Shown here one piece after another: positions 1-42,276 of a stretch of 42,276 bases of DNA; the first letter of the stretch is position 1, and each line of letters begins with the position of its first letter. The notes beneath the pieces are model-generated. The model was given only the letters and a program-made list of their open reading frames with translations, was not told where the DNA came from and did no database searches. The DNA is from an uncultured Croceitalea sp. (GTDB lineage Bacteria; Bacteroidota; Bacteroidia; Flavobacteriales; Flavobacteriaceae), in contig CALEYA010000041.1 of assembly GCA_937926215.1 (NCBI GenBank), positions 1 to 42,276 on the forward strand, written 5' to 3'. The position numbers and the translations under genes were made by a program.

Positions 1-320
1 GATAGCATTCCATCAAAACCCGTAAAGTCAAAAGACTGTATTCGTTCCTGAAGGGCTGCGGTATCATTATGGCCAAACAAACCTGCGATCAAAGGCAATC
101 GACCATTATTTATTTTTTTAGTAAAATCAAATACTTCGAGGCATTCCTTACGACTCAGTGTTATCGCTTCGCCAGTCGTTCCGAGTGAGACTAAGTAATC
201 CGCTCCTCCTGAAATACAGTGATTAATGATCCGCTCTAATGCGGGATAATCCACGGCTTTAGTAGACGTAAAAGGGGTAACTAAAGCAACTCCGGTTCCG
301 GAGAAATTGGTTGATATCAT
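1..320 (-). CDS. dapA: 4-hydroxy-tetrahydrodipicolinate synthase, N-terminal part (cut by window edge)
   Basis: Translating the minus strand from the ATG whose complement lies at 318-320 gives MISTNFSGTGVALVTPFT, then ISGGADYLVSLGTTGEAI and LPLIAGLFGHNDT. The early TPF and the GTTGE motif are typical of the DapA/NAL class I aldolase family, which condenses pyruvate with aspartate semialdehyde in lysine and diaminopimelate synthesis in the cytoplasm. About 106 codons are visible. The Schiff-base lysine lies beyond the edge, so another member of the family (for example N-acetylneuraminate lyase) cannot be strictly excluded. The start overlaps the stop of the upstream gene as ATGA, which implies translational coupling. 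The ORF track omits it because it is open at the edge. Confidence 0.9.
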   Translation of the reverse strand, partial: MISTNFSGTGVALVTPFTSTKAVDYPALERIINHCISGGADYLVSLGTTGEAITLSRKECLEVFDFTKKINNGRLPLIAGLFGHNDTAALQERIQSFDFTGFDGML

Positions 321-859
321 GCCCTGCTGCTATTCTTCAAACGGTTCAGAAAATAAGATACGTGTTTTACAAAAAAATCAAGATTAGGTTGACGAGAGGT
401 ATCAATCATCAAATCATAGCAATGTAATTTTTCAGAATATGGTCCTACCCGTAAATGTGCCTGAGACAAACCAGATACAAATTCAAGTGCGGGTTGCTGA
501 TCCAAGTATAAATTGATTAAAAAATCAAATGGCTGGTTGATAAAGCTGTTGATCGCTTCATCATTGGGATACTGAAACCAGTTAAGATCTTTTTTGGTAA
601 AATGCTTGAAAGCAAAATTTGAGTTTGGTTCATTTTCCTGTAGGAAAGCAAATAGCGTGACCTCTTTACCTTTGGTGGTCAGTTCTTCGGCGTATTGTCG
701 AACAATATTTCTGTGTTGAGGATCCGTAGCATCAAATAAAAGTCCGACCGTCCGTGCTTGTTCAAAGCTTACAGGATAACGGGTAATTTTACGTTGCTGG
801 ATTTTAGCTAGCAACGACTGATCGCGTTGGCTCGCTTTCCATTCATTAAAAATTCTCAT
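317..859 (-). CDS. DUF6913 family protein, coupled to dapA
   Basis: This is a 180-residue cytoplasmic-looking protein with no signal peptide or membrane segment. The centre reads like a Rossmann-type alpha/beta fold (TVGLLFDATD, then KEVTLFAFLQ, then FDFLINLYLD and HCYDLMID). I recognise it as the small flavobacterial family annotated DUF6913, which tends to sit directly before dapA; the family assignment is from memory. Its TGA overlaps the dapA ATG by four bases, so both are probably made from one mRNA. No enzymatic motif is visible and I assign no function. The ATG at 859 is kept because it opens on a plausible charged N-terminus (MRIFNEWKAS). Confidence 0.8.
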   Translation of the reverse strand: MRIFNEWKASQRDQSLLAKIQQRKITRYPVSFEQARTVGLLFDATDPQHRNIVRQYAEELTTKGKEVTLFAFLQENEPNSNFAFKHFTKKDLNWFQYPNDEAINSFINQPFDFLINLYLDQQPALEFVSGLSQAHLRVGPYSEKLHCYDLMIDTSRQPNLDFFVKHVSYFLNRLKNSSRA

Positions 860-931
860 AGTAATGGTGGTGATGGTTGTTATCTAAATTTGTAGGTTAG
901 ATTTCACCATTTTTTACACTGTACTTTTTTT

Positions 932-960
932 GTTGAAATGTTGAATCGTTGAAATGTTGA
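932..960. repeat. Short tandem repeat, two 13-bp copies
   Basis: GTTGAAATGTTGA occurs at 932-944 and again at 948-960 with a 3-bp spacer, giving a 16-bp period. It lies between the DUF6913 start and the accA 3' end, in the leader region of the DUF6913-dapA pair. Its role is unknown; it could be slippage-prone DNA or a phased binding site. Confidence 0.5.
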
Positions 961-1050
961 GAACAAATAGGTTTTCTCGATTCAACGACTTGCCAATTTA
1001 CAAAGAAAGACAGTTTTAAAATTCATAATTAAGCATGAACTTTAAGTATT

Positions 1051-1065
1051 GTGTATAGTATACAC
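1051..1065. promoter_or_regulatory. Perfect 15-bp palindrome, operator-like
   Basis: GTGTATAGTATACAC is a perfect inverted repeat of 7 bp on either side of one central G. It lies about 190 bp upstream of the DUF6913 start and about 45 bp past the accA stop, both on the minus strand. The symmetry and size suit a dimeric regulator site, but no neighbouring regulator points to it. Confidence 0.35.
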
Positions 1066-1080
1066 CAACGAAGCTCCTTC

Positions 1081-1109
1081 AACGATATTTTTTAAATAAC
1101 AATATCGTT
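1081..1109 (-). terminator. Inverted repeat at the accA stop, weak terminator candidate
   Basis: AACGATATT (1081-1089) is perfectly complementary to AATATCGTT (1101-1109) around an 11-base loop. The accA stop codon lies inside the stem. On the minus-strand transcript no clear U tract follows, so termination is uncertain; it may instead protect the mRNA 3' end. Confidence 0.35.
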
Positions 1110-2097
1110 ACTCCGCTGTTTTGGGTTCTACGATTGATTTTTCCTTCAATAAATCGTAGTGTCCCATTTGGCTATACTTATGAATACGTGCTTCGATGCG
1201 TGCATCTGGATCCATTTCCTGTAATTCGGCGATGGATTTTTTTAATTGTTTTTTCAACATTTTAACGGCTTCTTCTGGCGCTGAGTGTGCACCACCTGGT
1301 GGCTCTTTGACGATCCCGTCTATGAGGCCAAATTCGAGCATATGATCGGCCGTTAGTTTGAGTGCTTCGGCAGCTTGCTCTTTATAATCCCAGCTACGCC
1401 AAAGGATAGAAGAACAAGATTCCGGCGAAATAACCGAATACCAAGTATTTTCCATCATAAACACCTGATCACCCAATCCAATACCGATGGCTCCACCAGA
1501 AGCTCCTTCACCGATTACGGCACAGACGATCGGTACCCGTAGTTGCGCCATTTCAAAAAGATTACGTGCAATGGCTTCGGCCTGTCCACGTTCTTCCGCT
1601 TCTAGTCCTGGATAAGCTCCCGGTGTGTCGATGAGAGAAATGACCGGTAAGTTAAACCGCTCGGCCAATTTCATCAGACGGAGTGCTTTACGATACCCCT
1701 CGGGATTTGCCATTCCAAAATTACGAAACTGTCGCATTTTAGTATTGACGCCCTTTTGGTGTCCAATAAAAACAACGGATTGACCATCCAGGTTACCGAT
1801 ACCGCCCACGATGGCTTTATCATCTTTAAAATAGCGATCACCATGTAACTCAATAAACTTTTTAGACATCTCTTTAATGTAAAAGAGAGAATAAGGTCGC
1901 TCTGGATGACGAGAAAGCTGTACTTTCTGCCAACCAGTTAAGTTATTATAAATGGCTTTACGCTCACTTGTAATTTTATTTTCTAGTTCGGTGATCTTAT
2001 CAGATACATCGATATCACCAACTTCACCGACCTGCTTAATTTTATCAAGCTGTTGGTAAAGACTCTCTAGGGGTTTCTCAAATTCTAAAAACACCAT
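1108..2097 (-). CDS. accA: Acetyl-CoA carboxylase carboxyltransferase subunit alpha
   Basis: AccA pairs with AccD to move the carboxyl group from carboxybiotin to acetyl-CoA, giving malonyl-CoA, the first committed step of fatty acid synthesis. The 329 residues match the usual size of about 320. Family signatures are present throughout: the start [14 protein letters not shown], then [38 protein letters not shown], and the oxyanion-hole region [15 protein letters not shown] followed by [15 protein letters not shown]. The zinc ribbon belongs to AccD and is not expected here. The gene stands alone, with AT-rich gaps on both sides and no accD or biotin carboxylase nearby, as is common in Bacteroidota. 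Confidence 0.97.
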
Positions 2098-2264
2098 AAC
2101 TCGAATGTTTTTTTTGGGTGTTGACTTCAGTAAAAAAGGTTAACTGATTACTCGTCTTTGCAATGTTTGTGCTATTTAGGACATATTAGGTCATACAAAG
2201 ATGGTAAAATCATTGGGATTGGCACCCTTTGCAGGAAACTTTTTTTATTTTTAGTGGTAAACTA

Positions 2265-2295
2265 TTGCATGTTTGGTAAAACAATTTTACATTTG
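2265..2295 (+). promoter_or_regulatory. Bacteroidota-type promoter for the tRNA-Asp region
   Basis: An exact TAnnTTTG -7 element (TACATTTG, 2288-2295) lies 20 bp downstream of a TTG (2265-2267), matching the -33/-7 arrangement of the Bacteroidota housekeeping sigma factor. Transcription would start near 2302 and cross the tRNA relic before the intact tRNA-Asp. It is the best promoter match I found in the window. Confidence 0.55.
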
Positions 2296-2372
2296 CATTC
2301 GCTGAAACGAAAATGTTCGTTTTTAGAAAGAAAATAATCATTAAGCTAGATAGCTTTTTAAATTAAAATATT

Positions 2373-2443
2373 GGTCTGGTAGTTCAGTTGGTTAGAATAC
2401 CTGTCCCGAATTTCTTCGGGAGGGTCGAAGGGTCGAGATCGTA
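2373..2443 (+). pseudogene. tRNA-Asp relic with a hairpin in place of the anticodon arm
   Basis: The first 31 bases of the functional tRNA-Asp (acceptor strand, D arm and the start of the anticodon stem) are present without a mismatch. Instead of the anticodon arm comes a hairpin, TCCCGAA TTTC TTCGGGA (2404-2421). After it the T-arm is only partly recognisable (GGTCG-AA-GGGTCGAG against GGTCG-CG-GGTTCGAG), and no 3' acceptor strand pairs with the 5' one. There is no GTC anticodon, so it cannot act as tRNA-Asp. It sits in the probable leader of the intact gene. Confidence 0.8.
2404..2421. repeat. Hairpin TCCCGAA-TTTC-TTCGGGA
   Basis: Seven perfectly paired bases flank a four-base loop. The hairpin sits exactly where the anticodon arm of the tRNA relic should be. 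A related, eroded form (CTCCC...CGGGAG) occurs at 38053-38072, which suggests a small dispersed palindrome family, though two weak copies are little evidence. Confidence 0.6.
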
Positions 2444-2475
2444 ACATTAGTTTAAGATAATTTTTTGAAAATATT

Positions 2476-2549
2476 GGTCTGGTAGTTCAGTTGGTTAGAA
2501 TACCTGCCTGTCACGCAGGGGGTCGCGGGTTCGAGTCCCGTCCAGACCG
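2476..2549 (+). tRNA. tRNA-Asp (GTC)
   Basis: The cloverleaf is complete. Acceptor strand GGTCTGG pairs with CCAGACC and G is the discriminator. The D arm is GTTC...GAAT, the anticodon arm is CCTGC-CTGTCAC-GCAGG with anticodon GTC, and the T arm has GGTTCGAGTCCC-type pairing. No CCA is encoded. A rho-independent terminator begins 9 bp downstream. Confidence 0.97.
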
Positions 2550-2557
2550 CAATTTGC

Positions 2558-2591
2558 AAGCCCTTCACAATTTTTGTGAAGGGCTTTTTTT
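2558..2591 (+). terminator. Rho-independent terminator of tRNA-Asp
   Basis: The stem AAGCCCTTCACAA pairs with TTGTGAAGGGCTT around a very short T-rich loop, and the 3' arm runs into an uninterrupted T tract. It lies just after the mature tRNA 3' end and is the strongest intrinsic terminator seen in the window. Confidence 0.9.
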
Positions 2592-2910
2592 GTGCCTGCT
2601 GTGAGATATTTGCCCAATTTTTGGAATCAATTTATTTTGAAAATTTGGTCCAAAAAGAAATTCCAATTCTATTTTTAGGGTTTAATGCTTAAAATCATAG
2701 TTTTTGAGCCGATTAGGAATCTTATTCGGCTCAAAAAAGTATAAAATTTGAGCCAAATACGCGAAATTCCTCCTGATAATTAGTATACGGATTGCTGAAG
2801 ATTTGATTAGGCTATAGAACTATGCAAAATGGTTAGAACCAGTACATGCTGCCCTAATTCAAAAAATTAGGATAAGCAATAGTTGATTTCTTTAAATTTT
2901 ATATATAAAT
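2592..2910. other. Intergenic stretch between tRNA-Asp and the toxin-antitoxin pair
   Basis: About 320 bp of AT-rich DNA without a convincing open frame. It contains one strong 12-bp inverted repeat (2701-2737, listed separately). No second copy of the tRNA 3' end and no integrase were seen, so nothing directly shows a tRNA-targeted island. Confidence 0.6.
2701..2737. repeat. Hairpin element A, 12-bp perfect stem
   Basis: TTTTTGAGCCGA (2701-2712) is perfectly complementary to TCGGCTCAAAAA (2726-2737) around a 13-base spacer. The core from AGCCGA to TCGGCT matches 19 of 25 bases of the element at 40798-40822. It lacks a gene immediately upstream on either strand apart from the already terminated tRNA, so it looks like an intergenic repeat rather than a needed terminator. 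Confidence 0.65.
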
Positions 2911-2937
2911 TGAACCATTATTAATACTATTGGTTCA
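2911..2937. promoter_or_regulatory. Inverted repeat just upstream of parD, probable autorepression operator
   Basis: TGAACCA (2911-2917) and TGGTTCA (2931-2937) form a perfect 7-bp inverted repeat whose right arm ends 2 bp before the antitoxin ATG. RHH antitoxins of the ParD type normally bind palindromes overlapping their own promoter, so position and symmetry fit an operator. The core promoter itself was not identified. Confidence 0.55.
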
Positions 2938-2939
2938 TT

Positions 2940-3191
2940 ATGGGCGTAATTAGAAAATCGATAACCTTTACGGAACAGCAAGATGCATATGTTAAAAGCC
3001 TGATAGAACAGGGCTTTTATACAAATGATAGTGAATATGTCAGGGATATTATCCGTAAAGACCAAGAGCGCAGAAAGCGTATCGTAGATTTGAATGAGGC
3101 GCTTACAGAGGGGATGGAGAGCGGACCATCCGATGCCACTATAGATAGCATCTGGGAAGAAGCCATAAATGAGCATAATGCCGGAGCATAG
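2940..3191 (+). CDS. parD: ParD-like ribbon-helix-helix antitoxin
   Basis: An 83-residue protein. The N-terminus GVIRKSITFTEQQDAYVKSL gives the beta strand and first helix of a ribbon-helix-helix DNA-binding domain. NDSEYVRDIIRKDQERR follows, the usual ParD/CC2985 pattern of a short helix and a charged linker. The acidic, probably disordered C-terminal half would wrap the toxin. It overlaps the downstream toxin gene by 14 bp (toxin start at 3178), typical of a coupled toxin-antitoxin operon. Antitoxins of this class neutralise the toxin by direct binding and repress the operon. The inverted repeat at 2911-2937 is the likely binding site. Confidence 0.88.
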   Translation: MGVIRKSITFTEQQDAYVKSLIEQGFYTNDSEYVRDIIRKDQERRKRIVDLNEALTEGMESGPSDATIDSIWEEAINEHNAGA

Positions 3192-3480
3192 TTATACAAT
3201 AAGTATAAAAGCTAGGGGCGATATTAAGTCCATTGCCAAATACACCATAAGGGAATTTGGGGAAAGTCAATCTTTTAAATATGCAAAAGGCCTAAAGCAG
3301 GTTTTAGGGCAGTTGGCAAATAATCCAGATTTGGGTAGGAGATATGTGGCCGTAAAAAACCAAATGCTCTTGAGGTACCGATATAAATCACATGTGATAT
3401 TTTATTATATCGATAACAAAGGAATTTTCATAGTTAGGGTTCTTAATGGTAAGATGTACTTTTCACAGCACTTCAAGTAA
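3178..3480 (+). CDS. parE: ParE/RelE-superfamily toxin
   Basis: A toxin of about 100 residues with the ParE pattern: YTISIKARGDIKSIAKYTIREFG at the N-terminus, ANNPDLGRRY in the middle, then LLRYRYKSHVIFYYID and IFIVRVLNG. ParE toxins poison DNA gyrase, while RelE relatives cut mRNA; the presence of a ParD-type partner and the GRRY/HVIFY signature favour ParE. The track starts at 3169, but the second ATG at 3178 (MPEHSYTISI) matches the family start better; both overlap the antitoxin. The pair lies just after tRNA-Asp, a common place for acquired modules. No phage or integrase gene was found with it. Confidence 0.87.
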   Translation: MPEHSYTISIKARGDIKSIAKYTIREFGESQSFKYAKGLKQVLGQLANNPDLGRRYVAVKNQMLLRYRYKSHVIFYYIDNKGIFIVRVLNGKMYFSQHFK

Positions 3481-3562
3481 AATTAAAACCTCGTCAAGAC
3501 CGTAAAAAGATTCTTGAAAACGAAGCTTTTTTGTAGATAAAACATAGGTTGTCATTACAAAA

Positions 3563-3652
3563 ATGGCAAAAAGTACTAAGGAGGGTTTTGTTAGTGGTAA
3601 AGCCCATCCTGTTTTTCAAGCAGTTTATAAATCTCCTGACCTAAAAAGCTAA
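3563..3652 (+). CDS. Candidate 29-residue small ORF
   Basis: ATG to TAA encodes MAKSTKEGFVSGKAHPVFQ followed by ten more residues, ending in DLKS. It is below the track's length limit. An in-frame TAG lies six codons upstream, so it is not the tail of a longer open frame unless a frameshift intervenes. The composition is protein-like (basic start, HPVFQ motif) but I do not recognise it. It sits between parE and a lipoprotein gene on the same strand. It may be a real small protein, a fragment of a lost gene, or chance. Confidence 0.3.
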   Translation: MAKSTKEGFVSGKAHPVFQAVYKSPDLKS

Positions 3653-3721
3653 TAAACTCTCAAAAAGCTTTTGGTACTTTTCAAAATCAAAGCAGTAAAC
3701 TCGATTGACCCAAAAACAGGT

Positions 3722-4378
3722 ATGAAAAAGCTGAATTATTTAAAATTCATTTTACTCTTAATTCTAATTTCCGGTTGTTCCTCAACCAAACTGGCAAACA
3801 CGTATAAATCTGAAAACTTCAGTTCAATAAAGGGCCAAAACATATTGGTCGTTTCCAGAACACCACAGGAAAAAGTAAGAAAAGCGTATGAACGGGAAAT
3901 ATCCAAACAGCTAAAAGCGCAGGGATTGAATGCAACCCCTAGTCATCTGATATTTCCGGATCTTCAACCCTTGACGGATAAAACCGTGGAAAGGATAGCT
4001 AGCACCATCGCCATGTTCAGGGATGAAGGTTTTGACATTCTGTTATTAACATCCCTTAAAGACGTCCAAGAACAAGAGGTTCTTAAAAGAGAAGAGGGTT
4101 ATGGTTCCCTATTGGATTATTACGGAAATAAATACCTTACACTTAAAGGGTATTATGACGATGTTTCCGCTCCACCGCGTTTGGAGCCAAGGGAATTGGA
4201 ACGGCAAGATACCTATGCCAATGAAATTACGTATGTGCTTGAAGCGGTTACCTATAATTTAGGTTTAGAAGAAGAAAAGAGATTGTTGTCCGTCATCACG
4301 GCAGAAATAACCAATCCGGATACTGGAAACGGCGTTCGTAAAGGATTTGCAAAAATTATCTCTAAAAACCTACAGTAA
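3722..4378 (+). CDS. Lipoprotein, member 1 of a three-copy family in this window
   Basis: The track begins at a TTG (3671), but the ATG at 3722 opens a textbook lipoprotein signal, MKKLNYLKFILLLILISGC, with lipobox ISGC followed by SSTK, so I use that start (218 residues). The mature part alternates strands and helices (ILVVSRTPQEKVRKAYEREI, then LKAQGLNA, FDILLLTSLKD, ITYVLEAVTYNL). It aligns well with the protein at 6983-7591 and more weakly with the one at 16495-17160. The layout resembles small lipoproteins with an alpha/beta anticodon-binding-like fold of the LpoB/CsgG type, but this is only an impression. The function is unknown; its neighbours are envelope proteins. Confidence 0.8.
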   Translation: MKKLNYLKFILLLILISGCSSTKLANTYKSENFSSIKGQNILVVSRTPQEKVRKAYEREISKQLKAQGLNATPSHLIFPDLQPLTDKTVERIASTIAMFRDEGFDILLLTSLKDVQEQEVLKREEGYGSLLDYYGNKYLTLKGYYDDVSAPPRLEPRELERQDTYANEITYVLEAVTYNLGLEEEKRLLSVITAEITNPDTGNGVRKGFAKIISKNLQ

Positions 4379-4482
4379 TAGTAGCGTTTTAGAAAACTAG
4401 TGCCATATCATACAGGTACTTCCGTTCCCCATTTAGAAGCATTGCTATCGGCTATTTATAAATTTAATGTAATACTAAGTTT

Positions 4483-4806
4483 ATGAAGCAAATGAATTTT
4501 ATCCCAAGGTTTTCAAGCTTGACCATATGCTTTATATCCCCTATGCTTTTCTATCTCACATTTTCAGAAGCAGTGGTGAAATCTCAAAGCATACTGGCCG
4601 TTATCGGAAACCCATACAACCCTAGTCAGCTTTATTTTGTAATGTTGGTCATGTTCCTTTTTATCATTAGGTTGCTATTGCATTTTGAAAAAGAGTTGAA
4701 GGCCACATCCTATCATAATGTTGCCCAAACTGGTCTTTCGTTCATTATTTCGGCAAATTTTATAGGCGTTATTGTTTCAGCTGCCTTGTTATTTCAATCT
4801 TTATAA
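4483..4806 (+). CDS. Small membrane protein, unknown
   Basis: A 107-residue protein with three apparent membrane segments: FSSLTICFISPMLFYLTF, QLYFVMLVMFLFIIRLLLHF and LSFIISANFIGVIVSAALLF. No motif is recognised. It lies 12 bp before the HtrA-like protease on the same strand, so the two are likely co-transcribed. It could be a membrane partner of the protease or of the lipoproteins on either side, but nothing in the sequence proves it. The hydrophobic pattern makes a real coding gene likely. Confidence 0.65.
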   Translation: MKQMNFIPRFSSLTICFISPMLFYLTFSEAVVKSQSILAVIGNPYNPSQLYFVMLVMFLFIIRLLLHFEKELKATSYHNVAQTGLSFIISANFIGVIVSAALLFQSL

Positions 4807-4818
4807 CCCCAAAACACA

Positions 4819-5856
4819 ATGAACTTTTTTAACGACTCTACCCAAGTTAGATATTTCCTACTGCTACTATTGGTTTTTTGTAGTCAAGCAATAGGCGCGC
4901 AAGATTTATCCGAACTTTATGAAAAGGTCAACCCATCAGTAGTTGTCATTCTTACTGAAGAGAAATCATTACAGCAAGTTGGGGGCTATAGCCAAATAGT
5001 AAGTTCAGAAGGTTTGGGTTCTGGATTTCTAATTTCAAAAACCCAAATATTGACCGCGGCCCATGTTGTCGATGTTGCAGAACGGGTTTTGGTCCAGTTC
5101 CACGACGGCGAAATCATTGGGGCTACCGTAACCTCAAGTTTTGACGAGCCTGATATTGCCTTGATCACGTTGGCATTTCCTAAAAAAGATGCGCAAGTGG
5201 TCACTTTAGGCGATTCGGATACCATAAAAATTGGGGAACAGGTTTTTGTTGTGGGTGCCCCATTTGGTTTGGCACATTCCTTATCATCAGGTTACATAAG
5301 CGGACGAATAAAAAATAAAAAATCCCAAAACCCATTTACCAATAGTGAGTATTTACAGACAGATGCGGCCATTAATACTGGGAATTCCGGTGGCCCTATG
5401 TTTAATTTAAAAGGCGAGGTTGTTGGGATCGTAAGTCATATCAAGACCATTACCGGAGGGTTTCAGGGTATTGGTTTTGCCGCTACGGCAAATATTGCAA
5501 AAGAGCTATTGCTAAAACGAACTATTCCATGGTCCGGCGCCGAGTTTTTTCCGCTTTCCAAAGATGCTTCCAAACTACTGAATGTTCCACAAAACAATGG
5601 TTTATTGGTGCAGCGTGTAGTGCGTTCTTCCCCCTATGGTAAGTTGGGGTTACGGGGCGGAACCGTAAAAGCGACTATAAATAAAACGGAAATACTGCTG
5701 GGAGGGGATGTTATTTTGGCCATTAACGGTATCCGTTTCGAGATGACCGATGAAGCGCTTAAAAAATTAGGTGATTATGCGGCTTCCGTTAAACCGGAAG
5801 CACCTATTGTTTTGGAGGTCCTTAGGGAGGGGAAAATCATTTCGTTATCCAATTGA
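4819..5856 (+). CDS. HtrA/Deg-like secreted serine protease with one PDZ domain
   Basis: 345 residues. A signal peptide (YFLLLLLVFCSQAIGAQ) is followed by a trypsin-like protease domain with all three catalytic residues visible: His82 in TAAHVV, Asp112 in DEPDIALI and Ser190 in NTGNSGGPMF. A C-terminal PDZ-like region follows (LLVQRVVRSSPYGKLGLRGG, then GGDVILAINGIRF). This matches periplasmic HtrA/DegS-type proteases that degrade or sense misfolded envelope proteins. Only one PDZ domain is present, unlike DegP with two, and there is no membrane anchor beyond the signal. It sits inside a run of secreted proteins and lipoproteins, suggesting envelope quality control. Confidence 0.9.
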   Translation: MNFFNDSTQVRYFLLLLLVFCSQAIGAQDLSELYEKVNPSVVVILTEEKSLQQVGGYSQIVSSEGLGSGFLISKTQILTAAHVVDVAERVLVQFHDGEIIGATVTSSFDEPDIALITLAFPKKDAQVVTLGDSDTIKIGEQVFVVGAPFGLAHSLSSGYISGRIKNKKSQNPFTNSEYLQTDAAINTGNSGGPMFNLKGEVVGIVSHIKTITGGFQGIGFAATANIAKELLLKRTIPWSGAEFFPLSKDASKLLNVPQNNGLLVQRVVRSSPYGKLGLRGGTVKATINKTEILLGGDVILAINGIRFEMTDEALKKLGDYAASVKPEAPIVLEVLREGKIISLSN

Positions 5857-5897
5857 ATACTTGATTACACGTACTACTAATCTTTAAAATCAGAATT

Positions 5898-6362
5898 ATG
5901 AAAAAATTGTTTTTTATCGGAATGCTGTTCATGGCCTGTGCCATTTACGCACAACAACAAGATGAAGTAGGGGTTCGCCGCACCATGGATTTGTTCTATG
6001 ACGGTTTTAATGAACGTGATTCCGTCAAAATTAAATTGGCGCTTGCCAAGGATATCACCTATCAAAAAGTAGAAGAAGTTTTTGGAAGCCAGGTTTTAAA
6101 AGATGCCGATTTATCCGAAGTGATGAAATCTATAGTGGCCATTCCAAAGACGACCAAGTTTGAATTAAAAATGGATAAGATCGTGATTAGTGCCAACGAT
6201 GGCCATATAGCCAATGTTTGGACGCAATCGCAGTTTTATCTTTACGGTACATATTACCAATGTGGATCCTCTTCGTTTCAATTGATAAAAAGAAACGGGG
6301 ATTGGAAAATCATTTCAATTTTAGACGATTATTCAAAAGAGAACTGTTTGGGACAGAAGTAA
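5898..6362 (+). CDS. Secreted NTF2-like (SnoaL-type) protein
   Basis: 154 residues. After a signal peptide (MKKLFFIGMLFMACAIYAQ) comes the pattern of the NTF2-like cone fold: VRRTMDLFYDGFNERDSVKIKLALAKDITY, then a long strand pair (FELKMDKIVISANDGHIANVWTQSQFYL), and the closing strands SSFQLIKRNGDWKIISILDD. Members of this superfamily range from enzymes to binding proteins; no catalytic residue can be named here, so the role stays open. It lies 41 bp after the HtrA gene on the same strand and could be part of the same transcript. Confidence 0.75.
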   Translation: MKKLFFIGMLFMACAIYAQQQDEVGVRRTMDLFYDGFNERDSVKIKLALAKDITYQKVEEVFGSQVLKDADLSEVMKSIVAIPKTTKFELKMDKIVISANDGHIANVWTQSQFYLYGTYYQCGSSSFQLIKRNGDWKIISILDDYSKENCLGQK

Positions 6363-6396
6363 ACCAAGAAAGCAAGCTTGGGGAAATGGGCATTTC

Positions 6397-6574
6397 ATGA
6401 GGAAATTACTGTGTTGCAACTGCTGTAGGTTTTTATGTTTTTTCAATGGCCCAGGTATACAGCACTAATGACAAAAGGATGGATATACGAACAGTTGGTG
6501 ACGCACTTACTTTCCAAGCAATAATCGCCATTAAATCAAATCCCTTTTTTATATTTAAGGTATGCGTATTTTGA
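6397..6574 (+). pseudogene. Possible frameshifted gene for a small secreted protein
   Basis: From the ATG at 6397 the frame reads MRKLL and then meets a one-base shift near 6412. In the next frame the sequence continues VATAVGFYVFSMAQ, a natural end to a signal peptide ending at Ala-Gln as in the neighbouring genes. VYSTNDKRMDIRTVGDALTF follows, and the frame ends in a TGA at 6572-6574. That TGA overlaps the ATG of the next gene as TGATG, the layout of coupled genes. The predicted product would be about 58 residues. It may be a decayed gene, a sequencing error or coincidence; no homologue is recognised. Confidence 0.4.
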
Positions 6575-6972
6575 TGAAATCCCTTTATTTTTTAGTAGGC
6601 GTACTAATGACATTCGGCGCAATGGCACAGACCGGTGATGCCAACAAAGGCGAAGGCACACCTTTATTTACCGAAGCGGAATCTGACTACATAGACAAAT
6701 GGTTCGCAGCATTTGTACAGGAAATGGAACTGTCCAAGGAAGTGGCTATGCGGTATCAAGAAATAACGAGTAAGTACTCCGCCAAAATGGACAGCATTGA
6801 CAAAGACCATCCGGGAATCAGCAAAGCGGAGGCCATGGAACAATTTAATACCTTGATGCAAGAACAGCACCTGGAAATCAAGACCATTTTAACCACGGGG
6901 CAATATGAAATGTATTACGATACTATGAAAAAAGTGGTATGGTCCATTAATCAGCGACTTAAACAATTGTAG
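6574..6972 (+). CDS. Secreted Spy/CpxP-like helical protein (paralogue of 37472-37876)
   Basis: The track starts at 6562; the ATG at 6574 (MKSLYFLVGVLMTFGAMAQ) gives a cleaner signal peptide. The mature part is almost all amphipathic helix (DYIDKWFAAFVQEMELSKEV, then EAMEQFNTLMQEQHLEIKTIL) and ends TTGQYEMYYDTMKKV. It aligns without gaps over about 100 residues with the protein that opens the efflux operon at 37.9 kb: LF-E-D---WF, the QH-E-K-IL / QN-E-KAIL block, and Q----Y--T-. The size, heptad pattern and L...Q.....Y ending resemble Spy/CpxP periplasmic chaperones and zinc-resistance relatives, though the classical LTxxQ motif is degenerate. A periplasmic helper role is inferred. Confidence 0.65.
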   Translation: MKSLYFLVGVLMTFGAMAQTGDANKGEGTPLFTEAESDYIDKWFAAFVQEMELSKEVAMRYQEITSKYSAKMDSIDKDHPGISKAEAMEQFNTLMQEQHLEIKTILTTGQYEMYYDTMKKVVWSINQRLKQL

Positions 6973-6982
6973 TCAACGCATT

Positions 6983-7591
6983 ATGAAAAACAGCAGGCGT
7001 TATCTTTTTATGGGCGTACTCTTTCTAGCAGTCGGCTGCTCGTCAACGAAACTGATAGATTCCTGGAGGTCGCAAAGTTTTGATTCGCTTTCTAATTCAA
7101 AGATTATGGTGGTTTCCAAAGCCTCCGATCCAGAGGTGCGAAAGTCTTATGAGATAGCGATAGCAACCAAACTACGTGCCTTAGATCTAGATGTCCTAGA
7201 ATCGCACCTGCGGTTTCCCGCGTTGCAAGAAGCCAATACTCCGGAAGAAAGTACACGGGTGGTAAAGATGTTTAAAGATGCCGGTTTCAAAGGAATCATT
7301 TTAACTTCCTTAAAGCAGACCATAGAGACACAAAATGGCAGTATTGGCGCACAACTGGAAATTCCAAAAGGCTATAAGAATAAATCAAATTTTGGATTTA
7401 ATACCAGCACTTCCAATAGTTCCGTAGCCTCTACTTCTAAAACCTATGTTCTAGAAGCCCTTACTTATAATCTGACTTCGGAAGAGGACCGGCAGTTGGT
7501 TAATGTTTGTCTTGTAGATGTTACCGATCCGGATGCCCCTGATAGCATTAGAAAAACCTTTGCCAAGATAATAGCCAAACAGTTCAAATAA
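6983..7591 (+). CDS. Lipoprotein, member 2 of the three-copy family
   Basis: 202 residues with a lipoprotein signal (RYLFMGVLFLAVGC, then SSTK). The mature region matches member 1 closely: CSSTKL, IMVVSKASDPEVRKSYE against ILVVSRTPQEKVRKAYE, ESHLRFPALQ against PSHLIFPDLQ, YVLEALTYNL against YVLEAVTYNL, and the C-terminus IRKTFAKIIAKQ. A low-complexity insert (NTSTSNSSVASTS) separates the two halves. It starts 10 bp after the Spy-like gene and 35 bp before the DUF2235 lipoprotein, so it is likely in the same operon. The lipoylated Cys implies an outer-membrane or periplasmic location; the function is unknown. Confidence 0.8.
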   Translation: MKNSRRYLFMGVLFLAVGCSSTKLIDSWRSQSFDSLSNSKIMVVSKASDPEVRKSYEIAIATKLRALDLDVLESHLRFPALQEANTPEESTRVVKMFKDAGFKGIILTSLKQTIETQNGSIGAQLEIPKGYKNKSNFGFNTSTSNSSVASTSKTYVLEALTYNLTSEEDRQLVNVCLVDVTDPDAPDSIRKTFAKIIAKQFK

Positions 7592-7626
7592 CCAAAAATC
7601 GTATTCTTAAACCAACCTCAAATAGT

Positions 7627-8862
7627 ATGTTGTTGATTCAAAATAAGATTTCAAATAAAACGGTAGCATGGGCAAAGGTCGTATTGATTTTGATGCTCTT
7701 CTCCGCATGCGGAAGCAAAAAAGCTATCGTACATCAACCCTCTTCCTTTGCTATCGCGCCTAAGAAACTAGCGGTTTTTATGGATGGCACTACCAACAAC
7801 GAGCGCAGTTATACAAATGTTTCCAAACTATATAACCTAGTTTCCTTGCAGAATAATCCAAATGTTGGGGCGTCGTATTTAAGGGGCGTTGGCAATGGTG
7901 CCGACTTTGCGGGAATGATCACCGGTTCGGGCATACGCGGTGAAGTGTGCAACGGTTACCTATACCTTGCCCAGCATTATGATCACCGACGTAAGGATGA
8001 AATTTACCTCTTTGGGTTCAGTAGGGGAGCTTATGCCGCACGTATTTTAGCAGGGATGATCCATGCTGCGGGTATTGTTGATTTGAGTGAAATTCCACAG
8101 GACAAAAGACTACGATTTGTTAAAAGAATCTATAACGCCCATAAAGGGAACAAGACCTTGCAAGAAAGAAGGGAAGCTGTTTTTAAAGTAACCCAACAGG
8201 CATTGGATTACGATAGCTATAAAATAGAATTCATGGGCCTCTGGGATACCGTGGCCGCTTTGGGAATACCGGATTATAAAGATGATTACTATGTTGAAGA
8301 AACCAAATACAACGATCAACTTTGCAATGTTAAAAGGGCATCGCAAGCCTTGTCCTTAAATGATAATAGAGGTTCCGTTTTTACGCCTTCCATATTGGTC
8401 GATGATTATCTGGTGCAGGATTGCCGCGAGATCAACCCTAAGGACATCGTTAACGAAGTTTGGTTTTTTGGGGCCCATTCCGATGTTGGCGGCGGTAATT
8501 TGAATACGAATATCAGCGGGGTGTCCTTAAACTGGATGATCGGGCAATTAAGGGAATACGAATTACTGCCTAAGGAAGCCGTCGTTTATGAAAACCCCAT
8601 GGACGTTACCAATGATCCCAGAAGGGGTTTTATGAAACTCTTTTACCCTAAAAAAGGCCGTAAGCTGATTTTCTTTACTTCTAAAAACGGTTTTAAAAAG
8701 GAAAAGCTAAAACTACACAGGTCCGTTTTGGACCGCTTGGAAGGTTCACTGCAAACCTACGAGGTAAACTTGATCAAACTCTTTGGGGAGTGTTTTGAAA
8801 AGAATGAAAAAGGAGGCTATGATTATTTGAAGACTTCCAACTGTTTTGATATTGAGTATTGA
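7627..8862 (+). CDS. Lipoprotein-anchored DUF2235 (Tle1-like) alpha/beta hydrolase
   Basis: 411 residues. A lipobox LFSAC places the lipid on Cys28. From residue 47 the sequence is a DUF2235 domain, the catalytic fold of type VI phospholipase effectors of the Tle1 family. It has KKLAVFMDGTTNN with the conserved Asp, nucleophile Ser132 in GFSRGAYAAR, GLWDTVA (Asp207) and FGAHSDVGGG (Asp286, His284), giving a complete Ser-Asp-His set. DUF2235 proteins are thought to be lipases or esterases. Here the protein is membrane-anchored and no type VI secretion gene is in the window, so an intrinsic envelope hydrolase seems likelier than an injected toxin. The substrate is unknown. It is the last gene of the 3.7-8.9 kb cluster. 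Confidence 0.85.
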   Translation: MLLIQNKISNKTVAWAKVVLILMLFSACGSKKAIVHQPSSFAIAPKKLAVFMDGTTNNERSYTNVSKLYNLVSLQNNPNVGASYLRGVGNGADFAGMITGSGIRGEVCNGYLYLAQHYDHRRKDEIYLFGFSRGAYAARILAGMIHAAGIVDLSEIPQDKRLRFVKRIYNAHKGNKTLQERREAVFKVTQQALDYDSYKIEFMGLWDTVAALGIPDYKDDYYVEETKYNDQLCNVKRASQALSLNDNRGSVFTPSILVDDYLVQDCREINPKDIVNEVWFFGAHSDVGGGNLNTNISGVSLNWMIGQLREYELLPKEAVVYENPMDVTNDPRRGFMKLFYPKKGRKLIFFTSKNGFKKEKLKLHRSVLDRLEGSLQTYEVNLIKLFGECFEKNEKGGYDYLKTSNCFDIEY

Positions 8863-8942
8863 TGAACAAAACTTCAAGTTGCCCGTGCCGCTTCAAAAGA
8901 CGAAATCCATATCTTTAGAATATTGAAAATCACCACCATCTT

Positions 8943-11030
8943 ATGACAAAAGCGCTTTACGTTACTACTTTAGAATCCCATAGCGGCAAATCTTTGGTCG
9001 TATTGGGTTTAATGCAACTTTTGCTGGGCAAAATGGCCAAAGTGGGTTATTTCAGACCTGTCATAGATGATGTGCAACCCGGAGGGATGGACAATCATAT
9101 CAGCACCGTTGTGTCGCATTTTGGTTTGGATATCCCCATGGAGGAAGCCTATGCGCTGACCCAAAGCCAAGTGGTCGATTTATTCAATGATGGCAAGCAA
9201 GGGGATATCCTGGATACCATCATTTCAAAATACAAACGACTGGAGGAACAGTTTGATTTTATTTTGGTGGAAGGAAGTGATTTTTCCAGCGATGGTAGCA
9301 TTATCGAGTTCGATTTAAATATAGACATCGCCAAGAACCTGGGCATTCCCGTTATTCTCGTAGATAACGCAAAAGGGAAAACCTTGGACGAGTTTTGTGG
9401 CAATCTGGAATCTGCCGTAAACACCTATCTGCAAAAAGGAATTGAACTTCTGGCGGTTGTTGCAAATAAGGTCCGTCCGGAGAACGTGGAGGTGGTCAAC
9501 CAACGCCTAATAATGGAGCTAAAGGATAAAACCGTTGCCTTTACGGTTCCTAGGGTCAAGAATTTATCCCATCCCACGCTCAATGAAATTGTAGCGGCCC
9601 TTGATGGAAAAGTGCTCTTTGGCAAAGAAAACCTGGACAATCAAACCGGAAGCTTTGGAGTTGGTGCCATGCAATTGCCCAATTACCTCACACATCTACG
9701 GGAGAATAGTTTGGTCATTACCCCAGGGGATAGGGCCGATATTATGCTAGGGGCATTGCAGGCCAATCTTTCGGATAATTATCCATCGATCTCGGGGATC
9801 GTGCTTACGGGAGGTATTCTTCCGGACCCTGCAATTACAAAACTGCTGGAAGGTTTTGAAACCCACGTTCCTATCATTTCCGTACAGCAAGGTACTTTTG
9901 ATACTACGAATTCCGTTGGTAACATCAAATCAAAAATTTATGCGGAAAGCAAACAAAAGATAGCGACCTCCATAACGCTTTTCAATGCCCATATTGATGG
10001 GGAGTTATTGCTGGAGCGTTTGCAAACTTTTGAACCCAAGGGCACAACGCCCAGAATGTTCCAGTATAACTTGTTGCAACGTGCTAAGGCACATAAGAAA
10101 CATATTGTCCTTCCCGAAGGGGAAGATGCCCGAATTTTGCAGGCCGCAAGCGAATTGAGTGCTTTGGGTATCGTTAGTATTACGCTATTGGGTAATCGGG
10201 AAAAAATAGAAAAGAAGGCGATGCAGTTGGGGCTTGCTGTTTCCCATTTGAATATTCTGGATCCCGCGACCGCCCCAAATTTTGAAAGCTATGCGAATAC
10301 CTTTTGTGGGTTAAGGAAACATAAAGGCGTTAATATGGATGTCGCCCGGGATACCATGCTCGACGTTTCCTATTTTGGTACTATGATGGTTTATAAAGGG
10401 GATGCCGACGGAATGGTTTCCGGTGCCGTGCATACTACCCAACATACCATACGGCCGGCATTGCAATTTGTTAAAACCAAAGCGGGTATCGGCGTGGTTT
10501 CTTCCGTATTTTTTATGTGTTTGGAGAATCGGGTTTCCGTATTTGGGGATTGTGCCATCAATCCAAACCCAACGGCAGAACAATTGGCGGAGATTGCGAT
10601 ATCATCGGCAGCTTCGGCAGCCGCTTTTGGAATAGAACCTAAGATTGCGATGTTGTCGTATTCCTCTGGAAGTTCAGGAAAAGGGGAAGATGTGGATAAA
10701 GTTAGAAAAGCTACGGAAATCGTTAAGGAAACACATCCAAACCTTCAAGTTGAAGGACCTATACAATACGATGCGGCCGTTGACCCTTTGGTAGGCAAGA
10801 GCAAACTACCCGATTCCGAAGTGGCAGGTCAGGCATCGGTATTAATTTTCCCAGATTTAAATACAGGAAACAATACGTATAAAGCGGTACAACGGGAAAC
10901 TGGGGCCTTGGCCATTGGCCCCATGTTGCAAGGCCTTAATAAGCCCGTAAACGATCTGAGCAGGGGCTGTACGGTTGAAGATGTTTTTAATACGGTTATC
11001 GTAACCGCCATACAAGCACAAGAAAGTTAA
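8943..11030 (+). CDS. pta: Phosphate acetyltransferase
   Basis: Pta interconverts acetyl-CoA and acetyl phosphate. The 695 residues match the long form (about 700): an N-terminal P-loop-like region (YVTTLESHSGKSLVVLGLMQ), a central DRTGG domain (SLVITPGDRADIMLGALQ, GIVLTGGILPD), and the C-terminal catalytic domain (HIVLPEGEDARILQAA, DGMVSGAVHTTQHTIRPALQ, AMLSYSSGSSGKGED, VEGPIQYDAAVDP, LIFPDLNTGNNTYKAVQR). ackA begins 5 bp after its stop. Together they produce ATP from acetyl-CoA or activate acetate, and would also set acetyl phosphate levels. The upstream gap is 80 bp, so a promoter of its own is possible, but no clear -7 box was found. Confidence 0.97.
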   Translation: MTKALYVTTLESHSGKSLVVLGLMQLLLGKMAKVGYFRPVIDDVQPGGMDNHISTVVSHFGLDIPMEEAYALTQSQVVDLFNDGKQGDILDTIISKYKRLEEQFDFILVEGSDFSSDGSIIEFDLNIDIAKNLGIPVILVDNAKGKTLDEFCGNLESAVNTYLQKGIELLAVVANKVRPENVEVVNQRLIMELKDKTVAFTVPRVKNLSHPTLNEIVAALDGKVLFGKENLDNQTGSFGVGAMQLPNYLTHLRENSLVITPGDRADIMLGALQANLSDNYPSISGIVLTGGILPDPAITKLLEGFETHVPIISVQQGTFDTTNSVGNIKSKIYAESKQKIATSITLFNAHIDGELLLERLQTFEPKGTTPRMFQYNLLQRAKAHKKHIVLPEGEDARILQAASELSALGIVSITLLGNREKIEKKAMQLGLAVSHLNILDPATAPNFESYANTFCGLRKHKGVNMDVARDTMLDVSYFGTMMVYKGDADGMVSGAVHTTQHTIRPALQFVKTKAGIGVVSSVFFMCLENRVSVFGDCAINPNPTAEQLAEIAISSAASAAAFGIEPKIAMLSYSSGSSGKGEDVDKVRKATEIVKETHPNLQVEGPIQYDAAVDPLVGKSKLPDSEVAGQASVLIFPDLNTGNNTYKAVQRETGALAIGPMLQGLNKPVNDLSRGCTVEDVFNTVIVTAIQAQES

Positions 11031-11035
11031 GCACT

Positions 11036-12220
11036 ATGCAGGTTCTCATTATCAATTCTGGGAGTTCATCCATTAAATTTCAGGTGATACAAATGCCTTC
11101 TGAAAGAGTGGTCTGTAAAGGATTGGCAGAACGTATTGGACAGGAAAATGCGGAATTGCATTATAAAGCAAAAGGAACCTCCTATTCCAAAGTATTGTCT
11201 TTATTGGACCATAAAGAGGGCCTTGGTGCAATAACAGCGATGCTACTGCACGATGAAGTGGGAGTTTTAAAGCATCCAGATGAGGTAGACGTAGTGGCAC
11301 ATCGTGTGGTACATGGTGGAAATCGTTTTGACCAACCGACCAAAATAGATAAAAATGTCCTGGCGGAGATTGAGCGTTTGGCTTCATTGGCACCGCTGCA
11401 TAATCCGGCGAACGCGATAGGAATAAAAGTAGCTACCGAGATTTTTGGCAATACCCCCCAAGTCGCCGTTTTTGATACGGCCTTTTACCAAACCCTTCCG
11501 GAGAAAGCATATCGCTATGCGATACCCAAAACCCTTGCGGATGACCATCATATACGGGTATATGGTTTTCATGGTACAAGCCACAAATACGTGTCCGAAC
11601 AGGCAATTGCCTATCTGAACAAGCCTTCGAGTAAAATTATCAGCATCCATTTGGGTAATGGGTGCAGTATAACCGCCATTAAAGACGGAAAGAGTTTGGA
11701 CCATTCCTTAGGTTTTGGTCCCTCTAACGGACTCATCATGGGCACGCGTAGTGGTGATATTGACCAGTCCGTGGTTTTTTACCTGATGGATAGTTTGGGA
11801 ATGTCATCAAAAGAAGTAAACCAGCTATTGCAAAAACAAAGTGGGCTTTTAGGACTTACGGGATATTCAGACGTTAGGGAAATACAACGAGGAGCGGAAG
11901 ACGGAAACCGCCAGTGCCAATTGGCCCTTGCCATGGCATCGTATCGCATCAAGAAATTTATAGGAAGTTATGTAGCGGCACTAAATGGTGTGGATGCCTT
12001 ACTGTTTACTGCAGGTATTGGTGAAAATTCCAGTAGGTTACGTGCTATGGTCTGTGAAAATATGGAGGCATTGGGCATTCAACTAGATACACGGAAGAAT
12101 ACACAAAAACTAGCGGATATCTTAGAAATCCATCAAGACGCTTCCAAAGTTAAAATCCTTGTTGTTCCAACCAATGAGGAATTGGAAATTGCCAAGCAGA
12201 CTTTTGCATTGGCATTTTGA
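11036..12220 (+). CDS. ackA: Acetate kinase
   Basis: AckA converts acetyl phosphate and ADP to acetate and ATP. The 394 residues match the usual 400. Recognised ASKHA-fold signatures are VLIINSGSSSIKFQVI, the VAHRVVHGG region, FDTAFYQTLP with the catalytic Asp, YGFHGTSHKYV, SIHLGNGCSI and LLFTAGIGENSSRLR. The substrate loop reads DHSLGFGPSNGLIMGTRSGDID, where the best-known AckA proteins have DTSMGxTPLEGL. The change beside the acyl pocket could alter acyl preference, or just be lineage variation. The adjacent pta supports acetate kinase rather than butyrate or propionate kinase. It ends 75 bp from the convergent SLC13 gene. Confidence 0.95.
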   Translation: MQVLIINSGSSSIKFQVIQMPSERVVCKGLAERIGQENAELHYKAKGTSYSKVLSLLDHKEGLGAITAMLLHDEVGVLKHPDEVDVVAHRVVHGGNRFDQPTKIDKNVLAEIERLASLAPLHNPANAIGIKVATEIFGNTPQVAVFDTAFYQTLPEKAYRYAIPKTLADDHHIRVYGFHGTSHKYVSEQAIAYLNKPSSKIISIHLGNGCSITAIKDGKSLDHSLGFGPSNGLIMGTRSGDIDQSVVFYLMDSLGMSSKEVNQLLQKQSGLLGLTGYSDVREIQRGAEDGNRQCQLALAMASYRIKKFIGSYVAALNGVDALLFTAGIGENSSRLRAMVCENMEALGIQLDTRKNTQKLADILEIHQDASKVKILVVPTNEELEIAKQTFALAF

Positions 12221-12295
12221 TCCGTCTTATGTATTGGAAAATTTGGGGATCAAGAATAGAAAGTCGTCCGTTTCGAGGAAAAGGGCTTTATTGCC

Positions 12296-14122
12296 TTAAA
12301 AAGGCCAAATTACAGGAATCAATGCAAGGCTTGCCAATAAAAAGAGTACGAGCAAGGGTGCTCCGATTTTGAAGTAATCTGAAAAGCTATACCCTCCGGC
12401 GGTCATCACCATGGCATTGGTGGTTGTGCCAACCGGTGTTAGGAAGGCCGTTGAGGCACTAACGGCAACAATGACCATAAATGGTTTTGGGGACAACCCT
12501 AGAGCAGTTGCCGCTAATATGGCAATAGGGGCCATAAGTACTGCGGTTGCGGAATTGTTTATGACTTGACTAAACAGACTGGTCAATAAAAAGACGCCCC
12601 CTAACATTAATAAGGGATGAATGTTGCCAAGGTAACTAACAAGTCCATCTGCCGCATACTGTGCCACGCCGGTCTTTTGAAGTGCCAAACCCATAGGAAT
12701 CATGGCCGCAATCATGATTACGCTCACCCAACTGATGCTTCTGTACACTTTTGGTATGGGTACGCAACCTGTGAGTACTACCACTCCCGCTGCAAGTAAG
12801 ACGGCAATGGTACCTGGGACTATTTTAAATACCATCAAAATAACCATTAGCAGCAGGGAACCCAAGGCAATGTATGACTTTGGGGTGAGTGAGGGTACAT
12901 TTTTAACCATACTCTCCGGACTTCCCAGCAACACCAAATCCTTATGGAAATCCAGTAGCCCTTCTATGTTTTTCCAAGTTGCCCTAACAAGAAGGGTATC
13001 CCCGGCCTTCACCTTGATATCTTTCTTTTTAAGCGGTTTGTTGTTTCTGGAAACTCCCAAAAAATGGATGTCAAACCTTTGGAAGTATTCCCCAATCTTA
13101 ATTTTATTTCCAATTAGCGATGATTTAGGCACGACCATAACTTCTGCCATCCCCACTTCTTGGTTTATAATTTGATCGGTCAACGCTTGGTTCACGGAAG
13201 TGATGGGCTGTAAGGCCAAACCAAAATCCAACATTAAACGATTAATCGCGTCTGGGTCCGCTCTCACAGTGATACAATCGTCTACATCAAATTGCGTCGT
13301 TGGAGGTGGAAAATCAATAAAAACGGGCTTTCCGGATTTTCCCCTTTTTAAACGGGTAATGGCAACTTGGTAGCTATCCTTAAAGGGCCAGTCCTTAATG
13401 GTACTGCCTATCAAAATCGAAGAGGAACGAATCCGAAAATGCCAAAAGTCCTCGTCTAGATTATAGGATTCCGACCACCTTTGCATTTCCGTTTCAATAT
13501 TAACAGGTCGGTTTTTGGTCTTATGTCCCGGTAACAACCGATAGCCAATAAATCTAAAATAGAGCATGGCAATAAGTAAAAGCGGTAGTCCAATAAGGCC
13601 AAATTCAAAAAATGAAAAACCTTCGAATCCTTGTTCGGATAAGGTGTTGCTAACAATAATATTCGGGGGGGTTCCCGTAAGGGTCAACAAACCGCCGGTA
13701 TTGGACCCAAAAGCAACAGGCATCAACATTTTTGAGGGCATTGTCCCCACGTTCCATGCCGCCGAAACGGAAACGGGGAGTAAGGTAGCCACCGTCCCTG
13801 TATTGCTCACAAAGCCAGACAAAAGCCCGGAACCTAAGGTTAAATAAAGTAAAAGTTTGATTGCCCTACCCTTGGACCATTCAACGAGTTTTATCCCTAC
13901 GATTGCCGTCCACCCGGTTTGGGACAGTCCGTCCCCAACAATAAACAAGGCCCCGATCATAATGACGGTAGGGTTGCTAAATCCGCTTAAGGTTTCCGGT
14001 AAGTCTAGAATTCCGGTAAGGAACAAGCTCATCATGGAAAGCAACGCCACAATATCCGGTGGAAACTTTCCCCAGATGAACAGGGCAATGGTCAAGACCA
14101 AAATTACCAACATCAACACCAT
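12296..14122 (-). CDS. SLC13/DASS-family permease with internal TrkA-C domains
   Basis: 608 residues. There are two membrane halves carrying the family's repeated motifs: FVSNTGTVATLLPVSV and GGLLTLTGTPPNIIVS in the first, INNSATAVLMAPIAI and TPVGTTTNAMVM in the second. Between them lie about 200 soluble residues with two RCK_C-like domains (SSILIGSTIKDWPF..ITVRADPDAI, and KSSLIGNKIKIGEYF..DTLLVRATWKNI). This arrangement belongs to Na+-coupled anion symporters for dicarboxylates or sulfate; the substrate cannot be told from sequence. The RCK_C domains suggest ligand gating. It is the last gene of a minus-strand run and starts only 7 bp after the PagL-like gene. Confidence 0.9.
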   Translation of the reverse strand: MVLMLVILVLTIALFIWGKFPPDIVALLSMMSLFLTGILDLPETLSGFSNPTVIMIGALFIVGDGLSQTGWTAIVGIKLVEWSKGRAIKLLLYLTLGSGLLSGFVSNTGTVATLLPVSVSAAWNVGTMPSKMLMPVAFGSNTGGLLTLTGTPPNIIVSNTLSEQGFEGFSFFEFGLIGLPLLLIAMLYFRFIGYRLLPGHKTKNRPVNIETEMQRWSESYNLDEDFWHFRIRSSSILIGSTIKDWPFKDSYQVAITRLKRGKSGKPVFIDFPPPTTQFDVDDCITVRADPDAINRLMLDFGLALQPITSVNQALTDQIINQEVGMAEVMVVPKSSLIGNKIKIGEYFQRFDIHFLGVSRNNKPLKKKDIKVKAGDTLLVRATWKNIEGLLDFHKDLVLLGSPESMVKNVPSLTPKSYIALGSLLLMVILMVFKIVPGTIAVLLAAGVVVLTGCVPIPKVYRSISWVSVIMIAAMIPMGLALQKTGVAQYAADGLVSYLGNIHPLLMLGGVFLLTSLFSQVINNSATAVLMAPIAILAATALGLSPKPFMVIVAVSASTAFLTPVGTTTNAMVMTAGGYSFSDYFKIGAPLLVLFLLASLALIPVIWPF

Positions 14123-14129
14123 CAGTATA

Positions 14130-15272
14130 TTACCATTTAAAAGGTTTTATTCCTACCCCGTATTCTATATAGTCGGCTGCACCCCCGTTTAAGGTCTTCA
14201 GCCCAATCTGGGCAAAGATGCGATTATTCAAATCATACCGCAATGCGGGTCTCATAAAAAATCCTCCTTTACCCCTATCGTCCGATAGGTAGGTGCCTAT
14301 TTGAAATTTAACGGTAAATTTATAAAACATAAAATCATAGCCCACATGCACTCCGGAAAGTAAACGTTCCGATGTTTCCAAGTTTCGCAATCTATTGTCC
14401 CAAAATACATCAAAACCACCGTTTACACCATGCATTTCATTAAAACGGTGTTCATAATCCAAAACCAAGGACCCTGTTCCGTACAAGGTGCTGGTGCCTT
14501 GATCTTCATCGCGTTGCGAGAATCCACCGGCCAAGTACACACTCAATGCGTTTTCCGAGGTAGTATCACGGGGAGACTTCGCCGGGCGATTGAACCTTGC
14601 GGGTAAAGGATCGCCTGCAAACAAATCTTGGTTTTGTTTTCTTTGTTCTGGGTTGTAATGGTATCGCAGTCCTATATTGATCCCATAGAGATTTAGACCG
14701 TTATTGGGCAGAAAGGTGGATCCATTGCTAAAATGGCTCACATCAATACCATATAGAATATCCAGCTCACGGGAGAACTTATAGGCAAAACCAAAGTCCA
14801 AATTAAAATACACCGCTGCTTGGGCCCCAATGGATTCGTTAAGTGGGTTTTCTTGGGAATCAAAAGGGTTTAGACTATAGGTCAGTCCCAAGGAAGGTTC
14901 TATACTAAAGACATTTTTCCTGTCAGAGTCGGAAATTGGAAAATTTATAAAGCCGTAAATGGCATTGGGTACACCAAATACTTGGGCATCGTTCAAAAAC
15001 CCCACATAGGCCCCTATCCCATAGGAAGGATAGCCATATCTGCTGGCCCATCCTTGTGGATCGGTAGGTTGCCATCCTAATTTTGCGGTAATTCCACCAT
15101 ATCCATTATCTAGAACCCCACTGGTTCCAAGGGCATTGTCCGATTTTAAGAAAGCCCCATAATGGGATTTAATTTCTAGAAACTTGAATTTGTTCACGGG
15201 AGCATTCCCATCAACCTGGGCACCTACTACCATGCCAAGTACCAGTAAAACAGGGGTGAAGATTCTTTTCAT
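14130..15272 (-). CDS. PagL-like lipid A 3-O-deacylase (acyloxyacyl hydrolase family)
   Basis: 380 residues with a signal peptide (MKRIFTPVLLVLGMVVGAQ), amphipathic beta strands throughout and a terminal Trp (GIKPFKW), as expected for an outer-membrane barrel. The PagL signature is clear: DVSHFSNGSTFLPNNGLNLYG, with His180 and Ser182 matching the catalytic His and Ser, in the family context H-x-SN then N-G-N-x-YG. PagL removes the 3-linked acyl chain from lipid A. The second half (about 230-380) is a further barrel-like region, making the protein roughly twice the size of a minimal PagL (about 150 residues mature). It lies 16 bp after gltS and 7 bp before the SLC13 gene. Confidence 0.8.
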   Translation of the reverse strand: MKRIFTPVLLVLGMVVGAQVDGNAPVNKFKFLEIKSHYGAFLKSDNALGTSGVLDNGYGGITAKLGWQPTDPQGWASRYGYPSYGIGAYVGFLNDAQVFGVPNAIYGFINFPISDSDRKNVFSIEPSLGLTYSLNPFDSQENPLNESIGAQAAVYFNLDFGFAYKFSRELDILYGIDVSHFSNGSTFLPNNGLNLYGINIGLRYHYNPEQRKQNQDLFAGDPLPARFNRPAKSPRDTTSENALSVYLAGGFSQRDEDQGTSTLYGTGSLVLDYEHRFNEMHGVNGGFDVFWDNRLRNLETSERLLSGVHVGYDFMFYKFTVKFQIGTYLSDDRGKGGFFMRPALRYDLNNRIFAQIGLKTLNGGAADYIEYGVGIKPFKW

Positions 15273-15288
15273 TTATTTAACTTAATGT

Positions 15289-16491
15289 TCAACCAAAAAC
15301 TGATAGTAAAAACTTAATGATCAAGGCATTAGAGAGGTCAATAAAAAACGCGCCTACCAGCGGAACTACAATAAAAGCCTTAGGAGAGCCCCCAAATTTT
15401 TTGGTGACCGCCGTCATATTGGCTATGGCCGTGGGTGTGGCACCTAAGGCCAACCCTGCATATCCTGAGCTCATTACGGCAGCATCATAATCTTTTCCCA
15501 TAACCCTAAAAACGACTACGATCACAAAAAGGGATACCACCACAAGTTGTGCAATAACAATGAGCAGTAATGGTCCCGCCAAATCGGCAAGCGTCCATAA
15601 TTGAAGGCTCATCAATGACATGGCCAAGAAAAGCCCCAAGGACAGATCCGAAGCCATGGCCAAGGCTTTTGAATTTTCTGGTTCCCAATGAAAGTTTTTG
15701 GTAAAAACAGGTATAAGGTTGGTAATGATAATACCTGCAAAGAGTGCGGTTACAAAAGAAGGAAGGGCCAGTCCCATCCATACCAATACCTCATTAACCC
15801 CTATACCCAGTCCTGCCGTTGAGAAGATGAAATAAATCATCTGCAAAACGTTATTGTAATTCATTTCTACGGTATCGCCTTTACCATGGCGGACACCTAC
15901 GGAAATAGGCTTGTCCTCCGTTGGTTTTAGTTGGTATTTTTTGATCAAAAACTTGGCAATTGGCCCCCCTATAAAACCGCCGAGCACCAAACCAATGGTC
16001 GCACACGCAATTCCCATTTCCATGGCATTGGAGATTCCAAAATCATTCATAAAGGTGGGTACCCAAGCTATGGTAGTCCCGTGACCCCCACTAAACGAGA
16101 CGGAACCGCCCAAAATGCCCGTTACATTGGGTAGGTCGGTGAGATAGGCAATGCCCACACCGGTAAGGTTTTGGACAAAAAGATAGCCCACCGCCAATAC
16201 TAAAAGCAAGAGTAATGACTTGCCCCCTTTCAACAAAGTTTTTAATCTGGAAGAAAGCCCAATGGTGATAAAGAAGATGATAAGAAGCGCATCCCTCAAT
16301 TCTAGCGCAAAACTCACCTCAATTCCCGTAATGGCATACAAAATGCCAAAAAAGATAGAAAAAATGACCCCTCCGGTAACTGGCTCGGGAATGTTATAAG
16401 CTCTAAAAAATAAAATTTTCTTGTTAAGGTATTTACCTAAGAACAAAACTAAACAGGCAACTACAATAGTATCTCTTGGGCTTATCTCCAT
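15289..16491 (-). CDS. gltS: Sodium/glutamate symporter, GltS family
   Basis: 400 hydrophobic residues, as expected for GltS (about 400). Conserved stretches include RAYNIPEPVTGGVIFSIFFG, the first-half substrate motif GGSVSFSGGHGTTIAWVPTF, and the second-half SGYAGLALGATPTAIANMTAV, the mirror-image repeat of this family. It probably brings glutamate into the cytoplasm with sodium. The stop of the upstream lipoprotein gene is 3 bp away and the PagL gene follows after 16 bp, so the four genes look like one transcript. Close relatives can carry other anionic amino acids. Confidence 0.92.
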   Translation of the reverse strand: MEISPRDTIVVACLVLFLGKYLNKKILFFRAYNIPEPVTGGVIFSIFFGILYAITGIEVSFALELRDALLIIFFITIGLSSRLKTLLKGGKSLLLLLVLAVGYLFVQNLTGVGIAYLTDLPNVTGILGGSVSFSGGHGTTIAWVPTFMNDFGISNAMEMGIACATIGLVLGGFIGGPIAKFLIKKYQLKPTEDKPISVGVRHGKGDTVEMNYNNVLQMIYFIFSTAGLGIGVNEVLVWMGLALPSFVTALFAGIIITNLIPVFTKNFHWEPENSKALAMASDLSLGLFLAMSLMSLQLWTLADLAGPLLLIVIAQLVVVSLFVIVVVFRVMGKDYDAAVMSSGYAGLALGATPTAIANMTAVTKKFGGSPKAFIVVPLVGAFFIDLSNALIIKFLLSVFG

Positions 16492-16494
16492 GGA

Positions 16495-17160
16495 TTATTT
16501 TGGTGTTACGATCTGGTCCGTCATCAATTGGTTCACCATTCTTTTGGTAAAACTTTCCGAAGCGTTTTTTAAGGAAGATGGTTCTAAAAGCGTAGATTGC
16601 CCGGTCCAGACCATAGTCTCTTTTCCCTCGTATAAATCCCCTTTTACATCATAAAGAATGGCCTCAATGAGGTATGATTTTTCAGAAGAATAGTAGCCGG
16701 GCGTCGTATACGTTTGGTAACTCCTAACAATGTATTTACCAACCCTGTAATAGGAGGGTACATAGAGCGTTTCACTTGGCTTATAGCGATCTGTTTCTTT
16801 GGAATCTACCAATGCCATGGTGATTACGCCATCTAAGTCATTCTCCTTAATGATCTTGATATAATCCTCGGCGGTTCTAATTTCTTCCGTACCACCGGGA
16901 GGAAACAGGGTTATTCCTTCAATGGCGTTGATACCCTGTTCTCTTAATAAGGTGACCGCATCTTTTTCAAAGGTATTACGGGCGCTAAGGTCTTTGCCGA
17001 TACCAATTACCGCTATTTTGGAATAGTCCCTATCGGTATATCCTTCTTTGGTCCAAGTAGAACCCATTTTTGCGCTACCGCATCCCTGTATAATACCAAC
17101 GGTTAAGATGATAGTTAGAATGGATAGCGGTTTTGAAAATCGAAAACCTACATTTTTCAT
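16495..17160 (-). CDS. Lipoprotein, member 3 of the three-copy family
   Basis: 221 residues. A signal SILTIILTVGIIQGC followed by GSAKMGSTW marks a lipoprotein; Gln in the lipobox is unusual but tolerated. The mature protein has the family outline: SKIAVIGIGKDLSARNTFEKDA, LLREQGINAIEG, LDGVITMALVDSKE and SYLIEAILYDVKG. It is more distant from members 1 and 2 than they are from each other and has a Tyr-rich middle (YVPSYYRVGKYIVRSY). It is the first gene of the gltS-PagL-SLC13 operon and faces a divergent LytTR regulator across 176 bp. The function is unknown. Confidence 0.8.
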   Translation of the reverse strand: MKNVGFRFSKPLSILTIILTVGIIQGCGSAKMGSTWTKEGYTDRDYSKIAVIGIGKDLSARNTFEKDAVTLLREQGINAIEGITLFPPGGTEEIRTAEDYIKIIKENDLDGVITMALVDSKETDRYKPSETLYVPSYYRVGKYIVRSYQTYTTPGYYSSEKSYLIEAILYDVKGDLYEGKETMVWTGQSTLLEPSSLKNASESFTKRMVNQLMTDQIVTPK

Positions 17161-17336
17161 TTGGAGTGTTCTTTAAACTTAAAATATAACACTAAATGTA
17201 CCATGTCCAAATAGGGCCTTTACTATCATTTTAGACCACTTGAAAAGAAAATTAAGCCTCTTGTTCCATTTAAGAAAAAAACGGCCTAAAAACATTACTT
17301 TTATTTGGGAATCAAAACAACAGGCCAAAATAACTG
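17161..17336. promoter_or_regulatory. Divergent promoter region between lipoprotein operon and LytTR gene
   Basis: 176 bp of AT-rich DNA must hold start signals for both directions. Towards the lipoprotein a near match to the -7 box (TACATTTA, one mismatch) can be read on the minus strand, but without a clear -33 TTG. No obvious LytTR direct repeat was seen. The region is inferred from gene orientation more than from motifs. Confidence 0.35.
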
Positions 17337-18206
17337 ATGAAAGGTGAAATTAAAATCAAGCATTTGATTGCTCTGCCCTTAGGGCTTAGTCTACTCATAA
17401 ACTTTAGCGAGATACTGCTTTACCTTGATTCTCCCTATGTGTTTTTTGATACGCCACGGCCTACCTCCATTTTGGTCATTGTTTCTAGAATAGTATTAAT
17501 TTTTCTGTATTGTTTTCTTGTATTGTACCTCAATGTATATAAAATAGACCAATGGTTGAAAAAGATCAATGCGAAATGGGTATCCCTTGGTTACCTAATA
17601 ATTAATTTCTTCGTATTCATTACCACCTTTTTTTCCTTTATATCTTTTCAAGATAGTGTTGTTCTTAAACTACATGAAGGGGAAGCAAGGGGTTTGGGTT
17701 TTGTATGGTTGGTTTTTATGGTCATTTGCATCTTATGGGCGGCGATCCTTAAGTTGCGCGCTGGTATAAGGGAAAAGGTCGTGGATCAGCAACCCTTTGT
17801 TCGTTATAGTGGGGAAGCACAAAGCTTCAATCACGATATGGACATTTTTAAACAGAGCTATTTGACAAACTTTTTACTTCCAAGACAAAAAATACTGGAG
17901 CCTGTTAAGGTGAAGGACTTTGCCATGTTTTATATTGATGATTGTGTTGTAAAGGGAAAGACCTTTGATTCTAAACTATACTTTCTGGATAGGAGCATTC
18001 AAGAACTGGAAGAAAAATTAAACCCCGCTATCTTTTTTCGGGCTAATCGGCAATGTCTTATCAATAGGGATGCCGTAAAGCATTTGTCGCCGGAGTCCTT
18101 TGGAAAAATGGAATTGACCTTAAAGATTGCCCATAAGGAAGCTATTGTAATAAGCAAGCTTAAAACCAAGGATTTTAAAGATTGGCTGGTGCAATTTTCG
18201 ACCTAA
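17337..18206 (+). CDS. Membrane-bound LytTR-domain transcription regulator
   Basis: 289 residues. Four membrane segments occupy about 1-140 (LIALPLGLSLLINFSEILLYL, ILVIVSRIVLIFLYCFLVLYL, LGYLIINFFVFITTFF, WLVFMVICILWAAILKL). After a linker the last 100 residues form a LytTR DNA-binding domain: DFAMFYIDDCVVKGKTFDSK, LDRSIQELEEKLNPAIFFRANRQCLINRDAV and a final strand pair. No histidine kinase or receiver domain is present, so this is a one-component membrane sensor. Divergent placement suggests it controls the lipoprotein-gltS-PagL-SLC13 operon, but that is inference. The signal it senses is unknown. Confidence 0.85.
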   Translation: MKGEIKIKHLIALPLGLSLLINFSEILLYLDSPYVFFDTPRPTSILVIVSRIVLIFLYCFLVLYLNVYKIDQWLKKINAKWVSLGYLIINFFVFITTFFSFISFQDSVVLKLHEGEARGLGFVWLVFMVICILWAAILKLRAGIREKVVDQQPFVRYSGEAQSFNHDMDIFKQSYLTNFLLPRQKILEPVKVKDFAMFYIDDCVVKGKTFDSKLYFLDRSIQELEEKLNPAIFFRANRQCLINRDAVKHLSPESFGKMELTLKIAHKEAIVISKLKTKDFKDWLVQFST

Positions 18207-18448
18207 GAATACTCCATTTCAACCGCATTATTATCCACTTCACTTCATAAAAATTTTAAAGCCCTTTTTTGTTTAATAGTTTCTTTCTGAACGCTAAAAA
18301 GGCTTATTTTCATTGGACTTGTCAAAAGAGTCAGGAAAACGGGACCTTAAATGACAATGGGTAGGCATAGGTCAGTATAGGCCCTCCATTTCATTCTTTT
18401 TTAGAAAGGTATTAAACAATGGTAGAGCCAATTTTATAAAGGGCATTT

Positions 18449-19435
18449 ATGGGGCAGAAGTATGAAATATGTCAAATAGCACTGTTAAATCCGATATTCA
18501 ACATTTTGGAAAGCCGTGGGGTTGATCCTAAAAAGTTGATCAAAAAAAGCAAGTTAAAGTATTTTGACCTTGATTTAGAGCAGCAGTACGTTCCCCTTGA
18601 TGCGGTTTATGATTTTTTCGGAAAGATAAAAAACCACCTGTCAGATGGGTTTCTAATAGCATCTTTCCTAAAGTATTTTGAGCTATCCAATTTGGGGGAT
18701 TTTGGAAGATACTTGGCAAAATTACCAACCCTTTACAGTGTATTGCACCAGTTTGTGATCCACAAAGCCATTTTTCAAACCAATCTAAATTGCAGTCTAA
18801 GTGTCTATGACGATAGTGTAAAGTTTGCCTTTTCCTATTTGGATGGGCCAACACCAAGCCGAAAGATAGGAGAGAACATTTTTATGGCCATTTTTTTGCA
18901 ATTGTTCAGAACCTATACGGACAAAAATTGGACGCCAGATGAAATACATGTTCCACATAATAACACCAAGGAAATCAGAAAGTTGTTTCCCGGTAAAGAC
19001 TGCAGGGTGATTGCCAACCAGACCACGTTTGCTTTTATTTTCCCCCGGGAGATTCTAAAATCTGTTACAACAATGCGGGTCCAATTTTCCAATGTGGTAT
19101 TGCCCAAGGTTCCTGCTAAGCGCATTTCCAATACCATAGAAGAAGTCTTAAAAAGCTATAAATCCGGATATATCCCTTCCCTTAGTGATGTAGCACAACA
19201 TTTTAATGTCTCTGAAAGTAGTATTAAAAGAAGCCTTAAATCCGAGAACACCAAATTTTCCAAAATCTTGGAGAATATACTGTACCAAAAAGCAATTGTC
19301 CTATTGACGGACTCTGATCTTAACATCACCCTTATCAGCGAGTTTTTAGGCTATTCCGATAGCCCCAATTTTATACGCTCTTTTAAAAAATGGTCCGGTA
19401 GTACGCCAGGTCAGTTCCGGGATTTAAATGGCTGA
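18449..19435 (+). CDS. AraC-family transcription regulator
   Basis: 328 residues. The C-terminal 90 hold a double helix-turn-helix of the AraC type: PSLSDVAQHFNVSESSIKRSL, and LNITLISEFLGYSDSPNFIRSFKKWSGSTPGQFR. That last segment is the family signature. The N-terminal 220 residues resemble the Arabinose_bd domain of OruR/ArgR-like regulators (LNPIFNILESRGVDPKKLIKK, then LPTLYSVLHQFVIH), which senses small molecules. A 242-bp gap separates it from the LytTR gene, so it likely has its own promoter. The target is unknown. Confidence 0.9.
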   Translation: MGQKYEICQIALLNPIFNILESRGVDPKKLIKKSKLKYFDLDLEQQYVPLDAVYDFFGKIKNHLSDGFLIASFLKYFELSNLGDFGRYLAKLPTLYSVLHQFVIHKAIFQTNLNCSLSVYDDSVKFAFSYLDGPTPSRKIGENIFMAIFLQLFRTYTDKNWTPDEIHVPHNNTKEIRKLFPGKDCRVIANQTTFAFIFPREILKSVTTMRVQFSNVVLPKVPAKRISNTIEEVLKSYKSGYIPSLSDVAQHFNVSESSIKRSLKSENTKFSKILENILYQKAIVLLTDSDLNITLISEFLGYSDSPNFIRSFKKWSGSTPGQFRDLNG

Positions 19436-19543
19436 CCCATTATGATAATGAAGTTGCCTAAGAAATTACCTATTCTTATATTGGATTAATACGGGGTCTA
19501 AACTGCGATCTTCGATTTATAGAAACGGATAAGAAACCAACCT

Positions 19544-20368
19544 ATGAAATTAAAGTTTTTTGGAACAAGGGGCTCCGTGCCCGTATGCGAAAAAGGGTTC
19601 CAAGAATTTGGGGGCAATACCACCTGTGTAGCCGTTTTTGGCGATGCGGATAGTGATGTGCTCGTTTTTGATGCGGGAACCGGTGTACGGAGATTGGGCA
19701 AGGAACTTATGCAGCAAGAGTTCTTTCCCGGAAGAAAAATCGTAATGGCCTTTTCCCATTTTCATTGGGACCATATCCAAGGCTTTCCTTTTTTTGACCC
19801 TGCCTATGACCCATCCAAGGAAATACATATCATTGCCCTTGGCAAAGACCTTCTTATACCCGATCTAAAGAACGTTTTCGCCAAGCAGATGGAAAGCACC
19901 TATTTTCCCGTAAGCCTGGATAACATGGGGGCCAATTTTTCCTTTGTTCTTAAGAACGTCAACGAGGAGACCTTTCCTGATGGAAGCATAAGAACACTGT
20001 TGCATAACCATCCTGGCGGAGCACATAGTTATCGGTTGGAAGCTGATGGAAAGGTCTTGGTCTATGCCACGGATATTGAGCATGGCCTTGAACTAGATCC
20101 AAAGCTCGTGGAATTTACCAGAAATGCCGATGTGCTCATTCACGATGCGCAATATACTCCAGAAGAGCTTCCAAATTATAGGGGTTGGGGCCATAGCAGT
20201 TGGGAGCAGGCCATTGAAGTTGCTGAAAAAGCCAACGTTAAAAAGCTCTTTCTAACCCATCACGACCCCAATCATGACGATGTCTTTTTGAACAAGGTAG
20301 AGCTGCTTTGCCAAGAACGTTTTGCAAATTGTTTCTTGGCGCGTGAGGGGGTTGAGATAACGCTTTAA
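19544..20368 (+). CDS. MBL-fold metallo-hydrolase
   Basis: 274 residues, cytoplasmic. It has MKLKFFGTRGSVPVCEKGFQ and GGNTTCVAVF at the N-terminus, VFDAGTGVRRLG, the metal-binding motif SHFHWDHIQGFPFF (HxHxDH), VLVYATDIEHG with the Asp ligand, VLIHDAQYT and LFLTHHDPNHDD with the last His. The order matches the RNase Z/phosphodiesterase-like group of beta-lactamase-fold hydrolases, often found beside cyclic nucleotide proteins. The substrate is unknown; RNase Z itself is unlikely without an exosite. The gene stands alone between AraC and the barrel pair. Confidence 0.88.
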   Translation: MKLKFFGTRGSVPVCEKGFQEFGGNTTCVAVFGDADSDVLVFDAGTGVRRLGKELMQQEFFPGRKIVMAFSHFHWDHIQGFPFFDPAYDPSKEIHIIALGKDLLIPDLKNVFAKQMESTYFPVSLDNMGANFSFVLKNVNEETFPDGSIRTLLHNHPGGAHSYRLEADGKVLVYATDIEHGLELDPKLVEFTRNADVLIHDAQYTPEELPNYRGWGHSSWEQAIEVAEKANVKKLFLTHHDPNHDDVFLNKVELLCQERFANCFLAREGVEITL

Positions 20369-20622
20369 GTGGGTTGGATTTTTTGGTAAAAGGCCCTTGG
20401 CCGCTAAAGAGATTCCTTTTTTGCAGTGGTTTTACCCTATAGTGGATTTTTTAATGCATAGCGGATTGAACGGCAAAGGATACCTAATTGTCTTTTATAC
20501 CATTGAACATGACCTAATATGATAATAATGGTTCCGGTCAACGAGGATAAATTTACAAAGCTACCTCAATAATAGCGTGCCTAAGGAAAACCAAACTAAT
20601 CGTTCTATTTGAAACCACATTC

Positions 20623-21300
20623 ATGCTAGATACCCAGTTCACGGCAAAACGTCCCATTTTGCTCTTATTGCTTGTTCTTTTAGGACAGTTCGTATGCTCG
20701 CAAAACGTTACCGCGGATAGTTTGGAAACCCCTTTTAGAAAAGGAAGGTGGTTGACCGGGTTAGCGGGCAGCATAAGTTCTAACACCACCACCATAAATT
20801 CCGCTGACGAAAAAATAATAACCAACAATTTTGGATTGAATTTATCCACGGGCAAATTTGTTAAAGATCGCTTGCTTTTTGGCGGAATTGTCAATGCCAA
20901 CAGGGCCAGTTCGTCCGGCAACGTTGACCGTGCGGAAGAATCGTTGTTTATTGGCCCCTTTATTTCATACTACCTTTCCAAAAATGAAAGGGGTTCTTTG
21001 TTTACCACCCTGTCACCCGGTTACGTGCGTTATAGGGACGAAACAAGCTTTAGCAATGTACCGAATCCCATTAGCGAATTTTCGGAAGGTGGGGGCTTGG
21101 GGGTGCTTTTAGGCCTTGGGTATTCCTATGTGATCAATGATCAAATAGCTTTTGATATTGGGTTCGATTTGAATTTGTTTTGGGTAGATGTGGATCTGGA
21201 ACAACAACCTGCAAATATGATCAGCTCCCAAAACATAGCGGTCAGCAATATTGCTTTCACCTTTGGATTTAATGTCATTCTAGACGATTTCTTTTTCTAA
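20623..21300 (+). CDS. Outer-membrane beta-barrel protein
   Basis: 225 residues. A signal peptide (PILLLLLVLLGQFVCSQN) leads into an eight-to-ten-strand barrel pattern: WLTGLAGSISSNTTT, NFGLNLSTGKFVKDRLLFGGIV, FIGPFISYYLSKN, LFTTLSPGYVRY, GVLLGLGYSYVIND, VSNIAFTFGFNVIL, ending in Phe. Small flavobacterial barrels of this kind are usually annotated only as outer membrane beta-barrel or OprB-like. Its stop overlaps the next gene's start (TAATG), so the two barrels are made together. The specific function is unknown. Confidence 0.75.
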   Translation: MLDTQFTAKRPILLLLLVLLGQFVCSQNVTADSLETPFRKGRWLTGLAGSISSNTTTINSADEKIITNNFGLNLSTGKFVKDRLLFGGIVNANRASSSGNVDRAEESLFIGPFISYYLSKNERGSLFTTLSPGYVRYRDETSFSNVPNPISEFSEGGGLGVLLGLGYSYVINDQIAFDIGFDLNLFWVDVDLEQQPANMISSQNIAVSNIAFTFGFNVILDDFFF

Positions 21301-22412
21301 TGAAAAAACTAACAGTAGTTCTTCTTATTTTAATGATGCCGCTTTTTCTTATTGGACAGGGAAGGGAAGAAGGCTTTGTTCGCACGGATACCATAGGGAA
21401 GACAAAAAATATTAAGTTTATTGGGTTGCCTATAGCTTTTTATACCCCGGAGACCCAGTTTGGTGTTGGTGGAGGTGGGCAAATGTTCCTTTTGAACAAT
21501 ACCAACCAATACAATCAGCGATTGTCCAATATTCTTTTCAGTGGAATTTACACCACGGCAGGGCAAATAATGTTCAATGTTACCCCGCAAATTTATTTGG
21601 GAAAAGGGGATTACTTTATCGATGCGGAATATCTATTTGAAATCTATCCCAATTCTTTTTGGGGAATAGGTCCGGAAACCCCAGAAGAGAATGAAGAAGA
21701 ATACGATCAAACCACCCACAAGGTCAAATTAAGTTTCTTAAAACGCTTACCTCCAGATCTCAACTTCGGTTTTACTTATAATTATGCCAACCATCAAGTA
21801 ACGCAGGTGGAAGAAGGAGGGCTGCTGGACTCCGGGGCAATTTTAGGTGGGGACAGGACCGTTATCAGTGGTTTAGGTGCCGAGTTTAACTTAGATACAA
21901 GAAACGACACCAATTCGCCAACGGACGGACAATTATTTGAAATTGGGGCCCATTTCTCAAGTGAGATTTTGGGTGCTACCAGCAGCTTCAACAAATTCAC
22001 ACTTGATTTACGGAACTATGAACCCTTAGGAAAGAAAAGCACACTTGCGACGCAGATCTATATTGAAAACAACTTTGGCGACGTCCCGTTTCAAGGGATG
22101 GCGTTTTTTGGGGGTAGCAATAGTGCCAGAGGGTATTTTTATGGTCGGTTTATAGATAGGAACATGTATGTGATCCAGGCAGAATACCGCTATCGTTTTA
22201 AACCCAGATGGGCCTTGGCCGCATTTGGTCTTATTGGAAGCGTTGCCGGGGATTCTGCAGAATTGTTGGAATTCAATTCTGTTAAACCAGGATACGGGGC
22301 CGGAGTTCGGTTCAAACTCTTAAAAGACCAAGGAACATGGTTGCGACTGGATATCGGGAATGGGGCGGACGGTCAAAACGGAATCTATTTTGGCGTTAAT
22401 GAAGCATTTTAG
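21300..22412 (+). CDS. BamA/TamA-like (Omp85 barrel) outer-membrane protein without POTRA domains
   Basis: 370 residues. The signal peptide (KLTVVLLILMMPLFLIGQ) is followed directly by barrel strands; no POTRA repeats fit before the barrel. Features of the Bac_surface_Ag barrel are visible: an early GVGGGGQMFLLN, AEFNLDTRNDTNSPTDGQLFEIG (the D-x-R-n PtdG motif), FGGSNSARGYFYGRFIDRNM (the RGY lid motif), VIQAEYRYRFKPRWALAAF, and a last strand ending AF. Short Omp85-like barrels of this type are common in Bacteroidota and may export or insert a dedicated partner. It overlaps the preceding barrel gene by one base. Confidence 0.85.
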   Translation: MKKLTVVLLILMMPLFLIGQGREEGFVRTDTIGKTKNIKFIGLPIAFYTPETQFGVGGGGQMFLLNNTNQYNQRLSNILFSGIYTTAGQIMFNVTPQIYLGKGDYFIDAEYLFEIYPNSFWGIGPETPEENEEEYDQTTHKVKLSFLKRLPPDLNFGFTYNYANHQVTQVEEGGLLDSGAILGGDRTVISGLGAEFNLDTRNDTNSPTDGQLFEIGAHFSSEILGATSSFNKFTLDLRNYEPLGKKSTLATQIYIENNFGDVPFQGMAFFGGSNSARGYFYGRFIDRNMYVIQAEYRYRFKPRWALAAFGLIGSVAGDSAELLEFNSVKPGYGAGVRFKLLKDQGTWLRLDIGNGADGQNGIYFGVNEAF

Positions 22413-22562
22413 GCATTTCAAATGTCTTAGTGAATGATACGGATATCGGTATTTATTTTTACACAAAAATCGATACCTTTAAGCAAACAGCCTTGTATCA
22501 AGACCATGAGGCATTCGCAACAATACTGCTTAACATCGATAATCAAGGAAATACTGTAAGCC

Positions 22563-23162
22563 GTGAAATTGAAGTTCAACGTACTACCAAAAAAAGGCAC
22601 TCCACTGCGTTCCTTCGCTGTTTTTGCGATAGCGGCAGTCCTTGGTATTGGCTTTTTTTTGATGAAGGAAGGTGAAGTGGTTTCCTATTTGTCCGATGAT
22701 CCCCAGGCTTGCGTAAATTGCCATGTAATGACCCCTGTCTATAACAGTTGGATGCACAGTTCGCATCGTGAATGGGCTTCGTGCAACGGCTGTCACGTAC
22801 CACAAGATAATGTGGTAAATGCGTATTACTTTAAGGCTATGGATGGCTTGTACCACGCTTCGATTTTTACGGCAAGAGCAGAACCCGAAGTTATTTTTAT
22901 GCGCGAGGGCTCCCAAGAAGTAGTGCAAAACAATTGCATCCGCTGCCACGTGCAACAAGTCACACAAACAAAATATGATGGTTTTATAGAAAACCATGCA
23001 GCGAACAGGACCGAACGCCAATGCTGGAGCTGTCATAAAGAAATTCCCCATGGTAGGATCCATGGGATGTCTACCATAAAATATAATATTGCCCCATTAC
23101 CCACCGACCAAGAAGAAATGGTGATTCCCGCTTGGTTGGAAAAAGAAATGGCATCTAAATAA
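22563..23162 (+). CDS. nrfH: Cytochrome c nitrite reductase small subunit, tetrahaem quinol oxidase
   Basis: NrfH anchors NrfA and passes electrons from menaquinol. The 199 residues have one N-terminal membrane helix (FAVFAIAAVLGIGFFLM) and four haem sites: CVNCH (50-54), CNGCH (74-78), CIRCH (125-129) and CWSCH (154-158). DDPQACVNCHVMTPVYNSWMHSSH is characteristic of NapC/NrfH. The start is a GTG at 22563; the alternative Met34 would lose the helix, so GTG is preferred. nrfA follows 7 bp later. No clear FNR/CRP half-site pair was seen in the 150 bp upstream, although such control is common. Confidence 0.95.
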   Translation: MKLKFNVLPKKGTPLRSFAVFAIAAVLGIGFFLMKEGEVVSYLSDDPQACVNCHVMTPVYNSWMHSSHREWASCNGCHVPQDNVVNAYYFKAMDGLYHASIFTARAEPEVIFMREGSQEVVQNNCIRCHVQQVTQTKYDGFIENHAANRTERQCWSCHKEIPHGRIHGMSTIKYNIAPLPTDQEEMVIPAWLEKEMASK

Positions 23163-23169
23163 CAATCCT

Positions 23170-24669
23170 ATGAAAAACAAAATTCTGTTTATCGTAACCC
23201 TAGTAGTCGTATTTTTATTGGGCTTGCTCGCCTCAAGCATCATCAATAGAAAGAGTGAAGCAAAATACCAATATGTACCCCAAGTAGCTATTAGTGAAAA
23301 TGAACCTCGCAATGAGGAATGGGGAAAAAACTACCCAAGGGAATACCAATCATTCTTACAAACTTCCGAGACCTCCTTTGCTTCTTTTCAAGGTGGTTCC
23401 GCCATGCGCGATGTGCTTGAAGAAGACCCCAGATTGGTCGTATTGTTTGCGGGATACGGTTTCTCTAAGGATTACAATCAAGGCCGCGGTCACTTTTATG
23501 CTATAGATGATATACGGAACACGTTGCGGACCGGTGGCCCTAAAGGCCCGGGCGACGGACCTATGCCCGCTACCTGTTGGACCTGTAAAAGTCCGGATGT
23601 TCCCCGTTTAATGAACGAAAAGGGAATTGCAGAATTCTACGATGGAAAATGGGCTGACAAAGGGTCTGAAATCGTAAACCCCATCGGCTGTGCGGATTGC
23701 CATGACCCTAACAATATGAAATTACGCATTACACGCCCAGCACTTGTGGAGGCTTTTGATGCTATGGGCAAGGACATCAACAAAGCGACCCACCAAGAGA
23801 TGCGTTCTTTGGTTTGTGCCCAATGCCATGTGGAATATTACTTTGACAAGAAGAAACCTGGTGCTGAGGGTACGCCATACCTAACTTTTCCTTGGAAGAA
23901 CGGGATGAACGTGGAAGCCATGGAAGAATACTACGATGAGATGGAATTTTCAGACTGGACGCATAAAATTAGCAAGGCCCCCATGTTAAAAGCGCAACAC
24001 CCAGGCTATGAAACCTATTTGACCGGAGTGCATGCCGATCGTGGTGTTTCTTGTGCGGATTGCCATATGCCATATAAAAGCGAAGGCGGACAGAAGTTTA
24101 CCGACCACCATTTGCAATCCCCTTTGAACAATATTGCCAATTCTTGTCAAGTCTGTCACAGACAAGAGGCAGATAAATTACGTGCCAATGTATACGAACG
24201 TCAACAAAAGGCGACCGAAAACAGATTGAAGTTGGAAGACTTATTGGTCAAATCCCATATTGAAGCCGGTAAAGCATGGGAGTTGGGCGCTACGGATGAT
24301 CAGATGCAACCCATACTTACGGATATCCGCCATGCCCAATGGCGTTGGGATTATGCAGCGGCAGCACATGGTGCCTCGTTTCATTCCCCGGTAGAAACGG
24401 CACGGGTTTTGGGTGGCGGCCTGAATATCGTACAAGAGGCCAGGGTAAAATTAGCCCGCTTATTGGCAACTTTAGGTTTTAACCAAGAAGTGCCCATGCC
24501 GGATATTGCATCCAAGGAAAAAGCACAAGAATTCATAGGTTTGGATATGGAAAAACTTATTAAGGAAAAAGAAGAGTTTAAAACCAATTTACTGCCCAAA
24601 TGGTTAGAAGAGGCCAAAGCCCGTGAGGATAAAATGGATTCCAAAGAAGTGAGCATGACCAACAAGTAG
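23170..24669 (+). CDS. nrfA: Pentahaem cytochrome c nitrite reductase
   Basis: NrfA reduces nitrite to ammonium with six electrons. The 499 residues match the family. The active-site haem motif is CWTCK (136-140), with Lys in place of His, and four CxxCH follow: CADCH (174-178), CAQCH (216-220), CADCH (295-299) and CQVCH (326-330). CAQCHVEYYF and the later H-containing segment around AAAHGASFHSP are family landmarks. The N-terminus (ILFIVTLVVVFLLGLLASS) may stay as an anchor or be cleaved. nrfH is 7 bp upstream; ccsBA follows by 48 bp. The set supports respiratory nitrite ammonification, or nitrite and NO detoxification, at low oxygen. Confidence 0.97.
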   Translation: MKNKILFIVTLVVVFLLGLLASSIINRKSEAKYQYVPQVAISENEPRNEEWGKNYPREYQSFLQTSETSFASFQGGSAMRDVLEEDPRLVVLFAGYGFSKDYNQGRGHFYAIDDIRNTLRTGGPKGPGDGPMPATCWTCKSPDVPRLMNEKGIAEFYDGKWADKGSEIVNPIGCADCHDPNNMKLRITRPALVEAFDAMGKDINKATHQEMRSLVCAQCHVEYYFDKKKPGAEGTPYLTFPWKNGMNVEAMEEYYDEMEFSDWTHKISKAPMLKAQHPGYETYLTGVHADRGVSCADCHMPYKSEGGQKFTDHHLQSPLNNIANSCQVCHRQEADKLRANVYERQQKATENRLKLEDLLVKSHIEAGKAWELGATDDQMQPILTDIRHAQWRWDYAAAAHGASFHSPVETARVLGGGLNIVQEARVKLARLLATLGFNQEVPMPDIASKEKAQEFIGLDMEKLIKEKEEFKTNLLPKWLEEAKAREDKMDSKEVSMTNK

Positions 24670-24717
24670 CCGATTTTAAACCCTTTTCTTTAAAGGCTTT
24701 TAAGCCGAACACTTTTC

Positions 24718-27700
24718 ATGAAACTAATCTACCGTATTTTTTCTTCGCCTGTATTGGCACTTGTTTTATTGTTGGTTTTTGCCATAGCCATGGGCACCGC
24801 TACCTTTATAGAAAACGATTTTGGGACCGCTACGGCATGGATAAAAGTGTATGACTCCAGCTGGTTTGAGTTGGTCATGTTGGGACTGGGCCTCTGTTTT
24901 GCGGCCAACATTTATAAATACAAACTTTGGAGAAAGGAAAAATGGGCCATCCTTCTTTTTCATATTGCTTTTATAGTAATCCTTTTAGGGGCCGGTATTA
25001 CCCGCTATACTTCCTATGGAGGTATTATGCGTATCAGGGAGGGCGCATCTTCTAATACCATTATTTCGGATAAAAATTATCTGCAAGTCCATATAACCAA
25101 TGGAAACCAGGTCAAGCATTTGGAAAGGGAGCTGTACTTTTCCCCTTTGACTAACAATGATTTTACGATCCAAACGGATTTGGAGGCTACCCCCATTACC
25201 ATTTCACATAAGGAATTTGTTGCCGATGCCATTCCAGAAATTATCAACGACCCAGAAAAAGGGATGCCTATATTGCAATTGGTGGTTACCTCTGGAAATG
25301 GTAGGGAAACCCTATTTCTAAAGAAAGGGGAGATTGAAGAAATAGGAAGCCATAAACATAAAATAGGCTTTGAGGCAGCGGGAGAAGATGTTATCAATCT
25401 TTTTGAAAAAGAAGGTGAGTTCCAGCTATTGGCGCCACATCAGCTCGACTTTTTTATCATGGCTGATCAAACTGCGGGTATTATCAAAGGTGACACCTTG
25501 CAACCCATGACCTTGAGGACTTTATACCGCTCCGGTGATTTATCTTTTGTGCCGCTATCTTTTCATGAATCTGGGCGTATTGATATCGTAAGCTCGGCAG
25601 AAAAACCAAAAGATAATGATAAGGTCAAAGATGATGCCTTGGTATTGAAGGTTCGGGTAAATGATGCCACGGAACAGGTGAACTTACTCTATCGTGACGG
25701 TTTTTTACCCACCACGCATGAGGTTACGGTAAATGGCACCAGCATTAGTTTATCGTATGGTGCCAAGCCCATTGAAACCCCTTTTTCCGTACAGTTGAAC
25801 GACTTTCAGTTGGAACGGTATCCGGGTTCTGAGAGTCCGTCCGCTTATGCCAGTGAGGTGACTGTTTTGGATGAAGATACTAAAATGCCTTTCCGCATTT
25901 TTATGAACAATGTTTTGGATTATGGCGGATTTCGTTTTTATCAAGCCAGCTACGACACCGACGAAAAAGGCACGGTTTTATCCGTTAACCATGATGTCTT
26001 GGGTACCAATGTTACCTATGCGGGGTATTTTTTAATGATGATAGGCATGTTCTTCACCCTTTTTGGCAAGGGTTCCCATTTTAGCACCATCAATAAAAAA
26101 TTGAAAAAATTGAAAGCGAAAAAAGCGGTTACTGTGCTATTACTCATCGGGGCGATGAATGCAGCTCTTCATGCGCAACAGGCAAAGGATGCTATTTCGA
26201 TACCCGATTTAGTAAGACAACAAGTCATTGAGGAGCAGCACGCGGCACTCTTTGGACGTTTGATGGTTCAAGATTTGGATGGGAGGATAAAACCCGTCAA
26301 TACCTTGGCTTCCGAATTTTTGCGTAAAGTATCCCGTAAACCCTATTTTAAATACAAGGGTGATAATGATGAGGTTCAAATGGATGCCAATCAGGTATTC
26401 TTGGCCATGCATGTATCTCCGGGAGCTTGGCAACAGATTCCCATCATAAAAATAGACGCGGAGAAGGGCGGCAGTTTTTTTGATGCGCTAAAGATTACGG
26501 ATGAGGGGTTGATCGCTTTTGATGATTTAATAAACCCCGGTGGGGATTATGTGTTTTCAAAAGTAGCGGAAGAAGCCAATGCAAAGAAACCTGCGGAGCA
26601 TAATGAATTTGATAAGGAAGTGCTCAAGGTAGACGAACGATTTAATATTTTGTTCAATATTTTTTCAGGCAATTATTTAAAGATTTATCCCAATAGTCTT
26701 GACAAGAAGGATACGTGGTATAGTTACACGCATCATTTTAAGGATTTCCCGGCAGAGGACGCCCGTTTTGTACAAACCATAACCACATCTTATTTTAATG
26801 ATATAGCGGCCAAAAAATGGGTGGCGGCAACAGAGAAGTTATCGTATATCAATACCTACCAAAGTACCTTGGGAAAGGCCATTATTCCTAACACTCAACG
26901 AGTAGAGGCAGAGTTGTGGTACAATGAAATGAACCTTAACTTTTGGTTGTTTCAAGTGTTTTTCACTTTGGGATTTGTATTGCTTGCGTTGGCCTTAGCT
27001 AAAATATTTGTGCAAAAACGTTTTATGGACGCACTATGGAACGTGCTGGTTATTCTTTCCCTAATCAGCTTTCTAATTTTTACAGGAAACATAGTGCTAC
27101 GCTGGTATGTAGCACAACATGCTCCTTGGAGTAACGGTTACGAAATGTTGGTCTTTGTAGCATGGGTTTTAATGCTCTGCGGATTAATGACTTTTAGAAA
27201 ATCAGACTTTTCTCTGCCTTTAGCAACCCTGTTTACAGGCTCTCTGTTGTTCGTTAGTTACTTGGACTGGTTAAGTCCGGAGATTACCAACTTAATGCCT
27301 GTATTGAAATCCTTTTGGCTTAAGGTACATGTTGCTACCATTGTTAGCAGTTATGCTCCCTTGGCCTTGTCTGCGGTTTTGGGTTTTATGGTTTTGGTTT
27401 TGATGATTATAGAAACCAAAAAATCCAAGGAAGCTATAGCGATTCGCATTAAAGAGCTCACTTATATTAACGAAATATCGATGACGATTGGCTTGTTTGT
27501 TTTGGCTGTGGGTACTTTCCTTGGTGGTGTTTGGGCCAACGAATCTTGGGGCCGCTACTGGGCTTGGGACCCAAAGGAGACTTGGGCCTTGATTTCCATA
27601 ATTGTTTATGCTGTCGTATTGCACCTTCGTTTTGTTCCTGCCTTAAAAGGTCGATATACCTTAAATGTGGCCAGCGTTTTTGCTTTTGGTTCTATTATTA

Positions 27701-27861
27701 TGACCTCTTTCGGTGTGAACTACTATTTATCGGGATTACACAGCTACGCAGCAGGAGACCCTGTACCTGTACCTAAGTTTATTTATGTTTTGATTGCCGT
27801 GGTAGTATTGGTATCAATAACGGCTTATCTAAAAAGAAAACACTTTTTTGTTCGCAAGTAG
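24718..27861 (+). CDS. ccsBA: CcsBA (ResB-ResC fusion) system II cytochrome c synthase
   Basis: 1047 residues. The first 460 are ResB/CcsB-like, with membrane segments near the start (SSPVLALVLLLVFAIAMGTATFIENDFG) and a large periplasmic domain. A second periplasmic region of about 250 residues follows (around 490-740). The rest is CcsA/ResC-like with many membrane segments and the haem-handling motif WGRYWAWDPKETW (WAWDPKETW at 948-956). Such fused proteins carry haem across the membrane and attach it to CxxCH. NrfA needs attachment at CWTCK as well, and no separate lyase is present, so this enzyme may do both. The stop directly abuts the stop of the convergent gene. Confidence 0.95.
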   Translation: MKLIYRIFSSPVLALVLLLVFAIAMGTATFIENDFGTATAWIKVYDSSWFELVMLGLGLCFAANIYKYKLWRKEKWAILLFHIAFIVILLGAGITRYTSYGGIMRIREGASSNTIISDKNYLQVHITNGNQVKHLERELYFSPLTNNDFTIQTDLEATPITISHKEFVADAIPEIINDPEKGMPILQLVVTSGNGRETLFLKKGEIEEIGSHKHKIGFEAAGEDVINLFEKEGEFQLLAPHQLDFFIMADQTAGIIKGDTLQPMTLRTLYRSGDLSFVPLSFHESGRIDIVSSAEKPKDNDKVKDDALVLKVRVNDATEQVNLLYRDGFLPTTHEVTVNGTSISLSYGAKPIETPFSVQLNDFQLERYPGSESPSAYASEVTVLDEDTKMPFRIFMNNVLDYGGFRFYQASYDTDEKGTVLSVNHDVLGTNVTYAGYFLMMIGMFFTLFGKGSHFSTINKKLKKLKAKKAVTVLLLIGAMNAALHAQQAKDAISIPDLVRQQVIEEQHAALFGRLMVQDLDGRIKPVNTLASEFLRKVSRKPYFKYKGDNDEVQMDANQVFLAMHVSPGAWQQIPIIKIDAEKGGSFFDALKITDEGLIAFDDLINPGGDYVFSKVAEEANAKKPAEHNEFDKEVLKVDERFNILFNIFSGNYLKIYPNSLDKKDTWYSYTHHFKDFPAEDARFVQTITTSYFNDIAAKKWVAATEKLSYINTYQSTLGKAIIPNTQRVEAELWYNEMNLNFWLFQVFFTLGFVLLALALAKIFVQKRFMDALWNVLVILSLISFLIFTGNIVLRWYVAQHAPWSNGYEMLVFVAWVLMLCGLMTFRKSDFSLPLATLFTGSLLFVSYLDWLSPEITNLMPVLKSFWLKVHVATIVSSYAPLALSAVLGFMVLVLMIIETKKSKEAIAIRIKELTYINEISMTIGLFVLAVGTFLGGVWANESWGRYWAWDPKETWALISIIVYAVVLHLRFVPALKGRYTLNVASVFAFGSIIMTSFGVNYYLSGLHSYAAGDPVPVPKFIYVLIAVVVLVSITAYLKRKHFFVRK

Positions 27862-29433
27862 CTAAAACCTGTATCCAAGTTGTGCTGTTAATTGCTGCCT
27901 GCCTCCAATACCCAATTGTACCATAAAATCCCAATGTTTACCAAAGCCTTTATTGACTCCAAATAGTGCGTTCCATTGTGTGGGAATAAAATTCACATTA
28001 TAGCGTAAGATATTCCCATCTTCCAATTCAAAAAAGCCTGATACATCTGAATCATAAAATTGACCCATACTCCCTGCAAACACATTGAGATTGTTGGGAA
28101 ATCGATAGCCAGCTAAAAGCACATAGGCATTTGCGGTTGTTGTAGTATTGGCCTCCTCCACACTTGCCCTGATAAATTGATAGGTGCCACTTGCAAAGAC
28201 ATCTCCTATACCACCACCAAGGGTAACGGCACCGCCTATTATATTTGCACTTACATCTATATTTAGGGGCAATGATTGTGGGATATCACCAGGACTTAAC
28301 CCTAAAAAAGGCGCCAAGTCCACGATACCTTGCCTAAATTCCGGATCTAGATTGAAATTCCCCGCTACGGTATTATCCGCTCTTCCTATAATCCCCGACA
28401 CATTTAAAAAAGGGAAAATCCAAACATCGGGTCGCACAAAATAGGTATTTGTGGTTTGCACAATATTGGAGCTTTCCAAATCGAACAGCGAGCTTAAATC
28501 CGCTAATTCTCCATCTCCAAAACCAACACTGATTCCTTGAAAATCCAAATCGTCATCTTGGGAATGCACTATAACGTTTATGCCAACCGGTCTTGGTAAT
28601 CCAAACCCAAGTTTTGTAGCGGGCTTTCCAAAAATTGGCAGCCCCCAACCCAAGGTCACGTTAACGGTATCTACAACTTTCTCAGTATCAAAAAAAGCGG
28701 AAGAGCTTGGTTTTCCCGCCCAAGAAACCCTGGTTCCATTGGGAGTTGTGTAATCTGCTGTTTTATAAGTAAATTCAAAATTTTGACCTTTTACGGTATA
28801 ACTCTCTTTAATTTCGGAAATTATATATCCTTTTAGTTCCGTGACCCTTTGATAATATACAATACGTTTAAAATTTTCCTTGCCTTCGGAAAGTTTTTTT
28901 AAACTACTTAATTCAATTTTTTCTAAAATGCCATTCGAAATAAAAATTTGACCATCATACTTTTTAATATCCTTTAATTCAGGTTCGATATTGTTTTTAG
29001 AGTACCGGTAACCAAAAACAATTTCTTGCGAATCGGACCTTACTAATTTTAAAGAGGATTCATCGTATAAATTACTTCTTGAAAGTCGACTAAGTTTATG
29101 ACTTTTTTCAATCGCTTTTTTCAACGACTTTAAATCTGATTTTGAGAATTGTCCTTGTTCTATCAAAAAACGAATATCCTTACCATCTTTATAAGATGGA
29201 TCATAAACGATTTGGGTCTTATAAGTTCCATTTCCTTGCACATTCCCTATTTCGATTTCTAAATTTTGCACAAAACTACCTTCTTGTAAAAGTACACTTG
29301 CGGCCGCATCGAGAATTTTAGGTGAAATTCCATATTCAGCAAGATAGGAGCTATTTAACGGGCTTTCTTCTTGAGCACTTGCGTTCCAAAAAAGTATGAG
29401 GCCCAGGCTTACAAAAAAGAGATGTTTTTTCAT
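27862..29433 (-). CDS. Large outer-membrane barrel-like protein, last gene of the efflux operon
   Basis: 523 residues with a signal peptide (HLFFVSLGLILFWNASAQ). The first 200 residues are mixed and charged (VQNLEIEIGNVQGNGTYKTQ, LKKAIEKSHKLSR); the rest is strand-rich with Gly-Asp turns (LGWGLPIFGKPATKLGFGLP, ISVGFGDGELADL, ASGTYQFIRASV) and ends QLTAQLGYRF with terminal Phe, a barrel-assembly signal. I do not recognise the family. It starts 18 bp after the K+ channel gene stop, so it is probably co-transcribed. Its 3' end touches ccsBA with no spacer. Confidence 0.6.
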   Translation of the reverse strand: MKKHLFFVSLGLILFWNASAQEESPLNSSYLAEYGISPKILDAAASVLLQEGSFVQNLEIEIGNVQGNGTYKTQIVYDPSYKDGKDIRFLIEQGQFSKSDLKSLKKAIEKSHKLSRLSRSNLYDESSLKLVRSDSQEIVFGYRYSKNNIEPELKDIKKYDGQIFISNGILEKIELSSLKKLSEGKENFKRIVYYQRVTELKGYIISEIKESYTVKGQNFEFTYKTADYTTPNGTRVSWAGKPSSSAFFDTEKVVDTVNVTLGWGLPIFGKPATKLGFGLPRPVGINVIVHSQDDDLDFQGISVGFGDGELADLSSLFDLESSNIVQTTNTYFVRPDVWIFPFLNVSGIIGRADNTVAGNFNLDPEFRQGIVDLAPFLGLSPGDIPQSLPLNIDVSANIIGGAVTLGGGIGDVFASGTYQFIRASVEEANTTTTANAYVLLAGYRFPNNLNVFAGSMGQFYDSDVSGFFELEDGNILRYNVNFIPTQWNALFGVNKGFGKHWDFMVQLGIGGRQQLTAQLGYRF

Positions 29434-29451
29434 TTTCGTACGTTTAATAAT

Positions 29452-30135
29452 TTAGTTTTTCAAGTTGGTTTTGTTTTGATTGATAAATTTCCCCACAACT
29501 ACTGCGGTCACAATAACAAGATAGAACTGTCCTACAAGTCCGATTAAAATACTTGCTTTTTGTGCCAAAGGGGTAAGCGGTGTCATATCGCCGTAACCTA
29601 TGGTCAACAAGGTGATAAAACTAAAATACATCAGTTGCTCCGTTAGGGTGTTGGGATGTGATTCTTGCATGTTCAAAAGGCCACCCCCAAAGGAGTCTGG
29701 GTTGGTTAATTCAATGGCCATGTAAACGTAAAACCCTATTAAGCCGAGACATATAAACCCACTTGCCATACCTAAGATTACTTTTTTATCCACCGTTGCG
29801 GATTGCCAAACCTGCTTGATGATCTCATAGGTAACCGCCAAATAAAAAGCAAAGTAGATCCCAAATTGTATATAACTGGTAAAGAGCGTCATTTCACCAT
29901 GGGCTTGGGCAAGACCAAAAATAATACTGCTGGCAATTAACAAAACCAAAAAGAACCAAAACAGTTCCTTACGCTTTGAAATTAAAAGGATACCCGCAAT
30001 TAGGTTAAGCAAGAATAAAATGGGCGCGATACTTTTATCAAAGATTTCCCCGGGAATGAACAGCGACCCAAACAGTACTGCCAATTGGGTGATAAAGAAA
30101 AAATCAAATCGTATAGTATAAAGTCTATCTTTCAT
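29452..30135 (-). CDS. Two-pore-helix (Ion_trans_2) potassium channel family protein
   Basis: 227 residues with about six hydrophobic segments. The K+ selectivity filter is explicit: YFSFITLLTIGYGDMTPLTP, with TIGYGD, placed between the last two membrane helices. The C-terminus is short (FINQNKTNLKN), so no RCK domain or voltage-sensor arginines are present. It would conduct K+ through the inner membrane. It is wedged between two outer-membrane barrel genes (gaps of 4 and 18 bp) at the tail of an RND efflux operon, an unusual place. The membrane topology with four helices before the pore resembles other bacterial potassium channel family proteins. Confidence 0.85.
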   Translation of the reverse strand: MKDRLYTIRFDFFFITQLAVLFGSLFIPGEIFDKSIAPILFLLNLIAGILLISKRKELFWFFLVLLIASSIIFGLAQAHGEMTLFTSYIQFGIYFAFYLAVTYEIIKQVWQSATVDKKVILGMASGFICLGLIGFYVYMAIELTNPDSFGGGLLNMQESHPNTLTEQLMYFSFITLLTIGYGDMTPLTPLAQKASILIGLVGQFYLVIVTAVVVGKFINQNKTNLKN

Positions 30136-30139
30136 TTTG

Positions 30140-30853
30140 CTAGAATGTGTATCCTATTTTAATTCCATATCGAAAAGCGATGAGCCTTAATTCCGTCCTT
30201 TGATTTCCGTTAATTTCAAAATCCGGATCTATAAGGTCAACGATCCCAAGTCGCTTTAAGGCATCCGTTAGATCATCGTAAAAAGCTTGGGGCACCGGAG
30301 TTACTTCATTTAGCTCCAAAGTATTAAAACTAAGCCCGGGGCCTGCAATAATGAAATCGATAAAGAATCGTTTGTTCAAGTTTAGTTTATAGCCAACCTC
30401 CAATCCGGGATTGAAAGTTTGCAAGCTAGCATCGATAAGGATTTCGCTTGCTTGATTATCCACGGCAGTATAGATACCGGCGATATCCCCTTTCCGTTTT
30501 TGGAATCGGAAATATGCTCCTGCATAAAAACCCATAAGCCCACTATGGGATTTTTGAAAATACCAGCGGAATTCAGGAATTAATTTGATGCCTTTAAAAT
30601 CAAACTCGTTTGTCACGAATCTATCGAAATCAATAGAAGAAATATCAAGATTGCCTGATGAGAATTTATAACCCGTTGACAAGCTTACTGAAAAACGATG
30701 TCCTACTTCACGTTCATATTGAATCTGATACGTGCCCGCCCATGGTAATAAGGGATCAATACTTATATGGTTTTTATTTGTTCCTTCTTGCGCAATACCA
30801 AAAGCGGTATGCACTAATAGCAACAAAATCAACATGTGATTTGGTGTTCTCAT
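30140..30853 (-). CDS. DUF3575-like outer-membrane protein
   Basis: 237 residues with a signal peptide (NHMLILLLLVHTAFGIAQ). The pattern HISIDPLLPWAGTYQIQYER near the start, LIPEFRWYFQKS, GFYAGAYFRFQKR, LEVGYKLNLNKRFFIDFIIAGPG and a last strand IKIGYTF is that of the small DUF3575 barrels of Bacteroidota. It lies 18 bp after the RND pump gene and 4 bp before the K+ channel gene. The function is unknown; membership in the efflux operon suggests an envelope role. Confidence 0.7.
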   Translation of the reverse strand: MRTPNHMLILLLLVHTAFGIAQEGTNKNHISIDPLLPWAGTYQIQYEREVGHRFSVSLSTGYKFSSGNLDISSIDFDRFVTNEFDFKGIKLIPEFRWYFQKSHSGLMGFYAGAYFRFQKRKGDIAGIYTAVDNQASEILIDASLQTFNPGLEVGYKLNLNKRFFIDFIIAGPGLSFNTLELNEVTPVPQAFYDDLTDALKRLGIVDLIDPDFEINGNQRTELRLIAFRYGIKIGYTF

Positions 30854-30871
30854 TTCCCATAACCATTTGGG

Positions 30872-33800
30872 TTATTCCAAAAGTGCCTTATTAAACTGAT
30901 ACCCTTTATAATCCACTTTATACAATACGCTATAAAAAGCGGGTATAAACAATAAGGTAATTACTGTTCCAAATAAGAGTCCGACCATAATGGTCACGGC
31001 CATGGGCTCCCAGGTTTCCCCTCCGCCCAAATACAAGGGTATTAAGCCCAATACTGTAGTAAAGGTGGCCAATAATATGGGTCGAAAACGCTGCAAGCAG
31101 GCCGCGATAATCGCATCCTGTGGTTTTCGTTTGATTTCGTTCTCCTCAATCTCTATCCGATCCACCAGTACTATTGCGTTGTTGATTACGATTCCCGCAA
31201 GGGAAATAACACCCAAAAAGGCCATAAACCCAAAAGGAACATTAAAAATCAATAATCCCAACACCATACCGATAACCCCTAGGGGAATGGTACAAACGAT
31301 CATAGCCATCTTACGGAAAGAGTTAAACTGGATGATCAATAGCATGACAATGATAAAAGCGGATAAGGGCAGGTAGCTGGCTACCGCACCCATATTTTCT
31401 GCCGTAGTCTCTGCATCACCACCCAAGTTATAACTGTAACCGGCGCCCCAGCTCGCTGCCTGTTCCTCTAACCAAGGGGTAATTTGGGCCGTAATTGCGG
31501 AAGCATTGCCATCTGCCGTCAATTCGCTTGACACGTTGATGGTACGTGTTAAATTCAATCGCTTTACACGGGTATATTGCCATTGCGGAACAATGGAGGC
31601 CACCTGGAGTAGGGGCACACTTTTTCCGGAACTTTGGGCATAAATATTCAGGGTTTCCAAAGAAGCCAGAGACTGCTGTTTGCTTTGGTCGCTTAACATA
31701 ACAATGGGAATGGACTTGTCGTCCTCCCTGTATTCACCGGTGCTAAAACCATCCAATACGGTCTGTAAGGATGTTGCTATGTCTTGATTGGTTACCCCTG
31801 CCAGTTGCGCTTTATTCTGGTCGATATCAATGATGAATTTCTTTCCTTTTGGTCCCCAATCATCCTTGATGTTTTTGGTGCCGGCAATACTGAACAACTT
31901 GGTTTTTATGGTTTGCGATATATCCGCTAATTTACTGGGGTCATCCCCAGAAACTTTTATTTCAATAGGTGTTCCACCGCCCCCGGAACCTAAAAGACCT
32001 ACTTTGATGTCCGCATTGGGAAAAGACGAAAAACTGAAAGAATCCAATTTTCTGACCATCTCATTGTTTACCAAGAAATTGGTAGTATTTATAAGGATAT
32101 GTGCATAATTGGAATTCGCTTCGTCAGGATTGTACCCCAAATCATAGGCCGAAGGACCTTCGCCGATATAAGCGGACCAATCCACAATACCATCGGCATT
32201 GTTCTCATTGACCTTAAGCTCTCTGGTCATAAATGCCTCAATTGCAGCAACCATCTCTTGGGTACGCTCAATTTTAGTCCCCTCTGGAAGGTTGATGTCC
32301 GCAGTGATCATATTACGATCACTGTCCGGAAAGAATACGAAAGCCAATAATCCAAACCCTAAAATGGATAAAAAGAACATACCCACAATAGCAAAAAGAA
32401 CGGTTCGCTTCCAGTTAAGGGCAACCAATATCAAATCTTTGTATTTGGATTTTAAGCCATTGATCAAACGGTCAAGAAAACTTACTTTCCCTTCTTCTTG
32501 TTTTTTCACTTTTAGGAAGAACACACAGAATAGGGTAATAATACTTAAGGCGATGATCCATGAAGATAGCAAAGCGATGGTAATGACAACAAAAATGGGT
32601 CCCATAATATCGCCCATAACGGATTCTGCCATATAAAACGATAAGAAGGCCGCCGAAGTGGTCAAGGTAGAGATCAGTAAGGGCGTAAAAAGTTCGGAGC
32701 AAGAATCTATGGCCGCTTTTTTGACATCCACGCCATTTTCCATTTTTACCATAACGGACTCCGCCACCACGATACCATTATCCACCATCATGCCCAAAGC
32801 CATGATCAAGGCTGCTAAAGTGATTTGATTCAATCCAACATCGATCAAGCCCATTACAAATAGGGTGGTAATCGTAACAATGGGGATCAAACTGGCAATG
32901 ACCAAACCTGTTCTCAATCCTAGGAAAAACAACATTACAATGAGCACTATGGTTATGGATTGCAGAAGGTTACCCACAAAATCACTGATTTTTGTATCGA
33001 TATAACTGTCTATGGAGGCCAATCTGTTCGCTTCTAGTCCTACCGGAAGTTTTTCGCGCCACTCATTAAGAACAACATCGAGTTCTTCCCCTAATTTAAT
33101 GATATTGGCTCCCTTTTTTAGGGAAACATGGAGCGATAGCGCATCTTTACCGTTGATCCGTACAATTTGGGTGGGTGGGTTGATATATCCTTTTCGAACG
33201 TTGGTAATATCCTTTAAAGGAACCACCTGCCCGCCGTCCCCAACGGGAATCAGCATTTCTTCGATATCGGAAACGTCATTAAAATTCCCTGTAGGTTCTA
33301 GGATAATACGCTCGTCCCCTACATTGATTTGCCCCCCGGAGCTTAAAATATTGGTATTCCCTATCAAGCCTTGCAAGCGGTTGGAGGTTAACCCAAAGCT
33401 CTTCAATTTCGTGTTGTCAAATTCTACGAATACACGCTCTTCTTGATCTCCGTTGATTTCCACTTTTGCGGCATCGGGCAATTTGATCAGATCATCGCGC
33501 ATATCATCGGCAAAGGTTTTCATTTCGGTAAAAGAATAGCCATCGCTGGTGAGGCCTACCGCAATTCCAAAAACCTCACCAATGCCATCGTCCTTAAGTT
33601 GGGGTTGTACACCGGTAGGTAGTCCTTGAATGCTACTTAATTTTCTTCGAAGACGATCCCAAACCGCTTGTAACTCTTCCGGCTTTGTTTGCATCACCAA
33701 TTCTACTTGAACAATAGAAAGGCCCGTTCTTGAAGTACTCGTAACCTTCTTTAGTTCGGGCAATTCTTGGGCTACTTTTTCAATTTTATCCGTAACCAAT

Positions 33801-33982
33801 TCCTCAACACGTTCTGGACTGGCACCCGGAAACGATGAAACTATGGAAGCTACCCGAATTGTGTACGGAGGCATGCTATCACGGGAAAGTCCTTGATAAC
33901 CAACCAAACCCATAAGCATAACCACGGCAAGGATACTTAAAACAACACGGTTGTTATTAATTGAAAACTGGGTAAGATTCAT
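30872..33982 (-). CDS. RND-family efflux pump, inner-membrane permease
   Basis: 1036 residues, the usual HAE1/AcrB size, with the duplicated layout of a membrane helix, a large periplasmic loop and six helices, twice. Landmarks: SRDSMPPYTIRVASIVSSFPGASPERVEE, VDNGIVVAESV at the proton-relay helix (Asp401, with Asn402 where AcrB has a second Asp), and SLAGIVINNAIVLVDRIE in the second half (Asn where AcrB has the relay Lys, judged by motif alignment only). It exports substrates across the periplasm using the proton gradient. The residue differences place it outside the AcrB-like drug pumps; the substrate is unknown. Adaptor and TolC genes precede it with 22- and 16-bp gaps. Confidence 0.93.
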   Translation of the reverse strand: MNLTQFSINNNRVVLSILAVVMLMGLVGYQGLSRDSMPPYTIRVASIVSSFPGASPERVEELVTDKIEKVAQELPELKKVTSTSRTGLSIVQVELVMQTKPEELQAVWDRLRRKLSSIQGLPTGVQPQLKDDGIGEVFGIAVGLTSDGYSFTEMKTFADDMRDDLIKLPDAAKVEINGDQEERVFVEFDNTKLKSFGLTSNRLQGLIGNTNILSSGGQINVGDERIILEPTGNFNDVSDIEEMLIPVGDGGQVVPLKDITNVRKGYINPPTQIVRINGKDALSLHVSLKKGANIIKLGEELDVVLNEWREKLPVGLEANRLASIDSYIDTKISDFVGNLLQSITIVLIVMLFFLGLRTGLVIASLIPIVTITTLFVMGLIDVGLNQITLAALIMALGMMVDNGIVVAESVMVKMENGVDVKKAAIDSCSELFTPLLISTLTTSAAFLSFYMAESVMGDIMGPIFVVITIALLSSWIIALSIITLFCVFFLKVKKQEEGKVSFLDRLINGLKSKYKDLILVALNWKRTVLFAIVGMFFLSILGFGLLAFVFFPDSDRNMITADINLPEGTKIERTQEMVAAIEAFMTRELKVNENNADGIVDWSAYIGEGPSAYDLGYNPDEANSNYAHILINTTNFLVNNEMVRKLDSFSFSSFPNADIKVGLLGSGGGGTPIEIKVSGDDPSKLADISQTIKTKLFSIAGTKNIKDDWGPKGKKFIIDIDQNKAQLAGVTNQDIATSLQTVLDGFSTGEYREDDKSIPIVMLSDQSKQQSLASLETLNIYAQSSGKSVPLLQVASIVPQWQYTRVKRLNLTRTINVSSELTADGNASAITAQITPWLEEQAASWGAGYSYNLGGDAETTAENMGAVASYLPLSAFIIVMLLIIQFNSFRKMAMIVCTIPLGVIGMVLGLLIFNVPFGFMAFLGVISLAGIVINNAIVLVDRIEIEENEIKRKPQDAIIAACLQRFRPILLATFTTVLGLIPLYLGGGETWEPMAVTIMVGLLFGTVITLLFIPAFYSVLYKVDYKGYQFNKALLE

Positions 33983-34004
33983 AGTTAGTTGTGTTTATTG
34001 TTGG

Positions 34005-35099
34005 TTACTGCAGTCGTACTTTCTGTCCATCCAGTAGGGTTTGTAAACCGGCCGTAGCAATCTTCTCACCACCATTGAGCCCGCTTTTGATCTTAAATCC
34101 GCTGCTTGTTAGCTCGCCCACCTCAATAGGTTGTTTTTTGGCCGTTCCCGTCTTATTGTCTTCAGATTCTATGATGAATACAAAATTGCCGTTTCCATCC
34201 TCACCTACTGCTTTTAGGGGAACGGTAAGGGTATTACGCCCTTTATCTTCTTGACCGGATTCAAAATTGAACGTTACCGTGGCCGCCATGCCTGGTTTAA
34301 TTTCCGTTGACGGTGCTACGATTCCTATGGCTGTAATATAGGTGGACGAATTTTCGTCAATGGCAGGGGAAACTTCAATGACGTTCCCTTTGAAGGAACC
34401 TTGCTCGATCGCGGAAAATTCCAAATCGGTTGGCATACCCACATTTACCCTATTGACCAAGGATTCTGGTAATCCAACCTCTATTTTCAAATCATCACCC
34501 GCATTAAGAATGGCAAACACATGCCCAGCCGCTACACGTTCATTAACACCGCCATCGGTACTGGCTATTACGCCATCTTTAGGTGCTTTAATAATACCAT
34601 AACTTAGTTGGGTGGCCTGTATGCTTCTGTTTCTTTTGGCAGATTCAAATTGATCAAGGGCACTTTGATACGAATTCTTTGCCTGTTCATAATCGCTCAA
34701 AGACTGACTGCCACTTTCGTAGAGTGATTTCACACGATCCAAGGCGGATTTAGCCGTGTTCATCGCTGAACTTGCACTATTAAGGGCGGATACGGATTGC
34801 TCATAGGCCAAATTAGCCTCAACATTGTCCAATCTAGCAATGACATCGCCTTTCTTTACTTTTGCACCTTTCCAGTGATTTACTTTGGTGATAATACCAC
34901 CACTTCTAAAACTTAGATCGATCGCATCGCTTGCTTTGGCCGTTCCGCTAAAGGAACGTATTTTTTGATCGTCCGAAGTACCCACCACCTGAAAACTAAC
35001 CGGCCTAAGTACTTCTTCCTGTTTTTTTTCCTCTTCCTTGCACGAAGTAAATGCCAAAAATGTTGACAGTATCAACAGGCTATAATGAAAATATTTCAT
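34005..35099 (-). CDS. RND efflux periplasmic adaptor, lipoprotein
   Basis: 364 residues. The signal ends in the lipobox FTSC, and the mature end is CKEEEKKQEE. Barrel-sandwich halves flank a coiled-coil hairpin: VKKGDVIARLDNVEANLAYEQS, ALNSASSAMNTAKSALDRVKSLYES...YEQAKNSYQSALDQFESAKRNR, and GIIKAPKDGVIAS. Beta-barrel and membrane-proximal parts follow (VNVGMPTDLEFSAIEQGSFKG, IKPGMAATVTFNF). It links the RND pump to TolC. The Cys-Lys-Glu-Glu-Glu end resembles the flavobacterial signal that sends lipoproteins to the cell surface, which would conflict with an adaptor's site (see findings). Confidence 0.93.
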   Translation of the reverse strand: MKYFHYSLLILSTFLAFTSCKEEEKKQEEVLRPVSFQVVGTSDDQKIRSFSGTAKASDAIDLSFRSGGIITKVNHWKGAKVKKGDVIARLDNVEANLAYEQSVSALNSASSAMNTAKSALDRVKSLYESGSQSLSDYEQAKNSYQSALDQFESAKRNRSIQATQLSYGIIKAPKDGVIASTDGGVNERVAAGHVFAILNAGDDLKIEVGLPESLVNRVNVGMPTDLEFSAIEQGSFKGNVIEVSPAIDENSSTYITAIGIVAPSTEIKPGMAATVTFNFESGQEDKGRNTLTVPLKAVGEDGNGNFVFIIESEDNKTGTAKKQPIEVGELTSSGFKIKSGLNGGEKIATAGLQTLLDGQKVRLQ

Positions 35100-35115
35100 G
35101 TTCCGTATCTTTAAA

Positions 35116-37461
35116 TTATTGATTTCTACTTAAGATAAAAGTCCTTGCTCTCTGAATAAAATCTTGATTGTTTTCGGCTGAATTCATCAAGAAGAAATAA
35201 CCAATGGCCCGCTCCAATTGCATAGAAGCCAATAGGTAATTATAATTTGCCGTTGCACTGGCCAATTGCGATTGTAAATAATTGGTTTGCGCATCGATCA
35301 ATTGGATTAGTGGCACTGCGCCCTCACTGTACGCAACTTGGGTCAAATCCAAACTTTCTTTTGCGGCTTCTTCAGCAATCTTGGATATTTGGATGTTCGC
35401 TATTTCATTGGTTAAATCTAAGACAAGGGCATTGACATTGGTTTCGATATTCAAATCGATATTGCTCTTTTGGATATTCAATTGATCCTCTTGTATTTTT
35501 GCCGTTTGCCTGCCTATATTGTTCAAATTTTGCCTAAAAATGGGTAGCGAAAGATTGAGCCCCAAATTATAGGTGCCGTCTGGAGCAACCGGTATTCCAG
35601 GTGTTAAGGTAGAACCTGCACCAGATTGGCTTAATGCTAGATTGTAATTTCCCTGAAGCGCAAGTGTAGGTACAAACCTGCCGGATGCATTTAGGCGATA
35701 GGTACGTTGTACCGCTTCCAGGTTATAGCCGATATTTTTCAATTCCGGTGCGTTCTTCTCCGCTTCCTGTATTAAAAATCCAATGAGGTTGGGCCGTAGT
35801 TTTGGGTTGTCCAGAATTTCAAGGAAATCTTGATACCTATAATTCGAAAACAATCCCTCTGAGATAACTGCATCCTCTATATCTATCTCCATGGAAATTG
35901 GATTGTTCATCAATTGATTGATCGTATAGTACGCTTGGTTCAATTGATTGCCCGCTTCGATCAGGGTCTGCATGTTTTGGGCCATTTGGCTACGAAATCG
36001 CAGTACGTCTGATTTTCCAGAAGCCCCAGCTTCAAAGTTTTGTTCGGAAATTTGCAGGTTTTCTTTGGTAACCTCAAGGTTTTGGGCTTGGATCTGGGCG
36101 TTGGTCTTTAAGATCAACGCATTGAAATAGGCTACGGAACCATTGAGTATGGCATCCAATTCTGCTGCATTATAGCTCTCTTGTTGTGCTTTTTGCAAAT
36201 TGTCTTGAATGGTAATACCTGCCGCCGCACCCTCAGAATAAATGAGTTGCTGTAGACTTACATTGCCAGAAGTGGAAAACTCCGGATTAGCACCCCCTGA
36301 TATTTCTGCAACACGGGGATCTAAGTATGCTGCGGTAGCGGAAGCCGATACATCCGGCAAAAAATTGCTTTTGGCCGTTTTTACGTCCTGTGTACTCAAA
36401 TCAACATTTTTTCTTTCTACTTCGAGCCCTAGGTTTCTGCCCACGACGCCTTTCATGATATCCAAGAGCGAGTAGGCATTTTCAGAAATGAAATTGCTCT
36501 CGCCACCCACAATGTCAACAGTGCCCAACATACTATATCGCAACGGAAACTTGATTTCCTTAGCGGTATTGAAGTTAAGGGAAAGCCTATTTTTATAGTC
36601 CAACAACATGGGAAGCTCCGATGGGTTGGTTCCGTTTATAATGGATTCTACGTCCAAGGCTATGCGTCTAAAAAAACGATTGATATTGGATTCTGGCTGA
36701 TTGGTTGCCAAAATACCTTTCTCCACATCTTTCTTTCTATTGGCGGAAAATGAAGGCAATTGTTTTTTATTAATGGCAGTAATCAGGGTTCTTAAAGCGG
36801 TCTCCGATAATGCGAACCCCCCAGCCAGGTAAACGGCATCTACATCGTCTGGAAAGTTGGGGACGTCCCCATTTTCTGGAAGTGTAATTAAGGTATAGGT
36901 AGCATCCTTATCCGCAAAATAGGCGTCAAACAGTTCCTTTATGGGCAGGGCCGCGGGAAGGTAATCGTCCACTAGAATTCCTACTTTCTTAAACTGATAA
37001 ATTGAATTGAAAGCATCCAAGTCCGTGGAATAGGATAGGGGCGCAATGATATAGGCAATATTATTGATTCCCGAAGTCTTTTGATCCTTGGGTAAATCGA
37101 TAAAATCACTGTTCACCGATCCAAAAACAACCACAGGTTTCTTATAGGTCTTTTGCTGGTACAACGCAATGTTATTGATGGTCCCAAACGCGAGTATGAT
37201 ATCAACATTACTAGATTCCAAATCAAGGTAGTTGGCTTTTGCCTTCTCTAAATCAAAACCGTTTTCAATAGGGTCTTTAAATACCACATTGGCATCTTGT
37301 CCTACCACGGCCCTAATTTCTGTTTGCAGTTTTTCAAGCAGCGGTATGTTTTCAACGGATGCTTCATCCGCCAATATTCCAATGGTCACGTTTTTAGAGC
37401 TTTGCGCAATTGAAAATGTGGTCGTTAGGAGAAAAAGAAGGACAATTAATTGCTTTGCCAT
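35116..37461 (-). CDS. TolC-family outer-membrane channel fused to a periplasmic binding protein-like domain
   Basis: The track begins at 37500, but Met14 (37461) opens a clear signal peptide, MAKQLIVLLFLLTTTFSIAQ; this leaves a 10-bp gap instead of overlapping the upstream gene. About 290 residues then match the ABC_sub_bind fold: VTIGILADEASVENIPLLEKLQ, VDIILAFGTINNIALYQQ, KKPVVVFGSVNSDFIDL, KKVGILVDDYLPAALPI, DAVYLAGGFALSETALRTLI, KGILATNQPESNINRFFRRIALD. The remaining 450 residues form the two-repeat TolC/OEP fold (ETNVNALVLDLTNEIANIQISKI, VPLIQLIDAQTNYLQSQLASATANYNYLLA). A normal TolC has about 430-490 residues; at 781 this is a true two-domain protein. The extra domain sits at the periplasmic end. 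Confidence 0.9.
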   Translation of the reverse strand: MAKQLIVLLFLLTTTFSIAQSSKNVTIGILADEASVENIPLLEKLQTEIRAVVGQDANVVFKDPIENGFDLEKAKANYLDLESSNVDIILAFGTINNIALYQQKTYKKPVVVFGSVNSDFIDLPKDQKTSGINNIAYIIAPLSYSTDLDAFNSIYQFKKVGILVDDYLPAALPIKELFDAYFADKDATYTLITLPENGDVPNFPDDVDAVYLAGGFALSETALRTLITAINKKQLPSFSANRKKDVEKGILATNQPESNINRFFRRIALDVESIINGTNPSELPMLLDYKNRLSLNFNTAKEIKFPLRYSMLGTVDIVGGESNFISENAYSLLDIMKGVVGRNLGLEVERKNVDLSTQDVKTAKSNFLPDVSASATAAYLDPRVAEISGGANPEFSTSGNVSLQQLIYSEGAAAGITIQDNLQKAQQESYNAAELDAILNGSVAYFNALILKTNAQIQAQNLEVTKENLQISEQNFEAGASGKSDVLRFRSQMAQNMQTLIEAGNQLNQAYYTINQLMNNPISMEIDIEDAVISEGLFSNYRYQDFLEILDNPKLRPNLIGFLIQEAEKNAPELKNIGYNLEAVQRTYRLNASGRFVPTLALQGNYNLALSQSGAGSTLTPGIPVAPDGTYNLGLNLSLPIFRQNLNNIGRQTAKIQEDQLNIQKSNIDLNIETNVNALVLDLTNEIANIQISKIAEEAAKESLDLTQVAYSEGAVPLIQLIDAQTNYLQSQLASATANYNYLLASMQLERAIGYFFLMNSAENNQDFIQRARTFILSRNQ

Positions 37462-37471
37462 AAGTTCTAAA

Positions 37472-37876
37472 TTAGTTCCAGTCCTTTCTTTTGTATACAT
37501 CTTCTAAAAGCTTGTCATAGGTTTCTAAATAGTAGCGGTATTGCTTTTCATCCAAAATGGCCTTGACCTCGGTGTTTTGTTTTGTTATCAGGGCTTCGAA
37601 TTTGGAACGGATCTCTTCAGGAGTGTATCCTTTTTCTTTTTTCTCCAGTGCCCTCATTTTATAGGTGTGGTACAACACAATGTTATAGAACTCTTCCCGC
37701 TTATCGTCTTTTAAACCCATTACGGTTGCCCTATCGTAAAACCACATTTGCAGACTGTCCCGCTCTACATTGCTAAATAGTTCCGTTTGTGTGGTTTTTT
37801 GGGTTTGGGCAAAGGCCGAATAAGAGAAAAACAAGAAGAAAAAGAGGATTTGAAAGTACAGGGTAGGCTTTTTCAT
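37472..37876 (-). CDS. Secreted Spy/CpxP-like helical protein, first gene of the efflux operon
   Basis: The track starts at 37888; Met5 (37876, MKKPTLYFQILFFFLFFSYSAFAQ) gives the natural signal peptide. The mature part is helical: ERDSLQMWFYDRATVMGL, KREEFYNIVLYHTYKMRALEKKE, PEEIRSKFEALITKQNTEVKAIL and EKQYRYYLETYDKLLEDVYK. It aligns gaplessly with the protein at 6574-6972. Proteins of this type are periplasmic chaperones or metal-stress sensors. Leading an RND/TolC operon, it may protect assembly of the pump or sense envelope stress. The stop is 10 bp from the TolC-fusion start, so coupling is likely. Confidence 0.65.
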   Translation of the reverse strand: MKKPTLYFQILFFFLFFSYSAFAQTQKTTQTELFSNVERDSLQMWFYDRATVMGLKDDKREEFYNIVLYHTYKMRALEKKEKGYTPEEIRSKFEALITKQNTEVKAILDEKQYRYYLETYDKLLEDVYKRKDWN

Positions 37877-37910
37877 AGTTTGATGCAAATAAGTGATACT
37901 TTGGTTTTTA

Positions 37911-37918
37911 CAAAGTTA
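37911..37918 (-). promoter_or_regulatory. Candidate -7 box for the efflux operon
   Basis: On the minus strand TAACTTTG is an exact TAnnTTTG match, 34 bp before the chosen start of the Spy-like gene. No convincing -33 TTG lies about 20 bp further upstream, so this is only half of a promoter. Confidence 0.35.
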
Positions 37919-38052
37919 AAACAATCCTTTACGATATTACTCTATCATGCATTATCTAGCGTTATCATTTTAGCGCACCATATTGGGGCTTTTAGTAGGA
38001 ACTAATGATGTTAATCCCAAAACTTGTGGTTGGATATTTGTGTTAATGGCTA

Positions 38053-38072
38053 CTCCCTAAAAATATCGGGAG
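38053..38072. repeat. Eroded hairpin CTCCC...GGGAG
   Basis: CTCCC and GGGAG flank TAAAAATATC. Changing one base would extend the stem to TCCCGAT/ATCGGGA, similar to the hairpin in the tRNA relic at 2404-2421. It is probably an old copy of a small intergenic palindrome. Confidence 0.35.
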
Positions 38073-38086
38073 ACTGTGTAACACTA

Positions 38087-38299
38087 TCAATTTAGGATTG
38101 CCCAAATTAATCCAGCCGTAATTGTATAAGGCAGTGTATACGTACTGGACGATACTTTTTTTGACCTTGGGAAATCCCTGACTTTGTTCTCTTTCAGCTT
38201 TGGGAATAGTGCTGCGTATCCATTTGATGGACAAGGATAACCCAAAGCGTACTGAAACCTAGGAATGATAGATTGCGCAACATGAGAAGACCAGATGAA
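38087..38299 (-). pseudogene. Possible gene remnant, open frame without a start
   Basis: Seventy codons are open up to a TGA, ending SSSTYTLPYTITAGLIWAILN, which looks like a final membrane segment. The upstream part contains YALGYPCPSNGYAALFPKLK. There is no ATG, GTG or TTG in a sensible place at the front, and an in-frame TGA precedes it. It could be the decayed 3' end of a lost membrane protein gene or chance; no family recognised. Confidence 0.2.
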
Positions 38300-38343
38300 T
38301 CAAAGACCATTTGTCCTATTGGAGTTGCTAAGGATAATATGTA

Positions 38344-39159
38344 TTACTGAATAGAAAAGTCAAAAACAGATTGGTTCTGTCTGCCCTGCGGCACTTGTCC
38401 TTGATACAAAAATGCATATTCACCCGGTTCAAGGGAAGTAGGCGTCACTTTAAACTTATTCCCCTCTATTTCTTCGATATCAAAGCCTATGGCCAATTTA
38501 GGATCTACACCTTCCGTAGTTGAGAGATAACTGCTTTTGCCAGTGATAACTTCACGTAGATTTTGGCGTTCTTTAACCCTAAGTTTTACCAAGACGAATT
38601 CATTGGGATTACTGGCTACCCTAAACCACCAATTGAGACCTCCAATACCACTACTGCCTTGATCGTTCTGCAAATTATCGACTTCCGTAGTAGCAGGGTT
38701 GAATATAAAAGTGAATTCTGGCCTATCTGTTTTGATGACATTATTGGATTTGGTCCTTGGTAGGCGCGCCTTTTGTTTGGAATTGATAAGGTTGGAGACC
38801 AATCTTTGCGCTACCTTATTATCATTGGAGCCAGAAAAAACGGCAGGTTGTATTATTTTGTCCTTACCATTGGCATCCACAAAATAAATTCCTGTTTTGG
38901 ATTTGGTATTTTGCTTGGATTTCTCCATGATTACAGAAAGTACTTCAGAAGATACCCCAGCTTTTTTAAGTTTCCCAAGTGCGGCCAATGAGGCATCAAA
39001 CTTAACATCGGACGTATAGATCTTATCAATGATCAAGGCATCATCAAACCCCAGTTCCAGCATTTGTACAACGCTTTCATTGGTGATAACTTCTTGCGCG
39101 CTTACTAGATATGAGGATATACAAAATAGGAAAGTGATGAGTATACTTTTTGGTTTCAT
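38344..39159 (-). CDS. Secreted protein with an N-terminal helical repeat-like domain, unknown
   Basis: 271 residues. A signal peptide (SILITFLFCISSYLVSAQ) is followed by about 55 residues of the recurrent pattern NESVVQMLELGFDDALIIDKI...FDASLAALGKLKKAGVSSEVLSVI. This pattern appears in many bacterial secreted proteins and looks like a small four-helix module. Then come about 190 strand-rich residues (TDRPEFTFIFNPATTEV, GGLNWWFRVASNPNEFVLVKLRVKE, LEPGEYAFLYQGQV). The GEYAFL segment resembles a beta-sandwich strand near the C-terminus. I do not recognise the whole protein and assign no function. Confidence 0.7.
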   Translation of the reverse strand: MKPKSILITFLFCISSYLVSAQEVITNESVVQMLELGFDDALIIDKIYTSDVKFDASLAALGKLKKAGVSSEVLSVIMEKSKQNTKSKTGIYFVDANGKDKIIQPAVFSGSNDNKVAQRLVSNLINSKQKARLPRTKSNNVIKTDRPEFTFIFNPATTEVDNLQNDQGSSGIGGLNWWFRVASNPNEFVLVKLRVKERQNLREVITGKSSYLSTTEGVDPKLAIGFDIEEIEGNKFKVTPTSLEPGEYAFLYQGQVPQGRQNQSVFDFSIQ

Positions 39160-39443
39160 TTTAAGTTGGATTTTTTAAATTTAAAACCAATAATACTATA
39201 AAAAAAGCAACAATAAAAGCCTTTACTTTATTTATGTATGAATTGTCTGTAATATAGGGTAATCTTCATGCTAAGTTGTGTAATTGAGCTGTTGTACCTG
39301 CCATATAACAACTTGAAATGTGATTGGGTTAAACCTTAATAGAAGTCTATAGATAGCACAAAACAGCTAAGGATAAGTTTTTTTGACTATACCAGATCCT
39401 TCTGGTTTTGGTCAATGCATCTTAAGTAAGCCTCATGATTTAG

Positions 39444-39938
39444 TTACAGCTTTTGGGTCATCTTACCAAGATTGATTTCCTCCACATGGTTAAATAGGAT
39501 TTCGCGGATATGATACATGTCGCCCCACAAATAGGTATGGCCTTGTAACCCTTTGGTAGTTTTCATCCTTCTCTTTAAACGCTGTAGTTCATCAGCCGTT
39601 GCTTCCCGTCTTTCCCCTAGTTGGCCGTATAGCTTGAGTCCGGGATATTTTGAAAAGTACCCCCTAAAAAGCGCCTTGATCCACATGAACTTATTGCTAT
39701 TGACCGCTAGTATGCAAATAGTACTACTATGTGCTTTACCGGCGGGAAGTTTGGTCGCAAATTTTTCGAAGTAAAAACCTGTTTGGTCTTTATTGAAAAA
39801 CAAAGTTCCTATAGGCGTGGCAACGGGATTGTTGTTTTCATCCACCGAGGCAAAAACTACGTGCAGATGCTGCTTAAATGCGCTATTAAAATGTCTTTTT
39901 ATATCGCTCCAATGCGCTTTGATATCAATGTTACCCAT
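39444..39938 (-). CDS. Pyridoxamine 5'-phosphate oxidase-like (FMN split-barrel) protein
   Basis: The track starts at 40004 inside the next gene; Met23 (39938, MGNIDIKAHW) removes that overlap and is preferred (164 residues). The pattern HLHVVFASVDENNNPVATPIGTLFFNKDQTGFYFEKF is the usual start of a PNPOx-like split barrel. KFMWIKALFRGYFSKYPGLKLYGQLGERREATADEL continues it as in the stress-related relatives. Such proteins bind FMN or haem-like cofactors, or have lost the cofactor. The specific reaction is unknown. It follows the GNAT gene by 35 bp on the same strand. Confidence 0.75.
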   Translation of the reverse strand: MGNIDIKAHWSDIKRHFNSAFKQHLHVVFASVDENNNPVATPIGTLFFNKDQTGFYFEKFATKLPAGKAHSSTICILAVNSNKFMWIKALFRGYFSKYPGLKLYGQLGERREATADELQRLKRRMKTTKGLQGHTYLWGDMYHIREILFNHVEEINLGKMTQKL

Positions 39939-39973
39939 AGTTGTTTTATTTACTTTTAGTATTCCCACTCCCT

Positions 39974-40486
39974 TTAATGAGGCACTTCCCTTTGGAAAAA
40001 GCAAACCGGACCCTCTTCATAATGCTTTGGTAATCCCGAGGTATCTTGGAGTTCTTTGGTTCCTAAAAACTGGAATCCTAGTTTGGTGTAATGTGCAATA
40101 AGGCCTTCATTGTACCCCACGGTATCCATTCTTACGTACTGTAAATCATGTTGCTTACAGTGTTTATCCGCCCAATCTACCATATGTTTTACCAAGTTTT
40201 GCCCACGAAAATCCGGGTTGGTCGCAATTCTATGTATGTAAAGGGAAGGGATATTGTTCTGCTTGCCCCATAGTATTTCATCATTTCTGGTTGTGGCCCA
40301 AATACAGGCAACAACGTCTTCGATTACCATTTTCCATTGCCTTTTTTCTTCGATTTCCTTGGAAATCAAGTCGTGCTCAAATTCTGGCCAAGACACTTGG
40401 TTTTTAGATTTCATATAGGCCGTAGCAATGCGATACAATTCGAAAATCGTTGCAATGTCCGTTGGTTGGCTGTGTGTAATTTCCAT
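39974..40486 (-). CDS. GNAT-family N-acetyltransferase
   Basis: The track starts at 40552; Met23 (40486, MEITHSQPTDIATIFELYRIA) is the typical GNAT start and is preferred (170 residues). The acetyl-CoA-binding region is visible: LYIHRIATNPDFRGQNLVKHMVDWA, with RGQN-L in place of the usual R-G-x-G-x-G/A, followed by VRMDTVGYNEGLIAHYTKLGFQFLG, the final-strand motif. The substrate is unknown. It probably shares a transcript with the PNPOx-like gene downstream. Confidence 0.88.
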   Translation of the reverse strand: MEITHSQPTDIATIFELYRIATAYMKSKNQVSWPEFEHDLISKEIEEKRQWKMVIEDVVACIWATTRNDEILWGKQNNIPSLYIHRIATNPDFRGQNLVKHMVDWADKHCKQHDLQYVRMDTVGYNEGLIAHYTKLGFQFLGTKELQDTSGLPKHYEEGPVCFFQREVPH

Positions 40487-40596
40487 GGTCTGTTTTTCAA
40501 TTTGATTTCGTATAAATGCCTCTCGGACTTGCCAGAGGAAGTTTAGGGTCATACCAACGTCAGTGACGTTTCAAGATTAGAACCGATCACAAATAG

Positions 40597-40615
40597 CCTG
40601 CCTACCGCAGGCAGG
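40597..40615. repeat. G+C-rich palindrome CCTGCC...GGCAGG
   Basis: CCTGCC (40597-40602) pairs with GGCAGG (40610-40615) around TACCGCA; alternative pairings (CCTGC/GCAGG) also exist. It stands out in AT-rich DNA and resembles the small palindromes scattered between genes in many marine flavobacteria, as I recall them. Confidence 0.6.
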
Positions 40616-40797
40616 GATGTGGAGCAAGTTATATCAAAAGAACTAAAGGTGATTTAAGGGAAGAAAAAAAGTCAAAAAAAGGGTTAAAAAGAACAATTTT
40701 TTAGCCAGTTGAAAAAGTCTAAATGAGTTCATTAACTTTAAAGAACGGGACTACGGTTTTTTATAGGAAGTTTTGTTGTTGCCAGTTGTGTTTAGTG

Positions 40798-40822
40798 GGC
40801 CGACTAGAGGTCCTATTCGGCT
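40798..40822. repeat. Hairpin element B, relative of 2701-2737
   Basis: GGCCGA-C-TAG-AGGTC-CTA-T-TCGGCT folds into two short stems separated by a mismatch. It matches 19 of 25 bases of element A, and the differences mostly keep the outer stem paired (G-T or A-T). It lies about 80 bp upstream of the endonuclease-like gene. Confidence 0.6.
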
Positions 40823-40900
40823 TATCTTACGGAACTTTACGGATTTGCGTAATGCCTCAAATACTATTTTACATATTTTAGGTTTGCTAAAACCACCCAA

Positions 40901-41713
40901 GTGACCAAAAACATACTTTTTATAGTTCTCTTTTTTCTATCCTTCAGCGTATCGTCACAAAAGACGGAATTCTCCTTGATTTCTTGGAACATAAAAGATT
41001 TTGGTCAAACAAAGAATACGGAAGAGCTTGACAGAATTGCAGAAATTGTGCGTTTTGCAGATGTTATTGCTATTCAAGAGGTCGTAGCAGGTTACGGAGG
41101 GGCTGGCGCCGTTTCTAAATTGGCGGATATATTAAATAGAAAGGGTGCCAAATGGGATTATGCTATTAGTAAGCCCACCAATAGCCCTAAATATGTTACG
41201 GAACGTTACGCTTTTATCTGGAAGACGAAACATATAAAAACAAAAGATAAAGGCTGGTTGCTTGAGGGGTTGGATATTCCAATAGATAGGGAGCCTTTTT
41301 TATTGAACTTTTATCTCAACGAACAAAAAATTGCGGTGGTCAATTTTCATTCCAGACCCTATAACAAAGACCCGGAAAGTGAAATCAAAGCCTTATCGGG
41401 GTTCGTTCTCGATTCGTTAAAAACACCCTTGATCATTGCCGGTGATTTTAATGTGGATGAAAGAAAGCCGATTTTTGATGCCCTAAAATCTGCCGGGTAC
41501 TCATCTGCTATTACCAATCAAAAAACTACTTTAAAAAGAAGTTGCAAACGCCAAAGCTATTTGAACTATCCTATTGATAATATCTTTTTTTCTGATAACA
41601 TCAAAAAGACAGAAGCTGGGGTCATTGATTTCGTAAAGTTTTGTAATCGATTGGAAGAGGCCAGAAAGTTGTCCGATCACCTGCCTGTTTTTTTGAGGTT
41701 TACGTTGGACTAG
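40901..41713 (+). CDS. Secreted endonuclease/exonuclease/phosphatase (DNase I-fold) protein
   Basis: 270 residues from a GTG start; no in-frame ATG gives the signal peptide (NILFIVLFFLSFSVSSQ), so GTG is kept. EEP-superfamily motifs are in order: FSLISWNIKDFG, VIAIQEVV with the catalytic Glu, ERYAFIWK, AVVNFHSRPY, IIAGDFNVDE (Asp-x-Asn) and SDHLPVFLRF (the final Asp-His). All key residues are present. The export signal points to extracellular or periplasmic DNA degradation, such as nutrient scavenging, though phosphatase or sphingomyelinase activity occurs in this fold. It ends 7 bp from the convergent RCK gene. Confidence 0.88.
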   Translation: MTKNILFIVLFFLSFSVSSQKTEFSLISWNIKDFGQTKNTEELDRIAEIVRFADVIAIQEVVAGYGGAGAVSKLADILNRKGAKWDYAISKPTNSPKYVTERYAFIWKTKHIKTKDKGWLLEGLDIPIDREPFLLNFYLNEQKIAVVNFHSRPYNKDPESEIKALSGFVLDSLKTPLIIAGDFNVDERKPIFDALKSAGYSSAITNQKTTLKRSCKRQSYLNYPIDNIFFSDNIKKTEAGVIDFVKFCNRLEEARKLSDHLPVFLRFTLD

Positions 41714-41732
41714 TATCTTTTTAAAAAAGATA
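41714..41732. terminator. AT-rich palindrome between convergent genes, possible bidirectional terminator
   Basis: TATCTTTTT and AAAAAGATA form a perfect 9-bp stem around one A, spanning the whole 7-bp gap and the stop codon of the minus-strand gene. The stem is nearly all A/T and therefore weak, but its position between two convergent stops is suggestive. Confidence 0.35.
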
Positions 41733-42276
41733 GACCAGCCGGTATGTCTCATCCACCACAAAATCGTTTTTAGGAGAGAGAATAGATTGGTTTTTATGGT
41801 CTATTATCCCTAATAAGGTTTGGTTTTGTTCCAAAAGGAACATTTTGATTTCCTTGATCAATGTGGGTTTGAAAAAATTCAGTTCGGACAGGTTTGAACT
41901 TTTTATCCTAGATCCTTCATCACCAAAAAGTTGGTAGAACATTGGGGAAATATTGGGATTATCGATACAGGTAGTTATTATTTTGGCATCGATCAACTCT
42001 TTAAATAAAATTTCATCACCCTGTATTTTATCCTTTATGATTTCTGCATTTATTTCATCGTTAATTTCTGCAATAGTGTGAATATTGGGTGCTTCTTTTT
42101 CTATATGAAAAACGGTCATTACGGTACGTAAATCTACATTACGTGCTGTGTCGTGTTCATTAAATTCTGCAAAGATTATGGCAAATTTCGCCTGTTTTAT
42201 CTTCACCAATTTTAAGGTGTTATAGTCTGTATAATCGGCATTGATATAAATAAGGCCGTCCCTATCTTGTATGGGT
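41721..42276 (-). CDS. RCK (TrkA-N) domain potassium channel-type protein, N-terminus beyond the window
   Basis: The track begins at an internal TTG, but the frame stays open to the window edge (DRDGLIYINADYTDYNTLKLVKI), so this is a 5'-truncated gene of at least 185 codons. GLIYINADYTDYNTL fits the RCK-N strand that follows the nucleotide site. KQAKFAIIFAEFNEHDTARNVDLRTVMTVFHIEK is the classic helix and strand where TrkA-N domains read out redox or nucleotide state. An RCK_C-like tail follows. The ion-pore part, if any, would lie upstream of the edge. Its match with channel-type RCK proteins (GsuK/MthK-like) is from the family pattern. Confidence 0.75.
   Translation of the reverse strand, partial: PIQDRDGLIYINADYTDYNTLKLVKIKQAKFAIIFAEFNEHDTARNVDLRTVMTVFHIEKEAPNIHTIAEINDEINAEIIKDKIQGDEILFKELIDAKIITTCIDNPNISPMFYQLFGDEGSRIKSSNLSELNFFKPTLIKEIKMFLLEQNQTLLGIIDHKNQSILSPKNDFVVDETYRLVYLF

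Follow-up and report, generated by a model that had tools for sequence, protein, structure and literature searches.

The window analysed here, a stretch of 42,276 nucleotides from an uncultured Croceitalea sp. of the Flavobacteriaceae, encodes on its minus strand a TolC channel that carries a complete substrate-binding protein (SBP) domain at its N-terminus. The protein is encoded in one operon with a periplasmic adaptor and an RND permease, and both the SBP-TolC architecture and the operon are conserved among Bacteroidota. In a dedicated RND efflux pump, the fused protein would form the channel across the outer membrane. The best reading of the additional domain is that its lobes are directed at the channel, whose engagement they would regulate or stabilise (probability roughly 0.45).

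A binding-protein fold at the N-terminus of a TolC channel

The fusion protein (781 aa, 35116..37461, minus strand) consists of a signal peptide (residues ~1–20), an SBP domain (~21–318), a linker (~319–331) and an OMF/TolC moiety (~332–781). The ATG at 37461 is taken as the right start because it lies 10 nt beyond the stop of the upstream gene, into which the frame would run if the alternative longer ATG at 37500 were used. The C-terminal 450 residues (35116..36471, minus strand) match the OEP family PF02321 in two stretches (E 1.6e-44 in the Pfam scan), and the TolC half of the AF2 model matches TolC (1ek9 and others) with an E of ~1e-17 in Foldseek, so that the two OEP repeats form the TolC fold. 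A preliminary description of the locus had proposed a signal peptide, an extra domain of ~290 residues and then a full TolC; this layout holds, with an N-domain of ~300 aa in front of a full TolC/OEP moiety. Compared with the TolC/OprM OMFs of RND pumps, the protein has the same complete pair of OEP repeats, the same fold by Foldseek and an adaptor and an RND permease encoded alongside, but differs from them in an N-terminal extension of ~300 residues that has an SBP fold. In addition, OprM and CusC are lipidated, whereas none of the 81 fusion sequences has a lipobox cysteine after the signal peptide.

The N-domain (residues ~21–318/325, 36487..37401, minus strand) belongs to the ABC_sub_bind/TrpX class, an assignment that comes from profile searches of the PDB, hhalign and Foldseek. 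With the window sequence alone, the Pfam scan of the N-terminal part returned neither PF04392 nor any other family, a phmmer search of the PDB with residues 1–330 came back empty, and a PF04392 search of the source genome found nothing. Among the relatives, five of 29 family members scanned singly matched PF04392 (best 7.9e-6) and the fusion of a Sulfuricurvum plasmid scored above the Pfam cut-off (38.6 vs 25.9 bits). A profile of the 29 members reached 3lkv in the PDB at 0.011, and its alignment with canonical ABC_sub_bind proteins of Bacteroidota scored 4.2e-5. After the addition of distant members, the wider profile matched 3lkv (5.9e-13), 6hni (1.4e-8) and 3lft (1.3e-7), the next PDB match being only 0.033, and hhalign aligned it with the canonical ABC_sub_bind proteins at 97.8% and 9.6e-13. 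The fusion was modelled with AF2 as a monomer from an alignment of 57 sequences (pLDDT 82, pTM 0.67; pLDDT 34 from the single sequence), and in Foldseek the N-domain of this model matched 6hnj, 6hni, 3lft and 3lkv with a probability of 1.00, TM(target) of 0.60–0.71 and E of 1.4e-9 to 1.3e-8, which corresponds to the two-lobed fold of class I SBPs. Because the family profile, hhalign, the Sulfuricurvum member and the AF2/Foldseek comparison agree, the ABC_sub_bind fold first proposed for this domain is right, and the predicted model contains the two lobes that had been set as its test. The PF04392 match expected for residues 20–330 was found through the relatives and the profiles and not with the window sequence by itself. 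That the likeness to binding proteins is due to chance and the domain is an unrelated exported one, for which the lack of a PF04392 or PDB match to the window sequence alone could be quoted, is refuted almost beyond doubt by the convergence of profile, profile-profile, intermediate-sequence and fold comparisons on the same three structures.

Those structures are TrpX (3LFT, Trp), VC_1101 (3LKV, Phe) and CD0873 (6HNI, Tyr). The N-domain resembles them in fold, in a collinear alignment over the full length and in the strong profile match, but it lacks their common motifs, is not a lipoprotein and is fused to a channel. Nor does an importer permease with its ATPase stand beside the fusion in the Bacteroidota operons; the operon of the window has an adaptor, an RND permease and a K+ channel instead. 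As far as searched, the SBP-TolC fusion is unreported: no description of ABC_sub_bind combined with TolC (PF04392 + PF02321) was found in the open-access papers that the search covered. Automatic annotation goes no further than 'TolC family protein' or 'ABC transporter substrate binding protein', the latter in the case of SULKU_RS13415.

Operon and distribution of the fusion

On the minus strand, the cluster begins with a small exported helical protein (138 aa, a listed ORF, 37472..37888, no Pfam family), which is followed by the fusion and, 16 nt past it, by the periplasmic adaptor of the RND_mfp type (364 aa, 34005..35099; TIGR01730, E 3.3e-64, above cut-off). Next come the RND permease (1036 aa, 30872..33982; PF00873, E 2.3e-157), an accessory outer-membrane beta-barrel-like protein (DUF3575, 237 aa, 30140..30853; PF12099, E 8.3e-6), a K+-channel-like protein with a TIGYGD filter, which is the last conserved gene of the operon (227 aa, 29452..30135; PF07885, E 1.6e-10), and an exported protein that is probably a beta-barrel (523 aa, 27862..29433; no significant Pfam match). 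All seven genes lie on the minus strand and are separated by gaps of 4–22 nt. A single operon encodes the adaptor, the RND permease and the OMF of a tripartite pump. The less constant members of the cluster vary in their distribution: relatives of the small exported protein occur at 33 of the examined loci, mostly just upstream of the fusion and sometimes in two copies, the DUF3575 gene occurs at seven of the loci, and relatives of the 523-aa protein are near the operon in few cases only.

The tie between the fusion and this pump was examined in 201 genomes of the family Flavobacteriaceae. Relatives of the N-domain are present in 33 of them, two being weak, and the TolC moiety, searched at E ≤ 1e-40, in 31, where all intact frames measure 778–832 aa. 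The sole short frame, in genome G015, is situated at the end of a contig and has its N-domain on another contig. No unfused orthologue of the channel was found among the 201 genomes. Thirty genomes have the RND orthologue (identity of at least 65%), and all 30 carry the fusion; with both pump genes downstream of it, the earlier proposal of a dedicated adaptor and RND pump is borne out, as is the co-occurrence that it had asked to be counted. At the 80 named loci, the fusion frame is intact in 79 and broken in L073, the RND gene is present at 79, the contig of L049 stopping short, and adaptor and RND permease follow in this order wherever flanking sequence is available. In the wider phylum, matches were obtained in 14 of 396 genomes. 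All of them are fusions except L124, where two canonical ABC_sub_bind domains stand in tandem without a TolC domain, and the adaptor and the RND gene come next in nearly all of these fusions, L157 being an exception. At one further locus (L160, G123:C86), what is left of the N-domain is interrupted by stop codons; the search of this genome did not find the pump orthologue, and the locus probably represents an operon copy that has decayed.

Outside Bacteroidota, matches are carried by one Calditrichia MAG and one Gammaproteobacteria MAG, whose placement rests on MAG binning, and by Sulfuricurvum kujiense, whose plasmid pSULKU01 encodes the fusion at L163:7710–10121 (SULKU_RS13415). The plasmid protein has the same architecture, but its neighbours are a HlyD adaptor, an RbbA-like ABC-2 exporter and TetR regulators instead of an RND pump. 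The fused channel thus appears with two pump classes, since it accompanies an RND permease in Bacteroidota and an ABC exporter in Sulfuricurvum. Plasmids of Cetobacterium somerae encode two TolC-family proteins (L164:6479–8659 and L165:6362–8533) with ~270 extra N-terminal residues beside an adaptor and an RND permease. Because the N-domain profile gave no significant match to these two channels, they are counted as probable and not as proven members, and Cetobacterium probably carries a shorter form of the fusion.

In a tree of TolC moieties, the fused channels, including that of Sulfuricurvum, group together (94/99) and are separated from the seven unfused channels included. This grouping suggests that the fusion probably arose once, long ago; a single origin is favoured and not proven, as the sample of unfused channels is small. 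The dN/dS of the N-domain is ~0.04, like that of TolC, in the two pairs that were computable with dS saturated, and the domain diverges together with the RND permease (r 0.93). Strong purifying selection, as far as two pairs with saturated dS can reveal it, and the co-divergence with RND argue that the N-domain matters to the system.

The RND permease has its own peculiarities. In AcrB, the TM4 motif is VDD and the TM10 motif is AKN, while in the window and in the RND genes of loci L031–L110 they read VDN and INN, and the stretch AGIVINNAIVL is present in 77 of 79 RND genes. The lysine of the usual proton relay and one of the aspartates therefore seem to be missing from the permease, so its coupling may differ.

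Position of the domain and its possible role

OMFs are viewed as passive ducts that adaptors open. The N-terminus of OMFs originates in the equatorial domain, at mid-height on the outer face of the helical barrel (PMC8277102). The AF2 monomer model has the N-domain finish at about residue 318, and the channel helix H1 begins at residue 332, ~15–20 residues later. An equatorial N-terminus together with a short linker implies that the three SBP domains of a trimer would lie outside the tunnel at mid-height. By homology and from the monomer model, they should hang at the equatorial belt below the outer membrane, near the site that YbjP, a lipoprotein, occupies at the equatorial region of E. coli TolC (PMC13082787). 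The preliminary description had placed the domain at the periplasmic entrance and had suggested that it could capture a ligand there, gate the channel or sense load. This location does not agree with the course of the OMF N-terminus, which departs from the outer side of the equatorial belt and makes direct capture of cargo into the channel unlikely. Gating or the sensing of load may be possible.

The reading directed at the channel can be spelled out as follows. Each trimer would carry three two-lobed domains, attached by short linkers to the tunnel exterior at the level of the equatorial belt. The lobes would open and close on a ligand other than an aromatic amino acid or on a partner in the envelope, and this movement would stabilise or modulate the engagement between channel and adaptor, while the RND protein would still load cargo from the periplasm and the inner membrane. 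The SBP would act on the channel and not as a donor of cargo, nor on one type of pump, because the fusion accompanies RND pumps in Bacteroidota and probably in Cetobacterium, and an ABC exporter with HlyD in Sulfuricurvum. YbjP provides a precedent for a partner at equatorial TolC and counts in favour of this reading; its dispensability for laboratory efflux counts against it (PMC13082787). In both cases TolC bears an additional periplasmic domain at its equatorial region, a position that for the fusion is deduced, and the likeness is one of position. YbjP is a separate lipoprotein, whereas the fusion domain is covalent and fixed.

In class I SBPs the cleft is lined by the loops that stand at the C-terminal ends of the strands, and in the N-domain conservation is no higher in these loops than elsewhere (p 0.97 phylum-wide, p 0.91–0.98 in the near set). 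The single cleft-side positions D32 and G93 are strongly conserved, even in distant members, and others vary by lineage. Tyr, Phe and Trp are the ligands of the solved relatives, which bind them via a common mechanism (PMC6816091). The motifs common to these three aromatic amino-acid binders (HPxLD, TPxAQ, DP, SD, ExN and DN), which judging from conservation and not from coordinates would be ligand contacts, are absent from the fusion members in the joint alignment. Because these motifs are absent and the cleft loops do not stand out in conservation, ligand binding by the N-domain is unproven. Either a change or a loss of the ligand would agree with the data: something may be sensed or bound at the outer end of the pump, or the lobes may bind no small ligand. 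The more specific proposal that closure of the lobes on a periplasmic ligand switches channel opening or adaptor engagement, which would make the exit duct the sensor of the pump, is for now rather doubtful.

Next, at little distance from the channel-directed role, comes a purely structural one, which, though tentative, has to be taken seriously. The SBP fold would then have lost ligand binding and would only brace the TolC trimer, its position in the membrane or its contact with peptidoglycan, as has been proposed for YbjP. The absence of the canonical binder motifs, the ordinary conservation of the cleft loops and the occupation of the TolC equatorial region by YbjP (PMC13082787) would all fit such a module. 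It explains less well why the whole two-lobed domain has been kept over great distances and across phyla, and why the conservation of D32 and G93 at the cleft side extends to distant members. Direct capture of cargo, by which the SBP would take the exported substrate in the periplasm and feed the channel or the pump in the manner of an SBP-ABC importer, is improbable. The fold is that of an amino-acid binding protein and the fusion is strictly tied to one RND clade in Flavobacteriaceae, two points in favour of capture. However, the OMF N-terminus lies outside a sealed tunnel at mid-height, far from the RND entry near the inner membrane (PMC8277102), the same domain stands alongside an ABC exporter, and an importer-type permease is lacking. 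With regard to the channel-directed role, a clade of ducts that bear an SBP, present in several lineages with RND pumps and in one case with an ABC exporter, offers a direct way to ask whether a ligand regulates the outer end of efflux.

The K+-channel-like gene and the neighbouring cluster

The K+-channel-like gene, which the preliminary description had not mentioned, is a steady companion of the pump. A gene of this kind with six TM segments lies downstream of the RND gene, on the same strand and within 4 kb, at 72 of 79 loci (gap below 60 nt in 47), and 69 of the 72 have the filter T[IV]GYG[DE]. Of the 31 genomes of the family sample that carry the fusion, 28 have it, against 12 of the 170 that lack the fusion, as raw counts in which kinship is ignored. 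Its relatives in three pump-less genomes have no pump gene nearby; the K+ channel is consequently regarded as a partner and not, by definition, as a part of the pump. So steady a partner suggests a further link between the pump and ion balance. Beyond the operon, the plus strand of the window carries a convergent nitrite-ammonification cluster (22563–27861; a NapC/NirT-type cytochrome, cytochrome c552 and a ResB/cytochrome c assembly protein), which stops one base short of the last gene of the operon.
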